From the NCBI GenBank assembly GCA_900473915.1, contig UCNG01000002.1, positions 129,078 to 193,077 of the forward strand: a stretch of DNA of 64,000 nt, written 5' to 3'. The position numbers were made by a program, and so were the translations under genes. Source of the DNA: Hyphomicrobiales bacterium (GTDB lineage: Bacteria; Pseudomonadota; Alphaproteobacteria; Rhizobiales; Rhizobiaceae). The notes under the pieces were generated by a model. It was not told the DNA's origin, did no database searches, and was given only the letters and a program-made list of their open reading frames with translations. This document shows, one piece after another, positions 1 to 64,000 of this stretch (positions are counted from its first letter, which is position 1; each line of letters opens with the position of its first letter).

Positions 1-1649
1 TCTTTCTGCCGCTTGGCGGCGTGGGCGAAATCGGCATGAATTTGGCCATGTACGGCTTCGGCCCCGCGGATAATCGCGAGTGGCTGGTCGTGGATATGGG
101 GGTCAGCTTCGCCGGACCGGAACAGCCGGGCGCCGATCTCATCCTTCCGGATATCCGCTATCTCGAAGCTGAAAAGCACAACCTGCGCGGCATCGTCATC
201 ACCCATGCGCATGAAGACCATTTTGGCGCGCTGCTCGATCTGTGGCCGCGCCTCAAGGTTCCGGTCTATGCGACGCCGTTTACGGCTGGTTTGCTGGAAG
301 CCAAGCGCCAGTCCGAATTTGGCGCGCCTGATATTCCGATCACGATCTACAAGGCTGGCGAAAAGTTTGAAGTCGGGCCTTTCAAGGTCGAAGCGGTTGC
401 CGTCACGCACTCGATCCCAGAGCCGGTTTCGCTCGCCATTACGACGCCGCTCGGTACGGTCGTGCACACGGGTGACTGGAAGATGGACCCGGAACCGTCG
501 CTGGGGCCGGTTATCGATGAGGCGCGTTTCCGCGCCATTGGCGATGCGGGCGTGCTGGCGCTGATCTGCGACTCCACCAATGCGCTGCGCGAGGGGGAAT
601 CGCCTTCGGAGCGTCAGGTGGGTGATAGCCTGCGTGAACTGATTGAAAATGCACGTGGCCGTGTCGCGATTACGACCTTCTCCTCGAATGTCGGTCGTAT
701 CCGCTCGATTACCGAGGCGGCGCGTGACGCTGGCCGTCAGGTGCTGGTGGTCGGGCGTTCGATGAAGCGTGCCATCTCCGTTGCGACCGAGCTTGGCTAT
801 ATGGAAGGCCTGCCGGAATATCTCAGCGAAGAGGATTACGGCTATATTCCGCGCGAAAATGTGGTGATGATCCTGACCGGCAGCCAGGGCGAGCCGCGGG
901 CCGCACTCGCCAAGCTGGCGCGTGATGAAATGCGCAGCCTTGCTCTTACGGCAGGCGACACGGTCATCTACTCGTCGCGTGCCATTCCGGGCAACGAGAA
1001 GGCCATTCTCGACATCAAGAACCGCCTGATCGATCGCGGCATCAAGATCATCGGCGATGAGGATGCACTGGTTCATGTGTCCGGCCATCCGCGCCGCAGC
1101 GAATTGCGCCGCATGTATTCGTGGGTTCGCCCGCAGATTCTGGTGCCGGTGCATGGCGAGGCCGCTCACCTTGTTGCGCAAGGATCGCTTGGCGCGATGG
1201 AAGGCATCGAGCAGGTCGCGCAGGTGCGTGACGGCGACATGCTGCGTCTGGCGCCCGGCAAGGCCGAAATCATCGATGAAGCGCCGGTCGGCCGCATCTA
1301 CAAGGACGGCAAGCTGATCGGCGACGAGGAAGAAATCGGCATGGTCGAGCGCCGCAAGCTTGCCTATGTCGGCCACGTGGCCGTTTCGGTGCTGCTGGAC
1401 CGTGAACACAAGATCATCGATGAACCGGATCTGGTGACTTTCGGCGTGCCGGAAGAAAACGCCGTGGGCGACCTGATGGAAGACATTCTGCTGGATGCGG
1501 CCATTGAGGCAATCGACAGCATTCCGCGCGTTCGCCGCAAGGATATCGAGCTGGTGCGCGAGTCCGTGCGCCGTGCCGTTCGCGCTGCGGCAAATGACGC
1601 ATGGGGCAAAAAGCCGGTGGTGACCGTGTTCGTGAATAGGATACGCTGA
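1..1649 (+). CDS. rnj: Ribonuclease J (5' truncated by window edge)
   Basis: This is the bacterial RNase J exo/endoribonuclease, a cytoplasmic metallo-beta-lactamase/beta-CASP enzyme that matures and degrades RNA. The reading frame is open from base 3 and already encodes the conserved LGGVGEIGMN strand at the window edge, so the true start lies upstream and roughly 15-20 residues are missing. The zinc-binding HAHEDH motif falls at bases 204-221, followed by a TGDWK motif, SSNVGR and SSRAIPGNE in the beta-CASP region, SGHPRR, and the late LVPVHGE histidine. A C-terminal domain is present to the stop. The next gene, mce, begins 31 bases downstream in the same direction. The family assignment is secure; the exact start cannot be seen here. 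Confidence 0.95.
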   Translation, partial: FLPLGGVGEIGMNLAMYGFGPADNREWLVVDMGVSFAGPEQPGADLILPDIRYLEAEKHNLRGIVITHAHEDHFGALLDLWPRLKVPVYATPFTAGLLEAKRQSEFGAPDIPITIYKAGEKFEVGPFKVEAVAVTHSIPEPVSLAITTPLGTVVHTGDWKMDPEPSLGPVIDEARFRAIGDAGVLALICDSTNALREGESPSERQVGDSLRELIENARGRVAITTFSSNVGRIRSITEAARDAGRQVLVVGRSMKRAISVATELGYMEGLPEYLSEEDYGYIPRENVVMILTGSQGEPRAALAKLARDEMRSLALTAGDTVIYSSRAIPGNEKAILDIKNRLIDRGIKIIGDEDALVHVSGHPRRSELRRMYSWVRPQILVPVHGEAAHLVAQGSLGAMEGIEQVAQVRDGDMLRLAPGKAEIIDEAPVGRIYKDGKLIGDEEEIGMVERRKLAYVGHVAVSVLLDREHKIIDEPDLVTFGVPEENAVGDLMEDILLDAAIEAIDSIPRVRRKDIELVRESVRRAVRAAANDAWGKKPVVTVFVNRIR

Positions 1650-1680
1650 GCCGCAGCGGATAACAGCAAGGGAGGTGCTG

Positions 1681-2085
1681 ATGCTCGAACGCTTGAACCA
1701 TGTGGCGATTGCCGTTCCGGATATTGATGCCGCAGCCGCGCTTTATCGCGGCAAGCTCGGTGCCAAGGTTACCGAGCCGCAGGCGCTGCCTGAACATGGC
1801 GTGACCGTGGTTTTCATCGACGTCGGCAACACCAAGATCGAATTGCTGGAGCCGTTGGGCGAGGGGTCGCCCATCGCGGCCTTTCTGGAAAAGAACCCGT
1901 CCGGCGGCATGCATCATCTGTGCTACGAGGTCACGGACATTATCGCCGCGCGCGACAGGCTCAAGGCGGAGGGCGCGCGCATCCTCGGTGACGGAGAACC
2001 GAAGACCGGCGCGCATGGCAAGCCGGTCCTGTTCCTTCATCCCAAGGATTTCAATGGTACGCTGATCGAGCTTGAAGAGGTGTAA
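1681..2085 (+). CDS. mce: Methylmalonyl-CoA epimerase
   Basis: A 134-residue glyoxalase/VOC-fold protein that interconverts (2R)- and (2S)-methylmalonyl-CoA in propionate catabolism. Two beta-alpha-beta3 modules are visible. Likely metal ligands are His7 (LNHVAIAV), the His78/His79 pair (GGMHHLCYEV) and Glu130 (LIELEE), which is the epimerase pattern. An in-frame GTG six bases upstream is possible, but GGAGG at 1671-1675 sits 5 bases before ATG 1681, so that start was chosen. It lies between rnj and a DUF1467 gene with very short gaps, suggesting one transcript ending at the hairpin at 2386. Confidence 0.93.
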   Translation: MLERLNHVAIAVPDIDAAAALYRGKLGAKVTEPQALPEHGVTVVFIDVGNTKIELLEPLGEGSPIAAFLEKNPSGGMHHLCYEVTDIIAARDRLKAEGARILGDGEPKTGAHGKPVLFLHPKDFNGTLIELEEV

Positions 2086-2087
2086 TC

Positions 2088-2357
2088 ATGTCTCTGATTT
2101 CTGGCATCGCGATCTACTTCATCATCTGGTGGACAACGCTTTTCGCGCTGTTGCCGGTTGGCTTGCGCACGCAGGCCGAAGAAAATGAAGTGACTTTGGG
2201 CACGGTGGCAAGCGCTCCCGCCAAGCCACGCATCGGACGCGCCTTCCTGCGGACGACGGCGGTCGCCACGCTCATTTTCGGGCTCTATTATTATCTGACG
2301 CAGGTCAGCGGTTTCGGCCTCGACGATATCCCGCATTTCTTCCCCGACCTGAGGTGA
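2088..2357 (+). CDS. DUF1467 family small membrane protein
   Basis: An 89-residue protein with two hydrophobic segments, about residues 4-24 (a Trp-rich first helix) and 58-76, joined by a charged loop. This matches the DUF1467 family of short alphaproteobacterial inner-membrane proteins, whose function is not known. It starts 2 bases after mce, so it is probably co-transcribed and translationally coupled with mce and rnj. A strong intrinsic terminator follows 28 bases downstream. Nothing in the sequence identifies a catalytic role. Confidence 0.85.
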   Translation: MSLISGIAIYFIIWWTTLFALLPVGLRTQAEENEVTLGTVASAPAKPRIGRAFLRTTAVATLIFGLYYYLTQVSGFGLDDIPHFFPDLR

Positions 2358-2385
2358 CCTGACCCGCTATCGCGACACGGATTTG

Positions 2386-2418
2386 GAGGCTGCTTAAAAA
2401 TTAGGCAGCCTCTTTTTT
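2386..2418 (+). terminator. Rho-independent terminator of the rnj-mce-DUF1467 unit
   Basis: GAGGCTGC (2386-2393) and GCAGCCTC (2405-2412) form an 8-bp stem with an A/T-rich loop, followed directly by six T. This is a typical intrinsic terminator on the plus strand. Confidence 0.88.
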
Positions 2419-2691
2419 GTATAAAGAAAAGTGGAGCGCTCTACCAAAAGTTGTATCCAATAAGAGGCATAGAGCGTAACCTATTGAATCTGCGGCAGGC
2501 TGCAACCTGCCGTCATTTGTAACGGGGAGGCAGTTTTCCAAGGACTTTTGGGTGAATAAATCGATTTATACTTAAGTGAAATTTAATACTTGGATGCGCT
2601 GAGGGCGTCGCGATAAATCCCACAAAATCAATGTGTTATTCGAGCATAAAAAACAGCGGAATTGCGGAGAGGAGGGCCATTCTGCAAGTGC
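2419..2691. other. A/T-rich intergenic stretch, no gene seen
   Basis: This stretch lies between the terminator and the A9 tract that ends the minus-strand sRNA candidate. An ORF beginning at 2631 runs through it on the plus strand, but it has no ribosome binding site, crosses the sRNA terminator and has no recognisable composition. I see no supported gene. Confidence 0.5.
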
Positions 2692-2718
2692 AAAAAAAAA
2701 GCAAGGCTTTCGCCTTGC
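2692..2718 (-). terminator. Intrinsic terminator of the minus-strand sRNA
   Basis: On the minus strand GCAAGGC (2718-2712), loop GAAA and GCCTTGC (2707-2701) are followed by nine consecutive T. No protein gene reads into it from the right, which is the main evidence that a non-coding transcript ends here. Confidence 0.85.
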
Positions 2719-2842
2719 TAATCAAATACGCGTTCGATCCGTTTCCATTTGACTGGCGGCTGCGAAAGTCGCGCCTGGATCCATCCTCCCAAGACTTTGA
2801 CCGCGTGAAACCAACGGTTTTATTCCGTTGTTGCTCTTATGC
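2692..2842 (-). ncRNA. Candidate trans-acting small RNA (alpha-r family type)
   Basis: A complete minus-strand transcription unit of about 150 nt with no protein gene. It has a promoter (-35 CGTGAC, 17-bp spacer, -10 CTATTT) ending at 2849, a 5' hairpin CAACGG-loop-CCGTTG just after the predicted start, a purine-rich GGGAGG single-stranded stretch in the middle, and a terminator hairpin GCAAGGC-GAAA-GCCTTGC followed by nine T (2700 down to 2692). The size, architecture and position between a DUF1467 gene and proS resemble the Rhizobiales alpha-r sRNAs. From memory alpha-r9 (Smr9C of Sinorhizobium) has a similar length and neighbourhood, but I could not verify this. The alternative is an unannotated micropeptide: an ATG overlaps the GGGAGG stretch, but the spacing is wrong for translation. 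Confidence 0.62.
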
Positions 2843-2848
2843 TGAAAA

Positions 2849-2877
2849 AAATAGCGAACTGCACAGCTTTTGTCACG
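2849..2877 (-). promoter_or_regulatory. Predicted sigma-70-type promoter of the sRNA
   Basis: Reading the minus strand, CGTGAC (2877-2872) and CTATTT (2854-2849) are separated by exactly 17 bases. Each matches the rhizobial consensus CTTGAC/CTATAT in five of six positions. Transcription would begin near 2842. Confidence 0.55.
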
Positions 2878-3157
2878 AAAAATCTTCTATGGCGTCATAA
2901 TTCTTTCGCAAATTTTCGCGAAGGACCGTGATATATCTGTAATATATTGAATTTGAATGTGAATCTGGATGCCCTGTTTCGCGCGGACCGTTCATTCGGC
3001 AGGCGATCATGGCTGTGGATGGGGAAATCCGCTGCCGCGAAAGCTTTTCCAGGCGGGTTTCCAACCGATCTAGAACCCGGTAAGAAACCGACGAATATGC
3101 TTAATTTTTGCCTGATTCTTGAAGCATTCAGGCAGTCCCTCTTGATTGGTGGTTACG
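2878..3157. other. proS leader region with a hairpin
   Basis: The region divergent between the sRNA promoter and proS. The only clear structure is TGCCTGA (3109-3115) pairing with TCAGGCA (3128-3134), a 7-bp hairpin ending 23 bases before the proS start, without a T tract. The proS ribosome binding site is weak. No gene is supported; short ORFs on both strands lack ribosome binding sites. Confidence 0.4.
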
Positions 3158-4486
3158 ATGCGTCTGTCGCGGTATTTTTTGCCTATTCTGAAGGAAAACC
3201 CCAAGGAGGCGGAAATCGTCTCCCACAGGCTGATGCTGCGTTCGGGCATGATCCGTCAACAGTCGGCCGGCATTTACGCCTGGCTGCCGATCGGCCTGAA
3301 GGTGCTGAACAAGGTCTGCGACATCATTCGTGAAGAGCAGAACCGCGCCGGCGCCAATGAAATCCTGATGCCGACCATCCAGTCCGCCGACCTGTGGCGC
3401 GAAAGCGGCCGCTATGACGCCTACGGCAAGGAAATGCTGCGCATCCAGGACCGCCAGGAGCGTGAAATGCTCTTCGGCCCGACCAACGAGGAAATGGTCA
3501 CCGACATTTTCCGCTCCTATGTGCGCTCCTACAAGGACCTGCCGCTCAATCTCTACCACATCCAGTGGAAGTTCCGCGATGAAGTGCGTCCGCGTTTCGG
3601 CGTCATGCGCTCGCGCGAATTTCTGATGAAGGACGCCTATTCGTTCGACCTCGACTATGAGGGCGCGAAAATGGCTTACTACCGCATGTTCGTGTCTTAT
3701 CTGCGCACCTTTGCCCGCGTCGGTTTGCAGGCGATCCCGATGCGCGCCGATACCGGCCCGATTGGCGGCGATCTTTCCCACGAGTTCATCATTCTGGCGG
3801 AAACCGGCGAAAGCCAGGTTTTCTGTGACAAGGCCTATCTCGATCTGGCCGTGCCGGGCGCGGACACCGATTTCCGCAACGATGCGCAGCTGACCGACAT
3901 CGTCCAGCGCTGGACGACGCCTTATGCGGCGACCGACGAAATGCACGACGAGACCGACTGGGCCAAGGTGAAGCCTGAAAATCAGGTTTCCGCGCGCGGC
4001 ATCGAAGTCGGCCACATCTTCCATTTCGGCACCAAATATTCCGAACCGATGGGCGCGAAAGTGCAGGGCCCGGACGGCAAGGAACATCTGGTTTCCATGG
4101 GTTCCTACGGCATCGGCCCGTCGCGCCTTGTCGCGGCCGCCATCGAAGCCTTCCACGACGATGCAGGCATTATCTGGCCGAAGGCCATCGCGCCGTTCGG
4201 TGCCGGTATCGTCAACATGAAGCCGGGCGATGAAGGTTGCGACGCCGTGAGCGAAAAGCTCTACGAGGCGCTGACCAATGCAGGCGTCGATCCGCTGCTC
4301 GACGACACGGATGACCGTCCGGGCGCGAAGTTCGCCACGATGGACCTGATCGGCCTGCCGACGCAGGTGATCGTCGGCCCGCGCGGCGTTGCCGCCGGTG
4401 AAGTCGAAATCAAGGATCGCAAGACCGGCGAACGCCAGAACCTGAGCGTTGAAGCTGCAATCAATCTCTTGACGGCAGAAGCATGA
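3158..4486 (+). CDS. proS: Prolyl-tRNA synthetase (short alphaproteobacterial type)
   Basis: A class II aminoacyl-tRNA synthetase that charges tRNA-Pro with proline in the cytoplasm. It is 442 residues long, the length of the ProS form lacking the long editing insertion. Motif 2 is seen around the [19 protein letters not shown] region and motif 3 in [10 protein letters not shown]. The C-terminal anticodon-binding domain begins near residue 345. The start at ATG 3158 (MRLSRYFLP) is chosen over an upstream in-frame TTG because it matches family N-termini; a GGTGG stretch precedes it. It overlaps lolC by 4 bases (ATGA), so proS, lolC and lolD form an operon. Confidence 0.95.
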
Positions 4487-5799
4487 GCAACGCGGCGGCA
4501 GCAAAATCCGGGGACAAGGCAAAGGTAGCCCAAAAGGCTCCGAAGTCGGGTCCATTCTCGGCCTATGAGCGGATGATCGCCTGGCGATATCTGCGTGCGC
4601 GCCGCCGCGAGACTTTCATCTCGGTCATTGCCGGTTTTTCCTTCACCGGCATCATGCTGGGCGTGGCGACCCTCATCATTGTCATGGCGGTGATGAACGG
4701 CTTCCGCGCCGAGCTTCTTTCGCGCATTCTCGGCATCAACGGCCATCTCATCATGCAGCCGATTGACCGTCCGCTGGACGATTATGCCGATCTCATCAAG
4801 CGGATCGACGGCATTTCCGGCATCAAGTTCGCCATTCCCGTGGTGGAAGGGCAGGCGCTTGTGCAGGGCAATATCGGCGCTGGCAACGGCGCGCTGATCC
4901 GGGGCTTGCGTGAGGAAGATCTCGAAAAGCTCAAGCTCGTTTCCACCAATATTCGCCAGGGCACGCTCCAGGGCTTCGATCAGGCCGGCGGCGTCGCCAT
5001 CGGCACCCGCATGGCGGAAAATCTCGGCCTTTCCATCGGCGATACGCTGCGCGTGATCTCGCCCGATGGCGATGTGACCCCCTTCGGCGTCAATCCGCGC
5101 GTGAAGGCCTATCCGATTGTCGCCATCTTCGAGATCGGCATGTCGGAATATGACGCGTCGATTGTCATGATGCCGCTTTCCGAGGCGCAGCTTTTCTTCA
5201 ATCAGGAAGGCAAGGTGCAATCGCTTGAAATCTTTGTCGATAATCCCGACAAGGTGGATGCGATGCGCGCGCCTGTGGAAGAGGCGGCAGGACGCCAGCT
5301 CTCGCTCGTCGACTGGCGCCAGCGCAACCAGACTTTCTTCTCGGCGCTGGAAGTCGAGCGCAATGTCATGTTCATGATCCTGACGCTGATCGTGCTCGTG
5401 GCAGCGCTCAACATCATTTCCGGCCTCATCATGCTGGTGAAGGACAAGGGGCATGATATTGCGATCCTGCGCACCATGGGGGCAACCCGCGGCGCGGTGA
5501 TGCGCATATTCCTGATGACGGGTGCTGCCATCGGCGTCACCGGCACGGTGGCCGGTGTGGTTCTGGGCGTCGTCGTGTGCCTCAATGTCGAGCGTATCCG
5601 CGAGTTTTTCTCGTGGCTTTCCGGCACCACGCTTTTCAATCCGGAACTTTATTTCCTGAGTCAACTGCCTGCGAAAATGGACCCGGGTGAGACGATTTCC
5701 GTCATCGTCATGGCTCTGGTGCTTTCGTTCATCGCCACCATTTTCCCGGCCTGGCGCGCTGCCAAGCTCGATCCGGTCGAAGCATTGAGGTATGAATAA
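4483..5799 (+). CDS. lolC: Lipoprotein-releasing ABC transporter permease LolC/LolE
   Basis: The inner-membrane permease of the Lol machine, which extracts outer-membrane lipoproteins for transfer to LolA. It has 438 residues and the MacB/FtsX layout: one transmembrane helix at about 45-72, a large periplasmic domain, then three helices at about 293-315, 340-365 and 398-420. The N-terminal 25 residues are Lys/Ala-rich and cytosolic. Only one permease gene is present next to lolD, so it probably acts as a homodimer as in many non-enteric bacteria; the symbol lolC rather than lolE is a convention. Its stop overlaps the lolD start (TAATG). Confidence 0.92.
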
Positions 5800-6482
5800 T
5801 GGCGGCTGAAATCATCATGCGGCTGCAACGGGTCGGCCGCGCCTATAAGGAAGCCGACCGTGAACTGGTGATCCTCAAGGATGCCGATTTCACGCTTCGT
5901 CGCGGCGAGATGGTTGCGCTTGTCGCGCCATCGGGCGCGGGCAAGTCAACCTTGCTGCACACAGCAGGCCTTCTGGAACGTCCCGATGAGGGAGAGGTTT
6001 TCCTTGACGGGCGCTCCTGCAGCAAGCTTTCCGACGATGAGCGGACGGCGGTGCGCCGCAACGACATCGGCTTCGTCTATCAGTTCCATCACCTCCTGCC
6101 GGAGTTTTCCGCGCTGGAAAACGTGATGATGCCGCAAATGATCCGCGGATTGTCGAAGAAGCAGGCAGCGGAGCGCGCACAGCAGCTTCTTGAATATATG
6201 AAGATTGGCAAGCGTGCCTCGCATCGCCCGTCGGAACTTTCCGGCGGCGAGCAGCAGCGTGTCGCCATTGCCCGTGCCGTCGCCAATGCGCCGCTCGTCC
6301 TTCTGGCGGACGAGCCGACCGGCAACCTCGACCCGACGACATCCTCTTATGTCTTCGGTGCTCTGGAAGCGCTCGTGCGCCAGTCGGGACTTGCTGCCCT
6401 CATCGCCACCCACAATCACGAACTGGCTGGCCGCATGGACCGGCGCGTGACGCTGAAGGACGGCAAGGTCGTCGACCTGTAA
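5799..6482 (+). CDS. lolD: Lipoprotein-releasing system ATP-binding protein LolD
   Basis: A 227-residue ABC ATPase powering lipoprotein release. The Walker A region is APSGAGKST (residues 43-51); its first position is Ala instead of the usual Gly. The Q-loop is in [11 protein letters not shown], the signature is LSGGEQQR, Walker B is VLLADEP and the switch histidine is in ATHNHE. It shares one base with the end of lolC and closes the proS-lolC-lolD run. The 900-base gap downstream is filled with palindromes and a LexA-box microgene before dnaE. Confidence 0.95.
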
Positions 6483-6502
6483 TATTTCTAGATCACCTTG
6501 GC

Positions 6503-6550
6503 ACCTCATCCTGAGAAGCCGCCGCAGGCGGCGTCTCGAAGGCGAGGTGC
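6503..6550. repeat. Interspersed palindrome, copy 1
   Basis: A near-perfect palindrome of about 48 bases. Outer arms are GCACCTC and GAGGTGC; the core is GCCGCC-GCA-GGCGGC. A second copy lies at 6685. It begins 20 bases after lolD and may act as a transcript 3'-end hairpin. Confidence 0.8.
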
Positions 6551-6684
6551 GGTTTCCGCTATCAGCGTGTTCCGGCCTGATCGACGCTCTGGCCAGTTGC
6601 TTTGGGTTGAATGTACTCAGGGCAGATGCGGTCCGCTGAATTGCATTTCTATTTGGGCATCGCGTTGTGCCCGAGCGCGGCCCA

Positions 6685-6735
6685 GCACCTCATCGTGAGG
6701 AGCCGCCGCAGGCGGCGTCTCGAAGAGCGAGGTGC
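6685..6735. repeat. Interspersed palindrome, copy 2
   Basis: This shares about 90% of its bases with the copy at 6503 and has identical outer arms (GCACCTC / GAGGTGC) and core. The two copies are in the same orientation and 134 bases apart. Confidence 0.8.
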
Positions 6736-6865
6736 CGCTCCGCCTGAACAGGCCCTCGTTCAAAGCCCGGCAGCACTACCATCCCCCTGTTCTTCCGTGG
6801 TCCGTGCTGCGGTTGTGTATTCACTATTCGTAAACCCTAAAATGAATGCCGTTGCAAAACGGGTG

Positions 6866-6889
6866 TTGACTTTGGAACAAAAATAGAAC
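6866..6889 (+). promoter_or_regulatory. LexA (SOS) box overlapping a -35 element
   Basis: GAAC-AAAAATA-GAAC at 6875-6889 is the reverse complement of GTTC-N7-GTTC, the established LexA operator of alphaproteobacteria. A TTGACT -35-like hexamer at 6866-6871 lies immediately upstream, so LexA bound here would block the promoter. I see no good -10 at the ideal distance. The box is 38 bases before the ATG of the 28-residue ORF at 6928. Confidence 0.7.
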
Positions 6890-6927
6890 AAAAAATAAAC
6901 ATACGTGAACACAGAGGAGTTTCTCAC

Positions 6928-7014
6928 ATGACCGATCTCGTCCACGACGTTCTGTCTTTCATTTCGGTAAGCCTGTTCATTGCAACCTTCGCCATCTGGG
7001 TGAGCGCGATTTGA
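6928..7014 (+). CDS. SOS-controlled 28-residue membrane microprotein (SidA-like candidate)
   Basis: A very short ORF encoding a 28-residue peptide: a short acidic/polar start (MTDLVHDV) followed by one hydrophobic helix rich in Phe, Ile, Val, Leu and Ala (about residues 9-27) with a Trp near the end. AGAGGAG at 6913-6919 is a strong ribosome binding site, 8 bases before ATG. A canonical LexA box lies just upstream. In Caulobacter, SidA is an SOS-induced 29-residue inner-membrane peptide that blocks division through FtsW; size, topology and regulation match that description. Sequence homology cannot be tested here, so the function is inferred from architecture alone. Confidence 0.62.
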   Translation: MTDLVHDVLSFISVSLFIATFAIWVSAI

Positions 7015-7022
7015 AGGAAATA

Positions 7023-7116
7023 GAGCATGTCTCCCAAAGGCGGGAACCGGTTTTGGGGAAAAGGACATGCGTAAAAAGATAGGGCATTTCCGGTGATTTC
7101 GGAAAACTGGAAGTGC
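7023..7116. repeat. RIME-like composite hairpin repeat
   Basis: GAGCATGTC (7023) pairs with GACATGC (to 7070) around a CCC...GGGAACCGG core. After a short A-rich linker comes a second element GCATTTCC...GGAAGTGC (7084-7115). The same two-part arrangement recurs at 43623-43711, and the first half recurs at 39857 (inverted) and, diverged, at 62944. Confidence 0.75.
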
Positions 7117-7384
7117 TTCGGCGGGTTCCTGTGAACCCGCGCCAGGGCGGCGATAGTCTTACTGGACATCGCCACATCATTCCCCGAAACTGATGCTTTC
7201 AGGCGACAGAGTCGCCAGCCGTGATGAATCACGAATGTGGTTCATGCTTGAAGCAATGTGCTATCACGCGGCTACTGTATCGGCTCGAAGATCGAAATCG
7301 ATTTTCGGAAAGTCCGATGCATGGATTTGGAGCGCCGGATGTATGTCCATCCGGGCGGCTCGGCAGATGATCGGGGTCGATGGA

Positions 7385-10300
7385 ATGAGTGATGCAGCAG
7401 CAGCCAGCGCAGCAAATGACGGTGCTTTGACGCCACGTTTCGTGCATCTGCGTGTACACTCGGCCTATTCTTTGCTGGAGGGCGCATTGCCGCTCGGCAA
7501 GATCATCAAACAGGCGATTGCCGATGAGGCGCCGGCTATCGCAGTCACCGACACCAACAATCTGTTCGGTGCGCTTGAATTTGCGCAGAAGGCATCGAAG
7601 GACGGGCTGCAACCCATCATCGGTTGTCAGGTCGATGTCGCCTTCGGCGACCACAATGATAATGGCCGCAGCGTCAATCGCCGGGTTGCGCTGGACCTTG
7701 CCCCGATCGTGCTGCTCGCGGCAACGGAAGAGGGCTATGCGAACATCGTGCGGCTCGTCAGTCGCGCGTTTCTGGAAACACCGGCAGGTGATCCGGTGCA
7801 TATTGAGGCCAGCTGGCTGCCGCCATTGGCGAAAGATGTCATCGTGCTTTCCGGCGGCGCACTGGGGCCGATCGGCCGCGCTTTTGCCGCCGACCGTCCC
7901 GACAGGGCCGAGGCGCGGCTGGCTTTCCTGCGGGAAGCCTTCGGCGACAGGCTCTACGTCGAATTGCAGCGTCAGGCAGGCTACGACCGTGCGCTGGAAG
8001 CGAAGACGGTGGCGCTTGCCTATCAGATGGACCTGCCTCTGGTGGCCACCAATGAGGCGTTCTTTCTCAAGGCGGAAGATTTTGAGGCCCATGATGCGCT
8101 TCTCGCCATTGCGGAAGGTCAGATTCTCTCAAATGATGATCGCCGTCGCCTGACGCCGGATCATCATCTGAAAAGCCGTGCGGAAATGGCGGCACTCTTT
8201 GCCGATCTGCCGGAAGCGCTCGAAAACACGGTGGAGATTGCCCAGCGCTGCAGCTGGTACACGCAGACGCGCAAGCCGATCCTGCCGCGCTTCACGGGCG
8301 AATCGGACGACCCGGAAGCGGACGTTCAGGCCGAGGCTGACGAACTGGCGCGACAGGCGCGCGAAGGCCTGAAGATGCGCCTCGAAACGGCGGGCCTCGC
8401 GGAAGGCTATACGGCGGAGCAATATGCCGAGCGTCTCGAATACGAGATCGGCATCATCACCCGCATGAAGTTCCCCGGCTACTTCCTGATCGTTGCCGAC
8501 TTCATCAAATGGGCCAAGGCCCATGGCATTCCGGTCGGGCCGGGCCGTGGTTCGGGTGCCGGTTCGCTCGTCGCCTATGCGCTGACGATTACCGACGTCG
8601 ATCCGCTGCGTTTCTCGCTCCTTTTCGAACGCTTCCTCAACCCGGACCGCGTTTCGATGCCCGACTTCGATATCGATTTCTGTCAGGATCGCCGCGAAGA
8701 GGTGATCCGCTATGTGCAGGAAAAATACGGGCGCGATCAGGTTGCGCAGATCATCACTTTCGGAACCTTGCAGGCCCGTGCCGTGCTGCGCGACGTGGGG
8801 CGCGTTCTGGAAATGCCTTACGGTCAGGTCGACCGTCTCTGCAAGCTGGTGCCGCAGAACCCGGCCAATCCTGTGTCGCTGGCGCAGGCAATCGACACCG
8901 AGCCGAAGATCAACGAGGAGCGCGAGAAGGAGCCGGTCGTCGGGCGGCTTCTCGATATGGCGCTCAAGCTGGAGGGGCTTTACCGCCACGCCTCGACCCA
9001 CGCCGCCGGTATCGTGATCGGTGACCGTCCGTTGTCGGAACTGGTGCCCATGTATCGCGATCCGCGCTCCGACATGCCGGTCACCCAGTTCAACATGAAA
9101 TGGGTCGAGCAGGCGGGACTGGTCAAGTTCGACTTTCTCGGCCTCAAGACGCTGACCGTTCTGGAAACGGCGGTCAAGCTGGTGGCGCGCAAGGGCATCG
9201 AGATCGACCTGTCCCATGTGCCGCTCGATGATCCGCTCACCTATGAAATGCTGTCGCGCGGCGAAACGGTCGGCGTGTTCCAGGTTGAAAGTGCGGGTAT
9301 GCGCAAGGCGCTGCTCGGCATGCGCCCGGACCGGATCGAGGACATTATTGCGCTTGTGGCGCTGTATCGTCCCGGCCCGATGGAGAATATCCCGACCTAT
9401 AATGCGCGCAAGAACGGTGAGGAGGAGATTGCCTCCATTCACCCGAAGATCGATCACCTGATCAAGGAAACGCAAGGCGTTATCGTCTATCAGGAACAGG
9501 TGATGCAGATCGCGCAGGTGCTCTCCGGCTATTCGCTCGGTGAAGCTGACCTTCTGCGCCGCGCCATGGGCAAGAAGATCCGCGAGGAGATGGACAAGCA
9601 GCGCGTCCGTTTTGTGGATGGCGCGATTGAGGGCGGCGTCGACAAGGCGCAGGCCAACATGATCTTCGACCTGCTGGCCAAGTTCGCCGACTATGGCTTC
9701 AACAAGTCGCACGCCGCCGCTTATGCCATCGTCTCTTACCAGACAGCCTATATGAAGGCGCATTACCCGGTCGAGTTCCTCGCCGCGTCGATGACCTACG
9801 ATATGTCGAACACCGACAAGCTCAACGATTTCCGCCGCGAGGCGAACCGTCTGGGCATTGAGGTCGTGCCGCCATCGGTGATGACTTCCTTCCGTCCGTT
9901 CGAGGTTGGCGAGAAAAAGATTTTCTACTCGCTCGCCGCCATCAAGGGCGTCGGCGAGGCGGCTGTCGATCATATTGTCGAGGTGCGAGCCGAAAAGCCT
10001 TTCGAAAGCCTTGAGGATTTCTGCGAGCGGGTCGATCCGCGCATCGTCAACCGGCGGGTGCTGGAAAGCCTCATCAATGCCGGCGCGATGGATTGCTTCG
10101 GTCGCGAGCGCCCGGCCATGAGTGCGGGCATGGACCGCATCATGGGCTTTGCCCAGCGCACGCAGGAAAATGCCGCAAGCGGCCAGTCCGATATTTTCGG
10201 CCTGTCCGGCGCGCCCAAGGAAAAGCTTATCCTGCCGCAGGCAGCACCTTGGCTGCCATCGGAAATGCTGCATCGCGAATTTCAGGCGGTCGGCTTCTAT

Positions 10301-10876
10301 CTGTCGGCGCATCCGCTCGATGAATATCGCGACGTGCTGAACCGCATGCGCGTTCAAAGCTGGGCGGATTTCTCCGCCGCCGTCAAGCGCGGCGCCAATG
10401 CCGGGCGTCTGGCGGGCACCGTCACAGCACGGCAGGAGCGCAAGACCCGCACCGGCAACAAGATGGGTATTGTGTCATTGTCGGACGCCAGCGGCCAGTT
10501 CGAGGCGGTGCTGTTTTCAGAAGGCCTGGCGCAATATCGCGATCTGCTGGAAAGCGGCAAGTCGGTGGTGATCACGGTTCAGGCGGAAAACCGTCCCGAA
10601 GGCATTGGCTTGCGCATCCAGACGGTGCAGTCGCTCGAAGATGAGGCCTGCCGGATGCAGAAAGCGATGCGGCTTTATCTGCGCTCGGCCGATGCGGTCC
10701 GTCATATCGCGCCGCATTTCAACACGCGCGGCGACGGGCAGGTGAGTCTCATCGTCATCAAGGATAACGGCCAGCGGGAAGTCGAGATCGAGCTGCCGCA
10801 TCGCTATCGCGTCAGTCCGCAGATCGCCAGCGCCATGAAATCCATTCAGGGCGTTGTGGACGTGGAGTTGGTTTGA
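7385..10876 (+). CDS. dnaE: DNA polymerase III alpha subunit (DnaE1)
   Basis: The replicative C-family DNA polymerase, 1163 residues from the chosen start. The PHP domain begins at HLRVHSAYSLLEG near residue 20. The palm carries PDFDIDF with catalytic aspartates near 427 and 429 and GPGRGSGAGSL upstream. The helix-hairpin-helix and OB-fold regions follow (GVGEAAVDHI; GTVTARQERKTRTG). The frame is open about 190 bases further 5', but ATG 7385 was preferred because it gives the usual length and N-terminus and has GGGG at 7373-7376. The gene stands alone, 370 bases after the microprotein gene, and ends in a hairpin terminator. Confidence 0.95.
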   Translation: MSDAAAASAANDGALTPRFVHLRVHSAYSLLEGALPLGKIIKQAIADEAPAIAVTDTNNLFGALEFAQKASKDGLQPIIGCQVDVAFGDHNDNGRSVNRRVALDLAPIVLLAATEEGYANIVRLVSRAFLETPAGDPVHIEASWLPPLAKDVIVLSGGALGPIGRAFAADRPDRAEARLAFLREAFGDRLYVELQRQAGYDRALEAKTVALAYQMDLPLVATNEAFFLKAEDFEAHDALLAIAEGQILSNDDRRRLTPDHHLKSRAEMAALFADLPEALENTVEIAQRCSWYTQTRKPILPRFTGESDDPEADVQAEADELARQAREGLKMRLETAGLAEGYTAEQYAERLEYEIGIITRMKFPGYFLIVADFIKWAKAHGIPVGPGRGSGAGSLVAYALTITDVDPLRFSLLFERFLNPDRVSMPDFDIDFCQDRREEVIRYVQEKYGRDQVAQIITFGTLQARAVLRDVGRVLEMPYGQVDRLCKLVPQNPANPVSLAQAIDTEPKINEEREKEPVVGRLLDMALKLEGLYRHASTHAAGIVIGDRPLSELVPMYRDPRSDMPVTQFNMKWVEQAGLVKFDFLGLKTLTVLETAVKLVARKGIEIDLSHVPLDDPLTYEMLSRGETVGVFQVESAGMRKALLGMRPDRIEDIIALVALYRPGPMENIPTYNARKNGEEEIASIHPKIDHLIKETQGVIVYQEQVMQIAQVLSGYSLGEADLLRRAMGKKIREEMDKQRVRFVDGAIEGGVDKAQANMIFDLLAKFADYGFNKSHAAAYAIVSYQTAYMKAHYPVEFLAASMTYDMSNTDKLNDFRREANRLGIEVVPPSVMTSFRPFEVGEKKIFYSLAAIKGVGEAAVDHIVEVRAEKPFESLEDFCERVDPRIVNRRVLESLINAGAMDCFGRERPAMSAGMDRIMGFAQRTQENAASGQSDIFGLSGAPKEKLILPQAAPWLPSEMLHREFQAVGFYLSAHPLDEYRDVLNRMRVQSWADFSAAVKRGANAGRLAGTVTARQERKTRTGNKMGIVSLSDASGQFEAVLFSEGLAQYRDLLESGKSVVITVQAENRPEGIGLRIQTVQSLEDEACRMQKAMRLYLRSADAVRHIAPHFNTRGDGQVSLIVIKDNGQREVEIELPHRYRVSPQIASAMKSIQGVVDVELV

Positions 10877-10886
10877 GATAATTAAG

Positions 10887-10912
10887 GCAAAACGGGGGCG
10901 GGCCCGTTTTGC
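10887..10912 (+). terminator. Probable intrinsic terminator of dnaE
   Basis: GCAAAACGGG and CCCGTTTTGC form a 10-bp stem with a GC-rich loop 10 bases after the dnaE stop. The T tract is part of the stem (four T), so efficiency may be modest. Confidence 0.6.
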
Positions 10913-11008
10913 GGTCTGCTTGCGCGAAAAACCGGTGGCGATGGAGCTTTTTCACCACCGATTTTGCGGCGAACGCCTGTCAAAAACATGGCGTTTTTGT
11001 GATTGGCA

Positions 11009-11650
11009 TCAATAGGCGGCTGTGAAGCGCTTGCGGATATGCTGGCCTTTTTCTGCCTCGTCGAGAATGGCGACGGCCAGATCAGCGACCGAAATCTTGC
11101 TTTCGCCCTTGTCGTCGAACACTGGTTCGTCTCCGCCGAGACGATATTTTCCGGTGCGTTCACCCGGCTGGAGAATGATCGCTGGCGACACCAATGTCCA
11201 TTCCAGTCCATCCTCGCCGCGCAGGTCTTCAAGTGCTTGACGCGCCCCGAGCGCGCCTTCCTTCCATTCAGCAGGGAACTCGGACGAGTCGACCAATTGC
11301 TTGCCGTTGATCGAAAGGCTGCCAGCGCCGCCAACCGCTATCAGGCGCTTGATGCCGGCTTTCTTGGTGGCTTCGGTGATGGAGCGACTGCCATTGATGT
11401 GCTTTTCGCGGATATCCTTGTCGCCCCAGCCCGGATTGTAGGCCGAAATCACGATGTCGTGGCCTGCAAGCTGGCTTGCAAGCGCATCGGTGTCGAACAC
11501 GTCAGCCTTCACTGCGGTAACATTGGCAAGCTTTTCAACTTTCTCGGGATGGCGAACCAGCGCGGTCACCGGATTGCCGCGTGCTGCGGCTTCCTTGAGA
11601 ATTGCGGCGCCCACAAATCCCGTTGCGCCGATGAGTGCGATCTTGACCAT
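11009..11650 (-). CDS. NAD(P)-binding atypical SDR / NmrA-like protein
   Basis: A 213-residue protein with the Rossmann motif GATGFVG at residues 8-14 and the extended fold of NmrA/YwnB-like NAD(P)H-binding proteins, including the AVGGAGSL strand. The usual YxxxK catalytic pair is not evident, so it may bind the cofactor as a sensor or act as an unusual reductase. AGAAGGAG lies 5 bases before the start. It is divergent from an HxlR-type regulator, a common pairing in which the regulator controls the enzyme in response to redox or electrophile stress. The substrate is unknown. Confidence 0.8.
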   Translation of the reverse strand: MVKIALIGATGFVGAAILKEAAARGNPVTALVRHPEKVEKLANVTAVKADVFDTDALASQLAGHDIVISAYNPGWGDKDIREKHINGSRSITEATKKAGIKRLIAVGGAGSLSINGKQLVDSSEFPAEWKEGALGARQALEDLRGEDGLEWTLVSPAIILQPGERTGKYRLGGDEPVFDDKGESKISVADLAVAILDEAEKGQHIRKRFTAAY

Positions 11651-11688
11651 GATATTCTCCTTCTCGCATTGAACGAATTAAGGTATGT

Positions 11689-11717
11689 TTCATAAGCAGG
11701 TTATTTCTGATAACCAA
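11689..11717 (-). promoter_or_regulatory. Predicted promoter and operator of the NAD(P)-binding gene
   Basis: On the minus strand TTGGTT (11717-11712), 17 bases and TATGAA (11694-11689) form a plausible promoter. The inverted repeat GGTTAT-TTCTG-ATAACC (11699-11715) fills its spacer and -35 region, so a dimeric regulator such as the adjacent HxlR protein could bind and control it. Confidence 0.45.
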
Positions 11718-11933
11718 ATAAGTCATGCCGCAATGCTTGTGAAGAACGCACTTTTACATGGTCAGGATACATGGAAGTAACCGTGCCAAAGGCAAGGGTT
11801 CAGAGGAAGGGAGGATCTCCCCAGTCTGTTTATAGCATTGTTTTAAAACATTATTTTCCGTATGCCGCCGCGCTTTTGGAAGGAAGCCCGTGTCGACGGT
11901 GAAATGGAGGACCGGTTTTTCCGGAGAAACAAG

Positions 11934-12347
11934 ATGACCATACCGACACGTCCTGATGGCAAGACGCCTTTGCTCTCTTCGACGCCAGCCTTTGAAACCG
12001 GTGATGACGGTTCCTGCCCGATCCGCGAAGTGCTGGACCGGGTTGGCGACACCTGGAGCATCCTCGTCATTTTCAACCTTCAGGGTGGTTCCATGCGTTT
12101 CAATGCGCTGCGGCGCGCCATTGAGGGAATCTCGCAGCGCATGCTGACGGTCACGCTGCGGTCGCTGGAGCGGGACGGCCTTGTGTCGCGGCATGTGCGT
12201 CCGACATCCCCGCCGGAAGTGGAGTATTCGCTGACCGAACTTGGGCATTCTCTGGCTGTTCCCATCGATGTGCTGGGTCAGTGGGCAGTCAGAAACCGCG
12301 CAGCCCTTCGCGTTGCGCGTTCACGTTTTGACGGAAACGGCGATTAA
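11934..12347 (+). CDS. HxlR-family transcriptional regulator
   Basis: A 137-residue winged-helix DNA-binding protein. The HxlR signature is visible: CPIREVLDRVGDTWSILVI at residues 28-46 with the conserved early Cys28, then MRFNALRRAIEGISQRML as the recognition helix region, and the wing around RPTSPPEVEYSLTELG. Family members often sense electrophiles or oxidants through that cysteine. An upstream in-frame ATG at 11862 exists, but GGAG at 11923-11926 supports ATG 11934. It is divergent from the NAD(P)-binding gene, which is its most likely target. Confidence 0.85.
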   Translation: MTIPTRPDGKTPLLSSTPAFETGDDGSCPIREVLDRVGDTWSILVIFNLQGGSMRFNALRRAIEGISQRMLTVTLRSLERDGLVSRHVRPTSPPEVEYSLTELGHSLAVPIDVLGQWAVRNRAALRVARSRFDGNGD

Positions 12348-12402
12348 TCCGGAACCGGCCCCCTCCATATGCGTTCCTCCTGTCGAAACAGGGAGAAGGC
12401 CA

Positions 12403-12600
12403 ATGCCCGCAAAATCACAGGCCCAACAGAAAGCAGCCGGCGCAGCACTTGCCGCCAAGCGCGGTGAAATGAAGAAGAGCGAACTCTTTGGTGCGTCGAA
12501 ACAAATGTATGAATCGATGACCGAAAAGGAACTGGAAGAATTCGCGGAGACCAGACGCAAGGGCTTGCCGCAGCACAAGGAAAGCGGAAAGAAGCATTGA
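12403..12600 (+). CDS. DUF3008 family small basic protein
   Basis: A 65-residue Lys/Ala-rich protein beginning MPAKSQAQQKAAGAAL, matching the DUF3008 family of short hydrophilic proteins of unknown function. There is no signal peptide or membrane segment. The C-terminal half has a helix-forming MTEKELEEFAETRRKG stretch. The start is supported by AGGGAGAAGG ending 3 bases before the ATG. A longer ORF in the same frame begins inside the HxlR gene and is not needed. Confidence 0.8.
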   Translation: MPAKSQAQQKAAGAALAAKRGEMKKSELFGASKQMYESMTEKELEEFAETRRKGLPQHKESGKKH

Positions 12601-12645
12601 ATGAAATGGCGAGCGCCATCAGGCACTCGCCGCAATTGTTGTGCC

Positions 12646-13071
12646 TTACTTGCCCACCGCGCTTGGAGCGAGTTCGATCGCCTTCAGCTTGCCGTCGGTA
12701 ATGCCGCAGCGCAGCGTGATGCTGTCCCATTTCGCCGAAACGCCCTTGTTGCGCGCTCCGCCGGGAACCGAAATCACAGCGGAAACCTTACGCGGGTCGC
12801 TGGAACTGAATTTCGAAGACTTGTCATTGGTTTTAGCATTAGAAATGTCGTCCTTGGTAAAGCCGAGGCGGTCATATTTCTTGCTTTTCTTCACATAATC
12901 ATAGGCGCTCGCAATGCAGTCCGCGATCTGTGGGGCTGCCTGTTGATCCTTCACCAGAGTCTGGTAATTCGCAGTAAAATCCTTCGTTCTCTTCGGAACG
13001 GCGTCCGCATGAGCGGCGGCGGAAAAGCCAAGTGCGAAAATGACGGAAAGTATGAGTTTGGTCGATTTCAT
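12646..13071 (-). CDS. Secreted hypothetical protein
   Basis: A 141-residue protein with a clear Sec signal peptide (MKSTKLILSVIFALGFSAAAHA) and probable cleavage after AHA. The mature part is small and rich in Lys and Ser, with two cysteines (in IADCIAS and LRCGITDG) that could form a periplasmic disulfide. I do not recognise the family. Upstream in-frame ATGs add nine residues, but AAGGA is best placed for the start given. It converges with the DUF3008 gene and is preceded by a short gap to the extensin-domain gene. Confidence 0.72.
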   Translation of the reverse strand: MKSTKLILSVIFALGFSAAAHADAVPKRTKDFTANYQTLVKDQQAAPQIADCIASAYDYVKKSKKYDRLGFTKDDISNAKTNDKSSKFSSSDPRKVSAVISVPGGARNKGVSAKWDSITLRCGITDGKLKAIELAPSAVGK

Positions 13072-13189
13072 GCCCATGTCCTTCTGGAAACCCGCCATTC
13101 ACCGCGATTGGCGGGATTGAACCGATAATGGAAAGCAGCTTACAGGCGCAATTCTGATTTTTTTATGAAATTCCGATGCTTACGATAGC

Positions 13190-14242
13190 TCATTGGCAAA
13201 TGCGTGCAAGACAGGACTTGCCATGGCACCCCTGATCGAGATGCATGTTGGTGCGATGGGCGGCATCGCCGTCAGGACCGATGACGGTCATGAAAAGCTT
13301 GCAACTTGCGCTGTGCACCGCACGCCAGAAAGCCTTTTCCTTGTCCGCGCCATTCCAGCCGCTTTCCAGCCGGGTTTTGCTGCCGTCTGAAAACGTAAAC
13401 GACATGATGTCGAGCGCATTGGCGAAGGCGTGCTCGGAAACCCGCCCCGACGAGGCGCCGTTTACCTTCCGGCATTGATAATCCGAGCCGACGCCGATTT
13501 CGGTGATTTTTGAACCCGGACCGTAAACATCCTTCGCGGCCTTTGCGACCGCGGTGCTCCACTGCGCCAGCGTCACCGCCATCGCGCAATTCGTGGTCAC
13601 CGCATTGGCGAATTTCAAAGGCTCTTCCTTGCCGATGGCGGTCAGGGACAAAGGGGAATGAACGCCGCATTGCTCGCCGTCCTTGATCGGAGGCAGGAGC
13701 TTGCCCTCGACTTCTCCGGAAATGAGCGCCGGGCAGGACACCTGATAGATTCGCTCGTCGCTTTCCGGCTTGGCTTCCTGCCGCTTTTCGTCCGTCTGCT
13801 TCGGATTGCCGGCCGGTTCTGAAGGTTTCGCCGGAAGATCCGGAGATGGAGGAGGGGTGGTGTGTGGCTGCTTCAGCGGTTCCGTATCCGGCTTTTCCTC
13901 TGGAACGGGCGTGGTTTCAGGTTCCGGTTTAATCTTTCCCGGTTCCTCCGGGCGCGGGGCGGGGATTGGCACGGGCAGAGCGATGCCGGGTTCCGCTTCA
14001 GCCTTTGGTGTGGGTCTTGCCGTTTGTTGCTTTGCAGCGGATTTCCTTCGTGTGTGCCTCGCCGCCGGGCGTTTGCGATGTGGCTTTGCCTTTTGTGCGT
14101 CCTGTTTAAGAATGCGTTCGATTAAGGTCTGCGCCTGCGCCTCGCCGGAAAAAGTGCCGGATAAAGACGGTATCATAACGAGCCCAAGCGCGATCAGAGC
14201 GGTAAATGCACCCTTGCCGGACGGAAGCAAAAACAGAGCCAT
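13190..14242 (-). CDS. Extensin-like C-terminal domain protein (periplasmic)
   Basis: A 350-residue exported protein with a signal peptide (residues 1-37, ending EAQAQ), a Lys/Arg-rich segment, a long Pro/Glu/Lys-rich linker (about 70-165) and a C-terminal Extensin_C domain with eight cysteines. That domain carries SEHAFANALDI and NMHLDQG, which resemble the SxHxxGxAxD and HxH zinc patterns of LAS-type D,D-peptidases, so a role in peptidoglycan is plausible but inferred. It is transcribed on its own. The linker suggests it spans part of the periplasm or cell wall. Confidence 0.8.
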   Translation of the reverse strand: MALFLLPSGKGAFTALIALGLVMIPSLSGTFSGEAQAQTLIERILKQDAQKAKPHRKRPAARHTRRKSAAKQQTARPTPKAEAEPGIALPVPIPAPRPEEPGKIKPEPETTPVPEEKPDTEPLKQPHTTPPPSPDLPAKPSEPAGNPKQTDEKRQEAKPESDERIYQVSCPALISGEVEGKLLPPIKDGEQCGVHSPLSLTAIGKEEPLKFANAVTTNCAMAVTLAQWSTAVAKAAKDVYGPGSKITEIGVGSDYQCRKVNGASSGRVSEHAFANALDIMSFTFSDGSKTRLESGWNGADKEKAFWRAVHSASCKLFMTVIGPDGDAAHRTNMHLDQGCHGKSCLARICQ

Positions 14243-14383
14243 TGAAGCCTCATGAGTAGAAGTTCAGTCAGGGCTAATGATGAAACAGGGAATGGCGTTC
14301 CTTCACGCTTAATGGCAGGGCGTAGCAAATGGTAGGAAACACGTGCCGAACACCGGTTTTTCCGGCTTTTTCGACCCTGCGCG

Positions 14384-14413
14384 CTTGACAAGACAATAGC
14401 TGCATGACTAAAA
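14384..14413 (+). promoter_or_regulatory. Candidate rpsD promoter and leader
   Basis: TTGACA (14385-14390), a 17-base spacer and CTAAAA (14408-14413) form a plausible promoter. It would give a leader of about 155 bases before rpsD that includes the hairpin AGCGCC-TCC-GGCGCT at 14541-14555. The rest of 14243-14576 shows no gene. Ribosomal protein S4 often regulates its own mRNA, but no specific S4 site is recognised. Confidence 0.4.
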
Positions 14414-14576
14414 GCCGCCCATCGCTGGCGCGTATTCGCACCGGCGTTTCATTTGACGTGTCCCGTGGATGAAGATTGCGCTCGCGCGCTTCATCCTGTC
14501 AGTTCTCCGAAAGGAGGGCAGAGGAGGGCGCGTTTCCTCCAGCGCCTCCGGCGCTATAACCTTTGAAGGAAATGCG

Positions 14577-17093
<2,517 letters not shown>

Positions 17094-17182
17094 CAGGCCA
17101 TAGCCTCTATTTTGTGTTTTCGGCGCTTGCAGCGGAGTGGATTGGAAGCGCTCCCAACCCGTTTCGCTTAGATGAAGAGTAT

Positions 17183-17222
17183 AACCCGCACGTAGCATTG
17201 CCAGCCCGTGCGGGTTTTCTTT
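17183..17222 (+). terminator. Terminator between IMPase-family and exporter genes
   Basis: AACCCGCACG and CGTGCGGGTT form a 10-bp stem, followed by TTCTTT on the plus strand. The T tract is better on the plus strand, so it mainly serves the IMPase-family gene; it also sits just past the stop of the convergent exporter. Confidence 0.75.
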
Positions 17223-17235
17223 ATCGTCAGCGCGA

Positions 17236-18501
17236 TCAGATCACGTGTTCTGCGCGCGGGTTCTGCGCCCGGAACAACCGTCCGCGTTCGGCAATCAGCA
17301 CGCAGCCAAGAGCCACAAATCCGAGCACGCAATAGCCGGTCGCAACTGGTGTCGTGGTGCCGTCGAAGGACTGGCCGATGACTGCGCCCAATGCCGCGCC
17401 GATCACGGTCTGGGCGAAGCCCAGAACGGATGAGGCCGTCCCGGCAACCTCGCCGAGCGGCTCCATTGCCAGCGCGTTGAAATTGGCGGTCACGAGGCTG
17501 AACGAGAACATGATGGTCATGTAGATCGCCATCAGGATCGGAAAGGGAACCGGCCCTTCCATCATGACCGACAGCACCATCCACAAAAGACTGAACCCGG
17601 TGAAGACAAGCAGCATCGTCTGGGAAATCCGGCGCATGCCGAAGCGGCCAACCAGGCGCGAGTTCAGGAACGAGGCAAGCGCCAGCGTCATGGCGACGGC
17701 GGCAAAAGCGACCGGGAACAACGCGCCGAGCTTGTAAATTTCGACGAAAATCTGCTGTGCGGAATTGATATAGCCGAACAGTGCGCCGAGGATGAACGAC
17801 GTGCCGAGCGTGTAGAACAGGGCGACGCGGTTCGACAGAACGATCCCGAAGCCGCCAATCACGCTCTTGATCGTCAGCGGGCGCCGATTGGATACAGGCA
17901 GCGTTTCGGGCAGGCGAAGGAAGGCCCAGATGCCCACAATGAGCGCCATCACGGCCATCGACAGAAAGATCAGGTGCCATTCACCGAAAAGCATGATGAG
18001 CTGGCCCGTCGCCGGTGCAACCACGGGCAGGATCATGAATACCATCGTGACAAGCGACATGACTTCGGCCATCTGGCGTCCGGCGAACTTGTCGCGGACG
18101 ACCGAGACGGCGATCACGCGGGTACCGGCTGCGCCGAGGCCCTGCAATACGCGCAGGACGATAAGCGTCGTAAAATCGGTCACGACCGCCGCTGCAAGGG
18201 CTGCCGCGATATAGATGGCCAGTCCGCCGAACAGCGGCAGCCTGCGGCCGAAGCGGTCGCTCAACGGTCCATAGAACAGCTGTGAAACGCCGAAACCGAG
18301 CAGATAGGCGGTAATGACGAACTGGACGTGGTTTTCTGACTGAATGCCAAGGCTTGCGCCGATCTGCGGGAGGCCGGGCAGCATGACGTCCACCGCCAGC
18401 GCATTGATGGCCATGATGGCTGCGATAAGCGCGATGAATTCGCCACGCCCATGCATGGAGGTTTTCTGGTCCGGCGAACCGTTCTTGATGTCGAGCGGCA
18501 T
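17236..18501 (-). CDS. Bcr/CflA-type MFS drug exporter
   Basis: A major facilitator of about 421 residues with twelve predicted membrane helices. The loop 2-3 motif is recognisable in GPLSDRFGRRLPL and motif C-like Gly/Pro residues occur in helix 5, both typical of the 12-TM drug:H+ antiporter family with Bcr/CflA members. The substrate is unknown. An ATG 9 bases further upstream is possible; AGGGA sits directly against that ATG but 9 bases from the start chosen here. It is monocistronic and converges with the IMPase-family gene. Confidence 0.87.
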   Translation of the reverse strand: MPLDIKNGSPDQKTSMHGRGEFIALIAAIMAINALAVDVMLPGLPQIGASLGIQSENHVQFVITAYLLGFGVSQLFYGPLSDRFGRRLPLFGGLAIYIAAALAAAVVTDFTTLIVLRVLQGLGAAGTRVIAVSVVRDKFAGRQMAEVMSLVTMVFMILPVVAPATGQLIMLFGEWHLIFLSMAVMALIVGIWAFLRLPETLPVSNRRPLTIKSVIGGFGIVLSNRVALFYTLGTSFILGALFGYINSAQQIFVEIYKLGALFPVAFAAVAMTLALASFLNSRLVGRFGMRRISQTMLLVFTGFSLLWMVLSVMMEGPVPFPILMAIYMTIMFSFSLVTANFNALAMEPLGEVAGTASSVLGFAQTVIGAALGAVIGQSFDGTTTPVATGYCVLGFVALGCVLIAERGRLFRAQNPRAEHVI

Positions 18502-18617
18502 GACTGGCATTCCCTGGCAAGGTGACGCATCGCGTCGGGAGACACGATACGAAAGACAAAATTTTGAAAGCAGAAGCCGACAGATCGAATCCGTCGTTGA
18601 GCATCTAGCAAAACGCG

Positions 18618-18642
18618 AAAGGCGCCGTTGAACGGCGCCTTT
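18618..18642 (-). terminator. Hairpin after grxD
   Basis: GGCGCCG-TTGAA-CGGCGCC flanked by AAA and TTT forms a stable stem in the gap between grxD and the exporter gene. The T tract is only three bases, so it may be a weak terminator or an mRNA-stabilising 3' hairpin. Confidence 0.5.
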
Positions 18643-18682
18643 GAAAAAGTGAGACTAAAGCCGTATAACCGGCAATTAATCC

Positions 18683-19015
18683 TCAAGCAGCCTTGGTTGC
18701 AATACCTTTATCGGTAAAAAGTGCCTGCAACTCGTTTGACTGGAACATTTCGCGCACGATATCGCAGCCGCCGACGAACTCGCCCTTCACATAAAGCTGG
18801 GGGATGGTTGGCCAGCTGGAATATTCCTTGATGCCCTGACGCAGTTCGTCAGAGGACAGGACGTTGACGCCCTTATATTCCACGCCGAGATAGTCGAGGA
18901 TCTGGACGACCTGACCGGAGAAACCGCACTGCGGGAAACCCGGCGTGCCCTTCATGAAAAGCACGACGTCGTTGGTCTTCACTTCATTGTCGATGAAATC
19001 GTTGATGCCGGTCAT
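18683..19015 (-). CDS. grxD: Monothiol glutaredoxin (Grx4/GrxD)
   Basis: A 110-residue CGFS-type glutaredoxin, a carrier of [2Fe-2S] clusters rather than a general reductant. The CGFS active site is at residues 30-33, with the glutathione-binding [19 protein letters not shown] segment downstream. AAAGGA lies 7 bases before ATG; the frame extends upstream but without a better start. It follows bolA in the same direction. CGFS glutaredoxins and BolA proteins bind each other through a shared cluster, so the neighbourhood supports the role. Confidence 0.94.
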
Positions 19016-19142
19016 TTGCGGTCCTTTCAAAATGCCGGCCCAAATTCCGGCACAGGATGGGAGGATATCTCCCATATAGTCGCTTTGAATGCTGGTAACC
19101 ACCCGGATCGGGTGAAAGCAAGTCAAATGCGCGAGAAATTTG

Positions 19143-19191
19143 CTTTCGCGGGAGCAACATCTTGCCGCAGCGGACGCTGTTCCCGCGAAAG
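19143..19191. repeat. Long perfect inverted repeat between bolA and grxD
   Basis: CTTTCGCGGGA (19143-19153) and TCCCGCGAAAG (19181-19191) are perfect 11-bp arms around a 27-base spacer. It begins 9 bases after the bolA stop and has no T tract, so it is a stable hairpin or a binding site rather than a standard terminator. Confidence 0.7.
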
Positions 19192-19199
19192 AACCCGTA

Positions 19200-19433
19200 T
19201 TACTCCGGTACGCTCGTCTGCAATGCGAGCGCGTGCAGCACGCCGCCCATATTGCCCTTCAGCGCATCATAGACCATCTGGTGCTGCTGCACGCGGGACT
19301 TGCCACGAAAACTTTCCGCGACAACCTCGGCGGCATAATGGTCTCCGTCACCGGCAAGGTCGCGGATCGTCACCTTTGCGTCGGGAATCCCCTCGCGTAT
19401 CAGTTTTTCGATCTCATGTGCGTCCATAGCCAT
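19200..19433 (-). CDS. bolA: BolA family protein
   Basis: A 77-residue class II KH-like protein. The BolA core is visible from [20 protein letters not shown] through [27 protein letters not shown], with the conserved His residues that co-ligate a [2Fe-2S] cluster with monothiol glutaredoxin. It is short, like the IbaG/BolA3 subgroup. AGGAG precedes the ATG. It lies between purL and grxD on the same strand, and grxD encodes its expected partner. Confidence 0.92.
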
Positions 19434-19544
19434 GCAAAATCTCCTGCCGTTTCCGGCCTTTTCTTATCGTTCTGTCGAATCGTAACGCACCATCGTGGAA
19501 CGTCAACAACCATCTGTCTAACGCTTAAATCAAAGACAAGCAAA

Positions 19545-19575
19545 CCGCCCGGACAGCTTTCCATCCGGGCGGCAA
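19545..19575 (-). terminator. Probable terminator of purL
   Basis: On the minus strand CCGCCCGGA and TCCGGGCGG form a 9-bp stem with a 10-base loop, followed by TTTGCTTG, 29 bases after the purL stop. The T-rich tail is interrupted, so partial readthrough to bolA is possible. Confidence 0.6.
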
Positions 19576-19600
19576 AAGGTATCAGCGATGTAAAACCGGA

Positions 19601-21823
19601 TCAGTTATCGGTTGCGGGCTCGCCACTCATGAAGCCGGGGAACCAGCCTTCAAAGGCACCAGCCAGATCGGCGACGCTGACATCAACAAGGCTGCCAATC
19701 TTCAGGCGGTCGCCGCCAACCGTGCCGAGCACACGGAACGGAACGCCTGCGCCTTCGGCATTCAGCGCAACGAGCTTTGCCATTTCCGCCGTGGCCGCGA
19801 CGACATAGCGCGCCTGATCTTCACCGAAAAGAACGGCATGCGCCAGACCGTCGCCGGCATCGAGTTCAGCGCCCTTGCCGGACTTGATCGCCATTTCGGC
19901 AACCGCAATCGCCAGACCGCCATCGGAGAGGTCATGGCAGGCCGTAACCTGACCGTTGCGGATGGCGGAGCGGACAAACTCGCCGTTGCGCTTTTCAAGC
20001 GCGAGATCGACGAAAGGCGCGGGGCCATCGGCGCGGTCGAACAGATCGCGCAGATAGACCGACTGGCCAAGATGCGTGCCGTCACCGCCAAGCAGGATGA
20101 GCGTATCGCCGTCCTGCATGCCGCCGATCTTCGCCATCTGCGACCAGTCGGGGATTAGGCCCACGCCCGCAATGGTGGGGGTTGGCAGAATGGCCTGGCC
20201 GTTGGTCTCGTTATAAAGCGAGACATTGCCGGAAACGATCGGGAAATCCAGCGCGCGGCAGGCTTCGCCAATGCCTTCGATGGCCTTGACGAGCTGGCCC
20301 ATGATTTCCGGCTTTTCAGGGTTGCCGAAGTTCAGATTGTCGGTCGCAGCCAGCGGTTCCGCGCCGGTCGCGGTGATGTTGCGCCAGCATTCGGCAACGG
20401 CCTGCTTGCCGCCTTCAAACGGGTCCGCTTCGCAATAGCGCGGCGTCACGTCCGACGAGAAGGCGAGCGCCTTGGTTTCATGGCCTTCGACGCGGATCAC
20501 ACCGGCGTCGCCGCCCGGCACCTGCAAGGAATTGCCCTGAATGAGCGTATCATACTGCTCATAGACCCAGCGGCGCGACGAAAGATCGGGCGAGCCGATC
20601 AGCTTGAGCAGGGCAGCGGAATAATCCTCCACCTGCGGCACATTGCTGGCAGGCAGCGGCGCGTGCTTGCCCGGCTCCATCCACGGACGATCATATTCCG
20701 GCGCTTCATCGCCCAGGTCCTTGATCGGCAGATTGGCGACTTCCTCGCCCTGATGGATGACGCGGAAGCGAAGATCGTCAGTCGTCTTGCCGACAATGGC
20801 GAAGTCGAGGCCCCACTTGCGGAAAATGGCCTGCGCTTCTGCTTCCTTTTCCGGCTTCAGAACCATGAGCATGCGCTCCTGGCTTTCCGAAAGCATCATT
20901 TCATAGGCCGTCATGCTCTCTTCGCGGACCGGAACATGATCGAGGATCAGTTCGATTCCGAGATCGCCCTTGGCGCCCATTTCGACGGCGGAGCAGGTGA
21001 GGCCCGCCGCGCCCATGTCCTGAATGGCGATGACCGCGCCGGAAGCCATCAGTTCGAGGCAGGCTTCAAGCAGGCATTTTTCGGTGAACGGATCGCCCAC
21101 CTGCACGGTCGGGCGTTTTTCCTCGATCGACTCGTCGAATTCAGCCGATGCCATCGTTGCGCCGCCGACGCCATCGCGGCCCGTCTTCGCACCAAGATAA
21201 ACGACCGGCAGGCCGACGCCCTTGGCTTCCGACAGGAAGATGCCGTCATGCTTGGCCAGACCGGCAGCAAAGGCATTGACGAGGATGTTGCCGTTATAAC
21301 GCTTGTCGAAATTCACCTCGCCGCCAACGGTTGGCACGCCAAAGGCATTGCCATAACCGCCGACGCCGGAAACGACGCCCGAGACGAGGTGACGGGTTTT
21401 GGGATGATCCGGTTCGCCGAAGCGCAGCGCATTCATGGCTGCTACAGGGCGAGCGCCCATGGTGAAGACGTCGCGCAGGATGCCGCCAACGCCGGTCGCC
21501 GCACCCTGATAGGGCTCGATATAGGAGGGGTGGTTGTGGCTTTCCATCTTGAAGACGACGCAATCGCCATCGCCAATATCCACCACGCCCGCGTTTTCGC
21601 CGGGGCCCTGAATAACGCGCGGCCCGGTTGTCGGAAGCGTGCGCAGCCATTTCTTGGAGGACTTGTAGGAGCAATGCTCGTTCCACATGGCCGAGAAAAT
21701 CCCCAGCTCCGTGAAGGTGGGTTCGCGCCCGATCAGTTCAAGAATGCGCTGATACTCGTCCGGCTTAAGACCATGCGCTTCGATCAATTCCGGCGTGATG
21801 TCTCGCGTATTGGAAATAGTCAT
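19601..21823 (-). CDS. purL: Phosphoribosylformylglycinamidine synthase subunit PurL (small form)
   Basis: The synthetase subunit of the three-part FGAM synthase that converts FGAR to FGAM with ammonia delivered by PurQ, bridged by PurS. At 740 residues it is the small PurL form. N-terminal [12 protein letters not shown] and ATP-binding Gly-rich stretches ([33 protein letters not shown]) are clear, and two AIRS-like halves are present. The start [11 protein letters not shown] at 21823 matches the family; an upstream ATG adds 11 residues without support. purQ and purS lie 4 kb away, separated by regulatory and stress genes. Confidence 0.96.
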
Positions 21824-21996
21824 GGAAATGGGGAACCCCGTCACAGGCTGCGGCACCCGAAAACCCTCTGCCGAAGGCTGGATACCTAAGGTTTCAAGGC
21901 GCCTCTTTAACCTATGTTTTCACGAAGTGCGACAGGAAAATACCGCTTTCCCGGCCTCAATCGCATATCAGTAACGATAAAACGGAGTAAAGCCTG

Positions 21997-23403
21997 TCAG
22001 ACGCTTCCCTCATATCCGGCCTGTTCGTTTTCAAGCAGGCGACGCAGCGTCAGAAAACCATTTTCGACCACCTCGCGATCGGCAGGCGAGGAGAAGGCAA
22101 CGCGGACCCGGTGATAAATCTGGTCCACGCGTCCGGCCTTGAACTCGTCCTCATCATCGATCAGGATTCCGCTTTCATAGGCTGCGGCCTTGAAGGTTCC
22201 CGAAAGCCACGGTTCGGGCAGGCTCATCCACAGAAACGGGATCGTGGGCCGGGAGACAAAATCGAACCCGCTGAAAATTTTGCGGGCTATTTCCTCGCGC
22301 GCGATGGTTTCTTCACGGCATTTGGCGTGAATGGCATCTGCCTCGCCGGACAATACAAGCTGTGCGCCGGTTTCAGCGAGCAGGAATGCTGCGCCGCCCG
22401 TAACCATCTTGTGCGTCACCTTCACCCGCTGCGCGCAATGCGCAGGGCAGGCGACCCATCCGCTGCGTATGCCTGCGGCCACGGCCTTGGACAGGCCGGA
22501 AACGACGAATGTGCGTTCCGGCGCAAGGCTTGCCAGCGGCGGCATCGGGCTCTGGCACATAACGCCGTAAATATCGTCCTCAATCAGCCAGACATTGTAA
22601 CGCCGGGCAATGTCGGCAATGGCGCGACGCCGTTCTTCCGGCATGACGGACAAAGTCGGATTGTGCAAGTTCGGCATCAGGAAGGCGAGGGTCGGGTGCT
22701 GCTGGCGGCAGGCGCGTTCGAATTCTTCCGGGATCAGGCCATATTCATCCAGCCCCGCCTGAATGGTGCGCCGCCCGAGCAGGCGTACCGAGCGGCTGAT
22801 CTGGGCATAGGTCAGATTTTCGAAAAGGATGCGATCGCCGGGATTCGTGAAGGCCGTGATAATGGCAATGCTTGCCGCCTGCGCGCCATTGGTGACGACG
22901 ATGTTGTCGAGGTCCGGCTGCCAGCCCGCTCGCGAAAGCCATTTTTGTCCGGCTTCCAGCCAGTGCTGCGGAAAGTAGCGCGAATAGCTTGCTATATCCT
23001 GCGGAAAATCCCGGTGAACATCCGCATTGATACTAGCCAGAATTTCGTGCTGGCCGACATCCGGCGCCGCCGTGGTGTCGAAGCGAATTTTCCCTGCGGG
23101 AACATCGGCAGGCTTGGTCCCGGCAATGCCGGAGGCGGACAGCGCATTGTCTGCCGGTTCTTCGCCCAGAACATAGGTTCCTCGGCCAACTTCGCCGGTG
23201 ACGAGGCCGCGCTCATGGGCGAGGGCGTAGGCGCGCCCGATTGTGCCGATTGTCACCTTCAGGTCGAAGGCCAGATTGCGTTGCGGCGGCAGCTTCGTGC
23301 CAGCAGGCAATCCGCCATTTCCGATTGCCTCTTCGATGGCGTCGGCAAGTTGCAGGTAAAACGGGCCGGACTTGCCGGAAAGGTCTGGAAGCCAATTTGT
23401 CAT
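21997..23403 (-). CDS. MocR/PdxR-type GntR-aminotransferase regulator
   Basis: A 468-residue fusion of an N-terminal GntR winged helix (about residues 14-80, including KLPPQRNLAFDLKVTIGTI) and a fold-type I aminotransferase domain. The PLP lysine is in VVSGLSKAVAAGIRSGW, and the NPTLSVMPEERR region is the usual substrate loop. Such proteins regulate PLP, GABA, taurine or related metabolism and normally act on the divergent gene, here a DUF1127 protein. The effector cannot be deduced. Confidence 0.9.
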   Translation of the reverse strand: MTNWLPDLSGKSGPFYLQLADAIEEAIGNGGLPAGTKLPPQRNLAFDLKVTIGTIGRAYALAHERGLVTGEVGRGTYVLGEEPADNALSASGIAGTKPADVPAGKIRFDTTAAPDVGQHEILASINADVHRDFPQDIASYSRYFPQHWLEAGQKWLSRAGWQPDLDNIVVTNGAQAASIAIITAFTNPGDRILFENLTYAQISRSVRLLGRRTIQAGLDEYGLIPEEFERACRQQHPTLAFLMPNLHNPTLSVMPEERRRAIADIARRYNVWLIEDDIYGVMCQSPMPPLASLAPERTFVVSGLSKAVAAGIRSGWVACPAHCAQRVKVTHKMVTGGAAFLLAETGAQLVLSGEADAIHAKCREETIAREEIARKIFSGFDFVSRPTIPFLWMSLPEPWLSGTFKAAAYESGILIDDEDEFKAGRVDQIYHRVRVAFSSPADREVVENGFLTLRRLLENEQAGYEGSV

Positions 23404-23465
23404 GGTGACAACTTATAAATTGTACCTATTGCCAAGTCAATTATAGAGTCAATTCGTCGCTATTT

Positions 23466-23512
23466 AGAGCGCATCCCGAAAAAGCGTGAAACGGTTTCAG
23501 GCGCACAGACGC
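23466..23512. repeat. Degenerate RIME-like repeat
   Basis: GAGCGCATCCCGAAAA followed by GTGAAACGGTTT matches the copy at 29274 closely in its first 35 bases; the closing arm has decayed. It lies in the divergent gap between the MocR gene and the DUF1127 gene. Confidence 0.6.
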
Positions 23513-23561
23513 CTGGCCATCTGCTTTCCAGCTCCCAACTGGCAAAGAATGGACCGAGACA

Positions 23562-23849
23562 ATGTTCTACTTCAGACCGCAGACCGAGACAATAGATACA
23601 ATTCTTCCCATGCCCGTGGCTGATACGGCTGCGGATCTGCCGAAAGGATTGCAGGTGCATCTGGCAACAGCCGCACAGCCGGGAGGCGGATATTTACGGT
23701 GGGTCTTGAATTGGCTGTCTTATCGAATGATGCTGCGGCGCAGCCGGATCGCCCTGGGTGAACTGACCGATGATCAGTTGCGCGACATCGGCCTCCAGCG
23801 TTGTGAAGCAGAGCGCGAGGCGCGCAAGGTGCGCTTTCACCTACGTTGA
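23562..23849 (+). CDS. DUF1127 domain protein
   Basis: A short basic protein of up to 95 residues with a C-terminal DUF1127 domain (LSYRMMLRRSRIALGELTDDQLRDIGLQRCEAEREARK), an arginine-rich motif seen in many small alphaproteobacterial proteins. Some relatives are linked to phosphate and carbon regulation and RNA turnover, so a nucleic-acid role is possible but not shown here. The ribosome binding site of ATG 23562 is weak, and an internal ATG at 23610 is an alternative. It faces the MocR regulator, which may control it. Confidence 0.75.
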   Translation: MFYFRPQTETIDTILPMPVADTAADLPKGLQVHLATAAQPGGGYLRWVLNWLSYRMMLRRSRIALGELTDDQLRDIGLQRCEAEREARKVRFHLR

Positions 23850-23898
23850 AATCTGTCGCGGAAAGCCAATTCCGGCGTTTCCGCGACGCATCTTGTGA

Positions 23899-24300
23899 TT
23901 ACTGGCAGCCGCTCTGGCCCGACGCCCAGCGGTTGACATCGGCGGCGATGCGTCCGCCGTGGCTTTCTCCCATCATGGGGCCGAAGGTCTCGACGCGAGC
24001 CGGATTTCCCTGCGCCTGCACGACAAGCAATGGACGCGATGCCGGATTGCGGGCTGGCACAACCAGAATGCGCGGACGTCCGGTAAAGGAGTTCAGCTCC
24101 GGCGCAAGCGTATAACCACGGAAATCCTTGTCCTTGGATTTGAACCAGCAGCTATTTGCTGCCAGCGCGATGCGCTCCATGGTTGGAAGCGCCGCCTTTT
24201 TGACATCGACGGCAGTGGGCGTCGTGGGTTTGCTGGAGGTGCAGGCCGCAAGCATTGCAATGGCCGGGAGGGCCAGAAGAGCGAAAGTCTTGGTCTTCAA
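23899..24300 (-). CDS. Small lipoprotein of unknown function
   Basis: A 133-residue protein with a lipoprotein signal peptide: a basic start, a hydrophobic core and the lipobox MLAAC with the modified Cys at residue 20. The mature part has two further cysteines and no recognised domain. The residue after Cys is Thr, not Asp, so sorting to the outer membrane by LolCD is expected. It is convergent with the DUF1127 gene and upstream of nothing in the same direction except by a gap. Confidence 0.82.
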   Translation of the reverse strand: MKTKTFALLALPAIAMLAACTSSKPTTPTAVDVKKAALPTMERIALAANSCWFKSKDKDFRGYTLAPELNSFTGRPRILVVPARNPASRPLLVVQAQGNPARVETFGPMMGESHGGRIAADVNRWASGQSGCQ

Positions 24301-24367
24301 GGAGGGGCTCCGATAGTGCGTGCCTTCAAAAAGGCACGCATGAGATGTGGGCGGGGGGGTAAATATG

Positions 24368-25015
24368 TCAGGCGAGTTGCGGCATGAAGGCCTTCAGTCC
24401 GTCGCTCATCTCGTTCCAGATGCGCTCGAAAGCCGGATGCTGTTTCGCCTTGGCTTCATATGCATCGAATTTCGGGAATTCGTCCAGCAAATCCGCTTTG
24501 CCGGAAAGCTTCTTCAACGGTTCCATGAGAAAACGCACCGGCAACAGCCAGCAGTCGGCAAGGGTCGGCTCGTCTCCGGCGGCGAAAGCCTTGTCCGAGA
24601 GGCGGCTTTCAACCACTTTCAGCCCCGTATGCATTTTGTCGAACAGGCGCTCGATGCTTGCGCTGTCACGCTCCGGCTTGCTCAACAGGATGAACAGTTT
24701 CATTGCTGGGCCTAGAACTTCAAGCTCCGTCACGCGCGCCAGAAGCCGGATCAGGGCGCGTTCGCGCGGGGTGCCGGGCAAAACAGGCGTTTCGGGAAAA
24801 TGATCTTCGAGATATTCGGCGATGACAGCGGCTTCGAACAGCGTTTCGCCGGAACTGGTGATCAGCACCGGAATGCGGCGCAGCGGCGTGATATTGGCGA
24901 AATCGGCCGGAAACGGGTAGGGCAGGTTCATCGGCTTGAATGGCAGGTCCTTGAGATAGAGAACGCCGCGCACGAAAGATGAGTAGGGGGAGAGAGGCCT
25001 GGAATATAGCTGCAT
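24368..25015 (-). CDS. Glutathione S-transferase family protein
   Basis: A 215-residue cytosolic GST. The thioredoxin-like N-terminal domain begins MQLYSRPLSPYSSFVRG, carrying the early Ser/Tyr that activates glutathione, with IPVLITSSGETLFEAAVIAEYL as the conserved cis-Pro and glutathione-binding Glu-Ala segment. The C-terminal all-helical domain contains DEPTLADCWL, the family N-capping motif. Substrate and class cannot be assigned with certainty. It is a single minus-strand gene between the lipoprotein gene and purQ. Confidence 0.87.
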   Translation of the reverse strand: MQLYSRPLSPYSSFVRGVLYLKDLPFKPMNLPYPFPADFANITPLRRIPVLITSSGETLFEAAVIAEYLEDHFPETPVLPGTPRERALIRLLARVTELEVLGPAMKLFILLSKPERDSASIERLFDKMHTGLKVVESRLSDKAFAAGDEPTLADCWLLPVRFLMEPLKKLSGKADLLDEFPKFDAYEAKAKQHPAFERIWNEMSDGLKAFMPQLA

Positions 25016-25217
25016 GATTGAAGATCCCCTGATTCTTTATCGCTAAAATCTGTGAGGCATTTCCAGCAAAAATGTGGACGATTTGTGCCGGGAAAACGCA
25101 CGAAACAAGTATGAAGGCGACCCCGACGGTTTGTCCTTTGTCAAAGGCCTCCTGAAGCCAAGCTGCCACGAAACACGGTGCTTTGCCAGTGCAGTTTTGA
25201 GGCGCAGCAGGCGCAAC

Positions 25218-25248
25218 AAAAAAGGCGGCTCGATGGGAGCCGCCTTTT
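25218..25248 (-). terminator. Rho-independent terminator of purS-purQ
   Basis: On the minus strand AAAAGGCGGCTC and GAGCCGCCTTTT pair over 12 bases with a five-base loop, ending in six T. It lies 20 bases after the purQ stop. The rest of 25016-25268 holds only a RIME fragment near 25054 and no gene. Confidence 0.88.
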
Positions 25249-25268
25249 CCGTTCATATGTCAGCCAGC

Positions 25269-25940
25269 TTACGCCGCGACGCCGAGTGCGCCCGCAAAAA
25301 GCGCCCGGCCATCAATGCCGCCATGGGCCGCTTCGATCAGGTTTTCCGGGTGCGGCATCATGCCGAGCACATTGCCGCGTGCATTGACGATGCCGGCGAT
25401 GTCGTTGACCGACCCGTTCGGATTGGTGCCTTCGGCATAGCGGAACACGACCTGGCCTTCGCCTTCGATGCGCTTCAGCGTTTCGGCATCGGCGAAATAA
25501 TTGCCGTCGTGATGCGCGACCGGGCAGCGGATGATCTGGCCCGGCTGGTAGCCGCGCGTGAACGACGTGTTGGCGTTGGTCACTTCGAGCTTCACTTCGC
25601 GGCAGACGAATTTCAGCGAGGCGTTGCGCATCAGCGCGCCCGGCAGAAGTCCGGCTTCGACGAGGATCTGGAAGCCGTTGCAGACGCCCATGACCATGAC
25701 GCCCTTATCGGCCTTCTCGCGGACGGCCTGCATGACAGGCATACGGGCTGCAATGGCGCCGCAACGCAGATAGTCGCCATAGGAGAAGCCACCGGGAATG
25801 AGGATCAGGTCCACATCGTCGGGAATGCTGGTGTCAGTCTGCCAGACGGTCACCGGAGCCTGTCCGGTGATCTTGGTCAGCGCCGCGATCATGTCGCGAT
25901 CGCGATTGAGACCGGGAAGGAGAATGACTGCGGATTTCAT
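25269..25940 (-). CDS. purQ: FGAM synthase glutaminase subunit PurQ
   Basis: A 223-residue class I glutamine amidotransferase supplying ammonia to PurL. The nucleophilic elbow is GVCNGFQIL, and the His-Glu of the triad is in [10 protein letters not shown] near the C-terminus. The oxyanion strand [15 protein letters not shown] is also typical. The start [10 protein letters not shown] was chosen because AAGGAAG is 8 bases upstream; the longer ORF would overlap the gap to purS. It follows purS by 22 bases in the same operon. Confidence 0.96.
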
Positions 25941-25962
25941 GGCGACTGCTTCCTTATTGGGC

Positions 25963-26205
25963 TCAGGCGATGGCGATAGAATAATCTTCAATCACGGTGT
26001 TGGCGAGCAGCTTCTCGCACATGGCTTTCAGGTCTGCTTCGGCCTTGGCCTTGTCCGAGCCTTCCAGTTCCAGATCGAACACCTTGCCCTGACGTGCGGA
26101 GCTGACGCCGTCGAAACCGAGGCTGCCGAGCGCGCCGACGATTGCCTTGCCCTGCGGGTCGAGAACGCCGTTTTTCAGTGTAACGGTGACGCGTGCCTTG
26201 ATCAC
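25963..26205 (-). CDS. purS: FGAM synthase subunit PurS
   Basis: An 80-residue protein that bridges PurL and PurQ in the three-subunit FGAM synthase. The family pattern [19 protein letters not shown] and DLELEG...[13 protein letters not shown] is complete. It lies between purC and purQ on the same strand; a complex hairpin separates it from purC, so expression relative to purC may be modulated there. Confidence 0.94.
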
Positions 26206-26239
26206 TCTGTAGTTCCTGCAATTTTAGAACGAATGAAAC

Positions 26240-26315
26240 AGCCCGGAAGGGTTGTTTGGGCATGATCTGGTCCGAAAAACCGTGTCGACCTTTCGGGATC
26301 ATGCCCTTCCGGGCT
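26240..26315. repeat. Nested double hairpin between purC and purS
   Basis: Outer arms AGCCCGGAAGGG (26240-26251) and CCCTTCCGGGCT (26304-26315) enclose inner arms GGGCATGATC (26258-26267) and GATCATGCCC (26297-26306). The two stems share three bases, so they partly compete. The inner element resembles the RIME-like repeats elsewhere in the window. Confidence 0.7.
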
Positions 26316-26324
26316 GGGCGGATA

Positions 26325-27089
26325 TTATTTCACGAGCGTTGGGCCGGATGGGCGCGGCGTGTCGTTCTCGTTCATGATGCCGAGACGGCGCGCAACTTCC
26401 TGATAGGCCTCGACCAGCCCGCCCATATCGCGGCGGAAACGGTCCTTGTCGAGCTTGTCATTGGTGGTGATATCCCAAAGACGAGCTGAATCCGGCGAAA
26501 TCTCGTCGGCGACGACGATGCGCATCATGTCGCCTTCCCACAGGCGACCGCATTCCATCTTGAAATCGACAAGCTGGATGCCGATGCCGAGGAACAGGCC
26601 GGTGAGGAAGTCGTTGACGCGAATGGCGAGCGCCATGATGTCGTCGATTTCCGGCGGGCTTGCCCAGCCGAAAGCCGTGATATGCTCTTCGGTGACCATC
26701 GGGTCATCGAGCGCGTCGGCCTTGTAATAGAACTCGATGATCGAGCGCGGCAGGATGGTGCCTTCTTCCAGGCCAAGGCGCTTGGCCAGCGAACCGGCGG
26801 CCACATTGCGCACAACCACTTCAAGTGGAATGATCTCCACTTCCTTGATCAGCTGCTCACGCATGTTGAGGCGGCGGATGAAGTGCGTCGGAATGCCGAT
26901 GCGGTTGAGCTGGGTGAAGATATGTTCGGAAATGCGGTTGTTCAGCACGCCTTTTCCGTCGATGACTTCATGCTTCTTTGCATTGAAGGCAGTTGCATCA
27001 TCTTTGAAGAATTGGACTAACGTACCGGGTTCAGGGCCTTCGTAAAGAATCTTGGCCTTGCCCTCGTAAATACGGCGGCGACGGTTCAT
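26325..27089 (-). CDS. purC: SAICAR synthetase PurC
   Basis: A 254-residue ATP-dependent ligase joining CAIR and aspartate in purine synthesis. The N-terminal lysine-rich [11 protein letters not shown] motif, the NNRISEHIF segment and [10 protein letters not shown] / [12 protein letters not shown] are diagnostic. It heads the purC-purS-purQ run. The 256-base gap upstream is shared with the divergent zeta-subunit gene; no purine riboswitch is evident there. Confidence 0.96.
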
Positions 27090-27263
27090 GGCTTTTCTCG
27101 GATTTCCATATTTATGGTGATCGGCTCTCAGCCGCTATTCTCGCGGGCTACCTATAGCAATTGTGGGCTTTTAACAATCCTGCTTTGTGCCCGTTCCCCC
27201 GTTTTCGGCGTTTCTGACGCAAGTTTACGTATGAGTCGCAAGAAAGTAGTCTTTAAGCCCTTG

Positions 27264-27297
27264 TATAATCTTGCGCCCCTTGCCAGCTTTAGGCAAG
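27264..27297 (+). promoter_or_regulatory. Candidate promoter and leader hairpin of the zeta-subunit gene
   Basis: A perfect TATAAT at 27264-27269 lies 77 bases before the gene, with no strong -35. The leader holds the hairpin CTTGCC-AGCTTTA-GGCAAG (27279-27297). Confidence 0.35.
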
Positions 27298-27345
27298 AGA
27301 ACGGATGACGATCTCTTCTAACTTGTAAGTCTGGGAGCTTTAGGA

Positions 27346-27669
27346 ATGACCACTGGCATGGATGATCGCCGCGACGCTTTTGAAAAGAAATTCGCGCTTG
27401 ATGCGGAACTGCGCTTCAAGGCGGAGGCACGCCGCAACAAGCTTCTGGGACTCTGGGCCGCAGACCAGCTTGGCAAGAAGGATGCGGAGGCGGAAGCCTA
27501 TGCCAAGGAAGTCGTTGCCGCCGACTTCGAGGAAGCCGGTGACGAGGATGTTTTCCGCAAGATCCGCGCCGACTTCGACGCTGCCAATGTCAGCGTAGCC
27601 GATGAAGCAATCCGCGAGAAGATGTTCGCTTTCCTTGAGGAAGCCATTCGTCAGGTGAAGCAGGATTGA
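27346..27669 (+). CDS. DUF1476 protein, F1FO-ATPase zeta-subunit type inhibitor
   Basis: A 107-residue, highly charged and mostly helical protein of the DUF1476 family. Members in Paracoccus and relatives are the zeta subunit, which binds the F1 head and blocks ATP hydrolysis. The N-terminal MDDRRDAFEKKFALDAELRF region is the conserved inhibitory segment. GGGAG lies 8 bases before ATG 27346. In this window it stands alone with no atp genes nearby, facing purC. The family is secure; the inhibitory activity is inferred from relatives. Confidence 0.87.
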   Translation: MTTGMDDRRDAFEKKFALDAELRFKAEARRNKLLGLWAADQLGKKDAEAEAYAKEVVAADFEEAGDEDVFRKIRADFDAANVSVADEAIREKMFAFLEEAIRQVKQD

Positions 27670-27678
27670 TGAATAATT

Positions 27679-27711
27679 CAGGGCGGATGTGCCGGTGGCA
27701 TTTCCGCCCTG
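27679..27711 (+). repeat. Hairpin between the zeta-subunit and aldolase genes
   Basis: CAGGGCGGA and TCCGCCCTG form a 9-bp stem with a 15-base loop, starting 9 bases after the zeta-subunit stop. There is no T tract, so partial termination or 3'-end protection is more likely than full termination. Confidence 0.55.
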
Positions 27712-27736
27712 AGCTTATGAAATGAAGGAAATTCGA

Positions 27737-28498
27737 ATGTCGTTGTCGTCGCGCCTTCGCGCCGGGGAAACAGTGCTTTCCGCATGGTCCTCCCTTCCTG
27801 AACCCCTGACGGTCGAAATTCTCGCCCATAGCGCTTTCGACGCCGTAACGCTCGACATGCAGCATGGCGGCCACGATGAGGCGAGCGTGCTTCGCTCGCT
27901 GGGCCTTATCCTGAATGCGGGCAAGCCGCCCGTCGTGCGCATTCCCGTCGGCCGTTTCGACATGGCAAGCCGCGCGCTGGATTTCGGCGCGCAGGCGGTC
28001 ATCGCCCCGATGATCAATTCAGTCGAGGATGCGCGCCGGTTTGCAGCCGCCATGAAATATCCGCCGGTGGGCGAGCGTTCATGGGGCGTGTTCCGGGCCA
28101 ATGCGGATTACGGCACGCCGGGTTCCAACGATTATCTGACGACCGCAAATCACGACACACTTGCTTTCGCGATGATCGAAACGCGAGACGCCTATGATGC
28201 GCTGGATGCCATTCTGGACGTGCGCGGCATCGATGGTGTTTTCGTAGGGCCGGCGGATTTCTCCATCGCCTGGAGCAATGGACGCGAGGCCAATCCACAT
28301 TCGGATGCGATTGTGGAGCCGATCGGCAATATTGCGCGCAAGGCAATTGCGGCTGGCAAGTTTGCAGGCATCTATTCGCCGACTGCGGAATTTGCGCGCC
28401 GCTACATTCCGCTTGGCTTCCGCTTCCTGACGCTCAGCAATGATGGCGGCTATATCCGCCTCGCAGCCGAAACGCTGACAAAAGCGGTTCGCGATTAA
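27737..28498 (+). CDS. HpcH/HpaI-type class II aldolase
   Basis: A 253-residue TIM-barrel protein of the HpcH/HpaI aldolase/citrate lyase family, which cleaves 2-keto-3-deoxy acids with a divalent metal. The TLDMQHGGHDE segment, the arginine in VVRIPVGRFD, and MIETRDAYDALDAILD (metal-binding Glu) followed by GVFVGPADFS (metal-binding Asp) are the family landmarks. AAGGAA supports ATG 27737 over the ATG five codons upstream. The true substrate is unknown; relatives act on 4-hydroxy-2-oxo-heptanedioate or keto-deoxy-sugar acids. A strong terminator follows. Confidence 0.88.
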   Translation: MSLSSRLRAGETVLSAWSSLPEPLTVEILAHSAFDAVTLDMQHGGHDEASVLRSLGLILNAGKPPVVRIPVGRFDMASRALDFGAQAVIAPMINSVEDARRFAAAMKYPPVGERSWGVFRANADYGTPGSNDYLTTANHDTLAFAMIETRDAYDALDAILDVRGIDGVFVGPADFSIAWSNGREANPHSDAIVEPIGNIARKAIAAGKFAGIYSPTAEFARRYIPLGFRFLTLSNDGGYIRLAAETLTKAVRD

Positions 28499-28521
28499 AC
28501 TCGTCGTAATAGACAAGACGG

Positions 28522-28550
28522 AAAAGGCGGGCTTCTGACCCGCCTTTTTT
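28522..28550 (+). terminator. Rho-independent terminator after the aldolase gene
   Basis: AAAAGGCGGG, a seven-base loop and CCCGCC followed by six T. On the opposite strand an A/T-flanked form could also serve the convergent hydrolase gene. Confidence 0.88.
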
Positions 28551-28568
28551 ATGCAATTTGCACAAAGA

Positions 28569-29135
28569 TCAGTGATGCTTGGGCGGCTGTAGCTGCGTCA
28601 TGAACTCGGCGAATACCATCGAGCCTTCCGGCCATGGGCCATGACCGGATTCCGAATTGATATGTCCGGATTCGCCAGCATCGATCAGCATCGCGCCCCA
28701 GTCCTTCACCACATCTTCCGCTGCTTCGAAGCTGGAGAAGGGATCGTTGCGGCTGACAACGGTGATCGCCGGGAACGGCAGGGGGTCACGCGGGTAGGGG
28801 CCGAACGTCATCAGGTGTTTGGGCCTGATCTTGTCGTTGGAAACATCCGGCGGCGCAACAAAAAACGCGCCCGCAATCTTGTGCTGGATATGCGGCAGCG
28901 CATGAACGGCAGTGGCGACACCCAGCGAATGCGCAACCAGAACAATCGGCCTGGTGGCGGCATTGGCGGCCTTTACCACTTCACCGATCCAGTCTTCACG
29001 AACTGGCTTGGTCCATTCGGCCTGCTGTACGCGCCGCGCCGTCGAGAGTTTGCTCTCCCAGCGGGTCTGCCAGTGATCGGGGCCGGAATTGGTATAGCCG
29101 GGGATGATGAGGATATCTGCGTCTTTGACTTTCAT
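28569..29135 (-). CDS. RBBP9/YdeN-family alpha/beta hydrolase
   Basis: A 188-residue short alpha/beta hydrolase. It begins with the YdeN-like IIPGYTNSGPDHWQTRWE, has the nucleophile elbow VAHSLGV, the acid in SRNDPFSS and the histidine in GHINSESGHGPWPEG. These form a complete Ser-Asp-His triad. Relatives are serine hydrolases with poorly known substrates. The frame is open far upstream, but ATG 29135 with GGGGAG close by gives the family's usual length. Its promoter region is shared with the divergent VOC gene. Confidence 0.87.
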   Translation of the reverse strand: MKVKDADILIIPGYTNSGPDHWQTRWESKLSTARRVQQAEWTKPVREDWIGEVVKAANAATRPIVLVAHSLGVATAVHALPHIQHKIAGAFFVAPPDVSNDKIRPKHLMTFGPYPRDPLPFPAITVVSRNDPFSSFEAAEDVVKDWGAMLIDAGESGHINSESGHGPWPEGSMVFAEFMTQLQPPKHH

Positions 29136-29273
29136 GGCTCCCCATTTAGAGAGGCTTTGTGACTTCTTCAAGCGGCGCGTATCGCGTGCAACGCATAGAA
29201 GGCATGTGAATGATGAACAGCCTGTTCGCTGATCGCGATCTTGTGAAACACGCTCCAAATGGTGATGTTTAGG

Positions 29274-29317
29274 GCGCATCCCGAAAAGTGTGAAACGGTT
29301 TTCGGAACAAGATGCGC
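29274..29317. repeat. RIME-like hairpin repeat
   Basis: GCGCATC (29274-29280) pairs with GATGCGC (29311-29317) around CCGAAAAGTG...CGGTTTTCGG, itself an inner stem. The first 35 bases closely match the degenerate copy at 23466. The rest of the 29136-29400 gap shows no gene. Confidence 0.72.
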
Positions 29318-29400
29318 GCCAACAGTTAGAGTGCAGACCTGATCCCAACCAGATCGAAATGCGCTCCGGCCAAGATTTGAAACGCGACGGAGTTAATGGC

Positions 29401-30357
29401 ATGGCAATCAGCAGACGTAAGGTCCTCGGCGCTGCCGGGACTGCTGTCATGGCCCACATTCTTCCTGTTCGCGCAGAAATGCCGTCGAAGGAGGGCGACA
29501 TGACACAGCAACTGAGAGCAACGGCAGTCGAAACCGAACGCCCGGTCGCTCCGCTTCCTTTCGCAATGACCACGCCAATGCGTGTGGCGCGCGTCGGCCT
29601 CAAGGCGCGCGATGCCGAAACGCTGGCTGAATATTATCGCGACGTCGTCGGCTTGCGAGAAATGACCCGCCGCGGCGCATCGATTGTACTTGGTGCAGGC
29701 GACCGCGAGCTGATGGAAATTGAGCAGTTTTCAGCCGCCAAGCCGGATGATCCGCGCAGCGCCGGTCTTTATCACACCGCGTTTTTGCTGCCCACGCGAG
29801 GAGACCTTGCGCGCTGGTCGCGCCGCGCCATCGATAAGCAACTGCCGGTCAGCGGCGCGTCGGATCACAAGGTGAGCGAAGCCATCTATCTGACCGATCC
29901 CGAAGGCAACGGCATCGAAATCTATACCGACCGTCCGCACGACCAATGGCAATGGAATGGCGATCGCGTGGCCATGAGCACCGATCCGCTTGATGTCGGC
30001 AATTTGCTGGATGTCATCAAGCAGGAAGGCGGAGAATGGACCTTTGCCCCGCAAAATACGGTCGTGGGCCATGTGCATCTGCGCGTTGGCAATGCGCAGG
30101 AGGCCGAAACCTTCTGGCACAATGAACTCGGCCTCGAAACCGTTCAGACCTATGGCGACCGGGCCGTCTTCATGTCTACCGGACGCTACCACCACCACAT
30201 CGCGGCCAATGCCTGGCAGAGTGCCGGTGCGGGAAAACGCGATATGGATCGCACTGGCCTTGCGTGGGTCGAGCTGGAGGATACGCGCGGCGGCGACAAC
30301 AGCACATTCGTCGATCCGTGGGGCAATGTGGTCAATACGATCAAGACCAAAGCATAA
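29401..30357 (+). CDS. Two-domain VOC (extradiol-dioxygenase-like) protein with possible Tat leader
   Basis: A 318-residue protein with two vicinal-oxygen-chelate modules (about 60-170 and 205-318), like catechol-2,3-dioxygenase CatE. Candidate ligands are GHVHLRV, the HHH cluster in GRYHHHIAA, LYHTAF and EGNGIEIY; the last module ends GNVVNTI, lacking the usual Glu. From ATG 29401 the protein begins with a twin-arginine-type leader (SRRKVLGAAGTAVMAHILP, then VRA). However, an in-frame ATG at 29500 has a far better ribosome binding site (AAGGAGGG), giving a 285-residue cytosolic form. Substrate unknown; the start is uncertain. Confidence 0.78.
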   Translation: MAISRRKVLGAAGTAVMAHILPVRAEMPSKEGDMTQQLRATAVETERPVAPLPFAMTTPMRVARVGLKARDAETLAEYYRDVVGLREMTRRGASIVLGAGDRELMEIEQFSAAKPDDPRSAGLYHTAFLLPTRGDLARWSRRAIDKQLPVSGASDHKVSEAIYLTDPEGNGIEIYTDRPHDQWQWNGDRVAMSTDPLDVGNLLDVIKQEGGEWTFAPQNTVVGHVHLRVGNAQEAETFWHNELGLETVQTYGDRAVFMSTGRYHHHIAANAWQSAGAGKRDMDRTGLAWVELEDTRGGDNSTFVDPWGNVVNTIKTKA

Positions 30358-30380
30358 AAGCTACGCCATTATGGATAATA

Positions 30381-30416
30381 AAAAGCCCCATGTTTTCAAA
30401 AACATGGGGCTTTTTT
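30381..30416 (+). terminator. Rho-independent terminator of the VOC gene
   Basis: AAAAGCCCCATGTTTT and AAAACATGGGGC with six T form one of the strongest terminators of the window. The A/T flanks are symmetrical, so it may work in both directions. Confidence 0.9.
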
Positions 30417-30518
30417 CGGATTCAATTTATGAGGCCCTCAAAGGGGCGCGGTCCAGATTTTGGTTATGGCGTGGCGAAAATGGTGGGTTTCGAGAACCGA
30501 AGCGGAGCGTACTCCCAA

Positions 30519-30561
30519 GCATAGCCCCGAAAAGTTGTAGACTTTTCGGATAAGGCTATGC
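30519..30561. repeat. Cruciform-type hairpin, copy A
   Basis: GCATAGCC pairs with GGCTATGC, and inside it CCGAAAAGT pairs with ACTTTTCGG around the loop TGTAG. Copy B at 30595 has the same inner stem and a related outer stem. Confidence 0.78.
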
Positions 30562-30594
30562 GTCAGAGAAAACGACGTGAGCACCGGAAGCTTC

Positions 30595-30637
30595 GCATAA
30601 TCTCGAAAAGTTGCAGACTTTTCGGATCAGATTATGC
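30595..30637. repeat. Cruciform-type hairpin, copy B
   Basis: GCATAATC pairs with GATTATGC, and inside CGAAAAGT pairs with ACTTTTCG around TGCAG. Outer-stem changes relative to copy A are compensated (GCC/GGC versus ATC/GAT), so pairing is kept. Confidence 0.78.
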
Positions 30638-30684
30638 GACTGCAAAACTCAAGACGCCATTTGCAGCCCGCCAGAGCCGAAATC

Positions 30685-31986
30685 TCAACCGAAGACGCGT
30701 TTGAAAATCGTATCCACATGCTTGGTGTGGTAGCCGAGATCGAATTTTTCGCGGATATGTTCTTCGGAAAGCGCTGCGCGCACTTCCGTGTCGGCCAGCA
30801 GTTCTTCAAGGAAGTCGGCGCCCTGTTCCCAGACCTTCATGGCATTGCGCTGCACGAGACGATAAGCGTCTTCACGCGAAACGCCTGCCTGCGTCAGCGC
30901 CAGAAGCACGCGCTGCGAATGCACCAGGCCACGGAACTTGTTCATGTTTTTCAGCATGTTGTCCGGGTAGATCACCAGCTTTTCGATCACGCCAGCCAGA
31001 CGATTGAGCGCGAAGTCGAGCGTGATGGTGGTGTCCGGGCCAATGGCGCGTTCGACGCTCGAATGGGAGATATCGCGTTCGTGCCAGAGGGCCACGTTTT
31101 CCATGGCAGGTGTTACCGACATGCGCACCAGACGGGCAAGGCCGGTCAGGTTTTCGGTCAGGACCGGATTGCGCTTGTGCGGCATGGCGGACGAACCCTT
31201 CTGGCCCGGCGAGAAGAATTCTTCTGCTTCCAGAACTTCGGTGCGCTGCATGTGGCGGATTTCGATGGCGATGTTTTCCATCGAGGAGGCGATGACGCCG
31301 AGCGTTGCGAAGAACATGGCGTGGCGGTCGCGCGGGATGACCTGTGTCGAGACAGGTTCCGCCTCAAGGCCAAGCTTGGCGCAGACATATTCTTCCACAC
31401 GCGGGTCGATATTGGCGAAAGTGCCGACAGCGCCGGAAATAGCGCCTGTTGCGATTTCCGCACGGGCCGCAACGAGGCGGGCGCGGCCACGCGCCATCTC
31501 CGCATAGAAACGCGCAAAGGTGAGGCCCATCGTCGTCGGTTCTGCATGGATGCCATGGCTGCGACCAATGCGAACCGTATCCTTATGCTCGAAAGCGCGC
31601 TTCTTCAGGGCTTCCAGCACGCGGTCCATGTCGGCGAGCAGCAGATCGGCAGCGCGTACGAGCTGGACGTTGAGCGTGGTATCGAGCACGTCCGATGAGG
31701 TCATGCCCTGATGCACGAAACGGCTGTCCGGGCCGATGAATTCGGCCAGATGCGTCAGGAAGGCGATGACGTCATGCTTGGTGACAGCTTCGATCTCATC
31801 GATGCGGGCGACGTCGAATTTCGCCACGCTGCCCTTTTCCCAGATGGTCTTTGCCGCGTCCTTTGGAATGACGCCCAGTTGCGCCAGCGCCTCGCAGGCA
31901 TAGGCTTCGATCTCGAACCAGATGCGAAATTTCGTTTCTGGCGACCAGATGGCGACCATTTCAGGCCGGGAATAGCGCGGGATCAT
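30685..31986 (-). CDS. purB: Adenylosuccinate lyase
   Basis: A 433-residue fumarase/aspartase-superfamily enzyme that releases fumarate from SAICAR and adenylosuccinate. The superfamily signature GSSAMPHKRNP is present, with TSSDVLDTTLN and RSHGIHAEPTTMG carrying catalytic Ser/His residues. The start MIPRYSRPEMV at 31986, 11 bases after AGGAT, gives the family length; the frame runs on upstream through rpe and is not coding. It follows rpe by 25 bases, so the two are probably co-transcribed. Confidence 0.96.
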   Translation of the reverse strand: MIPRYSRPEMVAIWSPETKFRIWFEIEAYACEALAQLGVIPKDAAKTIWEKGSVAKFDVARIDEIEAVTKHDVIAFLTHLAEFIGPDSRFVHQGMTSSDVLDTTLNVQLVRAADLLLADMDRVLEALKKRAFEHKDTVRIGRSHGIHAEPTTMGLTFARFYAEMARGRARLVAARAEIATGAISGAVGTFANIDPRVEEYVCAKLGLEAEPVSTQVIPRDRHAMFFATLGVIASSMENIAIEIRHMQRTEVLEAEEFFSPGQKGSSAMPHKRNPVLTENLTGLARLVRMSVTPAMENVALWHERDISHSSVERAIGPDTTITLDFALNRLAGVIEKLVIYPDNMLKNMNKFRGLVHSQRVLLALTQAGVSREDAYRLVQRNAMKVWEQGADFLEELLADTEVRAALSEEHIREKFDLGYHTKHVDTIFKRVFG

Positions 31987-32011
31987 GGGCGTATCCTGTA
32001 GACGTGTGAGT

Positions 32012-32689
32012 TTAACGGTTGCGCGCAGCTTCGGCTGCGGCACGAATGGCATCGATATTGGCGCGATAGCTCTCGACCGAATTGCCCTTGTAGACAGCCG
32101 AACCGGCCACAAGAATGTTGGCGCCAGCGGCAACGACCGAGCCTGCGGTTTCAGGCGTGATGCCGCCATCGACTTCAATGTCGATAGGGCGGTCGCCGAC
32201 CATTTCGCGGACGCGCTTGATCTTCTCGAGCATCGGGGCAATGAATTTCTGGCCGCCAAAGCCGGGATTGACGGTCATGACGAGGACGAGATCGACATCT
32301 TCGATGACGTTGGTTAGCGCTTCGGCAGGCGTTGCGGGGTTCAAAGCCAGACCGGCCTTCTTGCCGAGGGCGCGGATCGATTGCAGCGAGCGGTGCGTGT
32401 GCGGACCGGCTTCCGCATGAATTGTGATGAGATCGCAACCGGCATCGGCAAACGGCGCCAGATAGGGATCGCAAGGCGCAATCATCAGATGCGCATCGAA
32501 GAATGCCTTGGTGCGCGGACGGATCGCCTTCACCACTTGCGGGCCGAAAGTGATGTTCGGCACAAAATGCCCGTCCATGACGTCGATATGCACCCAGTCG
32601 GCACCGGCTTCCAGCACGGCGTCGACTTCTTCGCCAAGGCGGGCGAAATCGGCGGAAAGGATGGACGGGGCGATGGCGATGGGGCGCAT
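32012..32689 (-). CDS. rpe: Ribulose-phosphate 3-epimerase
   Basis: A 225-residue TIM-barrel metalloenzyme interconverting ribulose 5-phosphate and xylulose 5-phosphate in the pentose phosphate pathway. [31 protein letters not shown] (metal-binding His and Asp), [12 protein letters not shown] and DGGITPET are all family motifs. It precedes purB on the same strand with a 25-base gap, linking pentose phosphate supply with purine synthesis, although this pairing may be only positional. Confidence 0.96.
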
Positions 32690-32740
32690 ATGTGATCTCC
32701 GTAACTTTGGCCAGCCCCTAGCACATGAGGGGCGAGAATC

Positions 32741-33667
32741 CTATCCCCAGCGCTTGTGGAACCACATCCATTGGCCGGGATATTCGCGCACCCATGTTTC
32801 CACGGTATCGTTCAGAAGCTGCGCGGTTGCGGCTACATCGATCTCGCCCTTGTCGTCGCGCGGCAATTCCATGCGCTCGTAGAGTTCGAGGCGATAACGT
32901 CCGCCGGGAAGGCGGATGCAGCGCGCCGGATAGACGTCGCAATCATATTGGCGCGCAAGCTTGGCCAATAGCGGATTGGTCTTCACCGGACGATTGAAGA
33001 AAGTGGAAGGCACGCCGCGACGGAATTTCTGGTCCACCAGCATGCCGACATTGCCGCCTTCATCGAGGATATGCGCAAGCGACCATGCCGCACCGGCTTT
33101 CGACGGCACCAGATGGCCCATATTGGTGCGGCGCGCCTTCAAGACCTTGTCGGCGATATAGGGATTGTTCGGCGGACGAAAGAGGGCCGTGACATTGAGG
33201 CCAAAGGTGGCGGCACAGATCGGCAGAAGCTCGAAATTGCCGGTATGGGCGGTAAAGAAGATATGCGGCTTCTTCTCGTCGCGCAGGCGCTCGAAAATCG
33301 GAATGCCCTCCACTTCGACCAGCCCCGGCGTGTTGGCATGGGGATCGAAATCGAAGACCGCATCGAGGAAGATATATTCCGCGAAGAGGCGCGCCATCGA
33401 ATCCCACATTTCGCGGGCGATATCCTCGATTTCAGCGTCGCTTTTCTCTGGATAGGCCTGACGCAGATTATCGGTCGCCACCTTGTGGCGTGGCGTCAGC
33501 GGCCCGACCAGACGGGCCACCTTTGCCGAAAAGCTGATCGCTGCCTTCGCCGGGAACAGGCGCAGCAGGCCAAGCAGCAGAAATACGGCCTGTGCCCAGA
33601 GCCAGTAGTTGAACTGCTTCAGCTTGCGGGTCCAGCGGAAGAGCAGAAGTTTCAGCTTGAACATCAT
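32741..33667 (-). CDS. lpxXL: Very-long-chain acyltransferase LpxXL (LpxL family)
   Basis: A 308-residue inner-membrane acyltransferase of the LpxL/HtrB family. A membrane-anchoring helix lies at about 22-45 and the catalytic HX4E motif is HTGNFE at residues 141-146. In Rhizobiales the last gene of the AcpXL locus encodes LpxXL, which moves the 27-hydroxyoctacosanoate or related chain from AcpXL to lipid A. Its position 11 bases after the adh gene and downstream of acpXL supports this specific role. Confidence 0.92.
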   Translation of the reverse strand: MMFKLKLLLFRWTRKLKQFNYWLWAQAVFLLLGLLRLFPAKAAISFSAKVARLVGPLTPRHKVATDNLRQAYPEKSDAEIEDIAREMWDSMARLFAEYIFLDAVFDFDPHANTPGLVEVEGIPIFERLRDEKKPHIFFTAHTGNFELLPICAATFGLNVTALFRPPNNPYIADKVLKARRTNMGHLVPSKAGAAWSLAHILDEGGNVGMLVDQKFRRGVPSTFFNRPVKTNPLLAKLARQYDCDVYPARCIRLPGGRYRLELYERMELPRDDKGEIDVAATAQLLNDTVETWVREYPGQWMWFHKRWG

Positions 33668-33678
33668 GGAATTGCGGC

Positions 33679-34707
33679 TCAGTCGATCTCAAGAATGATC
33701 TTGCCGAAGACGTCGCGGCCTTCCATGCGCTTCAGCGCCGTGTCGATATCGTTGAAGCCGACCACAGTGTCGATGACCGGATGCACGATGCCGCGCGCCA
33801 TTTTCTGCATGGCGTCGGCCATGTTTTCCATGCGGCAGCCGAAGGAGCCGAAAATCTTGAGCTGCTGCTGGAAGAGCTGCATCAGGTTCATGTTGGTGGA
33901 AACGCCGGAGGTCGAGCCGCAGGTGACGAGACGCGCGCCGCGCTTCATGCACAGCATCGAACCCGCCCAGGTGTCCGCGCCCACATGCTCGAACACCACG
34001 TCCACGCCCTTTTTCTTGGTGAGCTTGCGCACCACACCCTCGAAGCGGTCTTCGCGGTAATTGATGACGTGATCGGCACCAAGCGCCTTGGCTTTCTCGA
34101 TCTTGTCGTCGGAGCCGACAGTGGTGATGACCGTGCAGCCCATCTTCTTGGCAAGCTGGATCGCAGCTGTGCCGATGCCGGAGCCGCCAGCCTGAACGAG
34201 CACGGTTTCGCCGGGCTCAAGCTTGGCATTGTCGAACAGCATATGTTCCACCGTGCCGAAGGTAACAGGCGCGACAGCTGCGCCGATGGCGTCCACGCCG
34301 GGAGGGGCGGGAACGAGCAGGCGGGCAGGCAGGTTCACCGCTTCGCAGGCAAAGCCGTCGAGATGGAAACCATGCACGCCGCCGACATGCTCGCACAGAT
34401 TGTCACGGCCTTCGCGGCAGGCGCGGCAAAGGCCGCAGGTGCGCGCACCATAGATCGAAACAAGCTGGCCGGGCAGGAGGTTGGAAACGCCGGGGCCGAC
34501 AGCATCGACGATACCGGAGGCTTCCGCACCGATAACGAGCGGCATCTTGCGCTTGGCAAATGCCATGCCGCGCCAGCCCCACACGTCGATGTGGTTGAGC
34601 GCGACGGCCTTGATCCGCACGGTCACCTCGCCGATGCCGGGGGCGGGCGGCGGTGTGATATCGGTGATTTCAAGGCGGCGGTCATCGAGAAGCTGCAAGG
34701 CGCGCAT
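33679..34707 (-). CDS. Zinc-binding alcohol dehydrogenase of the AcpXL locus
   Basis: A 342-residue medium-chain dehydrogenase/reductase. The structural zinc site has four cysteines at 91, 94, 97 and 105 (CGLCRACREGRDNLC). The cofactor site is QAGGSGIGTAAIQL. The usual catalytic Cys-His is replaced by ALNHIDVWGWRG, the pattern of a distinct MDR subgroup. In the Rhizobium locus this position is called adh2XL and is needed for the very long acyl chain, perhaps by reducing or modifying an intermediate; the exact step is unknown. It lies between fabF and lpxXL. Confidence 0.88.
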   Translation of the reverse strand: MRALQLLDDRRLEITDITPPPAPGIGEVTVRIKAVALNHIDVWGWRGMAFAKRKMPLVIGAEASGIVDAVGPGVSNLLPGQLVSIYGARTCGLCRACREGRDNLCEHVGGVHGFHLDGFACEAVNLPARLLVPAPPGVDAIGAAVAPVTFGTVEHMLFDNAKLEPGETVLVQAGGSGIGTAAIQLAKKMGCTVITTVGSDDKIEKAKALGADHVINYREDRFEGVVRKLTKKKGVDVVFEHVGADTWAGSMLCMKRGARLVTCGSTSGVSTNMNLMQLFQQQLKIFGSFGCRMENMADAMQKMARGIVHPVIDTVVGFNDIDTALKRMEGRDVFGKIILEID

Positions 34708-34730
34708 GAAGTAATCCTTTTCAAGACATA

Positions 34731-34758
34731 ATCCCGGAAACGGCGAACCGTCCGGGAT
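34731..34758. repeat. Hairpin upstream of the adh gene
   Basis: ATCCCGGA and TCCGGGAT are 8-bp arms around a 12-base loop, in the gap between fabF1 and adh. It resembles half of a RIME-like element and could adjust expression inside the operon. Confidence 0.55.
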
Positions 34759-34787
34759 CATGGGAAAATTCGTATTTGCCGGACCGA

Positions 34788-36065
34788 TTAATTCGGATTT
34801 GCCGCCAAAACAAGGCTCGTATTCTGTCCGCCGAAACCAAACGAGTTGGAAAGCACGGCAGAAACCTCCGCCTGACGCTTCACATTCGGCACGACATCAA
34901 GCGGAATAGCGGGGTCCGGATTGTCGTAATTGATGGTCGGCGGCAGCGTGCCGGTCTGGATCGTCAGAAGCGAGAAGACGGCTTCGATGGCGCCCGCTGC
35001 GGTCAGCGTATGGCCGATCATCGACTTGTTGGAGGAAACCGGAATGGAGGCCAGCTTGTCGCCGAATACGGACGAAAGCGCCAGATATTCCATCTTGTCG
35101 TTTTCCGGCGTCGAGGTGCCGTGGGCATTGATGTAGGAAATCTGGTCTTCGGTGAGACCGGCATCCGCAAGGGCGGCGCGCACCGTGCCGATGGCAGGCG
35201 AGGCATCCGGCTTGGAACGGGTGCGATGGAAATCATCGGCCTTTTCGCCGCAACCCGCCAGAATGCCCAGAACCTTGGCGCCACGCGCAACCGCGCTTTC
35301 CAGCGATTCCATTACCAGAGCGCCAGAACCCTCCGACATGGCAAAGCCGTCGCGATCCTTGGAGAAGGGCTTGGAAGCCTTTTCCGGCTTGTCGTTCTGG
35401 GTGGAAAGGGCCGACAGCAGCGAAAAGCGGATCAGCGCTTCGGCAGAGACGGAACCGTCGGTTCCGATAGAGAGAACCCGGTCGCTTTCGCCGCGACGGA
35501 TGGCTTCCACGCCGAGCTGGATCGCGGTTGCGCCCGAGGCACACGCCGTCGACAGCGTGATCGGCAGGCCGCGCGTGCCGAAAGCTTCCGACAGGCGTTC
35601 GGCGATATAGCCAAACTGGGTGGTGTTGAAGAGTTCGTCCTGACGCGCGCGACGGCAGGCTTCCAGCAGAAGCTGATAGCTTGCCGGGCCTTCATTCTTC
35701 ACGGTTGCATCAAGCGCAAAGCGGCTTTTCCAGTCGAGTTCGACCGGGGGAGCCGCCAGAAACAGCGGGCCGCCGAAATCGGTCGATGAAAGGCCGGACT
35801 GGGCGAGGGCTTCCTCGCCAGCGAGCCGGGCCAGCGCTTCGGAAAGCGCCGATGCGCCCACATCGCTTTCAGGCAGGAAATCGACCGTGCCGGAAAAGCG
35901 CGTATTGAGATTGTCGGTCGGAAAGCGGGTGATGGTGTGGATGCCCGATTTCCCGCTGGTCAATGCAGCCCAGTTGTCTTCCTTGCCCTGACCGAGCGAG
36001 GAAACCACGCCAGCGCCGGTGATGGCGACAATGGGACGGCCGAGATGGTCTGTATATTTCGTCAT
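34788..36065 (-). CDS. Beta-ketoacyl-ACP synthase of the AcpXL locus (active KAS)
   Basis: A 425-residue FabF-type ketosynthase with a full catalytic triad: Cys175 (LSTACASG), His315 (NAHGTSTPE) and His352 (SMIGHTLTAAG), plus Lys347. It would extend the acyl chain on AcpXL toward C26-C28. It corresponds to fabF1XL of the rhizobial locus. It follows the Cys-less homologue by one base, so the two proteins are probably made together and may pair as a heterodimer. Confidence 0.92.
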   Translation of the reverse strand: MTKYTDHLGRPIVAITGAGVVSSLGQGKEDNWAALTSGKSGIHTITRFPTDNLNTRFSGTVDFLPESDVGASALSEALARLAGEEALAQSGLSSTDFGGPLFLAAPPVELDWKSRFALDATVKNEGPASYQLLLEACRRARQDELFNTTQFGYIAERLSEAFGTRGLPITLSTACASGATAIQLGVEAIRRGESDRVLSIGTDGSVSAEALIRFSLLSALSTQNDKPEKASKPFSKDRDGFAMSEGSGALVMESLESAVARGAKVLGILAGCGEKADDFHRTRSKPDASPAIGTVRAALADAGLTEDQISYINAHGTSTPENDKMEYLALSSVFGDKLASIPVSSNKSMIGHTLTAAGAIEAVFSLLTIQTGTLPPTINYDNPDPAIPLDVVPNVKRQAEVSAVLSNSFGFGGQNTSLVLAANPN

Positions 36066-36066
36066 C

Positions 36067-37248
36067 TTATACTCTCACCAGCTTTGCTGCGCCTTCGGCA
36101 CGCGTGGCGCCGACGATGGTGACAATTGCTTCGCTGATTGGCCCACCGGCGTCCTTTTCGGAAGCATCCAGCGGCGCGAAAGCCTCGCCCTTCCAGACGG
36201 AAATGGCTGCAAGCGCCAGCGCCAGCGGGAACTGCGCCTCGCGCATGTGGCCGGTCAAGCCGGAAATGCCGCGATAGGCTGCCGACAGGGCGTCCAGTGC
36301 GGTTTTCTCCGCGCCGGTCGCTTCATGCGCGCCGGAAGCGCCGGAAACAACATAGGACGGTTCCTTGCCGTCATTGGCTGCAAGCACGAGTTCGCGGATG
36401 GTGTTGGCAAGGTCGGCATTGTCGCGGCGGATCTGCGCGCTTTCAATCCCGGCCACTTCCGCATAGGCGCGCGCGCCACGCTTTGCGGCGTGATCGGCGC
36501 TTTCCAGAACCAGGAACACGCCGCCGGAACCGGAAACCATGCCGCCGCCTGCCGAACCGTCGCGGCTCCATAGCGGAGCCCAGCCGTCATGCTTGAGCAG
36601 GCCGCCAAGCTCATGGCCGAGAATCATGTCGAAATGTTCGGCATTGTAGGAGCCGCCAACCAGTGCGTGGGTGCTCTGGCCGGTGCGGATGCGTGCGGCG
36701 GCGGTCTCGATGGCCGAAAGGCCGGAACCTTCTTCGCCCATGAAGGTGCGCGAGGAACCCGTAACCTTGTGCACGATGGAAATATTGCCTGCGAGCAGGT
36801 TGGAAAGCTGCGCCAGAAACAGGGTCGGGCGCAGTTCGGTCGAGAGTTTCTCGTTCAGCATGACGCCGCGATCATTGCGGGTGCGGCCTTCATCCAGAAT
36901 CTGCATGTCGACGGTAATATCGCGCTCGCCGCCACCGGCTCCGACGACCATATCCATGGTCGCGCAGAGCGCCTCGTCATCCTTCATGCCCGCATCCTGA
37001 AGCGCCAGCCCGGCAGCGTAAGTGCCGAGGCGCTGCCAGGTTTCCATCTGGCGCTGGTCGCCGCGCTTTGGAATTTGCAGGCTCCAGTCCACTTCGCCGA
37101 GCGGATGAACCGTATAGGGCGCAAAGGCTTGCTTTTCGAGACGCGGTTCACTGCCAGCCTTCGAGAAAGCGTTCCAATGCACGTCTACCCCTTCGCCGAG
37201 CGAAGAAAGAATGCCGATGCCTGTGATGACGACTTTATTGTTCTGCAT
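36067..37248 (-). CDS. Ketosynthase homologue lacking the catalytic Cys (chain-length-factor-like)
   Basis: A 393-residue thiolase-fold protein of the FabF family in the fabF2XL position. Aligned to its neighbour, the active Cys is replaced by Glu173 (MGEEGSGLSAI), the first His is lost (VVSGASGAHEA replaces NAHGT), and only the second His region remains (LTGHMREAQ). It therefore should not condense acyl chains on its own. In type II polyketide systems the chain-length factor is a KS homologue with Gln at that place, paired with an active KS. The same arrangement is inferred here. Confidence 0.88.
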   Translation of the reverse strand: MQNNKVVITGIGILSSLGEGVDVHWNAFSKAGSEPRLEKQAFAPYTVHPLGEVDWSLQIPKRGDQRQMETWQRLGTYAAGLALQDAGMKDDEALCATMDMVVGAGGGERDITVDMQILDEGRTRNDRGVMLNEKLSTELRPTLFLAQLSNLLAGNISIVHKVTGSSRTFMGEEGSGLSAIETAAARIRTGQSTHALVGGSYNAEHFDMILGHELGGLLKHDGWAPLWSRDGSAGGGMVSGSGGVFLVLESADHAAKRGARAYAEVAGIESAQIRRDNADLANTIRELVLAANDGKEPSYVVSGASGAHEATGAEKTALDALSAAYRGISGLTGHMREAQFPLALALAAISVWKGEAFAPLDASEKDAGGPISEAIVTIVGATRAEGAAKLVRV

Positions 37249-37345
37249 GAGTTGCGTTCTGCCCGTGCTGCTGAAACTGCTCCAGAAACGGAATCAGGGC
37301 GAACATTTCTGCCCACCCTTGAATACCGTCATATTATGCTCTGGC

Positions 37346-37627
37346 TCAGGCCTTCTTGGCTGCAACCAGCTCGTCGATTTTTGCGCAGAGGTTCTTGAGA
37401 ACGAAATATTCCTCGGTGGGAACCTTGCCTTCGTTCACTTCCTGGGTCCACTGCTCAAGCGGAATCTTGATGCCGAAAGCCTTGTCGATAGCGAAGACGA
37501 TGTCGAGGAAGTCGAGGCTGTCGATGCCCAGATCGTCGATGGTGTGGCTATCAGGCGTGATGGTGTCACGGTCGATTTCACTGGTTTCGGCGATGATGTC
37601 GGCGACTTTGTCAAAAGTAGAGGACAA
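37346..37627 (-). CDS. acpXL: Very-long-chain acyl carrier protein AcpXL
   Basis: A 93-residue acyl carrier protein specialised for very-long-chain fatty acids of lipid A. The phosphopantetheine serine is Ser37 in [12 protein letters not shown]. It is longer than AcpP and has the AcpXL-specific [20 protein letters not shown] segment. It starts the locus and is followed after 97 bases by the Cys-less FabF, leaving no room for a fabZ-type dehydratase, which the Rhizobium locus has in this position. Confidence 0.94.
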
Positions 37628-37840
37628 GTTTCGATTCCTTTATTCATGGCGGTGCCACAGATGGCACGCATCTGACTGTTTGCGCGTGTCTAGCGTTTTT
37701 CCGGTGATAGGGAAAGTCATATTACTTTCACAAGCACCGGGCTTTCGAATGCGCATATAAGGCGCGCAACATGCGAAGCGCAACATAAAGGCAAACTCTT
37801 GTTTTGGAAATATTCTCAAAGCCCGGTTGTTGCGATGCCG

Positions 37841-38599
37841 TCAGGGTTCGCTTCTGACCCGCCTGATAAAGTACCATAGACCTACGGCAGCGCAGGCGAT
37901 CATGATGATCGCAAGCGCATATTGCACCGGGCCATCCCCGGATACAATCGCCGCGAGGCCCGATGCGACGCTGCCCATTGTGCCCAGGGCTTCCGGATGC
38001 ATCAAGGCAGATGTGAAGGCCGTATCGCCCTGGCGGGCTTTCGGTGCGACCTCGTTCATGACGGCGACCGGGCGAGGGACCGGCGATTTGTCGGCGAGCG
38101 CCAGCGCGCGCGAGCGTACCCGCTCGACACGGGCGAGCCAGCCTTTTCCGAAGGTCGATGCCGTCGACAGTCCTTTCAGCCAGGTTGCGCGGGCATCGCA
38201 CAGGGCATTGATGATCTCGCCGGCGCGCCGCATGTTCGCAGCCGCAACCGTCTTTGCGCCGATCACGCCATCCTCCGGTACGCCCAGAACGCCTTGCAGC
38301 ATCTTTGCCGCGCGTCCGGGACCTGAATTGACTGCAAAGTCGAACACTGCGTAGTCGATGCCGGAAGGCAGGCTGTCGCCGTCGATCTTGTTCCAGAATT
38401 GCGCCTGATAGATTTTCGTGGCGGTCGCCTCTGTCAGGTTCTTTACGTCTTCAGGCGATACGCGATGCCCTTCCCACGCAGACAGGGTTGCGATGGTGAT
38501 GCCCATATTGGTTGCGCCGCCGGGGTCGGCGGGGTTGTCGACATAACCGCCTTCTTCACTAAAAACATAAGGCATGACTTTCTGGAAATTCGACTTCAT
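37841..38599 (-). CDS. GH108 muramidase with C-terminal membrane anchor
   Basis: A 252-residue putative N-acetylmuramidase. The GH108 domain opens with FSEEGGYVDNPADPGGATNMG, where the catalytic Glu is Glu16, and is followed by a peptidoglycan-binding segment (VLGVPEDGVIGAKTV). A linker and one transmembrane helix (about 224-244, then an Arg-rich tail) end the protein. GH108 proteins occur as phage endolysins and as chromosomal enzymes helping assemble secretion systems; no phage genes are near, so the latter is favoured. It lacks a signal peptide. Confidence 0.85.
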   Translation of the reverse strand: MKSNFQKVMPYVFSEEGGYVDNPADPGGATNMGITIATLSAWEGHRVSPEDVKNLTEATATKIYQAQFWNKIDGDSLPSGIDYAVFDFAVNSGPGRAAKMLQGVLGVPEDGVIGAKTVAAANMRRAGEIINALCDARATWLKGLSTASTFGKGWLARVERVRSRALALADKSPVPRPVAVMNEVAPKARQGDTAFTSALMHPEALGTMGSVASGLAAIVSGDGPVQYALAIIMIACAAVGLWYFIRRVRSEP

Positions 38600-38818
38600 T
38601 TGAAAAGCCTCTAAATTAGTCTTTACCCATAATAATCAATAGTTTGAGCGTCATCATAACATCAGTTTGCAGCGGGAAAACAGCCCGAAATGCATCGGCT
38701 ATTCTGTTCGATCAAGTTTTGTTCAAAATCATTATTTGATCATCTCGCATCTTGCGCCTCGCGCATGGATGCGGATTCATGGGCATCTCAACGCTGCATC
38801 ATTTACAGGCGGGCAAAC

Positions 38819-39841
38819 GTGAATTCGGAAATCTTTGGATATGCACCGGACGGGCAGGCGGTTCACCGGCTCACTATCTCCAACGGCCCGCTGACGGCCA
38901 AGATCATAAGCTGGGGCGCGGCCATTCAGGATTTGCGCATGGAAGGCCACGCAGCCCCGCTTGTGATCGGTTATCGCGACTTTGCCGATTATCCGGCGCA
39001 TTCACCGCATCTTGGGGCGATTGCAGGCCGTTCGGCCAACCGCATCCGCAATGCCCGGTTTGAACTGGACGGAACGACCTATGAGGTGGAGCCGAATTTT
39101 CAGGATCGTCATAACCTGCATGGCGGCAGCAAGGGATTGGGCAATCGCGTCTGGACGATAACCGCGACAGGCCCGGATTTCGTGACGCTTGCGACGGTGG
39201 CCACGGATGGCGAAATGGGCTTTCCCGGCAATCTGAATGTAAGCTGCACCTACATGCTCAATGAGGAGGGAGCGCTGATCGTGCGGCTGGAGGCTGTGAC
39301 CGACAAGCCGACTGTCTGCAACCTGCTGCATCACAGCTACTTCAATCTCGATGACGGCGGCGAGGGCGATATTCTCGATCACCAGCTTAAAATCGAGGCA
39401 GATGCCTATATGCCGGTCGACGAGGCTCTCATTCCGGACGGACGCGTTCTGCCGGTCAAAGGGACGCCATATGATTTCAGGGAGTTTCGCCCGATTCGCT
39501 TCGAGGAGAACGGCCATCAGGTCCAATATGACAGCAATTTCTGCCTCGCGGCGGCGCGGGGACCATTGCGTCCATGTGCGTCGGTGAAGGGCGCGCGTTC
39601 CGGCATTCGCCTTGATATTTCGACGACAGAGCCGGGCGTTCAGTTCTATGCGGGCAATACGATGGCCAATGATTGCATTGGCCTCACGGGCAACCCCTAC
39701 GGAAAACATGCAGGCTTCTGCCTGGAGCCGCAGATATGGCCCGGATCGCTGGAATATCCGTATTTCCCGCAGGCAATATTGCGTCCGGGCGAGATTTACG
39801 CCCAGACCAGCCATTTCAGCTTCTCACGCGACACGCTTTAA
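38819..39841 (+). CDS. galM: Aldose 1-epimerase (galactose mutarotase)
   Basis: A 340-residue beta-sandwich enzyme interconverting alpha and beta anomers of hexoses. The substrate-binding GRSANRIRNARF, the catalytic histidine in LLHHSYFNLDDGG and the catalytic glutamate in CLEPQIWPGS are all present. The chosen start is GTG 38819 (NSEIFGYAPDG); upstream in-frame ATGs at 38690 and 38765 would add residues foreign to the family. It is divergent from the muramidase gene and convergent with a sugar kinase. Confidence 0.88.
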   Translation: MNSEIFGYAPDGQAVHRLTISNGPLTAKIISWGAAIQDLRMEGHAAPLVIGYRDFADYPAHSPHLGAIAGRSANRIRNARFELDGTTYEVEPNFQDRHNLHGGSKGLGNRVWTITATGPDFVTLATVATDGEMGFPGNLNVSCTYMLNEEGALIVRLEAVTDKPTVCNLLHHSYFNLDDGGEGDILDHQLKIEADAYMPVDEALIPDGRVLPVKGTPYDFREFRPIRFEENGHQVQYDSNFCLAAARGPLRPCASVKGARSGIRLDISTTEPGVQFYAGNTMANDCIGLTGNPYGKHAGFCLEPQIWPGSLEYPYFPQAILRPGEIYAQTSHFSFSRDTL

Positions 39842-39856
39842 GTTTTTGTTTTCACG

Positions 39857-39900
39857 CATGTCTTTATCCCCAAGCCGGGTCCCACTTTGGGGAGACATGC
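39857..39900. repeat. RIME-like hairpin repeat, inverted copy
   Basis: GCATGTCT and AGACATGC pair around an inner TCCCCAA/TTGGGGA stem. Read on the minus strand it matches the copies at 7023 and 43623. It lies between the convergent galM and kinase genes, where it may double as a 3' end structure. Confidence 0.75.
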
Positions 39901-39905
39901 TTTGA

Positions 39906-40823
39906 TCAATCAGCAAAAGCGGCGCGTGCGGTTTCCATTGGAGCAAGCGCGCCGCGTATCTCGACCACGCGGGCTGCAACCAGATGCGCCTTGCGGGCTG
40001 CTTCCACGGGAGAAAGCCCGTTCAGGCGCGCAGCGAGATAGGCGCCGTTGAAACTGTCGCCTGCGCCCGTCGTGTCCACAGCTTGCGCAACGACGGATGG
40101 CACCAGCACTCTTTCACCGTCGGCGACAAGCAGGGCCGGTTCGGTGCCATCCTTGACGACGATTTCCTTTACGCCAAGCGCGGCAAGGCGGTCAGCACAG
40201 GCGCTGGCATCCTTGTCGCCGAACAGCGCCTGTTCGTCCGGGAAGGTGGGCAGGGCAATATCGGCGATGCGCATTGCTTCGCTGATGATATCCTGTGCGG
40301 CCTTGCGGTCCGGCCATAGCTGGTGGCGGAAATTCGGGTCGAAGGCAATGCGCGAACCGGCGGCGCGGCATTGGCGCAGGACATCAAAAAACGTGTCGCG
40401 ATGCTCGGGCAGGATGATGGCGACCGAAATACCGGAAAAATAGATGATGTCGCGGCCGGTCAGGCTCTTTTCCAGCGCTTCGCGGTCACTGGCCAGACGC
40501 CTTGCAGCAGCGTCGCTGCGCCAATAGGTGAAGGAGCGCTCGGCACCGTTGAGCGTGATGGCGTAAAGGCCGGGATGCAGCCCGTCGATGATCGGGCTAT
40601 GGGCTATACCGATACCGTTGGAGGTCAGGAACACACGTTGTTTCTGGGAAAAATTGTCCTGGCCGAACGCGGTTACATATTCGACGGGATAGGATTTTTC
40701 CATCAGCGCCCGCATGTACCACGCAGTGTTGAGCGTATCGCCCGCAAACCCCATGCGCCACTGGTCGCCTTCGTTGCCCGAAAGCTCGATCATGCATTCG
40801 CCGATAGATGCAAATCCGCCCAT
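39906..40823 (-). CDS. kdgK: PfkB-family sugar kinase, probable 2-keto-3-deoxygluconate kinase
   Basis: A 305-residue ribokinase-fold kinase. The N-terminal MGGFASIGECMIELS and GFAGDTLNTAWYM segments match KdgK, and the C-terminal PfkB signature DTTGAGDSFNGAYLAA holds the catalytic Asp. KdgK phosphorylates KDG for the Entner-Doudoroff route. GAGGAG lies 7 bases before ATG 40823. Convergent with galM; the pairing suggests sugar-acid use, but the assignment to KDG over other keto-sugars rests on resemblance. Confidence 0.82.
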   Translation of the reverse strand: MGGFASIGECMIELSGNEGDQWRMGFAGDTLNTAWYMRALMEKSYPVEYVTAFGQDNFSQKQRVFLTSNGIGIAHSPIIDGLHPGLYAITLNGAERSFTYWRSDAAARRLASDREALEKSLTGRDIIYFSGISVAIILPEHRDTFFDVLRQCRAAGSRIAFDPNFRHQLWPDRKAAQDIISEAMRIADIALPTFPDEQALFGDKDASACADRLAALGVKEIVVKDGTEPALLVADGERVLVPSVVAQAVDTTGAGDSFNGAYLAARLNGLSPVEAARKAHLVAARVVEIRGALAPMETARAAFAD

Positions 40824-41048
40824 GTCAGTCTCCTCGCTTGAAACGGGGCTAACGCCTATACTAATTTTCGCCCATGTAAAATTGGTTTGTCGGCATTTCG
40901 TCAGCAGTGTCATGTGACCTTTATCGACTTGCCACATTCATTGTGTAAGCATCCGCCGACCGCATCGCCCTTAGAATCGGGAAATGCTCTCGTTGATATT
41001 TTGGAGTTCCGCTGACGCCGTGTCGCGAACCTCGCCTAAGGATTTGAC

Positions 41049-41780
41049 ATGCGTTATGCGATTTATTTCACGCCGCCATCCAATGATGCGCTTTTGAAGG
41101 TTGCCGCAAACTGGCTCGGGCGCAATGCGTTCAGCGGCGAGCCGGTCAAGATGCCTGCGATTCGCTCGCTTGCGACCGATGAAATCGTCCGGCTGACCGA
41201 AGAGCCGCGCCGCTACGGTTTTCATGCGACGATGAAGGCTCCGTTTCGTCTGGATGAGCAACACACCGAAAACGACCTGCTTTCGGCCTTGATGCATTTC
41301 GCATCGTCGGCGTCGCCCGTCATCATTCCGCGTCTCAAGCTGCACGCAATCGGGCCGTTCTTCGCGCTAGTGCCGGAAGAGCCGGTTGCCGAATTGAACC
41401 AGCTCGCCAATGATGTCGTCGTTGCCTTCGACCGGTTTCGCGCCCCGCTCAACGAGACGGAAATTGCGAAGCGACGGCCGGAGCGCCTCAGCGAGGCACA
41501 GCGGCACAATATCGAGCGCTGGGGCTATCCTTATGTTTTTGAGGAGTTCCGTTTTCATATGACGCTGACCGGCCCGGTGGAAGAGAAAGACCGCGCCCGC
41601 GTGGAGCGAACGCTGGACGACTTCTTCACGCCGCTGCTGGGCGATGCCGTGGAGGTTGCGAACCTCGCTTTGTTCGTGGAACCTGAGAAAGGTGCTCCTT
41701 TCGAGATACATTCGCTGCATCCTCTGACCGGCGGCAAGGCTGCATCGGCCCGGACCTCACGAGCGGTTGGGAGGCCGTAA
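41049..41780 (+). CDS. DUF1045 (2H-phosphoesterase-like) phosphonate-linked protein
   Basis: A 243-residue protein with two HxT-type motifs, YGFHATMKAPF and FRFHMTLTGPV, about 120 residues apart. This is the 2H phosphoesterase arrangement and matches the DUF1045/TIGR03223 proteins found next to phosphonate genes. A role on a cyclic phosphate made in C-P lyase degradation is plausible but not proved. It is 3 bases from phnM and certainly co-transcribed with it. No C-P lyase core genes are in the window. Confidence 0.84.
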   Translation: MRYAIYFTPPSNDALLKVAANWLGRNAFSGEPVKMPAIRSLATDEIVRLTEEPRRYGFHATMKAPFRLDEQHTENDLLSALMHFASSASPVIIPRLKLHAIGPFFALVPEEPVAELNQLANDVVVAFDRFRAPLNETEIAKRRPERLSEAQRHNIERWGYPYVFEEFRFHMTLTGPVEEKDRARVERTLDDFFTPLLGDAVEVANLALFVEPEKGAPFEIHSLHPLTGGKAASARTSRAVGRP

Positions 41781-41783
41781 CTG

Positions 41784-42923
41784 ATGGGAAATGAAACGGT
41801 TCTACGCAACGCCCGCATCGTGCTTGCCGACGATGTTGTCCTCGGTTCCCTGAAGCTCGTGGATGGCAAGATTGCCGATATCTCTACCGGCGCATCAAGC
41901 ATCGGCGAGGATATGGAAGGCGATTTCCTGACGCCCGGACTGGTAGAGCTGCACACGGATCATCTCGAAGGGCACTATGCTCCGCGTCCAAAAGTGCGCT
42001 GGAACCCGATTGCCGCCGTGCAGGCGCATGATGCCCAGATTGCCGCCTCCGGGATCACCACTGTTTTCGACGCATTGCGCATCGGCTTCGATGACGATGC
42101 CGAGACAGGTATCGACGATATGCGCAAGCTTTCTTCGGCGATTGCCGAGGGCCGCGCGGCTGGCCGCTTGCGCGCCGACCATTTCCTGCATTTGCGTTGT
42201 GAGGTTTCGGCACCCGACTGCCTTCCAGCCTTTGAAAAATTCGGCGCTCAGCCGCTGGTCCGGCTGGTATCCCTGATGGACCATGCGCCGGGACAGCGTC
42301 AGTTTACGGATATCGAGACCTACAAGACCTATTTCATCCGCAAGCTGAAATTCTCGGAAGAAGAGTTCAGGCTCTATTGCGAGCGGCGTATCGGGCAATC
42401 GCAGCAATATTCAGCGCCAACGCGCAAGGCGATTGCTGACCTTTGCCACCAGCGCGGCGTTATTCTGGCAAGCCATGATGACGCGACGGTGGACCATGTG
42501 GCGGAAGCGCAGGCGCAGGGAATAAGGGTTGCGGAATTTCCCACCACACACACGGCTGCGAAGGCGTCAAAGGAGTCCGGAATGTCGGTTCTCATGGGCG
42601 CGCCAAATGTCGTGCGCGGCGGTTCGCATTCGGGAAATGTCTCCGCGCGCGAACTGGCCGAAGCCGGAAATCTCGACATTATTTCGTCGGACTACATCCC
42701 GGCCAGCATGATGCAATCAGCGTTTTTCCTCGCGGATGTCGTCCCGAATATCTCACTGCCGCAAGCCATTCGGCTGGTTTCGGCCAACCCTGCCAAAGCG
42801 GTAGGGCTGGATGATCGCGGCGAGATCGTTGCGGGCAAGCGGGCCGATCTGGTTCGGGTGCAGATCGCCGACCATGTTCCGATCATCCGCACCGTCTGGC
42901 GGGAAGGGCGGCGGGTTATTTAA
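41784..42923 (+). CDS. phnM: Ribose 1-methylphosphonate 5-triphosphate diphosphatase PhnM
   Basis: A 379-residue amidohydrolase-fold enzyme that removes pyrophosphate from alpha-D-ribose 1-methylphosphonate 5-triphosphate in the C-P lyase pathway. The metal site is seen in PGLVELHTDHLEGHYAPRP; later metal ligands lie in ASHDDATVDHV and SSDYIPASMM. The last four bases overlap the convergent HAD phosphatase gene. The rest of the C-P lyase set (phnG to phnL) is not here, so this is a split or residual arrangement. Confidence 0.9.
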   Translation: MGNETVLRNARIVLADDVVLGSLKLVDGKIADISTGASSIGEDMEGDFLTPGLVELHTDHLEGHYAPRPKVRWNPIAAVQAHDAQIAASGITTVFDALRIGFDDDAETGIDDMRKLSSAIAEGRAAGRLRADHFLHLRCEVSAPDCLPAFEKFGAQPLVRLVSLMDHAPGQRQFTDIETYKTYFIRKLKFSEEEFRLYCERRIGQSQQYSAPTRKAIADLCHQRGVILASHDDATVDHVAEAQAQGIRVAEFPTTHTAAKASKESGMSVLMGAPNVVRGGSHSGNVSARELAEAGNLDIISSDYIPASMMQSAFFLADVVPNISLPQAIRLVSANPAKAVGLDDRGEIVAGKRADLVRVQIADHVPIIRTVWREGRRVI

Positions 42924-43603
42924 CCCACCGAGATTGGTGTGGTCGGTTCCAGCGCCAGCTTGCCATCGTCCAGAATGTCGAGTCGGAGATAGCGATAGCT
43001 TTCAATGCTGAGATGGGATGTTTTCGGGGAATGCGGGTGCGTTGCCGTCACCACGACGACGCTCGCACCGGCAGTTTCTCCGGCAACGATACCGGCTGGC
43101 GCATCCTCGAATACAAGGCAATCACGCGCATCGAAGCCAAGACGTTTCGCACCGAGCTGGAAGCATTCAGGGCTTGGCTTGCCACGCTCCACGTCTTCGG
43201 CGGAAACAATCGTCTTCGGCATCGGCAACCCGGCGGCAGCGATGCGACGGCGCGCCAGTTCGAGCGGCGCCGAGGTTACAATTGCCCAGCGATCTTCCGG
43301 CAGCGCGCTCAGAAACTCATGGGCGCCGTCGATAGGCGCGATGCCTTCCAGATCCGCCATTTCGGCCTGAAGCAATATTTCCGCCTCGCGGATCGGGTCG
43401 ACACCCGGCAGGGCGAGGCGGCGGACGGTTTCCACTGCGCGAACACCGTGGATGGTCGGCAGGAACGTAACCGGATCGATGCCGTGGCGTATCGCCCATT
43501 CGGCCCACACCCGTTCGGTTGCCTCAATGGAACTCAATATCGTGCCGTCCATGTCGAACAGAAACGCATCGAATGATTTGCCGAAAGGGGAAAAGGAGGT
43601 CAC
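42920..43603 (-). CDS. HAD-superfamily phosphatase (sugar-phosphatase-like)
   Basis: A 227-residue HAD hydrolase with all four motifs: FDMDGTIL (nucleophile Asp), VTSAPLE, the lysine in RGKPSPECF and VFEDAPAGI. A small alpha-helical C1 cap lies at about residues 30-90. This is the layout of phosphoglycolate, beta-phosphoglucomutase-like and 2-deoxyglucose-6-phosphate phosphatases. The substrate is unknown. Its 3' end overlaps phnM by 4 bases in convergent orientation, so the two transcripts may interfere. Confidence 0.87.
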   Translation of the reverse strand: MTSFSPFGKSFDAFLFDMDGTILSSIEATERVWAEWAIRHGIDPVTFLPTIHGVRAVETVRRLALPGVDPIREAEILLQAEMADLEGIAPIDGAHEFLSALPEDRWAIVTSAPLELARRRIAAAGLPMPKTIVSAEDVERGKPSPECFQLGAKRLGFDARDCLVFEDAPAGIVAGETAGASVVVVTATHPHSPKTSHLSIESYRYLRLDILDDGKLALEPTTPISVG

Positions 43604-43622
43604 GCCGAATTTCCTTGAACTG

Positions 43623-43711
43623 GAGCATGTCTCCCGAAAGTGGGAACCGGTTTCGGGATAAAGACATGCATAAAACAGAAAGATAGAGCATTTTCAAAAC
43701 AGGAAATGCTC
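43623..43711. repeat. RIME-like composite hairpin repeat
   Basis: GAGCATGTC...GACATGC (43623-43669) is followed, after an A-rich linker, by GAGCATTT...AAATGCTC (43686-43711). The architecture and linker match the copy at 7023. Confidence 0.78.
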
Positions 43712-43965
43712 GCGCAGATGAGAATCGGGAGAATGCTTCTGCACTCAATCATAGTGCGTCTTGGACGGGAAGACAGTCGTGGAGGGACCAGACTTTGTCT
43801 CTGGTGTGAATTTTTCTGCGCTTCACTATATAAAGCGCTAGTGACCGCGATAGCGGCGAAACTTGATCATTTCGATCAATTGTGGCTTTTGGCACCCTTC
43901 CGAATTTAAATAAATGCCGAAAGCGCCGATTGCGACTGAATCGCATTCTCAGGATTGTTGTATAA
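43712..43965. other. Intergenic region upstream of dusA, no gene seen
   Basis: Between the repeat and dusA there are only short ORFs without ribosome binding sites. A TATATAAAG stretch near 43829 could be a -10-like element, and ATTGTTGTATAAATG lies at the dusA start. No RNA gene is recognisable. Confidence 0.4.
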
Positions 43966-44979
43966 ATGACTGAAATAAAATCAAAAAGCTGCAACTATCC
44001 CGATGTCCGCTTTGCGGTCGCGCCGATGATCGATTGGTCCGACAGGCATTGCCGTTATTTTCACAGGCTCTTTTCCAGTCACGCATTGCTCTATACCGAA
44101 ATGGTCGTGGCGGACGCCATTATTCATGGCCCGCGTGACCGGCTGCTCGGCTTCGACGCAGCCGAACATCCTGTCGCGTTGCAACTCGGCGGTTCCGACC
44201 CGGTAAAGCTGACAGAGGCGGCCAAGATCGGCGCCGATTACGGCTATGATGAAATCAATCTCAATGTCGGTTGCCCGTCGGACCGCGTACAGTCAGGCAC
44301 ATTCGGAGCGTGCCTCATGCAGACGCCGGATGTGGTGGCGCGTTGTGTTTCAGCAATGAAAGAGGCGGTTTCCATCCCGGTTACCGTCAAATGCCGTATC
44401 GGCGTTGACGATCAGGATGTGGAGGTTGCGCTCGATACTCTGGCCGATCTCACGCTTGCCGCGGGAGCGGACGCGCTTTGGGTCCATGCTCGCAAGGCCT
44501 GGCTCAAAGGGTTGTCGCCTAAGGAAAACCGCGAAATTCCGCCGCTCGACTACGATCGTGTCTACCGCCTCAAGGAGCGGCTGGGCGATGTTTTCGTCGG
44601 CATCAACGGCGGCATCAATACGCTGGATGAGGCGCAAGCGCATTTGCGGAAGGTCGATGCGGTGATGTTGGGCCGCGCTGCTTATCACAACCCCGAGCTT
44701 CTCGCAGAGGTGGATGCGCGTCTGTATGGGGTTGAGAAGGGGCAAATTGTCATGGCGGACATCATCGATGATATGTGCGCCTATATTGATCGCCACATCG
44801 CAGCAGGCGGCAGGCTTTCCCATGTGAGCCGCCATATGGTCGGGCTTTTCACCGGACAGCCGGGCGCACGGCGCTGGCGGCAGATTCTTTCGACGGATGC
44901 CACCAAGCCGGGAGCAACCAGCGATGTGCTGCGTCAGGCCTATGCCGTGGTGACTGAAGCGGCAGCAGAAGCAGCTTAA
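43966..44979 (+). CDS. dusA: tRNA-dihydrouridine synthase DusA
   Basis: A 337-residue FMN-dependent TIM-barrel enzyme that reduces uridines in the D-loop of tRNA. FAVAPMIDWSDRHCRYF and MVVADAIIHG are DusA-specific, and the catalytic Cys is in NVGCPSDRVQSG. The downstream HARKAWLKGLSPKENR and INGGINTL are also characteristic. It stands alone; its last 4 bases overlap the convergent protease gene. Confidence 0.94.
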   Translation: MTEIKSKSCNYPDVRFAVAPMIDWSDRHCRYFHRLFSSHALLYTEMVVADAIIHGPRDRLLGFDAAEHPVALQLGGSDPVKLTEAAKIGADYGYDEINLNVGCPSDRVQSGTFGACLMQTPDVVARCVSAMKEAVSIPVTVKCRIGVDDQDVEVALDTLADLTLAAGADALWVHARKAWLKGLSPKENREIPPLDYDRVYRLKERLGDVFVGINGGINTLDEAQAHLRKVDAVMLGRAAYHNPELLAEVDARLYGVEKGQIVMADIIDDMCAYIDRHIAAGGRLSHVSRHMVGLFTGQPGARRWRQILSTDATKPGATSDVLRQAYAVVTEAAAEAA

Positions 44980-45680
44980 TCAATTAGAATAAGCTGGTCG
45001 CCCCGGACGGTGAAACCGCCGAGTGTTTGCAGGAAATTCATGCCGAGCAGGCTGCCGGTCATCAGACCTTCCCTGGTCACCATGGCGCGCACATTCTGGC
45101 GTTCGATATCGCCAATCTGCAAAGTCGCAATAGTGATGACTGCCGCGCTTGCCGTGCCATTGGCCGTCATGATCGGAACGGAATAGTTGAGCGAGGCCGT
45201 GTCTATGCCTGCGCGCTCCGCATCTTGCTGTGACAGGACGACCGATGATGCGCCGGTATCGACCAGAAAGTGAACGCGTTCGCCGTTCACACGTCCATTC
45301 ACCTCGAAATGGCCGTTTGCGGCCTTTGCAAGCGTTACAGTCAGCGCGCCATCGGCATTGCGGCCCGAGATAGGGCTTCCGGGGATCAATCCAGCCGTGA
45401 CCCGGCTTGCAACATCCTGCAACTCGTAACGGTATTGGTAGCCCGCAACAAGGCCGAGAATGATAACGGCCCACATGGCCATGTTGCGTGCAAAGTCGGT
45501 CAGCTTGATGCCGGAGCCGAGCAGACCGGCGGCAAGCACGACGCCCCATATGCCCAGATAGGCTGCGCGGGCAAACACGTCATTGTCCATGCCCAGCGTT
45601 GAACCGCCGTCATTGTTGGACATCAGCAGCAGGACAACAATCGCGACTGCCGCAATAATGAGCCAGAAAAAGCGCCCCAT
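44976..45680 (-). CDS. Membrane-bound retropepsin-like aspartic protease (TIGR02281 type)
   Basis: A 234-residue protein with up to three N-terminal membrane helices (about 3-21, 39-57 and 70-85) and a C-terminal retropepsin-like domain whose catalytic motif is FLVDTGASSVVLS. A GSLLGMNFLQTLGGF segment is the second conserved strand. One DTG per chain implies a homodimer. The domain faces the periplasm. Its stop overlaps dusA, and its start shares one base with the stop of the DUF1289 gene. Confidence 0.87.
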   Translation of the reverse strand: MGRFFWLIIAAVAIVVLLLMSNNDGGSTLGMDNDVFARAAYLGIWGVVLAAGLLGSGIKLTDFARNMAMWAVIILGLVAGYQYRYELQDVASRVTAGLIPGSPISGRNADGALTVTLAKAANGHFEVNGRVNGERVHFLVDTGASSVVLSQQDAERAGIDTASLNYSVPIMTANGTASAAVITIATLQIGDIERQNVRAMVTREGLMTGSLLGMNFLQTLGGFTVRGDQLILID

Positions 45681-45874
45681 CAGCCAATTCTCTTTTCTAC
45701 GATGGTCTCATGCCTGTCGGCGAGAAGGGACAGGACGGCCATTCGCTCTTCCGCGCTCATGCTGGACCAGCGTGCGATCTCATCCAGCGTCCGCGCGCAG
45801 CCGAGGCAGAAGCCGGTTTCGGTGTCGATCGTGCAGACCAATATGCACGGGGATTCGATGGTTGTCGTGTCCAT
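45680..45874 (-). CDS. DUF1289 small cysteine-rich protein
   Basis: A 64-residue protein with the DUF1289 pattern [20 protein letters not shown]: four cysteines that may bind a metal or iron-sulfur cluster, followed by a helical RTLDEIARW segment. It is cytosolic and its function is unknown. It overlaps the protease start by one base (translational coupling) and lies 18 bases after cobS on the same strand, so cobS, this gene and the protease may form one transcript. Confidence 0.86.
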
Positions 45875-45892
45875 GGATGCAATGTGGTTGCA

Positions 45893-46675
45893 TCAAAGGG
45901 CCATGACAAGCCCGGCGAGAACGGCAATCGAACCGATCTGCTGTGCCGCGCCCAGAGTATCGCCCGTTTGTCCGCCTATTTTTGCCATGCAAAGTCGGGC
46001 AAAGCCGAAAAGCAGGACGATCATCAACACCAGCGCATTGATGAGCGACAGGAAGCCGCCGGAAGGCATGAATGTAAAGACAAGAACGACCAGCCCGATT
46101 CCCGAGCCGCAAACCACGGTCTCCCATTGCGGCTGGCCAACACTGTCGGAAAGCCCGCCGGGACGCGCCGAGGGCAGGGCGTGCCAGAATGCCAGCATAC
46201 CAGCGCGGCTTGCCGCTTCGCCGCCAATCAGCGCAAGCACTGCATATCCTGCACCCGCATGATCGATGATCTCCATAAGGAGAGACGCTTTCACGCCGAC
46301 AAAGATAATCAGGGTGAGCGCGGCGAAAGTCCCGATACGGGAATCCTTCATGATATCCAACCGGCGATCAGCGGAAGAGGCTCCGAAAAAGCCATCGGCT
46401 GTATCGCCAAGACCGTCTTCATGAAGCGCGCCGGTCATCGCCGCCAAGGCGCCAATCGCGAGCAGCGCGCAAGCAAGGGGCGGAAGCTTCATTTCATGAG
46501 CCGCATAAAGCACAATGCCAGCCAGCAGGCCCAGAACCGCTCCGGCGAGCGGAAAGGCACGGGCATTGCGCGGCAACGAATCATCGCCGTTCTCGAACCA
46601 GCTTCGCGGAAGCGGGAGGCGGCTTAGAAAGCCCAGAGACCGGATCGTGTCGCCAAGGAGACTATTTCGCTGCAA
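45893..46675 (-). CDS. cobS: Adenosylcobinamide-GDP ribazoletransferase (CobS/CobV)
   Basis: A 260-residue integral membrane enzyme joining adenosylcobinamide-GDP to alpha-ribazole, the last nucleotide-loop step of cobalamin synthesis. The [14 protein letters not shown] motif is the Mg-binding family signature. Several hydrophobic helices follow. It is named CobV in the Pseudomonas denitrificans system. It is divergent from cobT, which makes its ribazole phosphate substrate. No cobalamin riboswitch is visible in the 151-base gap. Confidence 0.93.
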
Positions 46676-46826
46676 GTGACTGTTCCACTTTGTTTCCGAA
46701 ACGGATTTTCGCGATAATTCGCCTCAATGTTGCTTCAACTCAAAGAGGTGATTTGAAAATTCGCGTCAGTGCTTATAGGACGAGCCCAACGATTTTACAC
46801 CTCCCATCATTGATTGGACTGAACCT

Positions 46827-47846
46827 ATGAGCGCCAGCGGCCTACCTTTTGACGATTTCCGGGAACTGATCCGCAATCTGCCGGGGCCTGATCTGGGCGC
46901 GGAAAGGGCCGTCCGCGAACGCGAAGCTACGCTGACCAAGCCTGCTGGCTCGCTTGGACGCATGGAAGAGATCGTGGCATGGCTTGCCGCATGGACGGGC
47001 AAGCGCACGCCGCAGATCAACCGCCCGCTGGTCGCGGTCTTCGCTGGCAATCATGGTGTCACGGCCAAGAATATCACGCCGTTTCCGCCAAGCGTCACGG
47101 CGCAGATGGTCGAGAATTTTGCCGCCGGTGGCGCTGCCATCAACCAGATCTGCATCGCCAACGATCTCGGCCTGAAAGTCTTCGATCTGGCGCTGGAACA
47201 TCCGACCGGGGACATTACAGAAGAGCCTGCCATGGATGAGCGCACCTGTGCTGCGACCATGGCCTTTGGCATGGAAGCGATTGCTGGCGGAACCGATCTC
47301 CTGTGCATCGGCGAAATGGGTATCGGCAATACCACGATCGCGGCGGCTATCGCGCTCGCGCTTTTCGGCGGAACGGCGGAAGATTGGGTTGGGCCAGGCA
47401 CGGGCTCGACGGGTGAGCTGCTTGAGCGCAAGCTTGCCGCAGTGCGGAAGGCGGTTGCGCTCCATCAGACGCATCTCGGCGACCCGCTGGAGGTGTTGAG
47501 CCGTCTCGGCGGTCGCGAAGTTGCCGCCATGGCTGGCGCAATTCTGGCCGCGCGCATGGAAAAAATTCCGGTCATCGTCGACGGCTTCGTGGCAAGCGCT
47601 GCCGCAGCGGTCCTTTATGCCGCCAATCCGGAAGCTGTCGATCATTGCCTGTTCGGTCATGTTTCCGCCGAGCCGGGCCATCGCAAGCTGCTGGAAAAGA
47701 TGGGCAAAGAGCCGCTTCTCGATATGGGAATGCGTCTTGGTGAAGGAACCGGCGCAGCGCTCGCTGCCGGTATCGTCAAGGCGGCCGCACTTTGCCATAG
47801 CGGTATGGCGACGTTCGAACAGGCTGGAATATCCGGCGCGAAATAA
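46827..47846 (+). CDS. cobT: Nicotinate-nucleotide-DMB phosphoribosyltransferase (CobT/CobU)
   Basis: A 339-residue enzyme that activates dimethylbenzimidazole as alpha-ribazole phosphate. The KPAGSLGRMEEIVAWLA start, FAGNHGV, GEMGIGNTT and the catalytic Glu in SAEPGHRKLLEKMGKEPLLDMGMRLGEGTGAALA region are diagnostic. It is called CobU in P. denitrificans nomenclature. It is divergent from cobS and ends in a strong terminator. Confidence 0.94.
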   Translation: MSASGLPFDDFRELIRNLPGPDLGAERAVREREATLTKPAGSLGRMEEIVAWLAAWTGKRTPQINRPLVAVFAGNHGVTAKNITPFPPSVTAQMVENFAAGGAAINQICIANDLGLKVFDLALEHPTGDITEEPAMDERTCAATMAFGMEAIAGGTDLLCIGEMGIGNTTIAAAIALALFGGTAEDWVGPGTGSTGELLERKLAAVRKAVALHQTHLGDPLEVLSRLGGREVAAMAGAILAARMEKIPVIVDGFVASAAAAVLYAANPEAVDHCLFGHVSAEPGHRKLLEKMGKEPLLDMGMRLGEGTGAALAAGIVKAAALCHSGMATFEQAGISGAK

Positions 47847-47862
47847 CGCTCGCCAGAGCATC

Positions 47863-47895
47863 AAAAAAGCCCGCCATTTGGCGGGCTTTTCTTTT
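47863..47895 (+). terminator. Rho-independent terminator of cobT
   Basis: AAAAGCCCGCC-ATTT-GGCGGGCTTTT with a further CTTTT forms a strong stem. It begins 17 bases after the cobT stop and faces the convergent Lrp gene. Confidence 0.9.
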
Positions 47896-47908
47896 AAAAC
47901 AAATATTT

Positions 47909-47940
47909 AGAGCGGTTTCACGATTCCGTTTTAACTGGAG
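47909..47940. repeat. Short repeat fragment
   Basis: AGAGCGGTTTCACGATTCCGTTTTAACT resembles short intergenic repeat fragments of related genomes and shares the AGCGGTTT core with the RIME-like copy at 54659. It is only weakly structured. Confidence 0.35.
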
Positions 47941-47945
47941 CCGCG

Positions 47946-48425
47946 TTAGTTGTTATCTTTGTCGAGCACCATGTAATCGAGCGGCAGCTCGGTCGTGTAC
48001 TTGATCTGCTCCATGGCGAAGGATGAAGATACGTCGCGAATTTCGATCTTGCTGATCAGGCGCTTGTAGAAGGCGTCATAGGCGGCAATATCCGGCACGG
48101 CCACGCGCAGCAGATAATCGACGTCGCCGCTCATGCGGTAGAATTCGATAACTTCAGGAAACTCCTGAACCACTTCGGAAAAGCGCTTCAGCCATTCATG
48201 GCTATGCGAGCTGGTGCGCACCGACACGAACACCGTGACCCGCGCATTGACGCGGGCGGGATCGAGAATGGCGACGCGGCGCTTGATGACGCCGTCTTCC
48301 TCGAGTTTCTGGATGCGGCGCCAGCAAGGCGTCGTGGAAAGGCCAACTTTCTTGGCAACGTCTGCCACAGCAAGTGTCGCGTCTTCCTGCAATAAGCGCA
48401 GTATCTTCCTGTCTAGCCTGTCCAT
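47946..48425 (-). CDS. Lrp/AsnC-family transcriptional regulator
   Basis: A 159-residue regulator with an N-terminal helix-turn-helix (LRLLQEDATLAVADVAKKVGLSTTPCWRRI split across residues 8-38) and a C-terminal RAM ligand-binding domain containing GDVDYLLRVAVPD. It is close to global Lrp in length. Upstream, TGCGAA (48466-48471) and TTCGCA (48496-48501) form a spaced inverted repeat that could be an autoregulatory site. The ligand, probably an amino acid, cannot be specified. Confidence 0.88.
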   Translation of the reverse strand: MDRLDRKILRLLQEDATLAVADVAKKVGLSTTPCWRRIQKLEEDGVIKRRVAILDPARVNARVTVFVSVRTSSHSHEWLKRFSEVVQEFPEVIEFYRMSGDVDYLLRVAVPDIAAYDAFYKRLISKIEIRDVSSSFAMEQIKYTTELPLDYMVLDKDNN

Positions 48426-48553
48426 GCGTTTCCGTTCCCGGTTTTAGAAATCGTTTCCCGAACTTTGCGAATAGGTGAAACGTCATACCTTATGGTTCGC
48501 AATGAGCCGAAGTTACAGGAAAAATATTCTGATGAAAACGAATTGAGTAAAAA

Positions 48554-49195
48554 TTATTTATCGCCACCCAGCAGATGGCGGACTTTTGCCTGAAGAACAG
48601 GCACGACTTCAGCGTCAAACCACGGATTTCGCTTGAGCCAGCCGCTGTTGCGCCAGGATGGGTGAGGCAGGGGCAGCGCGATTCGTCCGGCCTGATTGGG
48701 GGCCTCCATGAAGTGCCGCCAGTTCTTCACGGTTTCAGTCAGGTTGCGGCCCCGATAGTCGGGCAGGTGATAGGCAAGGGCGTATTGTCCGACAACAAGA
48801 ATGAATTCCAGCTGCGGCATCGCAGCGAAAACGTGGTCATGCCACGTCTGGCGGCATTCGCGGCGCGGCGGAAGATCGCCGCCATGTTTGTCATAGCCGG
48901 GGAAGCAGAAGCCCATCGGTACGATGGCGAAGCGTGACGGATCATAGAACTCTTCGCGTGACACGCCGAGCCATTGCCGCAGCCGATCCCCGGACGGATC
49001 GTTGAACGGCAGCGAAGTATTGTGCACCCGGACGCCTGGAGCCTGACCGCAAATGGCTATTTTCGCTGTATCGGAGACGATGCAGACCGGATTGGGTTCG
49101 TGCGGCAAGGGCGGCTGAAACCGTGGTGTGTCGCGGCAGATGCGGCAAGCCCGGATCGAGTGTTTGAGCTCGTCCAGTTTTTCCATGAATTCCAT
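48554..49195 (-). CDS. Uracil-DNA glycosylase superfamily protein
   Basis: A 213-residue protein with UDG-superfamily motifs: GQAPGVRVHNTSLPFNDPSG (motif A region) and LPLPHPSWRNSG (the C-terminal His-Pro motif), plus an N-terminal CRICRD cysteine pair. It lacks the full four-cysteine pattern of family 4 enzymes. Base-excision repair is likely, but the exact specificity is unsure. The start overlaps the stop of the SNase gene by one base (TGATG), so the two are coupled; an ATG three codons in is an alternative start. Confidence 0.83.
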   Translation of the reverse strand: MEFMEKLDELKHSIRACRICRDTPRFQPPLPHEPNPVCIVSDTAKIAICGQAPGVRVHNTSLPFNDPSGDRLRQWLGVSREEFYDPSRFAIVPMGFCFPGYDKHGGDLPPRRECRQTWHDHVFAAMPQLEFILVVGQYALAYHLPDYRGRNLTETVKNWRHFMEAPNQAGRIALPLPHPSWRNSGWLKRNPWFDAEVVPVLQAKVRHLLGGDK

Positions 49196-49860
49196 CAGCT
49201 CCGGGGATAAATCATTTCAATGAGATTGCGAATGTGTTCCCTTATATAGGTAAACGCATCGCGTATTACAGCCAGGGGCGGTTTGTGTTCGATTGGCTGT
49301 TCAATGTGCTGGTTGTGATGCTCCTTGCGCCACAGTGACGGTTGCTCGAATTTTCCGGCCCATATGCCGCGCTGGCTGCGGCGCGCATCTCTTTCCTCGC
49401 GCTGATAATCGCCATAGGAGACGGCCCATCCCTGTTCGACCATCCAGCCATTGAGATCGGTTTCTCCAAGATAACAGCGGGCCAACTCGCGGCCATACTG
49501 ATCCCGTCCTTCCTTCTCGCAGCGAATCGAGGACTTGCCGATTCTGGATCGCAATATGTTGCGAGCCTCCCTGCCGCAGTCGTAAGGGGTGCCAGCCTGC
49601 ACGCATTGCTGTTGCATCTCCGGCGCGTCGATACCCTTGAGGCGTATATGGATCTTGCCAAGGATGACTGTGTCGCCGTCGATTACATAGACCGGGCCGG
49701 TCAATGCCTCTCTGGTTGCCGGTTGGATCGGCAGATAGGCGATCAGCAGGGCTAAAAAAGAAAAAAGTAATATAGTCAATAAGATACTGCGAAAACTTAT
49801 GCCGTTGCTTTTGCGGGGCTGGCGATAGGGACGCCTGTAGGGGCGGCGGTATTTGCTCAT
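49195..49860 (-). CDS. Membrane-anchored thermonuclease-like (SNase) protein
   Basis: A 221-residue protein with an Arg/Tyr-rich cytosolic tail, one transmembrane helix (about 24-46) and an SNase-like OB fold. The catalytic residues appear in VYVIDGDTVIL (Asp), IRLKGIDAPE (Arg, Asp, Glu) and GRDQYGRELARCYL (Arg). The domain should face the periplasm. It precedes the UDG-like gene with a one-base overlap. The role could be DNA turnover or envelope-associated nuclease activity. Confidence 0.86.
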   Translation of the reverse strand: MSKYRRPYRRPYRQPRKSNGISFRSILLTILLFSFLALLIAYLPIQPATREALTGPVYVIDGDTVILGKIHIRLKGIDAPEMQQQCVQAGTPYDCGREARNILRSRIGKSSIRCEKEGRDQYGRELARCYLGETDLNGWMVEQGWAVSYGDYQREERDARRSQRGIWAGKFEQPSLWRKEHHNQHIEQPIEHKPPLAVIRDAFTYIREHIRNLIEMIYPRS

Positions 49861-50311
49861 CGGTGGCTTTCCGGCTCCATGGCATCCTTCATTTGCGACA
49901 GAGTGTGAGCTCGCGTGGCTCGCGTCAACTTGGGTACGTTGTTGGTCACAACAACAGTCAGTTTGTTGTCAATTAGCAACAGTCTTTACCGATGCTTTAG
50001 GCTAGAAACAGCGAAGGCTCATTTTGCCCATTTCCCGCCACAAACAGGCGTCACCGATCAGCGGAAAGGCAGAAGCCTATAAAATATTGGGAGCCGCGAG
50101 CTCCGGCAGGACAGGCAGAAATGACGAAGGGCGCTTTGTTGCACGGCAAACAAATTGGAAACAGGATCAGCCCTGTTCGCGTACCTTTTATTCTTTCCAA
50201 TGATGATAAGGCTTTTTTCGGCCAAGATCGGGTCTCAGTCTTGACCAAAACAGCGTGCATTCTGTCCTCTATGAATGTTTCCTCCACTGTGTGTGAAAGA
50301 CCAGCGTTGTG
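49861..50311. other. Divergent regulatory region of SNase and exoR
   Basis: A 451-base region without a supported gene. It holds a perfect inverted repeat GTTGTTG-GTCA-CAACAAC at 49938-49955, a nearby partial repeat of the same word (GTTGTC...GCAAC), and a small GGAGC...GCTCC hairpin at 50090-50104. Promoters for exoR and the SNase gene are expected here. Confidence 0.45.
49938..49955. promoter_or_regulatory. Perfect inverted repeat, candidate operator
   Basis: GTTGTTG and CAACAAC flank GTCA. The symmetry and the extra half-site copies just to the right suggest a binding site for a dimeric regulator controlling the SNase gene (start 78 bases away) or exoR. Confidence 0.4.
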
Positions 50312-51103
50312 ATGCGTATCCGCAGTTTTTCATATAGCGCCCTTGCCATGGCTCTCGGCTTCGCCATTGCCTGTAACAGCGCCTTTGCTTTCGACCTCAA
50401 TGACGATTCAGAAAAGTCGAGAAGCCCGTTTGAACTCTTCAAGTTCGGTTTCTCCGCATACAAGAACGGTCATAAGGACGAGGCGATCAAGGCGCTGCGT
50501 TATGCTGCGGATCGTGGTCATCAGGGCGCGAAGTGGAAACTGGCTCGCATGTATGCCGACGGTGACGGCGTGCCTGAGAACGACTACGAAGCCTACAAGA
50601 TTTTTGAAAAGATCGTTCGCGAAGGTTCGGAGCCGGGGTCGGAAAACGACTCTTATGTGGCTGATGCCCTCGTGGCGCTTGCGGGTTATGTAAAGCGCGG
50701 CATTCCGGGCTCGCCGGTCAATGCCAATCCGAGCATGGCGCGCAATCTCTATGTGCAGGCCGCTTCGAATTTCGGTGATTCCGCCGCCCAGTTCGAACTT
50801 GGAAAAATGTTGCTGGACGGTGACGGCGGAGAACGCAATTCCGTTCAGGCCGCGCGCTGGTTCCAGCTTGCCGCCAAGAAAGGCAATGTTGGCGCACAGG
50901 CGATGCTGGGCAACATGCTGTTTCAGGCTGGCAAGACCGTCCGTGGCCTTGCCATGATGACCGCAGCTTTCGAACGCTGCCCGACGGAAGATTGCCCGTG
51001 GATACGCGATATGCAGGAGCAGGCGTTCTCCATCGCCGGTGAAGCGGATCGCCGTAACGCGATCGCTCTGTCCAGTGACTATGTCACGAAGGATGACTTC
51101 TGA
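50312..51103 (+). CDS. exoR: ExoR, periplasmic Sel1-repeat regulator
   Basis: A 263-residue exported protein with a signal peptide (residues 1-27) and several Sel1-like repeats (for example ALRYAADRGHQGAKWKLARM and FQLAAKKGNVGAQAMLGNML). Length and order fit ExoR, which in Sinorhizobium and Agrobacterium binds the ExoS/ChvG sensor and holds the ChvG-ChvI system off until acid or host signals trigger its proteolysis. In Brucella the equivalent system is BvrS/BvrR. ATG 50312 is preferred to the GTG directly before it. It is convergent with xthA. Confidence 0.88.
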   Translation: MRIRSFSYSALAMALGFAIACNSAFAFDLNDDSEKSRSPFELFKFGFSAYKNGHKDEAIKALRYAADRGHQGAKWKLARMYADGDGVPENDYEAYKIFEKIVREGSEPGSENDSYVADALVALAGYVKRGIPGSPVNANPSMARNLYVQAASNFGDSAAQFELGKMLLDGDGGERNSVQAARWFQLAAKKGNVGAQAMLGNMLFQAGKTVRGLAMMTAAFERCPTEDCPWIRDMQEQAFSIAGEADRRNAIALSSDYVTKDDF

Positions 51104-51150
51104 TCTTCTTCTGATTTATCGCGCCTGTCTGCACAGGGCGCAGCAGATTC

Positions 51151-51933
51151 TTAGATCGAAAGCGTTATCGTCACCGGCACATGGTCGGATGGCTTTTCCC
51201 AGGCGCGGACGTGCTTTTCCACATCACTCGATATGAAGCGGTTGGCAGCTTCCGGCGACAGCATCAGATGGTCGATGCGGATGCCGTTGTTTTTCTGCCA
51301 TGCACCGGCCTGATAATCCCAGAACGAGTAAATTCCGGCATCATCTGTTGATGCTCGAATGGCATCAGTAAAGCCCAGATTCTCCAGTCTCCGGAATGCC
51401 TGGCGCGATTGCGGCTGGAAGAGCGCATCGCCAACCCACTGGCCGGGGTTTCTGGCGTCCTCCGGTTCAGGAATGACGTTATAGTCACCGGCAAGCACGA
51501 GCGGCTCTTCAAGGGCGAGGCGGTCTCTGGCCCAAAGCTCTAGCCGCTGCATCCACGAAAGCTTGTAAGGAAACTTCTCCGTGTCCACCGGATTGCCATT
51601 CGGCAGGTAAAGCGAAACAACACGGACAACGCCCTTGTCGGTCGAATAGACGCCCTCGATAAAGCGCGCCTGCTCATCGCTATCGTCGCCGGGAAGACCG
51701 CGATTGACCTCATCGGGTGATTTTTTCGACAAAAGCGCGACGCCGTTGAAGCCTTTCTGTCCATGTGTTTCCACATGATAGCCGAGCGCTTCGATCTCCA
51801 GCCGTGGAAACTGTTCATCGACCGATTTGATTTCCTGCAGGCAGGCAATGTCGGGCGAGGACTCCTTCAGCCAATGCTGGAGGTTGTCGATACGGGCTTT
51901 GACGCCGTTGATGTTCCAGGTCGCGATTTTCAT
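51151..51933 (-). CDS. xthA: Exodeoxyribonuclease III / AP endonuclease
   Basis: A 260-residue Mg-dependent EEP-fold nuclease that cuts at abasic sites and degrades 3' ends. MKIATWNINGVKARI (catalytic Asn), CLQEIKS (metal Glu), GDYNVIPEP (Asp, Asn) and the terminal SDHVPV (Asp, His) are all in place. ATG 51933 matches the family N-terminus exactly. It converges with exoR and is divergent from the DUF533 gene. Confidence 0.95.
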   Translation of the reverse strand: MKIATWNINGVKARIDNLQHWLKESSPDIACLQEIKSVDEQFPRLEIEALGYHVETHGQKGFNGVALLSKKSPDEVNRGLPGDDSDEQARFIEGVYSTDKGVVRVVSLYLPNGNPVDTEKFPYKLSWMQRLELWARDRLALEEPLVLAGDYNVIPEPEDARNPGQWVGDALFQPQSRQAFRRLENLGFTDAIRASTDDAGIYSFWDYQAGAWQKNNGIRIDHLMLSPEAANRFISSDVEKHVRAWEKPSDHVPVTITLSI

Positions 51934-52106
51934 GACGCTATGATTATGCGCTTGGGGAGGTGAGGGCAAGCAGCGCGCAGTCACGCGTCACAGCTTTTCA
52001 TCGGCTGCAATTTCAATTTCCGCTCATATTTCGGCACTGGACCCTTTGTATTGGCGGTTTTGCATTCCTATTTGCTCTGGACAGGAGCCAAACAGGAGAT
52101 ATTCGA

Positions 52107-52814
52107 ATGTTCGACGCCAAGAAACTTCTCGAGCAGTTTCTGGGATCACAAATACCCGGTACGTCGGGAAGTGTCCGCGACAAGGCCGGGCAGGTGACCG
52201 ATCTGGCAAAGAAGAACCCGCTCGCGACCGGTGCCATTGCCGCCGCCATTCTTGGCACGAAGACGGGGCGCAAGCTCGCGGGCAATGTGGCGACTGTCGG
52301 CGGCATCGCGGCCATCGCCGGATTGGGGTATCTCGCCTACAAGAATTACAAATCCGGTCAGGCGCCCCAAACGGCAGAACAGCCGGTTGCCAAGGAGCCT
52401 GAACTTCTCCCGCCGCCTCCAGCCGATTCTCCGTTCCACCCGCAATCTCCAGCAATGAGCAACAGTTTTGCGCTGACGCTGGTGCAGGCGATGATTGCGG
52501 CTGCGAAAGCCGACGGCCATATCGATGACGCCGAGCGTGCCCGCATCATGGAGAAGGTGAAGATTTCCGGCCTCGACGATGAAGCGGAAGCATTTCTTGA
52601 GAAAGAGCTGGCCGAACCCGTCGATATCGCGGTTCTGGTTTCCGCTGCACAGACAGAAGAGCAGAAGGTCGAGCTTTATACGGCCTCTCGCCTTGCAATC
52701 GACCCCGACAACCGGGCTGAACGCGGATATCTGGATATGCTGGCCGGTCGTCTCGGACTGCCGGATGCTCTGGTAGACCATATCGAGGCGACTGTTGCCT
52801 CGGTCAAGGTTTGA
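52107..52814 (+). CDS. DUF533 (YebE/TerB-like) membrane protein
   Basis: A 235-residue protein. The N-terminal part has a hydrophobic Gly/Ala-rich segment (about 40-82), then a Pro-rich linker, and a C-terminal TerB-like helical domain containing AAAKADGHIDDAERARI. This is the DUF533 family (YebE in E. coli), inner-membrane proteins of unknown role, some induced by envelope stress. AGGAGAT is 8 bases before ATG 52107. It is convergent with the Fe-S carrier gene and shares a terminator with it. Confidence 0.85.
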   Translation: MFDAKKLLEQFLGSQIPGTSGSVRDKAGQVTDLAKKNPLATGAIAAAILGTKTGRKLAGNVATVGGIAAIAGLGYLAYKNYKSGQAPQTAEQPVAKEPELLPPPPADSPFHPQSPAMSNSFALTLVQAMIAAAKADGHIDDAERARIMEKVKISGLDDEAEAFLEKELAEPVDIAVLVSAAQTEEQKVELYTASRLAIDPDNRAERGYLDMLAGRLGLPDALVDHIEATVASVKV

Positions 52815-52832
52815 GGCTGGTTAGCAGTCATG

Positions 52833-52875
52833 AAAAAACCGGCTGCCTATCGACAGCCGGTTTCCAATTTCTCTT
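52833..52875. terminator. Bidirectional terminator between DUF533 and erpA genes
   Basis: AAACCGGCTG and CAGCCGGTTT form a 10-bp stem. On the minus strand it is followed by six T, so it terminates erpA well; on the plus strand the tail is T-rich but interrupted. Confidence 0.8.
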
Positions 52876-52886
52876 TCAAGCGCGGA

Positions 52887-53213
52887 TCAGATGGCGAAGC
52901 TGGTTCCGCAGCCGCAGGACGAGGTGGCGTTCGGATTGCGTATCTGGAACGACTGCCCCATCAGGTCATCGACGAAATCGATTTCCGAACCGTCCATATA
53001 GGGAACCGAAATGGAATCGATCAGCACCTTGGCGCCGAGCTTCTCGATAACGATGTCGTCGTCGGTCTGCTCATCGACCAGATCGTACTTATAGGAGAAA
53101 CCGGAACACCCGCCGCCTTCGACAGAAACGCGAAGGGCAGTCTTTCCCGGTTCCGATCCGAGAATCTTGGCGATCCGCTTTGCTGCGGAGTCTGAAACGG
53201 TAATGCCTGTCAT
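52887..53213 (-). CDS. erpA: A-type iron-sulfur cluster carrier (ErpA/IscA family)
   Basis: A 108-residue HesB-fold protein that receives and delivers Fe-S clusters. The three conserved cysteines are Cys36 (GGGCSGFSY), Cys100 and Cys102 (SSCGCG), and the family motif RVSVEGGGCSGF is complete. The choice of ErpA over SufA or IscA is a convention. It is a single gene, divergent from dgt. Confidence 0.9.
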   Translation of the reverse strand: MTGITVSDSAAKRIAKILGSEPGKTALRVSVEGGGCSGFSYKYDLVDEQTDDDIVIEKLGAKVLIDSISVPYMDGSEIDFVDDLMGQSFQIRNPNATSSCGCGTSFAI

Positions 53214-53391
53214 CTGCCTTGTTCCGTTTGCAAATGCGAATATCGAACTGGACTATTTCTCCAGATTTCCGATAGCCGCATACTTGCCTTCATGATTAGC
53301 TGATAGCTATGAACGCGAATAGCGGAAGTCAATGTCTGTACCGGGTTCGCACCGGTTTGTGTAATCATATTACAGTGAGGGATGCATCGCA

Positions 53392-54600
53392 ATGTCGCTG
53401 GAAGGAATAGGCTTTGGTTATCGCGAGCGCGCGCCCTATGCCTGTGATCCTGCGCGGAGCCGTGGTCGTCTGGTGCCGGAGCCGGAGAGCCCGACCCGCA
53501 CGCCATTCCAACGGGATCGCGACCGGATCATCCATTCCACCGCCTTTCGCCGCCTGAAGCACAAGACGCAGGTTTTCATCGCGCATGAGGGCGATCATTA
53601 CCGGACCCGGCTCACCCACACGATAGAGGTCGCCCAGATTGCGCGCGCTTTGGCTCGCGCATTGCGGCTCGATGAAGATCTGGCGGAAGCAGTGGCGCTC
53701 GTCCACGATTTCGGCCACACGCCCTTCGGCCATACGGGCGAGGAGGCGCTCAACGAACGCATGAAAGCTTACGGCGGCTTCGATCACAATGCACAGTCGC
53801 TTCGAATCGTGACCAAGCTTGAGCATCGCTATGCCGATTTCGATGGCCTTAATCTTTCATGGGAAACGCTGGAAGGACTGGTCAAGCACAATGGCCCTCT
53901 GCTGGGCGCTCATGCGACACATCCGGATATCCCGGTTCCGTTGCCGATTCTCGATTTCAACGAACGCTATGATCTGGAACTGACGCGCTTTGCCAGTCTG
54001 GAAGCGCAATGCGCGGCCATTGCCGACGATATAGCCTATAACGCCCATGATATCGATGACGGTCTGCGGGCAGGGCTGCTAAGTCTTGATGCGCTGGATG
54101 AGGTGCCGTTGACGAAACGCCTGCTCGATCTGGTGCGGACGCGCTATCCTGATCTCGATCCTGTTCGCACCGGGCATGAACTCGTGCGCAGGCAAATCAC
54201 CATCATGGTGGAAGACGTGATCGAGGAAGCTCAACGTCGCCTGGCCGTAGCAAAGCCGCAAAGCGTGGAGGACGTGCATGGTCAATCGGGCCCGCTGGTG
54301 GCGTTTTCCGATACCATGAGAACCGATGAGAAGGTGCTGAAGCGGTTTCTGTTCAAGAACCTGTATTTCCACGACAGCGTCGTGGTGCGCCGGCATGCGG
54401 CCGACAAGATACTGCAAGACCTTTTTGATGCCTGTTTCGCCGATCCCTCGCACATGCCGCCAGAGTGGCAGTCGGGCTGCGAGAGGCTGGATGAGGCGGC
54501 ACGGGCGCGGCGGGTTGCAGACTATCTTGCCGGGATGACTGACAATTATGCCGTGCGAGAACACCGACGATTGTTTGACCGCACACCCGATTTAGCTTAA
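53392..54600 (+). CDS. dgt: Deoxyguanosinetriphosphate triphosphohydrolase-like protein
   Basis: A 402-residue HD-domain enzyme cleaving dNTPs to nucleoside and triphosphate. The metal residues are His76 ([10 protein letters not shown]), His105 and Asp106 ([14 protein letters not shown]) and a later Asp in [15 protein letters not shown]. It is the shorter type 2 Dgt, whose members sometimes need dNTP activators. GAGGGATG precedes the start. It begins a plus-strand run with argS, the SPOR gene and nagZ. Confidence 0.92.
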
Positions 54601-54658
54601 TCGGGGCCAAACGAAGCGGCAATTCCGGCAGACTGGTCGGGTTCCGTAGGAAATTTAA

Positions 54659-54705
54659 AGCATTTCCAGCAAAAGTGCGAAGCGGTTTTGCGTTGGATAA
54701 TGCGA
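54659..54705. repeat. RIME-like repeat variant
   Basis: AGCATTTCCAGCAAAAGTGCG followed by AGCGGTTTTGCGTTGGATAATGC is a diverged member of the hairpin repeat family; a fragment of the same variant is near 25054. It lies in the dgt-argS gap. Confidence 0.6.
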
Positions 54706-54742
54706 GAAAACCAAGCCCGGCGTAAGCCTGACAGGACAGACC

Positions 54743-56500
54743 ATGAATATCTTTGCAGATTTCGACGCACGTATCAAAAAGACGTTGCAAGATATTGATC
54801 TGAAACCGAAAGATGGTGGCGAACTTGATCTTTCGCGCATCGGTGTCGAGCCGCCGCGAGACGCTTCCCATGGCGATATTGCAACCAATGCTGCAATGGT
54901 GCTCTCCAAGGCTGTCGGTCAGAACCCGCGTGAACTTGCCAGCCGCATCGCTGAAGCTCTTGCCTCGGATGAGGATGTAGAAACCGTCGATGTTGCCGGT
55001 CCGGGCTTCATCAATCTGCGTCTCAAGGCTACCTACTGGCAGCGCGAACTCGCGGCGATGTTGAACGAAGGGACGGATTTCGGTCGCTCCACGCTCGGGT
55101 CCGGAACGAAGGTCAATGTCGAATATGTTTCGGCAAACCCCACTGGCCCGATGCATGTCGGCCATTGCCGTGGCGCGGTCGTGGGCGACGTTCTGGCCAA
55201 TCTGCTGAAATTTGCGGGCTATGATGTGGTCAAGGAATACTACATCAACGATGCGGGTGCGCAGATCGATGTGCTGGCGCGGTCCGTCATGGTGCGTTAC
55301 CGCGAAGCGCTTGGCGAAAACATCGGCGAAATCCCGTCAGGCCTTTACCCGGGCGACTATCTCGTTCCGGTCGGCCAGGAACTTGCAAAGGAATTCGGCA
55401 CGAAGCTTCTGGAAATGCCGGAAGCCGAGGCGCTCGCTCTGGTGAAGGATCGCACGATCGACGCCATGATGGCGATGATCCGCGCCGATCTTGATGCGCT
55501 CAACGTGCACCATGACGTGTTCTTCTCGGAGCGGAAGCTGCATGTCGATCACGCCCGGGCGATTCGCAATGCAATCAATGACCTGACGCTCAAGGGCCAT
55601 GTCTACAAGGGCAAGCTGCCGCCGCCGAAGGGCCAGCTGCCGGAAGATTGGGAAGATCGCGAGCAGACCCTGTTTCGCTCGACCGAAGTGGGCGACGATA
55701 TCGACCGTCCGCTGATGAAATCCGATGGCGCTTTCACTTACTTTGCGGGCGACGTTGCCTATTTCAAGGACAAGTACGACCGCGGTTTCAACGAGATGAT
55801 CTATGTGCTGGGCGCCGACCACGGCGGCTACGTCAAGCGTCTGGAGGCGGTCGCAAGGGCTGTTTCCGACGGCAAGGCGAAGCTGACGGTGCTGCTCTGT
55901 CAGCTGGTCAAGCTTTTCCGTGACGGCGAGCCTGTGCGCATGTCGAAGCGGGCAGGCGAGTTCATCACGCTGCGCGACGTGGTTGATGAAGTGGGCCGCG
56001 ATCCGGTGCGTTTCATGATGCTTTACCGGAAGAACGACGCGCCGCTGGACTTCGATTTTGCCAAGGTGACGGAACAGTCGAAGGACAATCCGGTCTTCTA
56101 CGTGCAATATGCTTCCGCGCGTTGCCATTCGGTTTTCCGGCAGGCTGCGGACCAGCTTGGCCTGGCCGATCTCGACCGGGTTGGCATGGCCGCGCATTTC
56201 GACAAGCTGACCGATGAGAGCGAAATTGCGCTCGTTCGCAAGCTCGCAGAATATCCGCGTCTGATCGAGGCCGCCGCCATTCATCAGGAGCCGCATAGGC
56301 TTGCTTTCTACCTCTATGACCTCGCCAGCACGTTCCATTCGCAATGGAATAGAGGCACAGAGAACCCGGACTTACGTTTTATTAAGGTTAACGATCCAGA
56401 CTTGTCGCTAGCCAGGCTAGGGCTGGTACAGGTTGTTTCCGATGTGCTGACCTCCGGATTGACGATAATCGGTGCGGATGCTCCAACGGAAATGCGCTAG
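54743..56500 (+). CDS. argS: Arginyl-tRNA synthetase
   Basis: A 585-residue class I synthetase charging tRNA-Arg. The N-terminal Add-1 domain is at about 1-110, the HIGH motif appears as HVGH (138-141, within [12 protein letters not shown]), and the KMSK loop is RMSKRAGEF. The C-terminal anticodon-binding DALR domain contains the FHSQWN segment. It is followed after 313 bases by the SPOR protein gene, an order common in Rhizobiales. Confidence 0.96.
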
Positions 56501-56813
56501 AGTATAGTTTGAAAGGTGCAGGCCTTTTGAGACGGATTATACTCGAAGAATGGTCTCCGCAGTTTACGGACCGCGCTGTGCGGTTCGAGATGATCTCGGA
56601 GATCAGGCGGCTGTCACAAAGCTTTTCAGGTCGAAAGACTTATTGAAGGCAAAAGTTGGCAAGTCGAACGGTTGGAAGGCCATAATGAACGCAAGTCATT
56701 GGTCTTCCTTCTGGCGCAGGAAACTTCCGTCAACTTTTGCCCACATTGCCTCGCTAAAAAAGCAATGTATGGAGACGTCTTGCGGCGTCCAGGGTTTGAG
56801 TTAGGAACACGCT
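56501..56813. other. argS-SPOR gap, no gene seen
   Basis: A 313-base intergenic region. A plus-strand ORF at 56550-56804 has no ribosome binding site or recognisable composition and is rejected. AGGAA near 56801 serves the SPOR gene start at 56814. I see no terminator or strong promoter. Confidence 0.45.
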
Positions 56814-59774
56814 ATGACGGACAGCAGTGCAAATCCCCGTAATTACGGCGAGCGTCCGTTGCACGAAGACGACCCGCTGATGGAACTGTCGCGGATCATG
56901 GACTTCGGCACGCCTGCTGATGACAACGTCGCTTGGAATGAGCGCCGCCCCACTCAGTTCGGGAATACTCATTTTGAGGACCGAACCGATCCCGGCTTCG
57001 ATCCCTCTCTGGATTTGGAACGCGAGCTGCTGGGCGACTTCAGCGATTATTCTCAGCCTGCGGAACAGTCACAGTTCGCCACGCCGGCGCACGATGATTC
57101 CTATCAGTCTGGCGAACCTCTGATGCATGAGGACGAACTTGCTTCTGCTCTGGAAGACGAGTTCGATCTTCAAATGGAAGTGGATGAGCGGGCTCCCGCG
57201 ATGGAAGCGCCTTCATTCGAAACGCCTTCATTCGAAACGCTTGAGTTCGAAGAGGCCGACCGCACCGAGCCTGTGCCGCAATTCGACTACGATGACTATT
57301 CGGTGGCGCGTGATTCGGACGACAGGGAGCAGTCTGTCTACGTTCGGCGGGAAACTGTCGAGCCGATTCATATCGATCAAGCGAATTACGACCCGACGAT
57401 CTATCAGCCGGCCATAGAGCCGCATGAAGAGGCTTACCGGCCTGTGCACACTCAGGACTGGAATGTTCAGGCTGTCGAGCCCGAGCAGCCTTCATATGCT
57501 GCTGTTTCCACGCCGGTCTCGCTTGAGGATGAACTGGAAAATCTCCTGTTCGGCGACGAGCCCAAGCCGGTCTCTCATGACGAGACGTACTTCTCGCATG
57601 TTGCGCCGACGGAAACGCCAAATGCCCATCACGATACGGTTCCGGTGCAGAATTCCGGCTATCAGGATGAGCCGGAACTGGACGATCTTCATTTCGATGA
57701 TTTGCAGCTTGATGAACCCGCTTACAGTGAGCCTCAGGCTGCCGCTCCCGCCGCACCGGCGCAGGCTTACGCGCCGCAGGCCGTTCCTGCCGGATATCCT
57801 TACTACACGCGGAGCAATTTCTCTTCCGGCGTTCCGGGGCAGGAAACGCTGGCGACCACGCCGCAGGCTGATTATCCGCCCGCAGCGCCTTCTCTGGATG
57901 ACGAAGACGATTTCTCCTTCGACGACGACTTTTCGTTCGACGTCGAGGAAGCGGCAACGGCGGTTGCTGCCGAAGGTACCGAGGATGATCTTTCGGAACT
58001 TGATGAGATCAGTCTGTCGGAGGACGATTTCGGTTTCGAGCCATCCGGTGATGTTTCAAACGTTCAGGACGAAAACGCTTTCATCGAAGATGATTTCTTC
58101 ACCGAAGAAGATCTTGATCTGAACGCGGAGCCTGAAGAAGAAGCAACCGCTTATGCGCATGCTGTGCGTTCCGACGATGACTACCGGTCTTCCCCGGTTC
58201 CATTCCCGTCGTTCGGTAGCATCCATTCCGCTCCTGTCAGCGCGCCCGCGCCGGAGGTTGAAACCTTGAGCGTGGCCGAAGAAAAGGTCGAGCAGACCCA
58301 TTCTCTCGATCTGCCGGAAATCAATTACGGCGAAGAGGAAGCCAACGCCGGATTGACCGATCTCGAAGCGGAATTTGCCGAGGTTTTCAACACGGTCGGC
58401 GTCGACGAAACGGCGAAGACAGACGCGCAGAGCGAAGCTGACAGGGCTTTTGAGGATATTTTCCGCGAAAGCGCGTCCAGCTATCTGCCGAACTCCGGCG
58501 CGAGCCTCGGTGCCGCTGTGGGTGCCGCAGCGATGGGCGTTGGTGCCGCCGCGGCTGCGGGGGCCTATGGCCGCTCGCAGGCGACCGCTCAGGCTCCGGT
58601 GCAGAACAATACCTCCAGCCAGCGGGGCAATGAGGACGATTTCTACAACCATTGGGCGGCGCAGGGTGCGCAGCCGCTCGAAGCTGGTGACTATGGCGAG
58701 CGCGCCGCGATGCAGGTGGAAGATGACCTCGGCAGCGCTGCCGAGGCCTATCGCAATCGCCCGGTTCGTGGCCGTCGCGGCCTTATCCTGGCAAGCGTGG
58801 CTGGTGTGGCCGTGCTGCTGGGCGGGATCGGCTATCATTTCCTCGGCGGTAGCGGGTCCGGTGAACCAGTCGTGATTCGCGCCGACAATCAGCCGATCAA
58901 GATGCAGCCGGAAAATCCCGGCGGCGCCACGGTGCCGAACCAGGACAAGGCTGTTTATGACCGCGTTGCCGGTACGCTGCCGAACAATCCGGAACAAAAA
59001 TCGCTGATCACGTCTGGCGAAGAGCCGGTGGATATTTCCGGCACGGATGACAGCGAGAATATGGCGGGCAATGTGCCTGACGAACAGCCGGTGGCAAACA
59101 ATGCTCCGGTCGAGAATCAGAACGCCGACCACAACGCGCCGTTGGTTCAGCCGCGCGAAGTGGAAACCATGATCGTGCGGCCGGATGGCTCTATCGTCCA
59201 GCCGTCTCCGGCTCCGGAGGAAACTGCCTCGCAGTTGCCGCCGGTAAACGCTGCGCCTCCCGCTGCAACAGCGCCTGCGGGTGGCGATGAAATCGCCGCG
59301 CTTGCAGCAGGCAATGCGCCAGCAGAACCGGCTGCGCAAACACCGGCTCCGCAGCCACAGCCTGCGGCGGAAGCGCCGCGTCTTCCCGTCCGTGCTCCGG
59401 TGGTGCCGTCGCGCCCCGCCGAACAGCCTGTCAACATCGTCGGCAACGTGCCGCAGCGCACGCAGGCTCCGGCTGCTGCCAACCCGGCTCCCGCACAGGC
59501 TGCGCCGCAGGTTGCATCGGCGGCAGGTGCAGGCGGTTACTTCATCCAGATCGCTTCGCAGCCATCTGCTGAACTGGCCCAGAAGTCCTATGCGAACATG
59601 GCCCAGAAGTTTGGCAGCGTGATCGGCGGTCGCAGTGTGGACATCAAGCGCGCCGACATTCCGGGCAAGGGCACTTACTATCGTGTCCGCGTTCAGGGCG
59701 GCTCCAAGGAAGATGCATCGGCGCTTTGCGCACGGCTCAAGTCCGCTGGCGGCAGCTGCTTCGTCACGCAGTGA
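56814..59774 (+). CDS. Large SPOR-domain envelope protein
   Basis: A 986-residue bitopic membrane protein. Residues 1-650 are a very acidic, low-complexity cytosolic region with many Asp/Glu and Pro and a tandem EAPSFETPSFETLEF-type repeat. One transmembrane helix lies at about 655-677 (ILASVAGVAVLLGGIGY), then a Pro/Ala-rich periplasmic linker, and a C-terminal SPOR domain (908-986, GGYFIQIASQPS to the end) that should bind denuded septal glycan. It is thus a likely division- or cell-pole-associated protein. The cytosolic part has no recognised domain and is unusually long. Confidence 0.85.
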   Translation: MTDSSANPRNYGERPLHEDDPLMELSRIMDFGTPADDNVAWNERRPTQFGNTHFEDRTDPGFDPSLDLERELLGDFSDYSQPAEQSQFATPAHDDSYQSGEPLMHEDELASALEDEFDLQMEVDERAPAMEAPSFETPSFETLEFEEADRTEPVPQFDYDDYSVARDSDDREQSVYVRRETVEPIHIDQANYDPTIYQPAIEPHEEAYRPVHTQDWNVQAVEPEQPSYAAVSTPVSLEDELENLLFGDEPKPVSHDETYFSHVAPTETPNAHHDTVPVQNSGYQDEPELDDLHFDDLQLDEPAYSEPQAAAPAAPAQAYAPQAVPAGYPYYTRSNFSSGVPGQETLATTPQADYPPAAPSLDDEDDFSFDDDFSFDVEEAATAVAAEGTEDDLSELDEISLSEDDFGFEPSGDVSNVQDENAFIEDDFFTEEDLDLNAEPEEEATAYAHAVRSDDDYRSSPVPFPSFGSIHSAPVSAPAPEVETLSVAEEKVEQTHSLDLPEINYGEEEANAGLTDLEAEFAEVFNTVGVDETAKTDAQSEADRAFEDIFRESASSYLPNSGASLGAAVGAAAMGVGAAAAAGAYGRSQATAQAPVQNNTSSQRGNEDDFYNHWAAQGAQPLEAGDYGERAAMQVEDDLGSAAEAYRNRPVRGRRGLILASVAGVAVLLGGIGYHFLGGSGSGEPVVIRADNQPIKMQPENPGGATVPNQDKAVYDRVAGTLPNNPEQKSLITSGEEPVDISGTDDSENMAGNVPDEQPVANNAPVENQNADHNAPLVQPREVETMIVRPDGSIVQPSPAPEETASQLPPVNAAPPAATAPAGGDEIAALAAGNAPAEPAAQTPAPQPQPAAEAPRLPVRAPVVPSRPAEQPVNIVGNVPQRTQAPAAANPAPAQAAPQVASAAGAGGYFIQIASQPSAELAQKSYANMAQKFGSVIGGRSVDIKRADIPGKGTYYRVRVQGGSKEDASALCARLKSAGGSCFVTQ

Positions 59775-59795
59775 TTGACGACACACTGAGTATCG

Positions 59796-59822
59796 AAAGG
59801 GCGGCTTAGGTCGCCCTTTTTC
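59796..59822 (+). terminator. Terminator after the SPOR gene
   Basis: AAAGGGCG-GCTTAGG-CGCCCTTT with further T forms a stem-loop 22 bases after the SPOR gene stop, before nagZ. Confidence 0.8.
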
Positions 59823-59912
59823 ATGGTCCACTACCAAGCTCTGATTTTTTCGGTTAAACCGGGACGGGCTTGTTTGAGTACAGCATTTCCAGACAATTTT
59901 GGGGAAGAGCGC

Positions 59913-60932
59913 ATGAAAGATTGCAAGGCATGGATTGCCGGTGTGTCGGGAACGAAACTGACGGAAGACGAAATCGCGTTTTTCCGTGATGAAAGGCCCT
60001 GGGGCTTCATTCTTTTCGCGCGAAATGTCGAAAGTCTGGAACAGGTTTCCGAATTGACGGCGCATATGCGTGACTTGACAGGGCGGGACCAGACCCCCGT
60101 TTTCATCGATCAGGAAGGTGGCCGCGTGCAGCGCCTGCGCCCGCCGCTCGTCCCGAACTATCCCTCGGCCTCGGAAGTCGGCGCGATCTATGCGCGTGAT
60201 CGCGAGGCAGGGCTGCGCGCTGCATGGCTTCACGCTCGTCTCCATGCATTCGATTTGCTGAAGGTCGGCGTCAATGTGGACTGCCTGCCGGTGCTGGACG
60301 TGCCTGTGGAGGGCGCGCATGACGTCATCGGCGCACGAGCCTATTCCAAGAATCCGCATGCGGTTGCCGAAATGGGCCGAGCCGCTGCCGAAGGCTTGCT
60401 GGCCGGTGGTTTGCTGCCGGTTGTCAAGCATATGCCGGGGCATGGCCGTGCCTTTGCCGACACGCACAAGGAACTGGCGCGTGTCACCGTTCCGCTGAAT
60501 GAACTGGTCGCGCATGATTTCGTGCCGTTCAAGTCGCTCAACGATCTGCCGATGGCTATGACGGCTCACGTCGTTTTTGATTGCATTGATCCGCAGCGCC
60601 CATCGACATTGTCCCCGACCGTCATCAACACCATCATTCGCGATGTCATCCAGTTCGATGGGCTCGTGATGAGCGACGACATTTCCATGAAGGCGCTCTC
60701 GGGCAGCCTTGGCGACATTGCAGACGGCATTATCGGTGCCGGTTGCGATATGGTTCTCTATTGCGCAGGCGTGATGGAAGAATTGAAGGAAGTTGCAGCG
60801 CGTGTGCCGGTTCTTGAAGGCAAGGCAAAGCGTCGCGCCGATCTGGCAGAAGTCTATGCAGGCGATCCCGATCTTTCCGATGAGGAAGAACTGCGTGCAG
60901 AATTCAGCGCCATGTTCGAACTGATAGCGTAA
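59913..60932 (+). CDS. nagZ: Beta-N-acetylhexosaminidase NagZ
   Basis: A 339-residue GH3 enzyme that removes GlcNAc from anhydromuropeptides during cell-wall recycling. The KHMPGHGRAFADTHKEL loop carries the His general acid, and the nucleophile Asp is in VMSDDISMKAL. The FIDQEGGRVQRL segment binds substrate. ATG 59913 with GGGGAAGAG upstream is preferred to an ATG 90 bases earlier inside the terminator. It sits between a septal-glycan-binding SPOR protein and scpA. Confidence 0.94.
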   Translation: MKDCKAWIAGVSGTKLTEDEIAFFRDERPWGFILFARNVESLEQVSELTAHMRDLTGRDQTPVFIDQEGGRVQRLRPPLVPNYPSASEVGAIYARDREAGLRAAWLHARLHAFDLLKVGVNVDCLPVLDVPVEGAHDVIGARAYSKNPHAVAEMGRAAAEGLLAGGLLPVVKHMPGHGRAFADTHKELARVTVPLNELVAHDFVPFKSLNDLPMAMTAHVVFDCIDPQRPSTLSPTVINTIIRDVIQFDGLVMSDDISMKALSGSLGDIADGIIGAGCDMVLYCAGVMEELKEVAARVPVLEGKAKRRADLAEVYAGDPDLSDEEELRAEFSAMFELIA

Positions 60933-60957
60933 TCGCCAAAACTTGGTAAACTGACAT

Positions 60958-60981
60958 CACCGGCGGGCTGGTCTGCCGGTG
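60958..60981 (+). promoter_or_regulatory. Hairpin covering the scpA start codon
   Basis: CACCGGC (60958-60964) pairs with GCCGGTG (60975-60981) around a 10-base loop. The last three bases of the stem are the GTG start of scpA, so the codon would be occluded unless the stem is opened, for example by ribosomes finishing nagZ. Confidence 0.5.
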
Positions 60982-61857
60982 AATGCCATCGACAGGGAAA
61001 CGGGCTTGGCAGCATCGGGAGCAGACACAGACGGCAAAGACGGCACGCTCGTGCCGATGGATGCGCTGTGGCAGAGCGAAACCGAACGCAGCGAAAGCGA
61101 GCCGTCGCTTCTCATCGATGTGCAGGGGTTTGAAGGGCCGCTGGATCTTCTGCTCCATCTTGCACGGAGCCAGCGCGTCGATCTTGCCCGCATCTCTGTT
61201 CTGGCGCTCGCAGAGCAATATCTCGTGTTCGTGGAGCAGGCGCGCGCCTTGCGCCTTGAACTTGCCGCCGACTATCTGGTGATGGCGGCATGGCTTGCTT
61301 ATCTCAAGTCGAAACTGCTGATCCCGAAGCAGCAGGGCGACGACGGCGCAACCGGTGAAGAACTGGCAGCTTCGTTGCATTATCGCTTGAAGCGACTTGA
61401 AGCCATGCGTGATGCCGCTGCGAAGCTCGTCAACCGCAACCGGCTGGGACGGGATGTCTTTGCGCGCGGCATGCCGGAAATGGTCATGGTGGACAGGACC
61501 AGCCAGTTTTCCGGTACGCTGTACGACCTTCTCACCGCCTATGCTTCCCAGCGACAGCGTCAGGCCGTTTCTCAGGTGCAGATCGCCAAGCGGGCTGTCT
61601 GGTCGCTGAAAGAAGCGCGGGTGGCGCTTGTACGCTTGATGGGGTCGGTTGGCGACTGGATTTCTCTGGATCGTTTCCTGATCGATTACGCGCTTTCGCC
61701 GCGCGAGAGAGCGTCAGCACTCGCCAGTTCCTTCGCCGCCAGCCTCGAACTCGTGCGCGAGGGCAAGCTGGAAGTCAGGCAAAACGCTCCTTTCGAGCCG
61801 ATCTATATTCGGGCGACCGGGGATATCAGCGAATTGGATGAGGACGAGGATGTCTGA
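60979..61857 (+). CDS. scpA: Segregation and condensation protein A
   Basis: The kleisin subunit of the SMC-ScpAB condensin, up to 292 residues. The N-terminal kleisin helix region is FEGPLDLLLHLARSQRVDL, and the C-terminal winged helix binds the SMC head. GTG 60979 lacks a clear ribosome binding site and is inside a hairpin; an in-frame ATG at 61057, 26 codons on, is an alternative. It overlaps scpB by 8 bases. Confidence 0.9.
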   Translation: MNAIDRETGLAASGADTDGKDGTLVPMDALWQSETERSESEPSLLIDVQGFEGPLDLLLHLARSQRVDLARISVLALAEQYLVFVEQARALRLELAADYLVMAAWLAYLKSKLLIPKQQGDDGATGEELAASLHYRLKRLEAMRDAAAKLVNRNRLGRDVFARGMPEMVMVDRTSQFSGTLYDLLTAYASQRQRQAVSQVQIAKRAVWSLKEARVALVRLMGSVGDWISLDRFLIDYALSPRERASALASSFAASLELVREGKLEVRQNAPFEPIYIRATGDISELDEDEDV

Positions 61858-62578
61858 AGCGGAACGTCGAAATCTGGCTGAAATCGATAGCGACGAGGAT
61901 CAGATGGAAGCACAAGGTTCTGTTTCGTCGCAGGGCCTTGCCGATCTTGCGCGCATCGTCGAGGCCATTGTTTTTGCGTCTTCCGAGCCGGTTTCCGAAC
62001 GGGCATTGGCGGAACGCCTGCCTGCCAATGCCGACGTTGCACCGGTTTTGAAACATTTGCAGAAAATATATGAAACGCGCGGCGTGCATCTTGTTCAGGT
62101 CGGCAGCGCATGGGCGTTTCGTACGGCACCTGATCTCGCCTTTCTCATGAGCCGCGAAGCCGTGCAGCAGCGCAAGCTCTCACGCGCTGCGATGGAAGTG
62201 CTGGCCATCATTGCCTATCATCAGCCCGTCACGCGCGCCGAACTGGAAGATATTCGCGGTGTCGAGACCTCGAAGGGCACGCTGGACGTTCTGATGGAGA
62301 CCGGCTGGATCAAATTGCGCGGGCGTCGCCGCACGCCCGGTCGCCCGGTAACCTATGGAACGACGGATGCGTTTCTCGACCATTTTGGTCTTCCCGAGAT
62401 CCGCGATCTGCCCGGATTGGAAGAGCTGCGCGGGGCAGGGCTTCTCTCTGCGCGCATGCCGTCGAGTTTTGCCGTTCCCGTGCCGAACATTGACCCCGAT
62501 GAATTGACGGAAGACGAAGAGCCGCTCGAAGATATCGATCTGGAAAGCCTTGGCTTGCTCGCGCCCCGCGGTGAATAG
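61850..62578 (+). CDS. scpB: Segregation and condensation protein B
   Basis: A 242-residue protein with two winged-helix domains that dimerises and binds ScpA. ARIVEAIVFASSEPVSERAL, AIIAYHQPVTRAELEDIRGV and RTPGRPVTYGTTDAFLDHFG are the family segments. The acidic C-terminal tail is variable. ATG 61850, directly after GAGGACGAGG, overlaps scpA; an upstream ATG at 61838 is possible. A gap of 143 bases leads to tatA. Confidence 0.92.
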   Translation: MSEAERRNLAEIDSDEDQMEAQGSVSSQGLADLARIVEAIVFASSEPVSERALAERLPANADVAPVLKHLQKIYETRGVHLVQVGSAWAFRTAPDLAFLMSREAVQQRKLSRAAMEVLAIIAYHQPVTRAELEDIRGVETSKGTLDVLMETGWIKLRGRRRTPGRPVTYGTTDAFLDHFGLPEIRDLPGLEELRGAGLLSARMPSSFAVPVPNIDPDELTEDEEPLEDIDLESLGLLAPRGE

Positions 62579-62721
62579 TCCCGGTCTGGGCTTTGCAGCC
62601 AATTTTATTTGTCGCAAAGCCGTTCACCGTCACACTTCTGTTTGAAAGATTTGTTGAAAGCGCTTAAATCGTAACTGGCATTGCAGGAACATGCCGCGCT
62701 CGCGGCAATGAGAGGAATAAA

Positions 62722-62940
62722 ATGGGTAGCTTTTCCATCTGGCACTGGCTGATCGTCCTGGCGGTTGTGCTTCTTCTGTTTGGCCGCGGCAAGATTCCCG
62801 AGCTGATGGGTGACGTTGCCAAGGGCATCAAGAACTTCAAGCAGGGCATGAACGACGACGATGCGAAGGATGATGCGCGCACGATCGACGCCAAGGCTGA
62901 CGAGACGGTCAACGACGTCAAGAAAACCACCAAGTCCTGA
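62722..62940 (+). CDS. tatA: Sec-independent translocase subunit TatA
   Basis: A 72-residue pore-forming subunit of the twin-arginine translocase. One helix (about 6-22) is followed by the hinge [18 protein letters not shown], an amphipathic helix and an acidic-basic tail. Proteins with SRRxFLK leaders are its cargo. It starts the tatABC run; AGAGGAAT precedes its start. A RIME-like hairpin separates it from tatB. Confidence 0.94.
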
Positions 62941-62943
62941 TCT

Positions 62944-62993
62944 GGAGCATGTTTCCCGAAAATGGGAAGCGCTTTAACGGATAAAGCATGCTG
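62944..62993. repeat. RIME-like hairpin inside the tat operon
   Basis: GGAGCATGTTTCCCGAAAATGGGAAGCGC...GGATAAAGCATGC matches the family at 7023 and 43623. It starts 4 bases after the tatA stop and lies 97 bases before the tatB start. Confidence 0.75.
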
Positions 62994-63089
62994 CGGGCGG
63001 GACAGCGCGCAGCATATTTTGCCATTTACAAGTGCGGTTTTCCGCCGAAAGACGGGACGCGCGCGCGAATTGCGCGGGGTATCAAGAAT

Positions 63090-63680
63090 ATGTTCGACAT
63101 CGGTTGGTCTGAACTTCTGATTATTGCGATCGTGATGATCGTAGTGGTCGGTCCCAAGGATTTGCCGAAGATGCTGCGCGCATTCGGTAAGGCGACCGCG
63201 CGCATGCGCGCGACCGCCAACGAGTTCAAGCAGCAGTTCGACGAAGCCTTGAAAGAGGCTGAGCTTGACGATGTAAAGACCATCATCGACGAGACCCGCA
63301 AGCTCGACCCGCGTTCGAAGATCACGCAGGTGTTCGATCCGATTCGAAGCGCGGGCGAGGATTTGCGTGCTGGCCTTCAGTCCACGTCCTCCATGTCGCC
63401 GGCGACGCCTGAAAAAGTAGCCGAAGTGACCACGCCGGTTGATGCTGGCGGCACTCCGGTGCCGCCTGCTGCGGAGCCTGCCGTAGAACCGGCCCCGGCT
63501 CCTAAAAAGCCTGCTCGCAAGGCTGCGCCGAAGGCAGAGAATAAGGCGACCGATGCCAAGGCAACGCCGGTTGCCAAGCCAACTTCCAGAAAGTCGGCAT
63601 CAACGAAATCGGAAACTGCAAAGGCTGCTGCCACGGCACCTGCCAAAAAGACCACGAAGAAGACAGGAACCAAAGCGTGA
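63090..63680 (+). CDS. tatB: Sec-independent translocase subunit TatB
   Basis: A 196-residue protein with the TatB-type N-terminal helix (MFDIGWSELLIIAIVMIVVVGPKDLP, with the conserved Glu in the membrane), an amphipathic helix and a long Pro/Ala/Lys-rich tail. It forms the substrate receptor with TatC. ATG 63090 is preferred; the frame is open 102 bases upstream into the repeat element. The stop overlaps tatC by 4 bases (GTGA). Confidence 0.93.
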   Translation: MFDIGWSELLIIAIVMIVVVGPKDLPKMLRAFGKATARMRATANEFKQQFDEALKEAELDDVKTIIDETRKLDPRSKITQVFDPIRSAGEDLRAGLQSTSSMSPATPEKVAEVTTPVDAGGTPVPPAAEPAVEPAPAPKKPARKAAPKAENKATDAKATPVAKPTSRKSASTKSETAKAAATAPAKKTTKKTGTKA

Positions 63681-64000
63681 CACGCGACGAGGACGAAATC
63701 GAACAGAGCGCAGCGCCTCTGCTTGAACACCTGATCGAACTGCGCCGCCGCCTGATCTGGGCAATTCTGGCATTTTTCGTGGCATTTGTTTTCTGTTTCG
63801 CTTTCGCCAAACAGCTGTTCAACCTGCTTGTCGTGCCATATCAGTGGGCGCTAGACTGGGCGGGCATGGATCGCTCGAAGGCAGAACTGATCTATACTGC
63901 GCCGCAGGAATTTTTCTTCACGCAGGTGAAGGTGGCCATGTTCGGCGGCATCGTGCTGGCATTTCCCATCATTGCCGCGCAGATTTACAAATTCGTGGCA
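63677..64000 (+). CDS. tatC: Sec-independent translocase subunit TatC (3' truncated)
   Basis: The first 108 codons of the multi-spanning receptor that binds the twin-arginine motif. GTG 63677 overlaps the tatB stop. The family start is clear: an acidic N-terminus, PLLEHLIELRRRLIWAILAF (the conserved HLxELRxRL motif), the first transmembrane helix and the periplasmic loop region ending IYTAPQEFFFTQVKVA. The gene runs off the window at 64000, so about half is missing. Confidence 0.95.
   Translation, partial: MTRDEDEIEQSAAPLLEHLIELRRRLIWAILAFFVAFVFCFAFAKQLFNLLVVPYQWALDWAGMDRSKAELIYTAPQEFFFTQVKVAMFGGIVLAFPIIAAQIYKFVA

What the first reader, a model, noticed from the sequence alone, without database searches (positions are those of the whole stretch)
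6866..7014. LexA-controlled 28-residue membrane microprotein between lolD and dnaE: a candidate SOS division inhibitor
A GAAC-N7-GAAC box (6875-6889), the established alphaproteobacterial LexA operator on the minus strand, lies beside a TTGACT hexamer and 38 bases before a 28-codon ORF with a strong AGAGGAG ribosome binding site. The peptide is a short polar head plus one hydrophobic helix. Caulobacter SidA is an SOS-induced 29-residue membrane peptide blocking FtsW; this unit has the same size, topology and control, in a different family background. Such ORFs fall below gene-caller length limits, so it may be unannotated.
Basis: partly seen in the sequence, partly recalled or inferred. Interest (0 to 1): 0.85.

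Follow-up and report, generated by a model that had tools for sequence, protein, structure and literature searches.

The report
LexA-controlled SidA-type division-checkpoint micropeptide gene
Between two conserved genes lies a tiny gene, apparently under DNA-damage control, for a 28-residue membrane peptide that looks like the counterpart of SidA, the peptide that stops cell division in damaged Caulobacter cells, suggesting that this checkpoint is more widespread than its one studied example.

Summary
The box alone is weak evidence: three exact boxes in the window, 1.9 expected. Conservation settles it. All 35 same-genus genomes held carry the 28-codon ORF; exact box and ORF stand together in 36 of 36 sequences including the window, with pN/pS 0.106. 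Divergent homologues, most with an exact box, lie beside lolD and/or dnaE in other genera and families of the order. In named Caulobacter/Phenylobacterium-type genomes the same slot holds a 29-30 residue ORF, directly before dnaE in 76 of 80 loci. Published locus tags put Caulobacter sidA (29 aa, SOS-induced, FtsW-binding) within about one gene of dnaE. The two profiles align without gaps (E 1.7e-6; 0 of 150 column shuffles as good). So the gene is most likely the SidA ortholog, not merely a look-alike. Division arrest and FtsW binding are inferred, not shown. Prophage-like loci carry homologues without a LexA box, several near RecE-like genes. Elsewhere in the class the unit is patchy. New member of a known kind; my searches found no paper reporting it outside Caulobacter.

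The parts
6866..6871 (+). TTGACT, probable -35 hexamer
   Evidence: TTGAC 3-5 bases before the box in 35 of 36 same-genus sequences; the sigma-70 scan found no promoter-like pair here
6875..6889 (+). LexA operator, exact direct repeat GAAC-N7-GAAC
   Evidence: exact in 36 of 36 same-genus sequences
6886..6900 (+). second, overlapping LexA-type box in register (GAAC-N7-AAAC, one mismatch)
   Evidence: third half-site with at most one mismatch in 34 of 36 same-genus sequences, exact in 1
6913..6919 (+). ribosome binding site AGAGGAG
   Evidence: GAGGAG (GAAGAG in L023) in the 35 same-genus loci printed
6928..7014 (+). 28-codon micropeptide gene, SidA-type, one predicted membrane helix
5799..6482 (+). 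lolD-like ABC ATPase gene, upstream syntenic neighbour
   Evidence: LSGGEQQR motif by eye; synteny
7385..10876 (+). dnaE (replicative polymerase alpha subunit), downstream syntenic neighbour; start chosen by reading
   Evidence: synteny

Best explanation
The unit is the counterpart of Caulobacter sidA. Without damage, LexA sits on the GAAC-N7-GAAC site (and probably its degenerate overlapping copy) that overlaps the promoter and keeps the gene off (site shown, binding inferred). After damage, RecA-driven LexA cleavage frees the promoter (inferred from known SOS logic). The 28-residue peptide is made, inserts as a single helix in the inner membrane, and blocks septum synthesis by acting on the FtsW/FtsI/FtsN complex (inferred from SidA), so cells elongate until repair is done. 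Its place before dnaE is shown; any functional reason for it is not.
For: ORF in 35 of 35 same-genus genomes; exact box in 36 of 36 sequences, pN/pS 0.106. Exact box within 120 bases: 22 of 23 newly fetched top hits of the family search; 28 of 40 mid-range hits (6 more with one mismatch); 10 of 11 further family members from the order search; 15 of 18 hits read in other families of the order, out of 35 such places listed (3 more with one mismatch). lolD or dnaE motif seen in 19, 24, 8 and 17 of these, in DNA often too short to reach both. Named Caulobacteraceae-type loci (80 of the 86 stretches): ORF of 29 residues (30 in 6), dnaE motif next in 76 of 80, exact box in 55 of 80. sidA = CCNA_02004 (PMC11034885 passage); dnaE = CC1926, lexA = CC1902, recN = CC1983 (PMC1839093 table passages); lexA = CCNA_01979 (PMC11535069 legend), recN = ccna_02062 (PMC12700426 passage): dnaE falls at CCNA_02003-02005. 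SidA is a 29-residue inner-membrane protein acting on FtsW (PMC4211646 passages). Profile alignment gapless over 20 columns, E 1.7e-6, score 24.9 against a maximum of 16.4 in 150 column shuffles. Best 19-residue hydropathy 2.15, C. vibrioides DSM 9893 peptide 2.08.
Against: No expression, LexA-binding or division data. Identity of the Caulobacter ORF with SidA rests on locus-tag arithmetic, length and control; the SidA sequence itself was not read (the 2011 paper is not held) and no NA1000 or CB15 record was read. The Rhizobiales profile finds nothing convincing outside the order in 289 class genomes, so sequence alone is weak at that distance. 25 of 80 Caulobacteraceae loci, one of the three titled C. 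vibrioides among them, lack an exact box within 120 bases. 46 of 60 class regions before dnaE show no box in this orientation. One-mismatch boxes are at background frequency. No promoter-like hexamer pair in the window.
Confidence: 0.82

Rival explanations
1. A TisB- or DinQ-like SOS peptide that depolarises or perturbs the membrane and slows growth rather than blocking the divisome.
For: Same size class, SOS control and one helix; DinQ is a single-transmembrane toxic SOS peptide of E. coli (PMC3567139, abstract start). TisB is recalled only.
Against: Position and profile similarity with the SidA slot; no Rfam family matches at 6300-7600, though an undescribed antitoxin RNA would be missed.
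Confidence: 0.1
2. A leader peptide whose translation tunes expression of the downstream dnaE.
For: Upstream of dnaE, and close to it in Caulobacteraceae.
Against: Amino-acid sequence is under purifying selection; the distance to the dnaE motif varies from about 40 to several hundred bases; homologues exist in prophage-like loci with no dnaE motif in the DNA held.
Confidence: 0.04
3. A small membrane partner of the upstream Lol lipoprotein exporter or another envelope complex, induced by damage.
For: A lolD-type ATPase motif lies upstream in many loci.
Against: Own LexA site and SidA relationship; prophage-like copies show no such ATPase motif in the DNA held.
Confidence: 0.04

Closest known systems
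SidA of Caulobacter crescentus (CCNA_02004)
   Same: 28 against 29 residues, one membrane helix, LexA control, slot directly before dnaE (deduced for C. crescentus), gapless profile match with the Caulobacteraceae ORF in that slot.
   Different: Net charge -2 here against +1 in the C. vibrioides DSM 9893 peptide; gap to dnaE about 370 bases here, a few tens there; function untested here.
DidA of C. crescentus
   Same: Small transmembrane division inhibitor induced by DNA damage (PMC4211646 passages).
   Different: Induced by DriD, not LexA; bound FtsN and not FtsW in the two-hybrid test reported there. Sequence relationship not tested here.
YneA, SosA, ChiZ (Gram-positive SOS division inhibitors)
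   Same: Small membrane proteins induced by damage that act late in division; FtsW shown (YneA) or predicted as target (PMC13396833 passages).
   Different: ChiZ has a LysM domain with a topology like YneA's, SosA an extended helix. Sequence relationship not tested here.
DinQ and TisB of E. coli
   Same: SOS-controlled single-helix micropeptides.
   Different: Membrane toxins. DinQ seen in abstracts only, TisB recalled; no sequence comparison made.

Membership tests
SidA | LexA operator directly upstream | tested here: met
   exact box in 36 of 36 same-genus sequences; LexA binding itself not tested
SidA | about 29 residues, one membrane helix | tested here: met
   28 residues, best 19-residue hydropathy 2.15; prediction only
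SidA | gene next to dnaE | tested here: met
   window; named Caulobacteraceae-type loci 76 of 80; sidA position in C. crescentus deduced from locus tags
SidA | sequence homology to the Caulobacteraceae 29-mer | tested here: met
   hhalign E 1.7e-6, 0 of 150 column shuffles reach the score; that the 29-mer is SidA is a deduction
SidA | blocks division through FtsW/FtsI/FtsN | not testable with these tools
   no experiment and no complex modelling available
SidA | induced by DNA damage | not testable with these tools
   no expression data held
TisB/DinQ-type SOS toxins | regulatory antisense RNA nearby | tested here: inconclusive
   no Rfam match at 6300-7600; an undescribed RNA would be missed
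TisB/DinQ-type SOS toxins | membrane depolarisation | not testable with these tools
   needs an assay
leader peptide of dnaE | found only in cis before dnaE | tested here: not met
   homologues in prophage-like loci, no dnaE motif in the DNA held

The most novel reading that the evidence does not exclude
SidA is not a Caulobacter speciality but an old SOS checkpoint peptide of Alphaproteobacteria, kept in the lolD-dnaE slot while its sequence drifted beyond ordinary detection; temperate phages of this genus have taken a copy, without the LexA box, into their early recombination region (RecE/RecT), where it would stop host division on the phage's own schedule.
Probability: 0.5. Interest if true: 0.82.

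Novelty: new member of a known kind. Interest (0 to 1): 0.72.

Why it matters
The listings showed no SOS division inhibitor reported for an alphaproteobacterium other than Caulobacter (titles, abstract starts and a few passages seen). A conserved candidate at a fixed address makes the question testable in rhizobia with one deletion and one overexpression. It also gives natural variants that could map what SidA needs in order to act on FtsW, and a way to find micropeptides whose sequence has drifted: operator plus synteny. The phage copies would be a second, independent use of the same peptide.

Tried and rejected
Box significance from the window alone was rejected: 3 found against 1.9 expected. 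One-mismatch boxes are at background level in the window (57 against 49.7), so 'one mismatch' counts are weak support. The Rhizobiales profile against the class gave only chance-like hits outside the order; synteny was used instead. A viral hit of a Caulobacteraceae-type pattern (L378) looks like chance. tblastn of two peptides, one against phages and one against plasmids, found nothing, but such short queries are insensitive. blastn of 6483-7450 against plasmids found 18 short matches of 5-7% of the query, none covering the ORF. A Pfam search on 4 genomes was meant to reach the Caulobacter control genome; it named it but gave no sequence. Two papers were opened for prior mention: in PMC9022086 (Rhizobium etli RdsA) the LexA passages concern a two-hybrid system; the review PMC9578287 mentions sidA once, for C. 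crescentus.

Mid-range hits without box and without lolD or dnaE in the DNA held: L073, L080, L084, L101, L107; L049 is prophage-like. L094 has an exact box 121 bases before the hit start, just outside the 120-base limit. In one search only 20 of 30 dnaE loci gave a readable motif; of these, only L152 (the window's genus) and L161 had a box in the right orientation with a micro-ORF behind it. In scripts minus-strand loci were first read on the wrong strand or only in part; redid them.

Full report
What is there. Read directly: TTGACT at 6866-6871, GAACAAAAATAGAAC at 6875-6889, AGAGGAG at 6913-6919, and a 28-codon ORF at 6928-7014 between a lolD-like ATPase gene (5799-6482) and dnaE (probable start 7385). 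The exact box overlaps, in register, a one-mismatch box at 6886-6900. By frequency alone the box is unremarkable: three exact matches in 64 kb against 1.9 expected. The other two lie inside long ORFs.

Names. 'Rhizobiales' for the window's order and the Brucella/Ochrobactrum group for its genus are my reading of gene content and of the rhizobial hosts of short matches; no call names them. The Caulobacter genus is tied to names: 600 bases round the ORF in G1045 and G1011 are identical to records titled Caulobacter sp. (L358, L300).

Conservation in the genus. A 60-genome search found the ORF at E below 1e-9 in 35 of 35 same-genus genomes; among the 25 genomes of other genera 5 had a match, none better than E 0.19. 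After orienting every locus, the exact box is present in 36 of 36 sequences, window included, and TTGAC precedes it in 35 of 36. A third half-site with at most one mismatch follows in 34 of 36, exact in 1. Over 27 distinct ORF sequences pN/pS is 0.106; codons vary at position 3 in 24 of 27, at position 1 in 10 and at position 2 in 1. This is a translated, selected gene.

Wider family. A profile of 13 peptides run on 394 genomes of the family gave 297 with a match at E up to 1. Many such weak matches must be chance, so loci were read. Exact box within 120 bases: 22 of 23 newly fetched top hits; 28 of 40 mid-range hits, chosen mostly one per genus, plus 6 with one mismatch and 6 with neither. 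A 38-peptide profile matched 44 of 297 order genomes at E up to 0.01. Of its hits, 10 of 11 further family members have the exact box. So do 15 of 18 places read in other families (35 such places were listed; the 18 are those that became loci, mostly the best-scoring); the other 3 have one mismatch. A lolD or dnaE motif is seen in 19 of 23, 24 of 40, 8 of 11 and 17 of 18, in DNA often too short to reach both. L073, L080, L084, L101 and L107 have neither box nor synteny; L049 is prophage-like.

Outside the order. The profile finds nothing convincing among 289 class genomes. Synteny does. A dnaE search matched 177 of 190 class genomes. From the listed places I fetched about 1 kb before dnaE in 60, mostly the larger genomes. 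Fourteen of 60 have a GAAC-oriented box. Eleven of these are followed by a micro-ORF that passes a length, distance and hydropathy cut; in L228, L233 and L234 the ORF seen does not pass (hydropathy 1.37 in L228 and 1.48 in L233 against a cut of 1.5). Four regions have a GTTC-oriented box, none with such an ORF on that strand. Random positions pass in 3.9%. In 46 of 60 there is no GAAC-oriented box in the stretch fetched, so the unit is patchy in the class.

Caulobacter. One of the 14 (L228) led to a family, sampled with 60 genomes of 22 genera, in which 49 of 60 match the 29-residue ORF at E up to 1; 26 of the 30 loci read gave a readable ORF of this type. A pattern built on the peptide core gave 86 stretches of named genomes, titled Caulobacter, Phenylobacterium, Caulobacterales or unassigned Alphaproteobacteria and the like; 80 became loci. 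The pattern selects the core, so only flanks and neighbours are independent evidence. With starts chosen by script the ORF is 29 residues in 74 and 30 in 6, the dnaE motif follows within about 150 bases in 76, and an exact box lies within 120 bases in 55. Three records are titled Caulobacter vibrioides: L310 and L348 have the exact box, L329 does not. SidA is a 29-residue inner-membrane protein that inhibits division through FtsW (PMC4211646, passages). sidA is CCNA_02004 (PMC11034885, one passage). dnaE is CC1926, lexA CC1902 and recN CC1983 (PMC1839093, table passages); lexA is CCNA_01979 (PMC11535069, a legend) and recN ccna_02062 (PMC12700426, passage). The tag offset is therefore 77 to 79 on either side of dnaE, which puts dnaE at CCNA_02003 to CCNA_02005 and sidA beside it. 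I deduce that the 29-residue ORF is SidA; its published sequence was not read, because the 2011 paper is not held.

Homology. The Rhizobiales profile aligns without gaps to the Caulobacteraceae profile over 20 columns, E 1.7e-6, and to a mixed set from other families and orders over 27 columns, E 5.4e-11. As a control, 150 column shuffles of each set (first column kept) never reached the observed score: maximum 16.4 against 24.9, and 19.0 against 42.2; the reversed profiles scored 8.0 and 7.0. The mixed set was collected partly with the Rhizobiales profile, so its score is partly built in; the Caulobacteraceae set was collected with a peptide of its own family.

Mechanism. Shown: operator sequence, ribosome site, selected peptide, synteny. 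Inferred from established SOS knowledge: LexA repression and release. Inferred from SidA: membrane insertion and arrest of the FtsW/FtsI/FtsN complex. A published modelling remark places SidA on FtsW TM7 without high confidence (PMC13396833, passage). In Brucella abortus lexA is induced by an alkylating agent and imuABC induction drops when lexA is overexpressed (PMC6813329, passages), so a LexA-linked damage response is documented in the group; the passages seen do not mention this peptide.

Prophage-like copies. Nine further places in 8 of the 35 same-genus genomes carry a homologue of 28-33 residues (L036-L044); none has an exact LexA box in the 150 bases upstream. In L069 and L070 (longer reads of L036 and L037) it lies about 0.7 and 1.1 kb before an exonuclease VIII-like gene followed by a RecT-like gene, and in L070 downstream of a phage repressor. 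A pattern found seven viral contigs with the same type, without a box in 150 bases; a loose RecE-like motif lies downstream in all seven and a RecT-like motif in two. These are not all independent: L372 is the same DNA as L069, and L371 and L375 are identical round the gene. Lambda kil, recalled only, is a division inhibitor in a comparable place.

Literature. Ten searches were made. Those aimed at this peptide or at SidA beyond Caulobacter listed no paper that reports one. I saw listings, abstract starts and the passages cited, not whole papers; subscription papers are missing.

Noticed in passing
L069 about 10001; L070 about 10001; L371-L377: Prophage-like and viral contigs carry a ~32-residue homologue of the peptide without a LexA box, upstream of RecE-like (and in some RecT-like) genes; L372 repeats L069, and L371 and L375 share the same DNA.
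   Followed up: partly
window 6875-6900; L012, L109, L116-L119: Tandem LexA boxes in 11-base register: two exact overlapping boxes in some species, one exact plus one degenerate in the window.
   Followed up: partly
L281-L284, L285-L364: In Caulobacteraceae the micropeptide gene lies so close to dnaE that the two may share a transcript, which would place the replicative polymerase gene behind an SOS promoter.
   Followed up: no
window about 6504-6550, 6689-6736, 7027-7073: Imperfect palindromic repeats, seen by eye, flank the unit; sequence like the third recurs after the ORF in several same-genus loci.
   Followed up: no
window 6898-6919: The stretch between box and start codon (AAACATACGTGAACA then the ribosome site) is strongly conserved in the same-genus loci printed, perhaps more than a ribosome site needs.
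   Followed up: no
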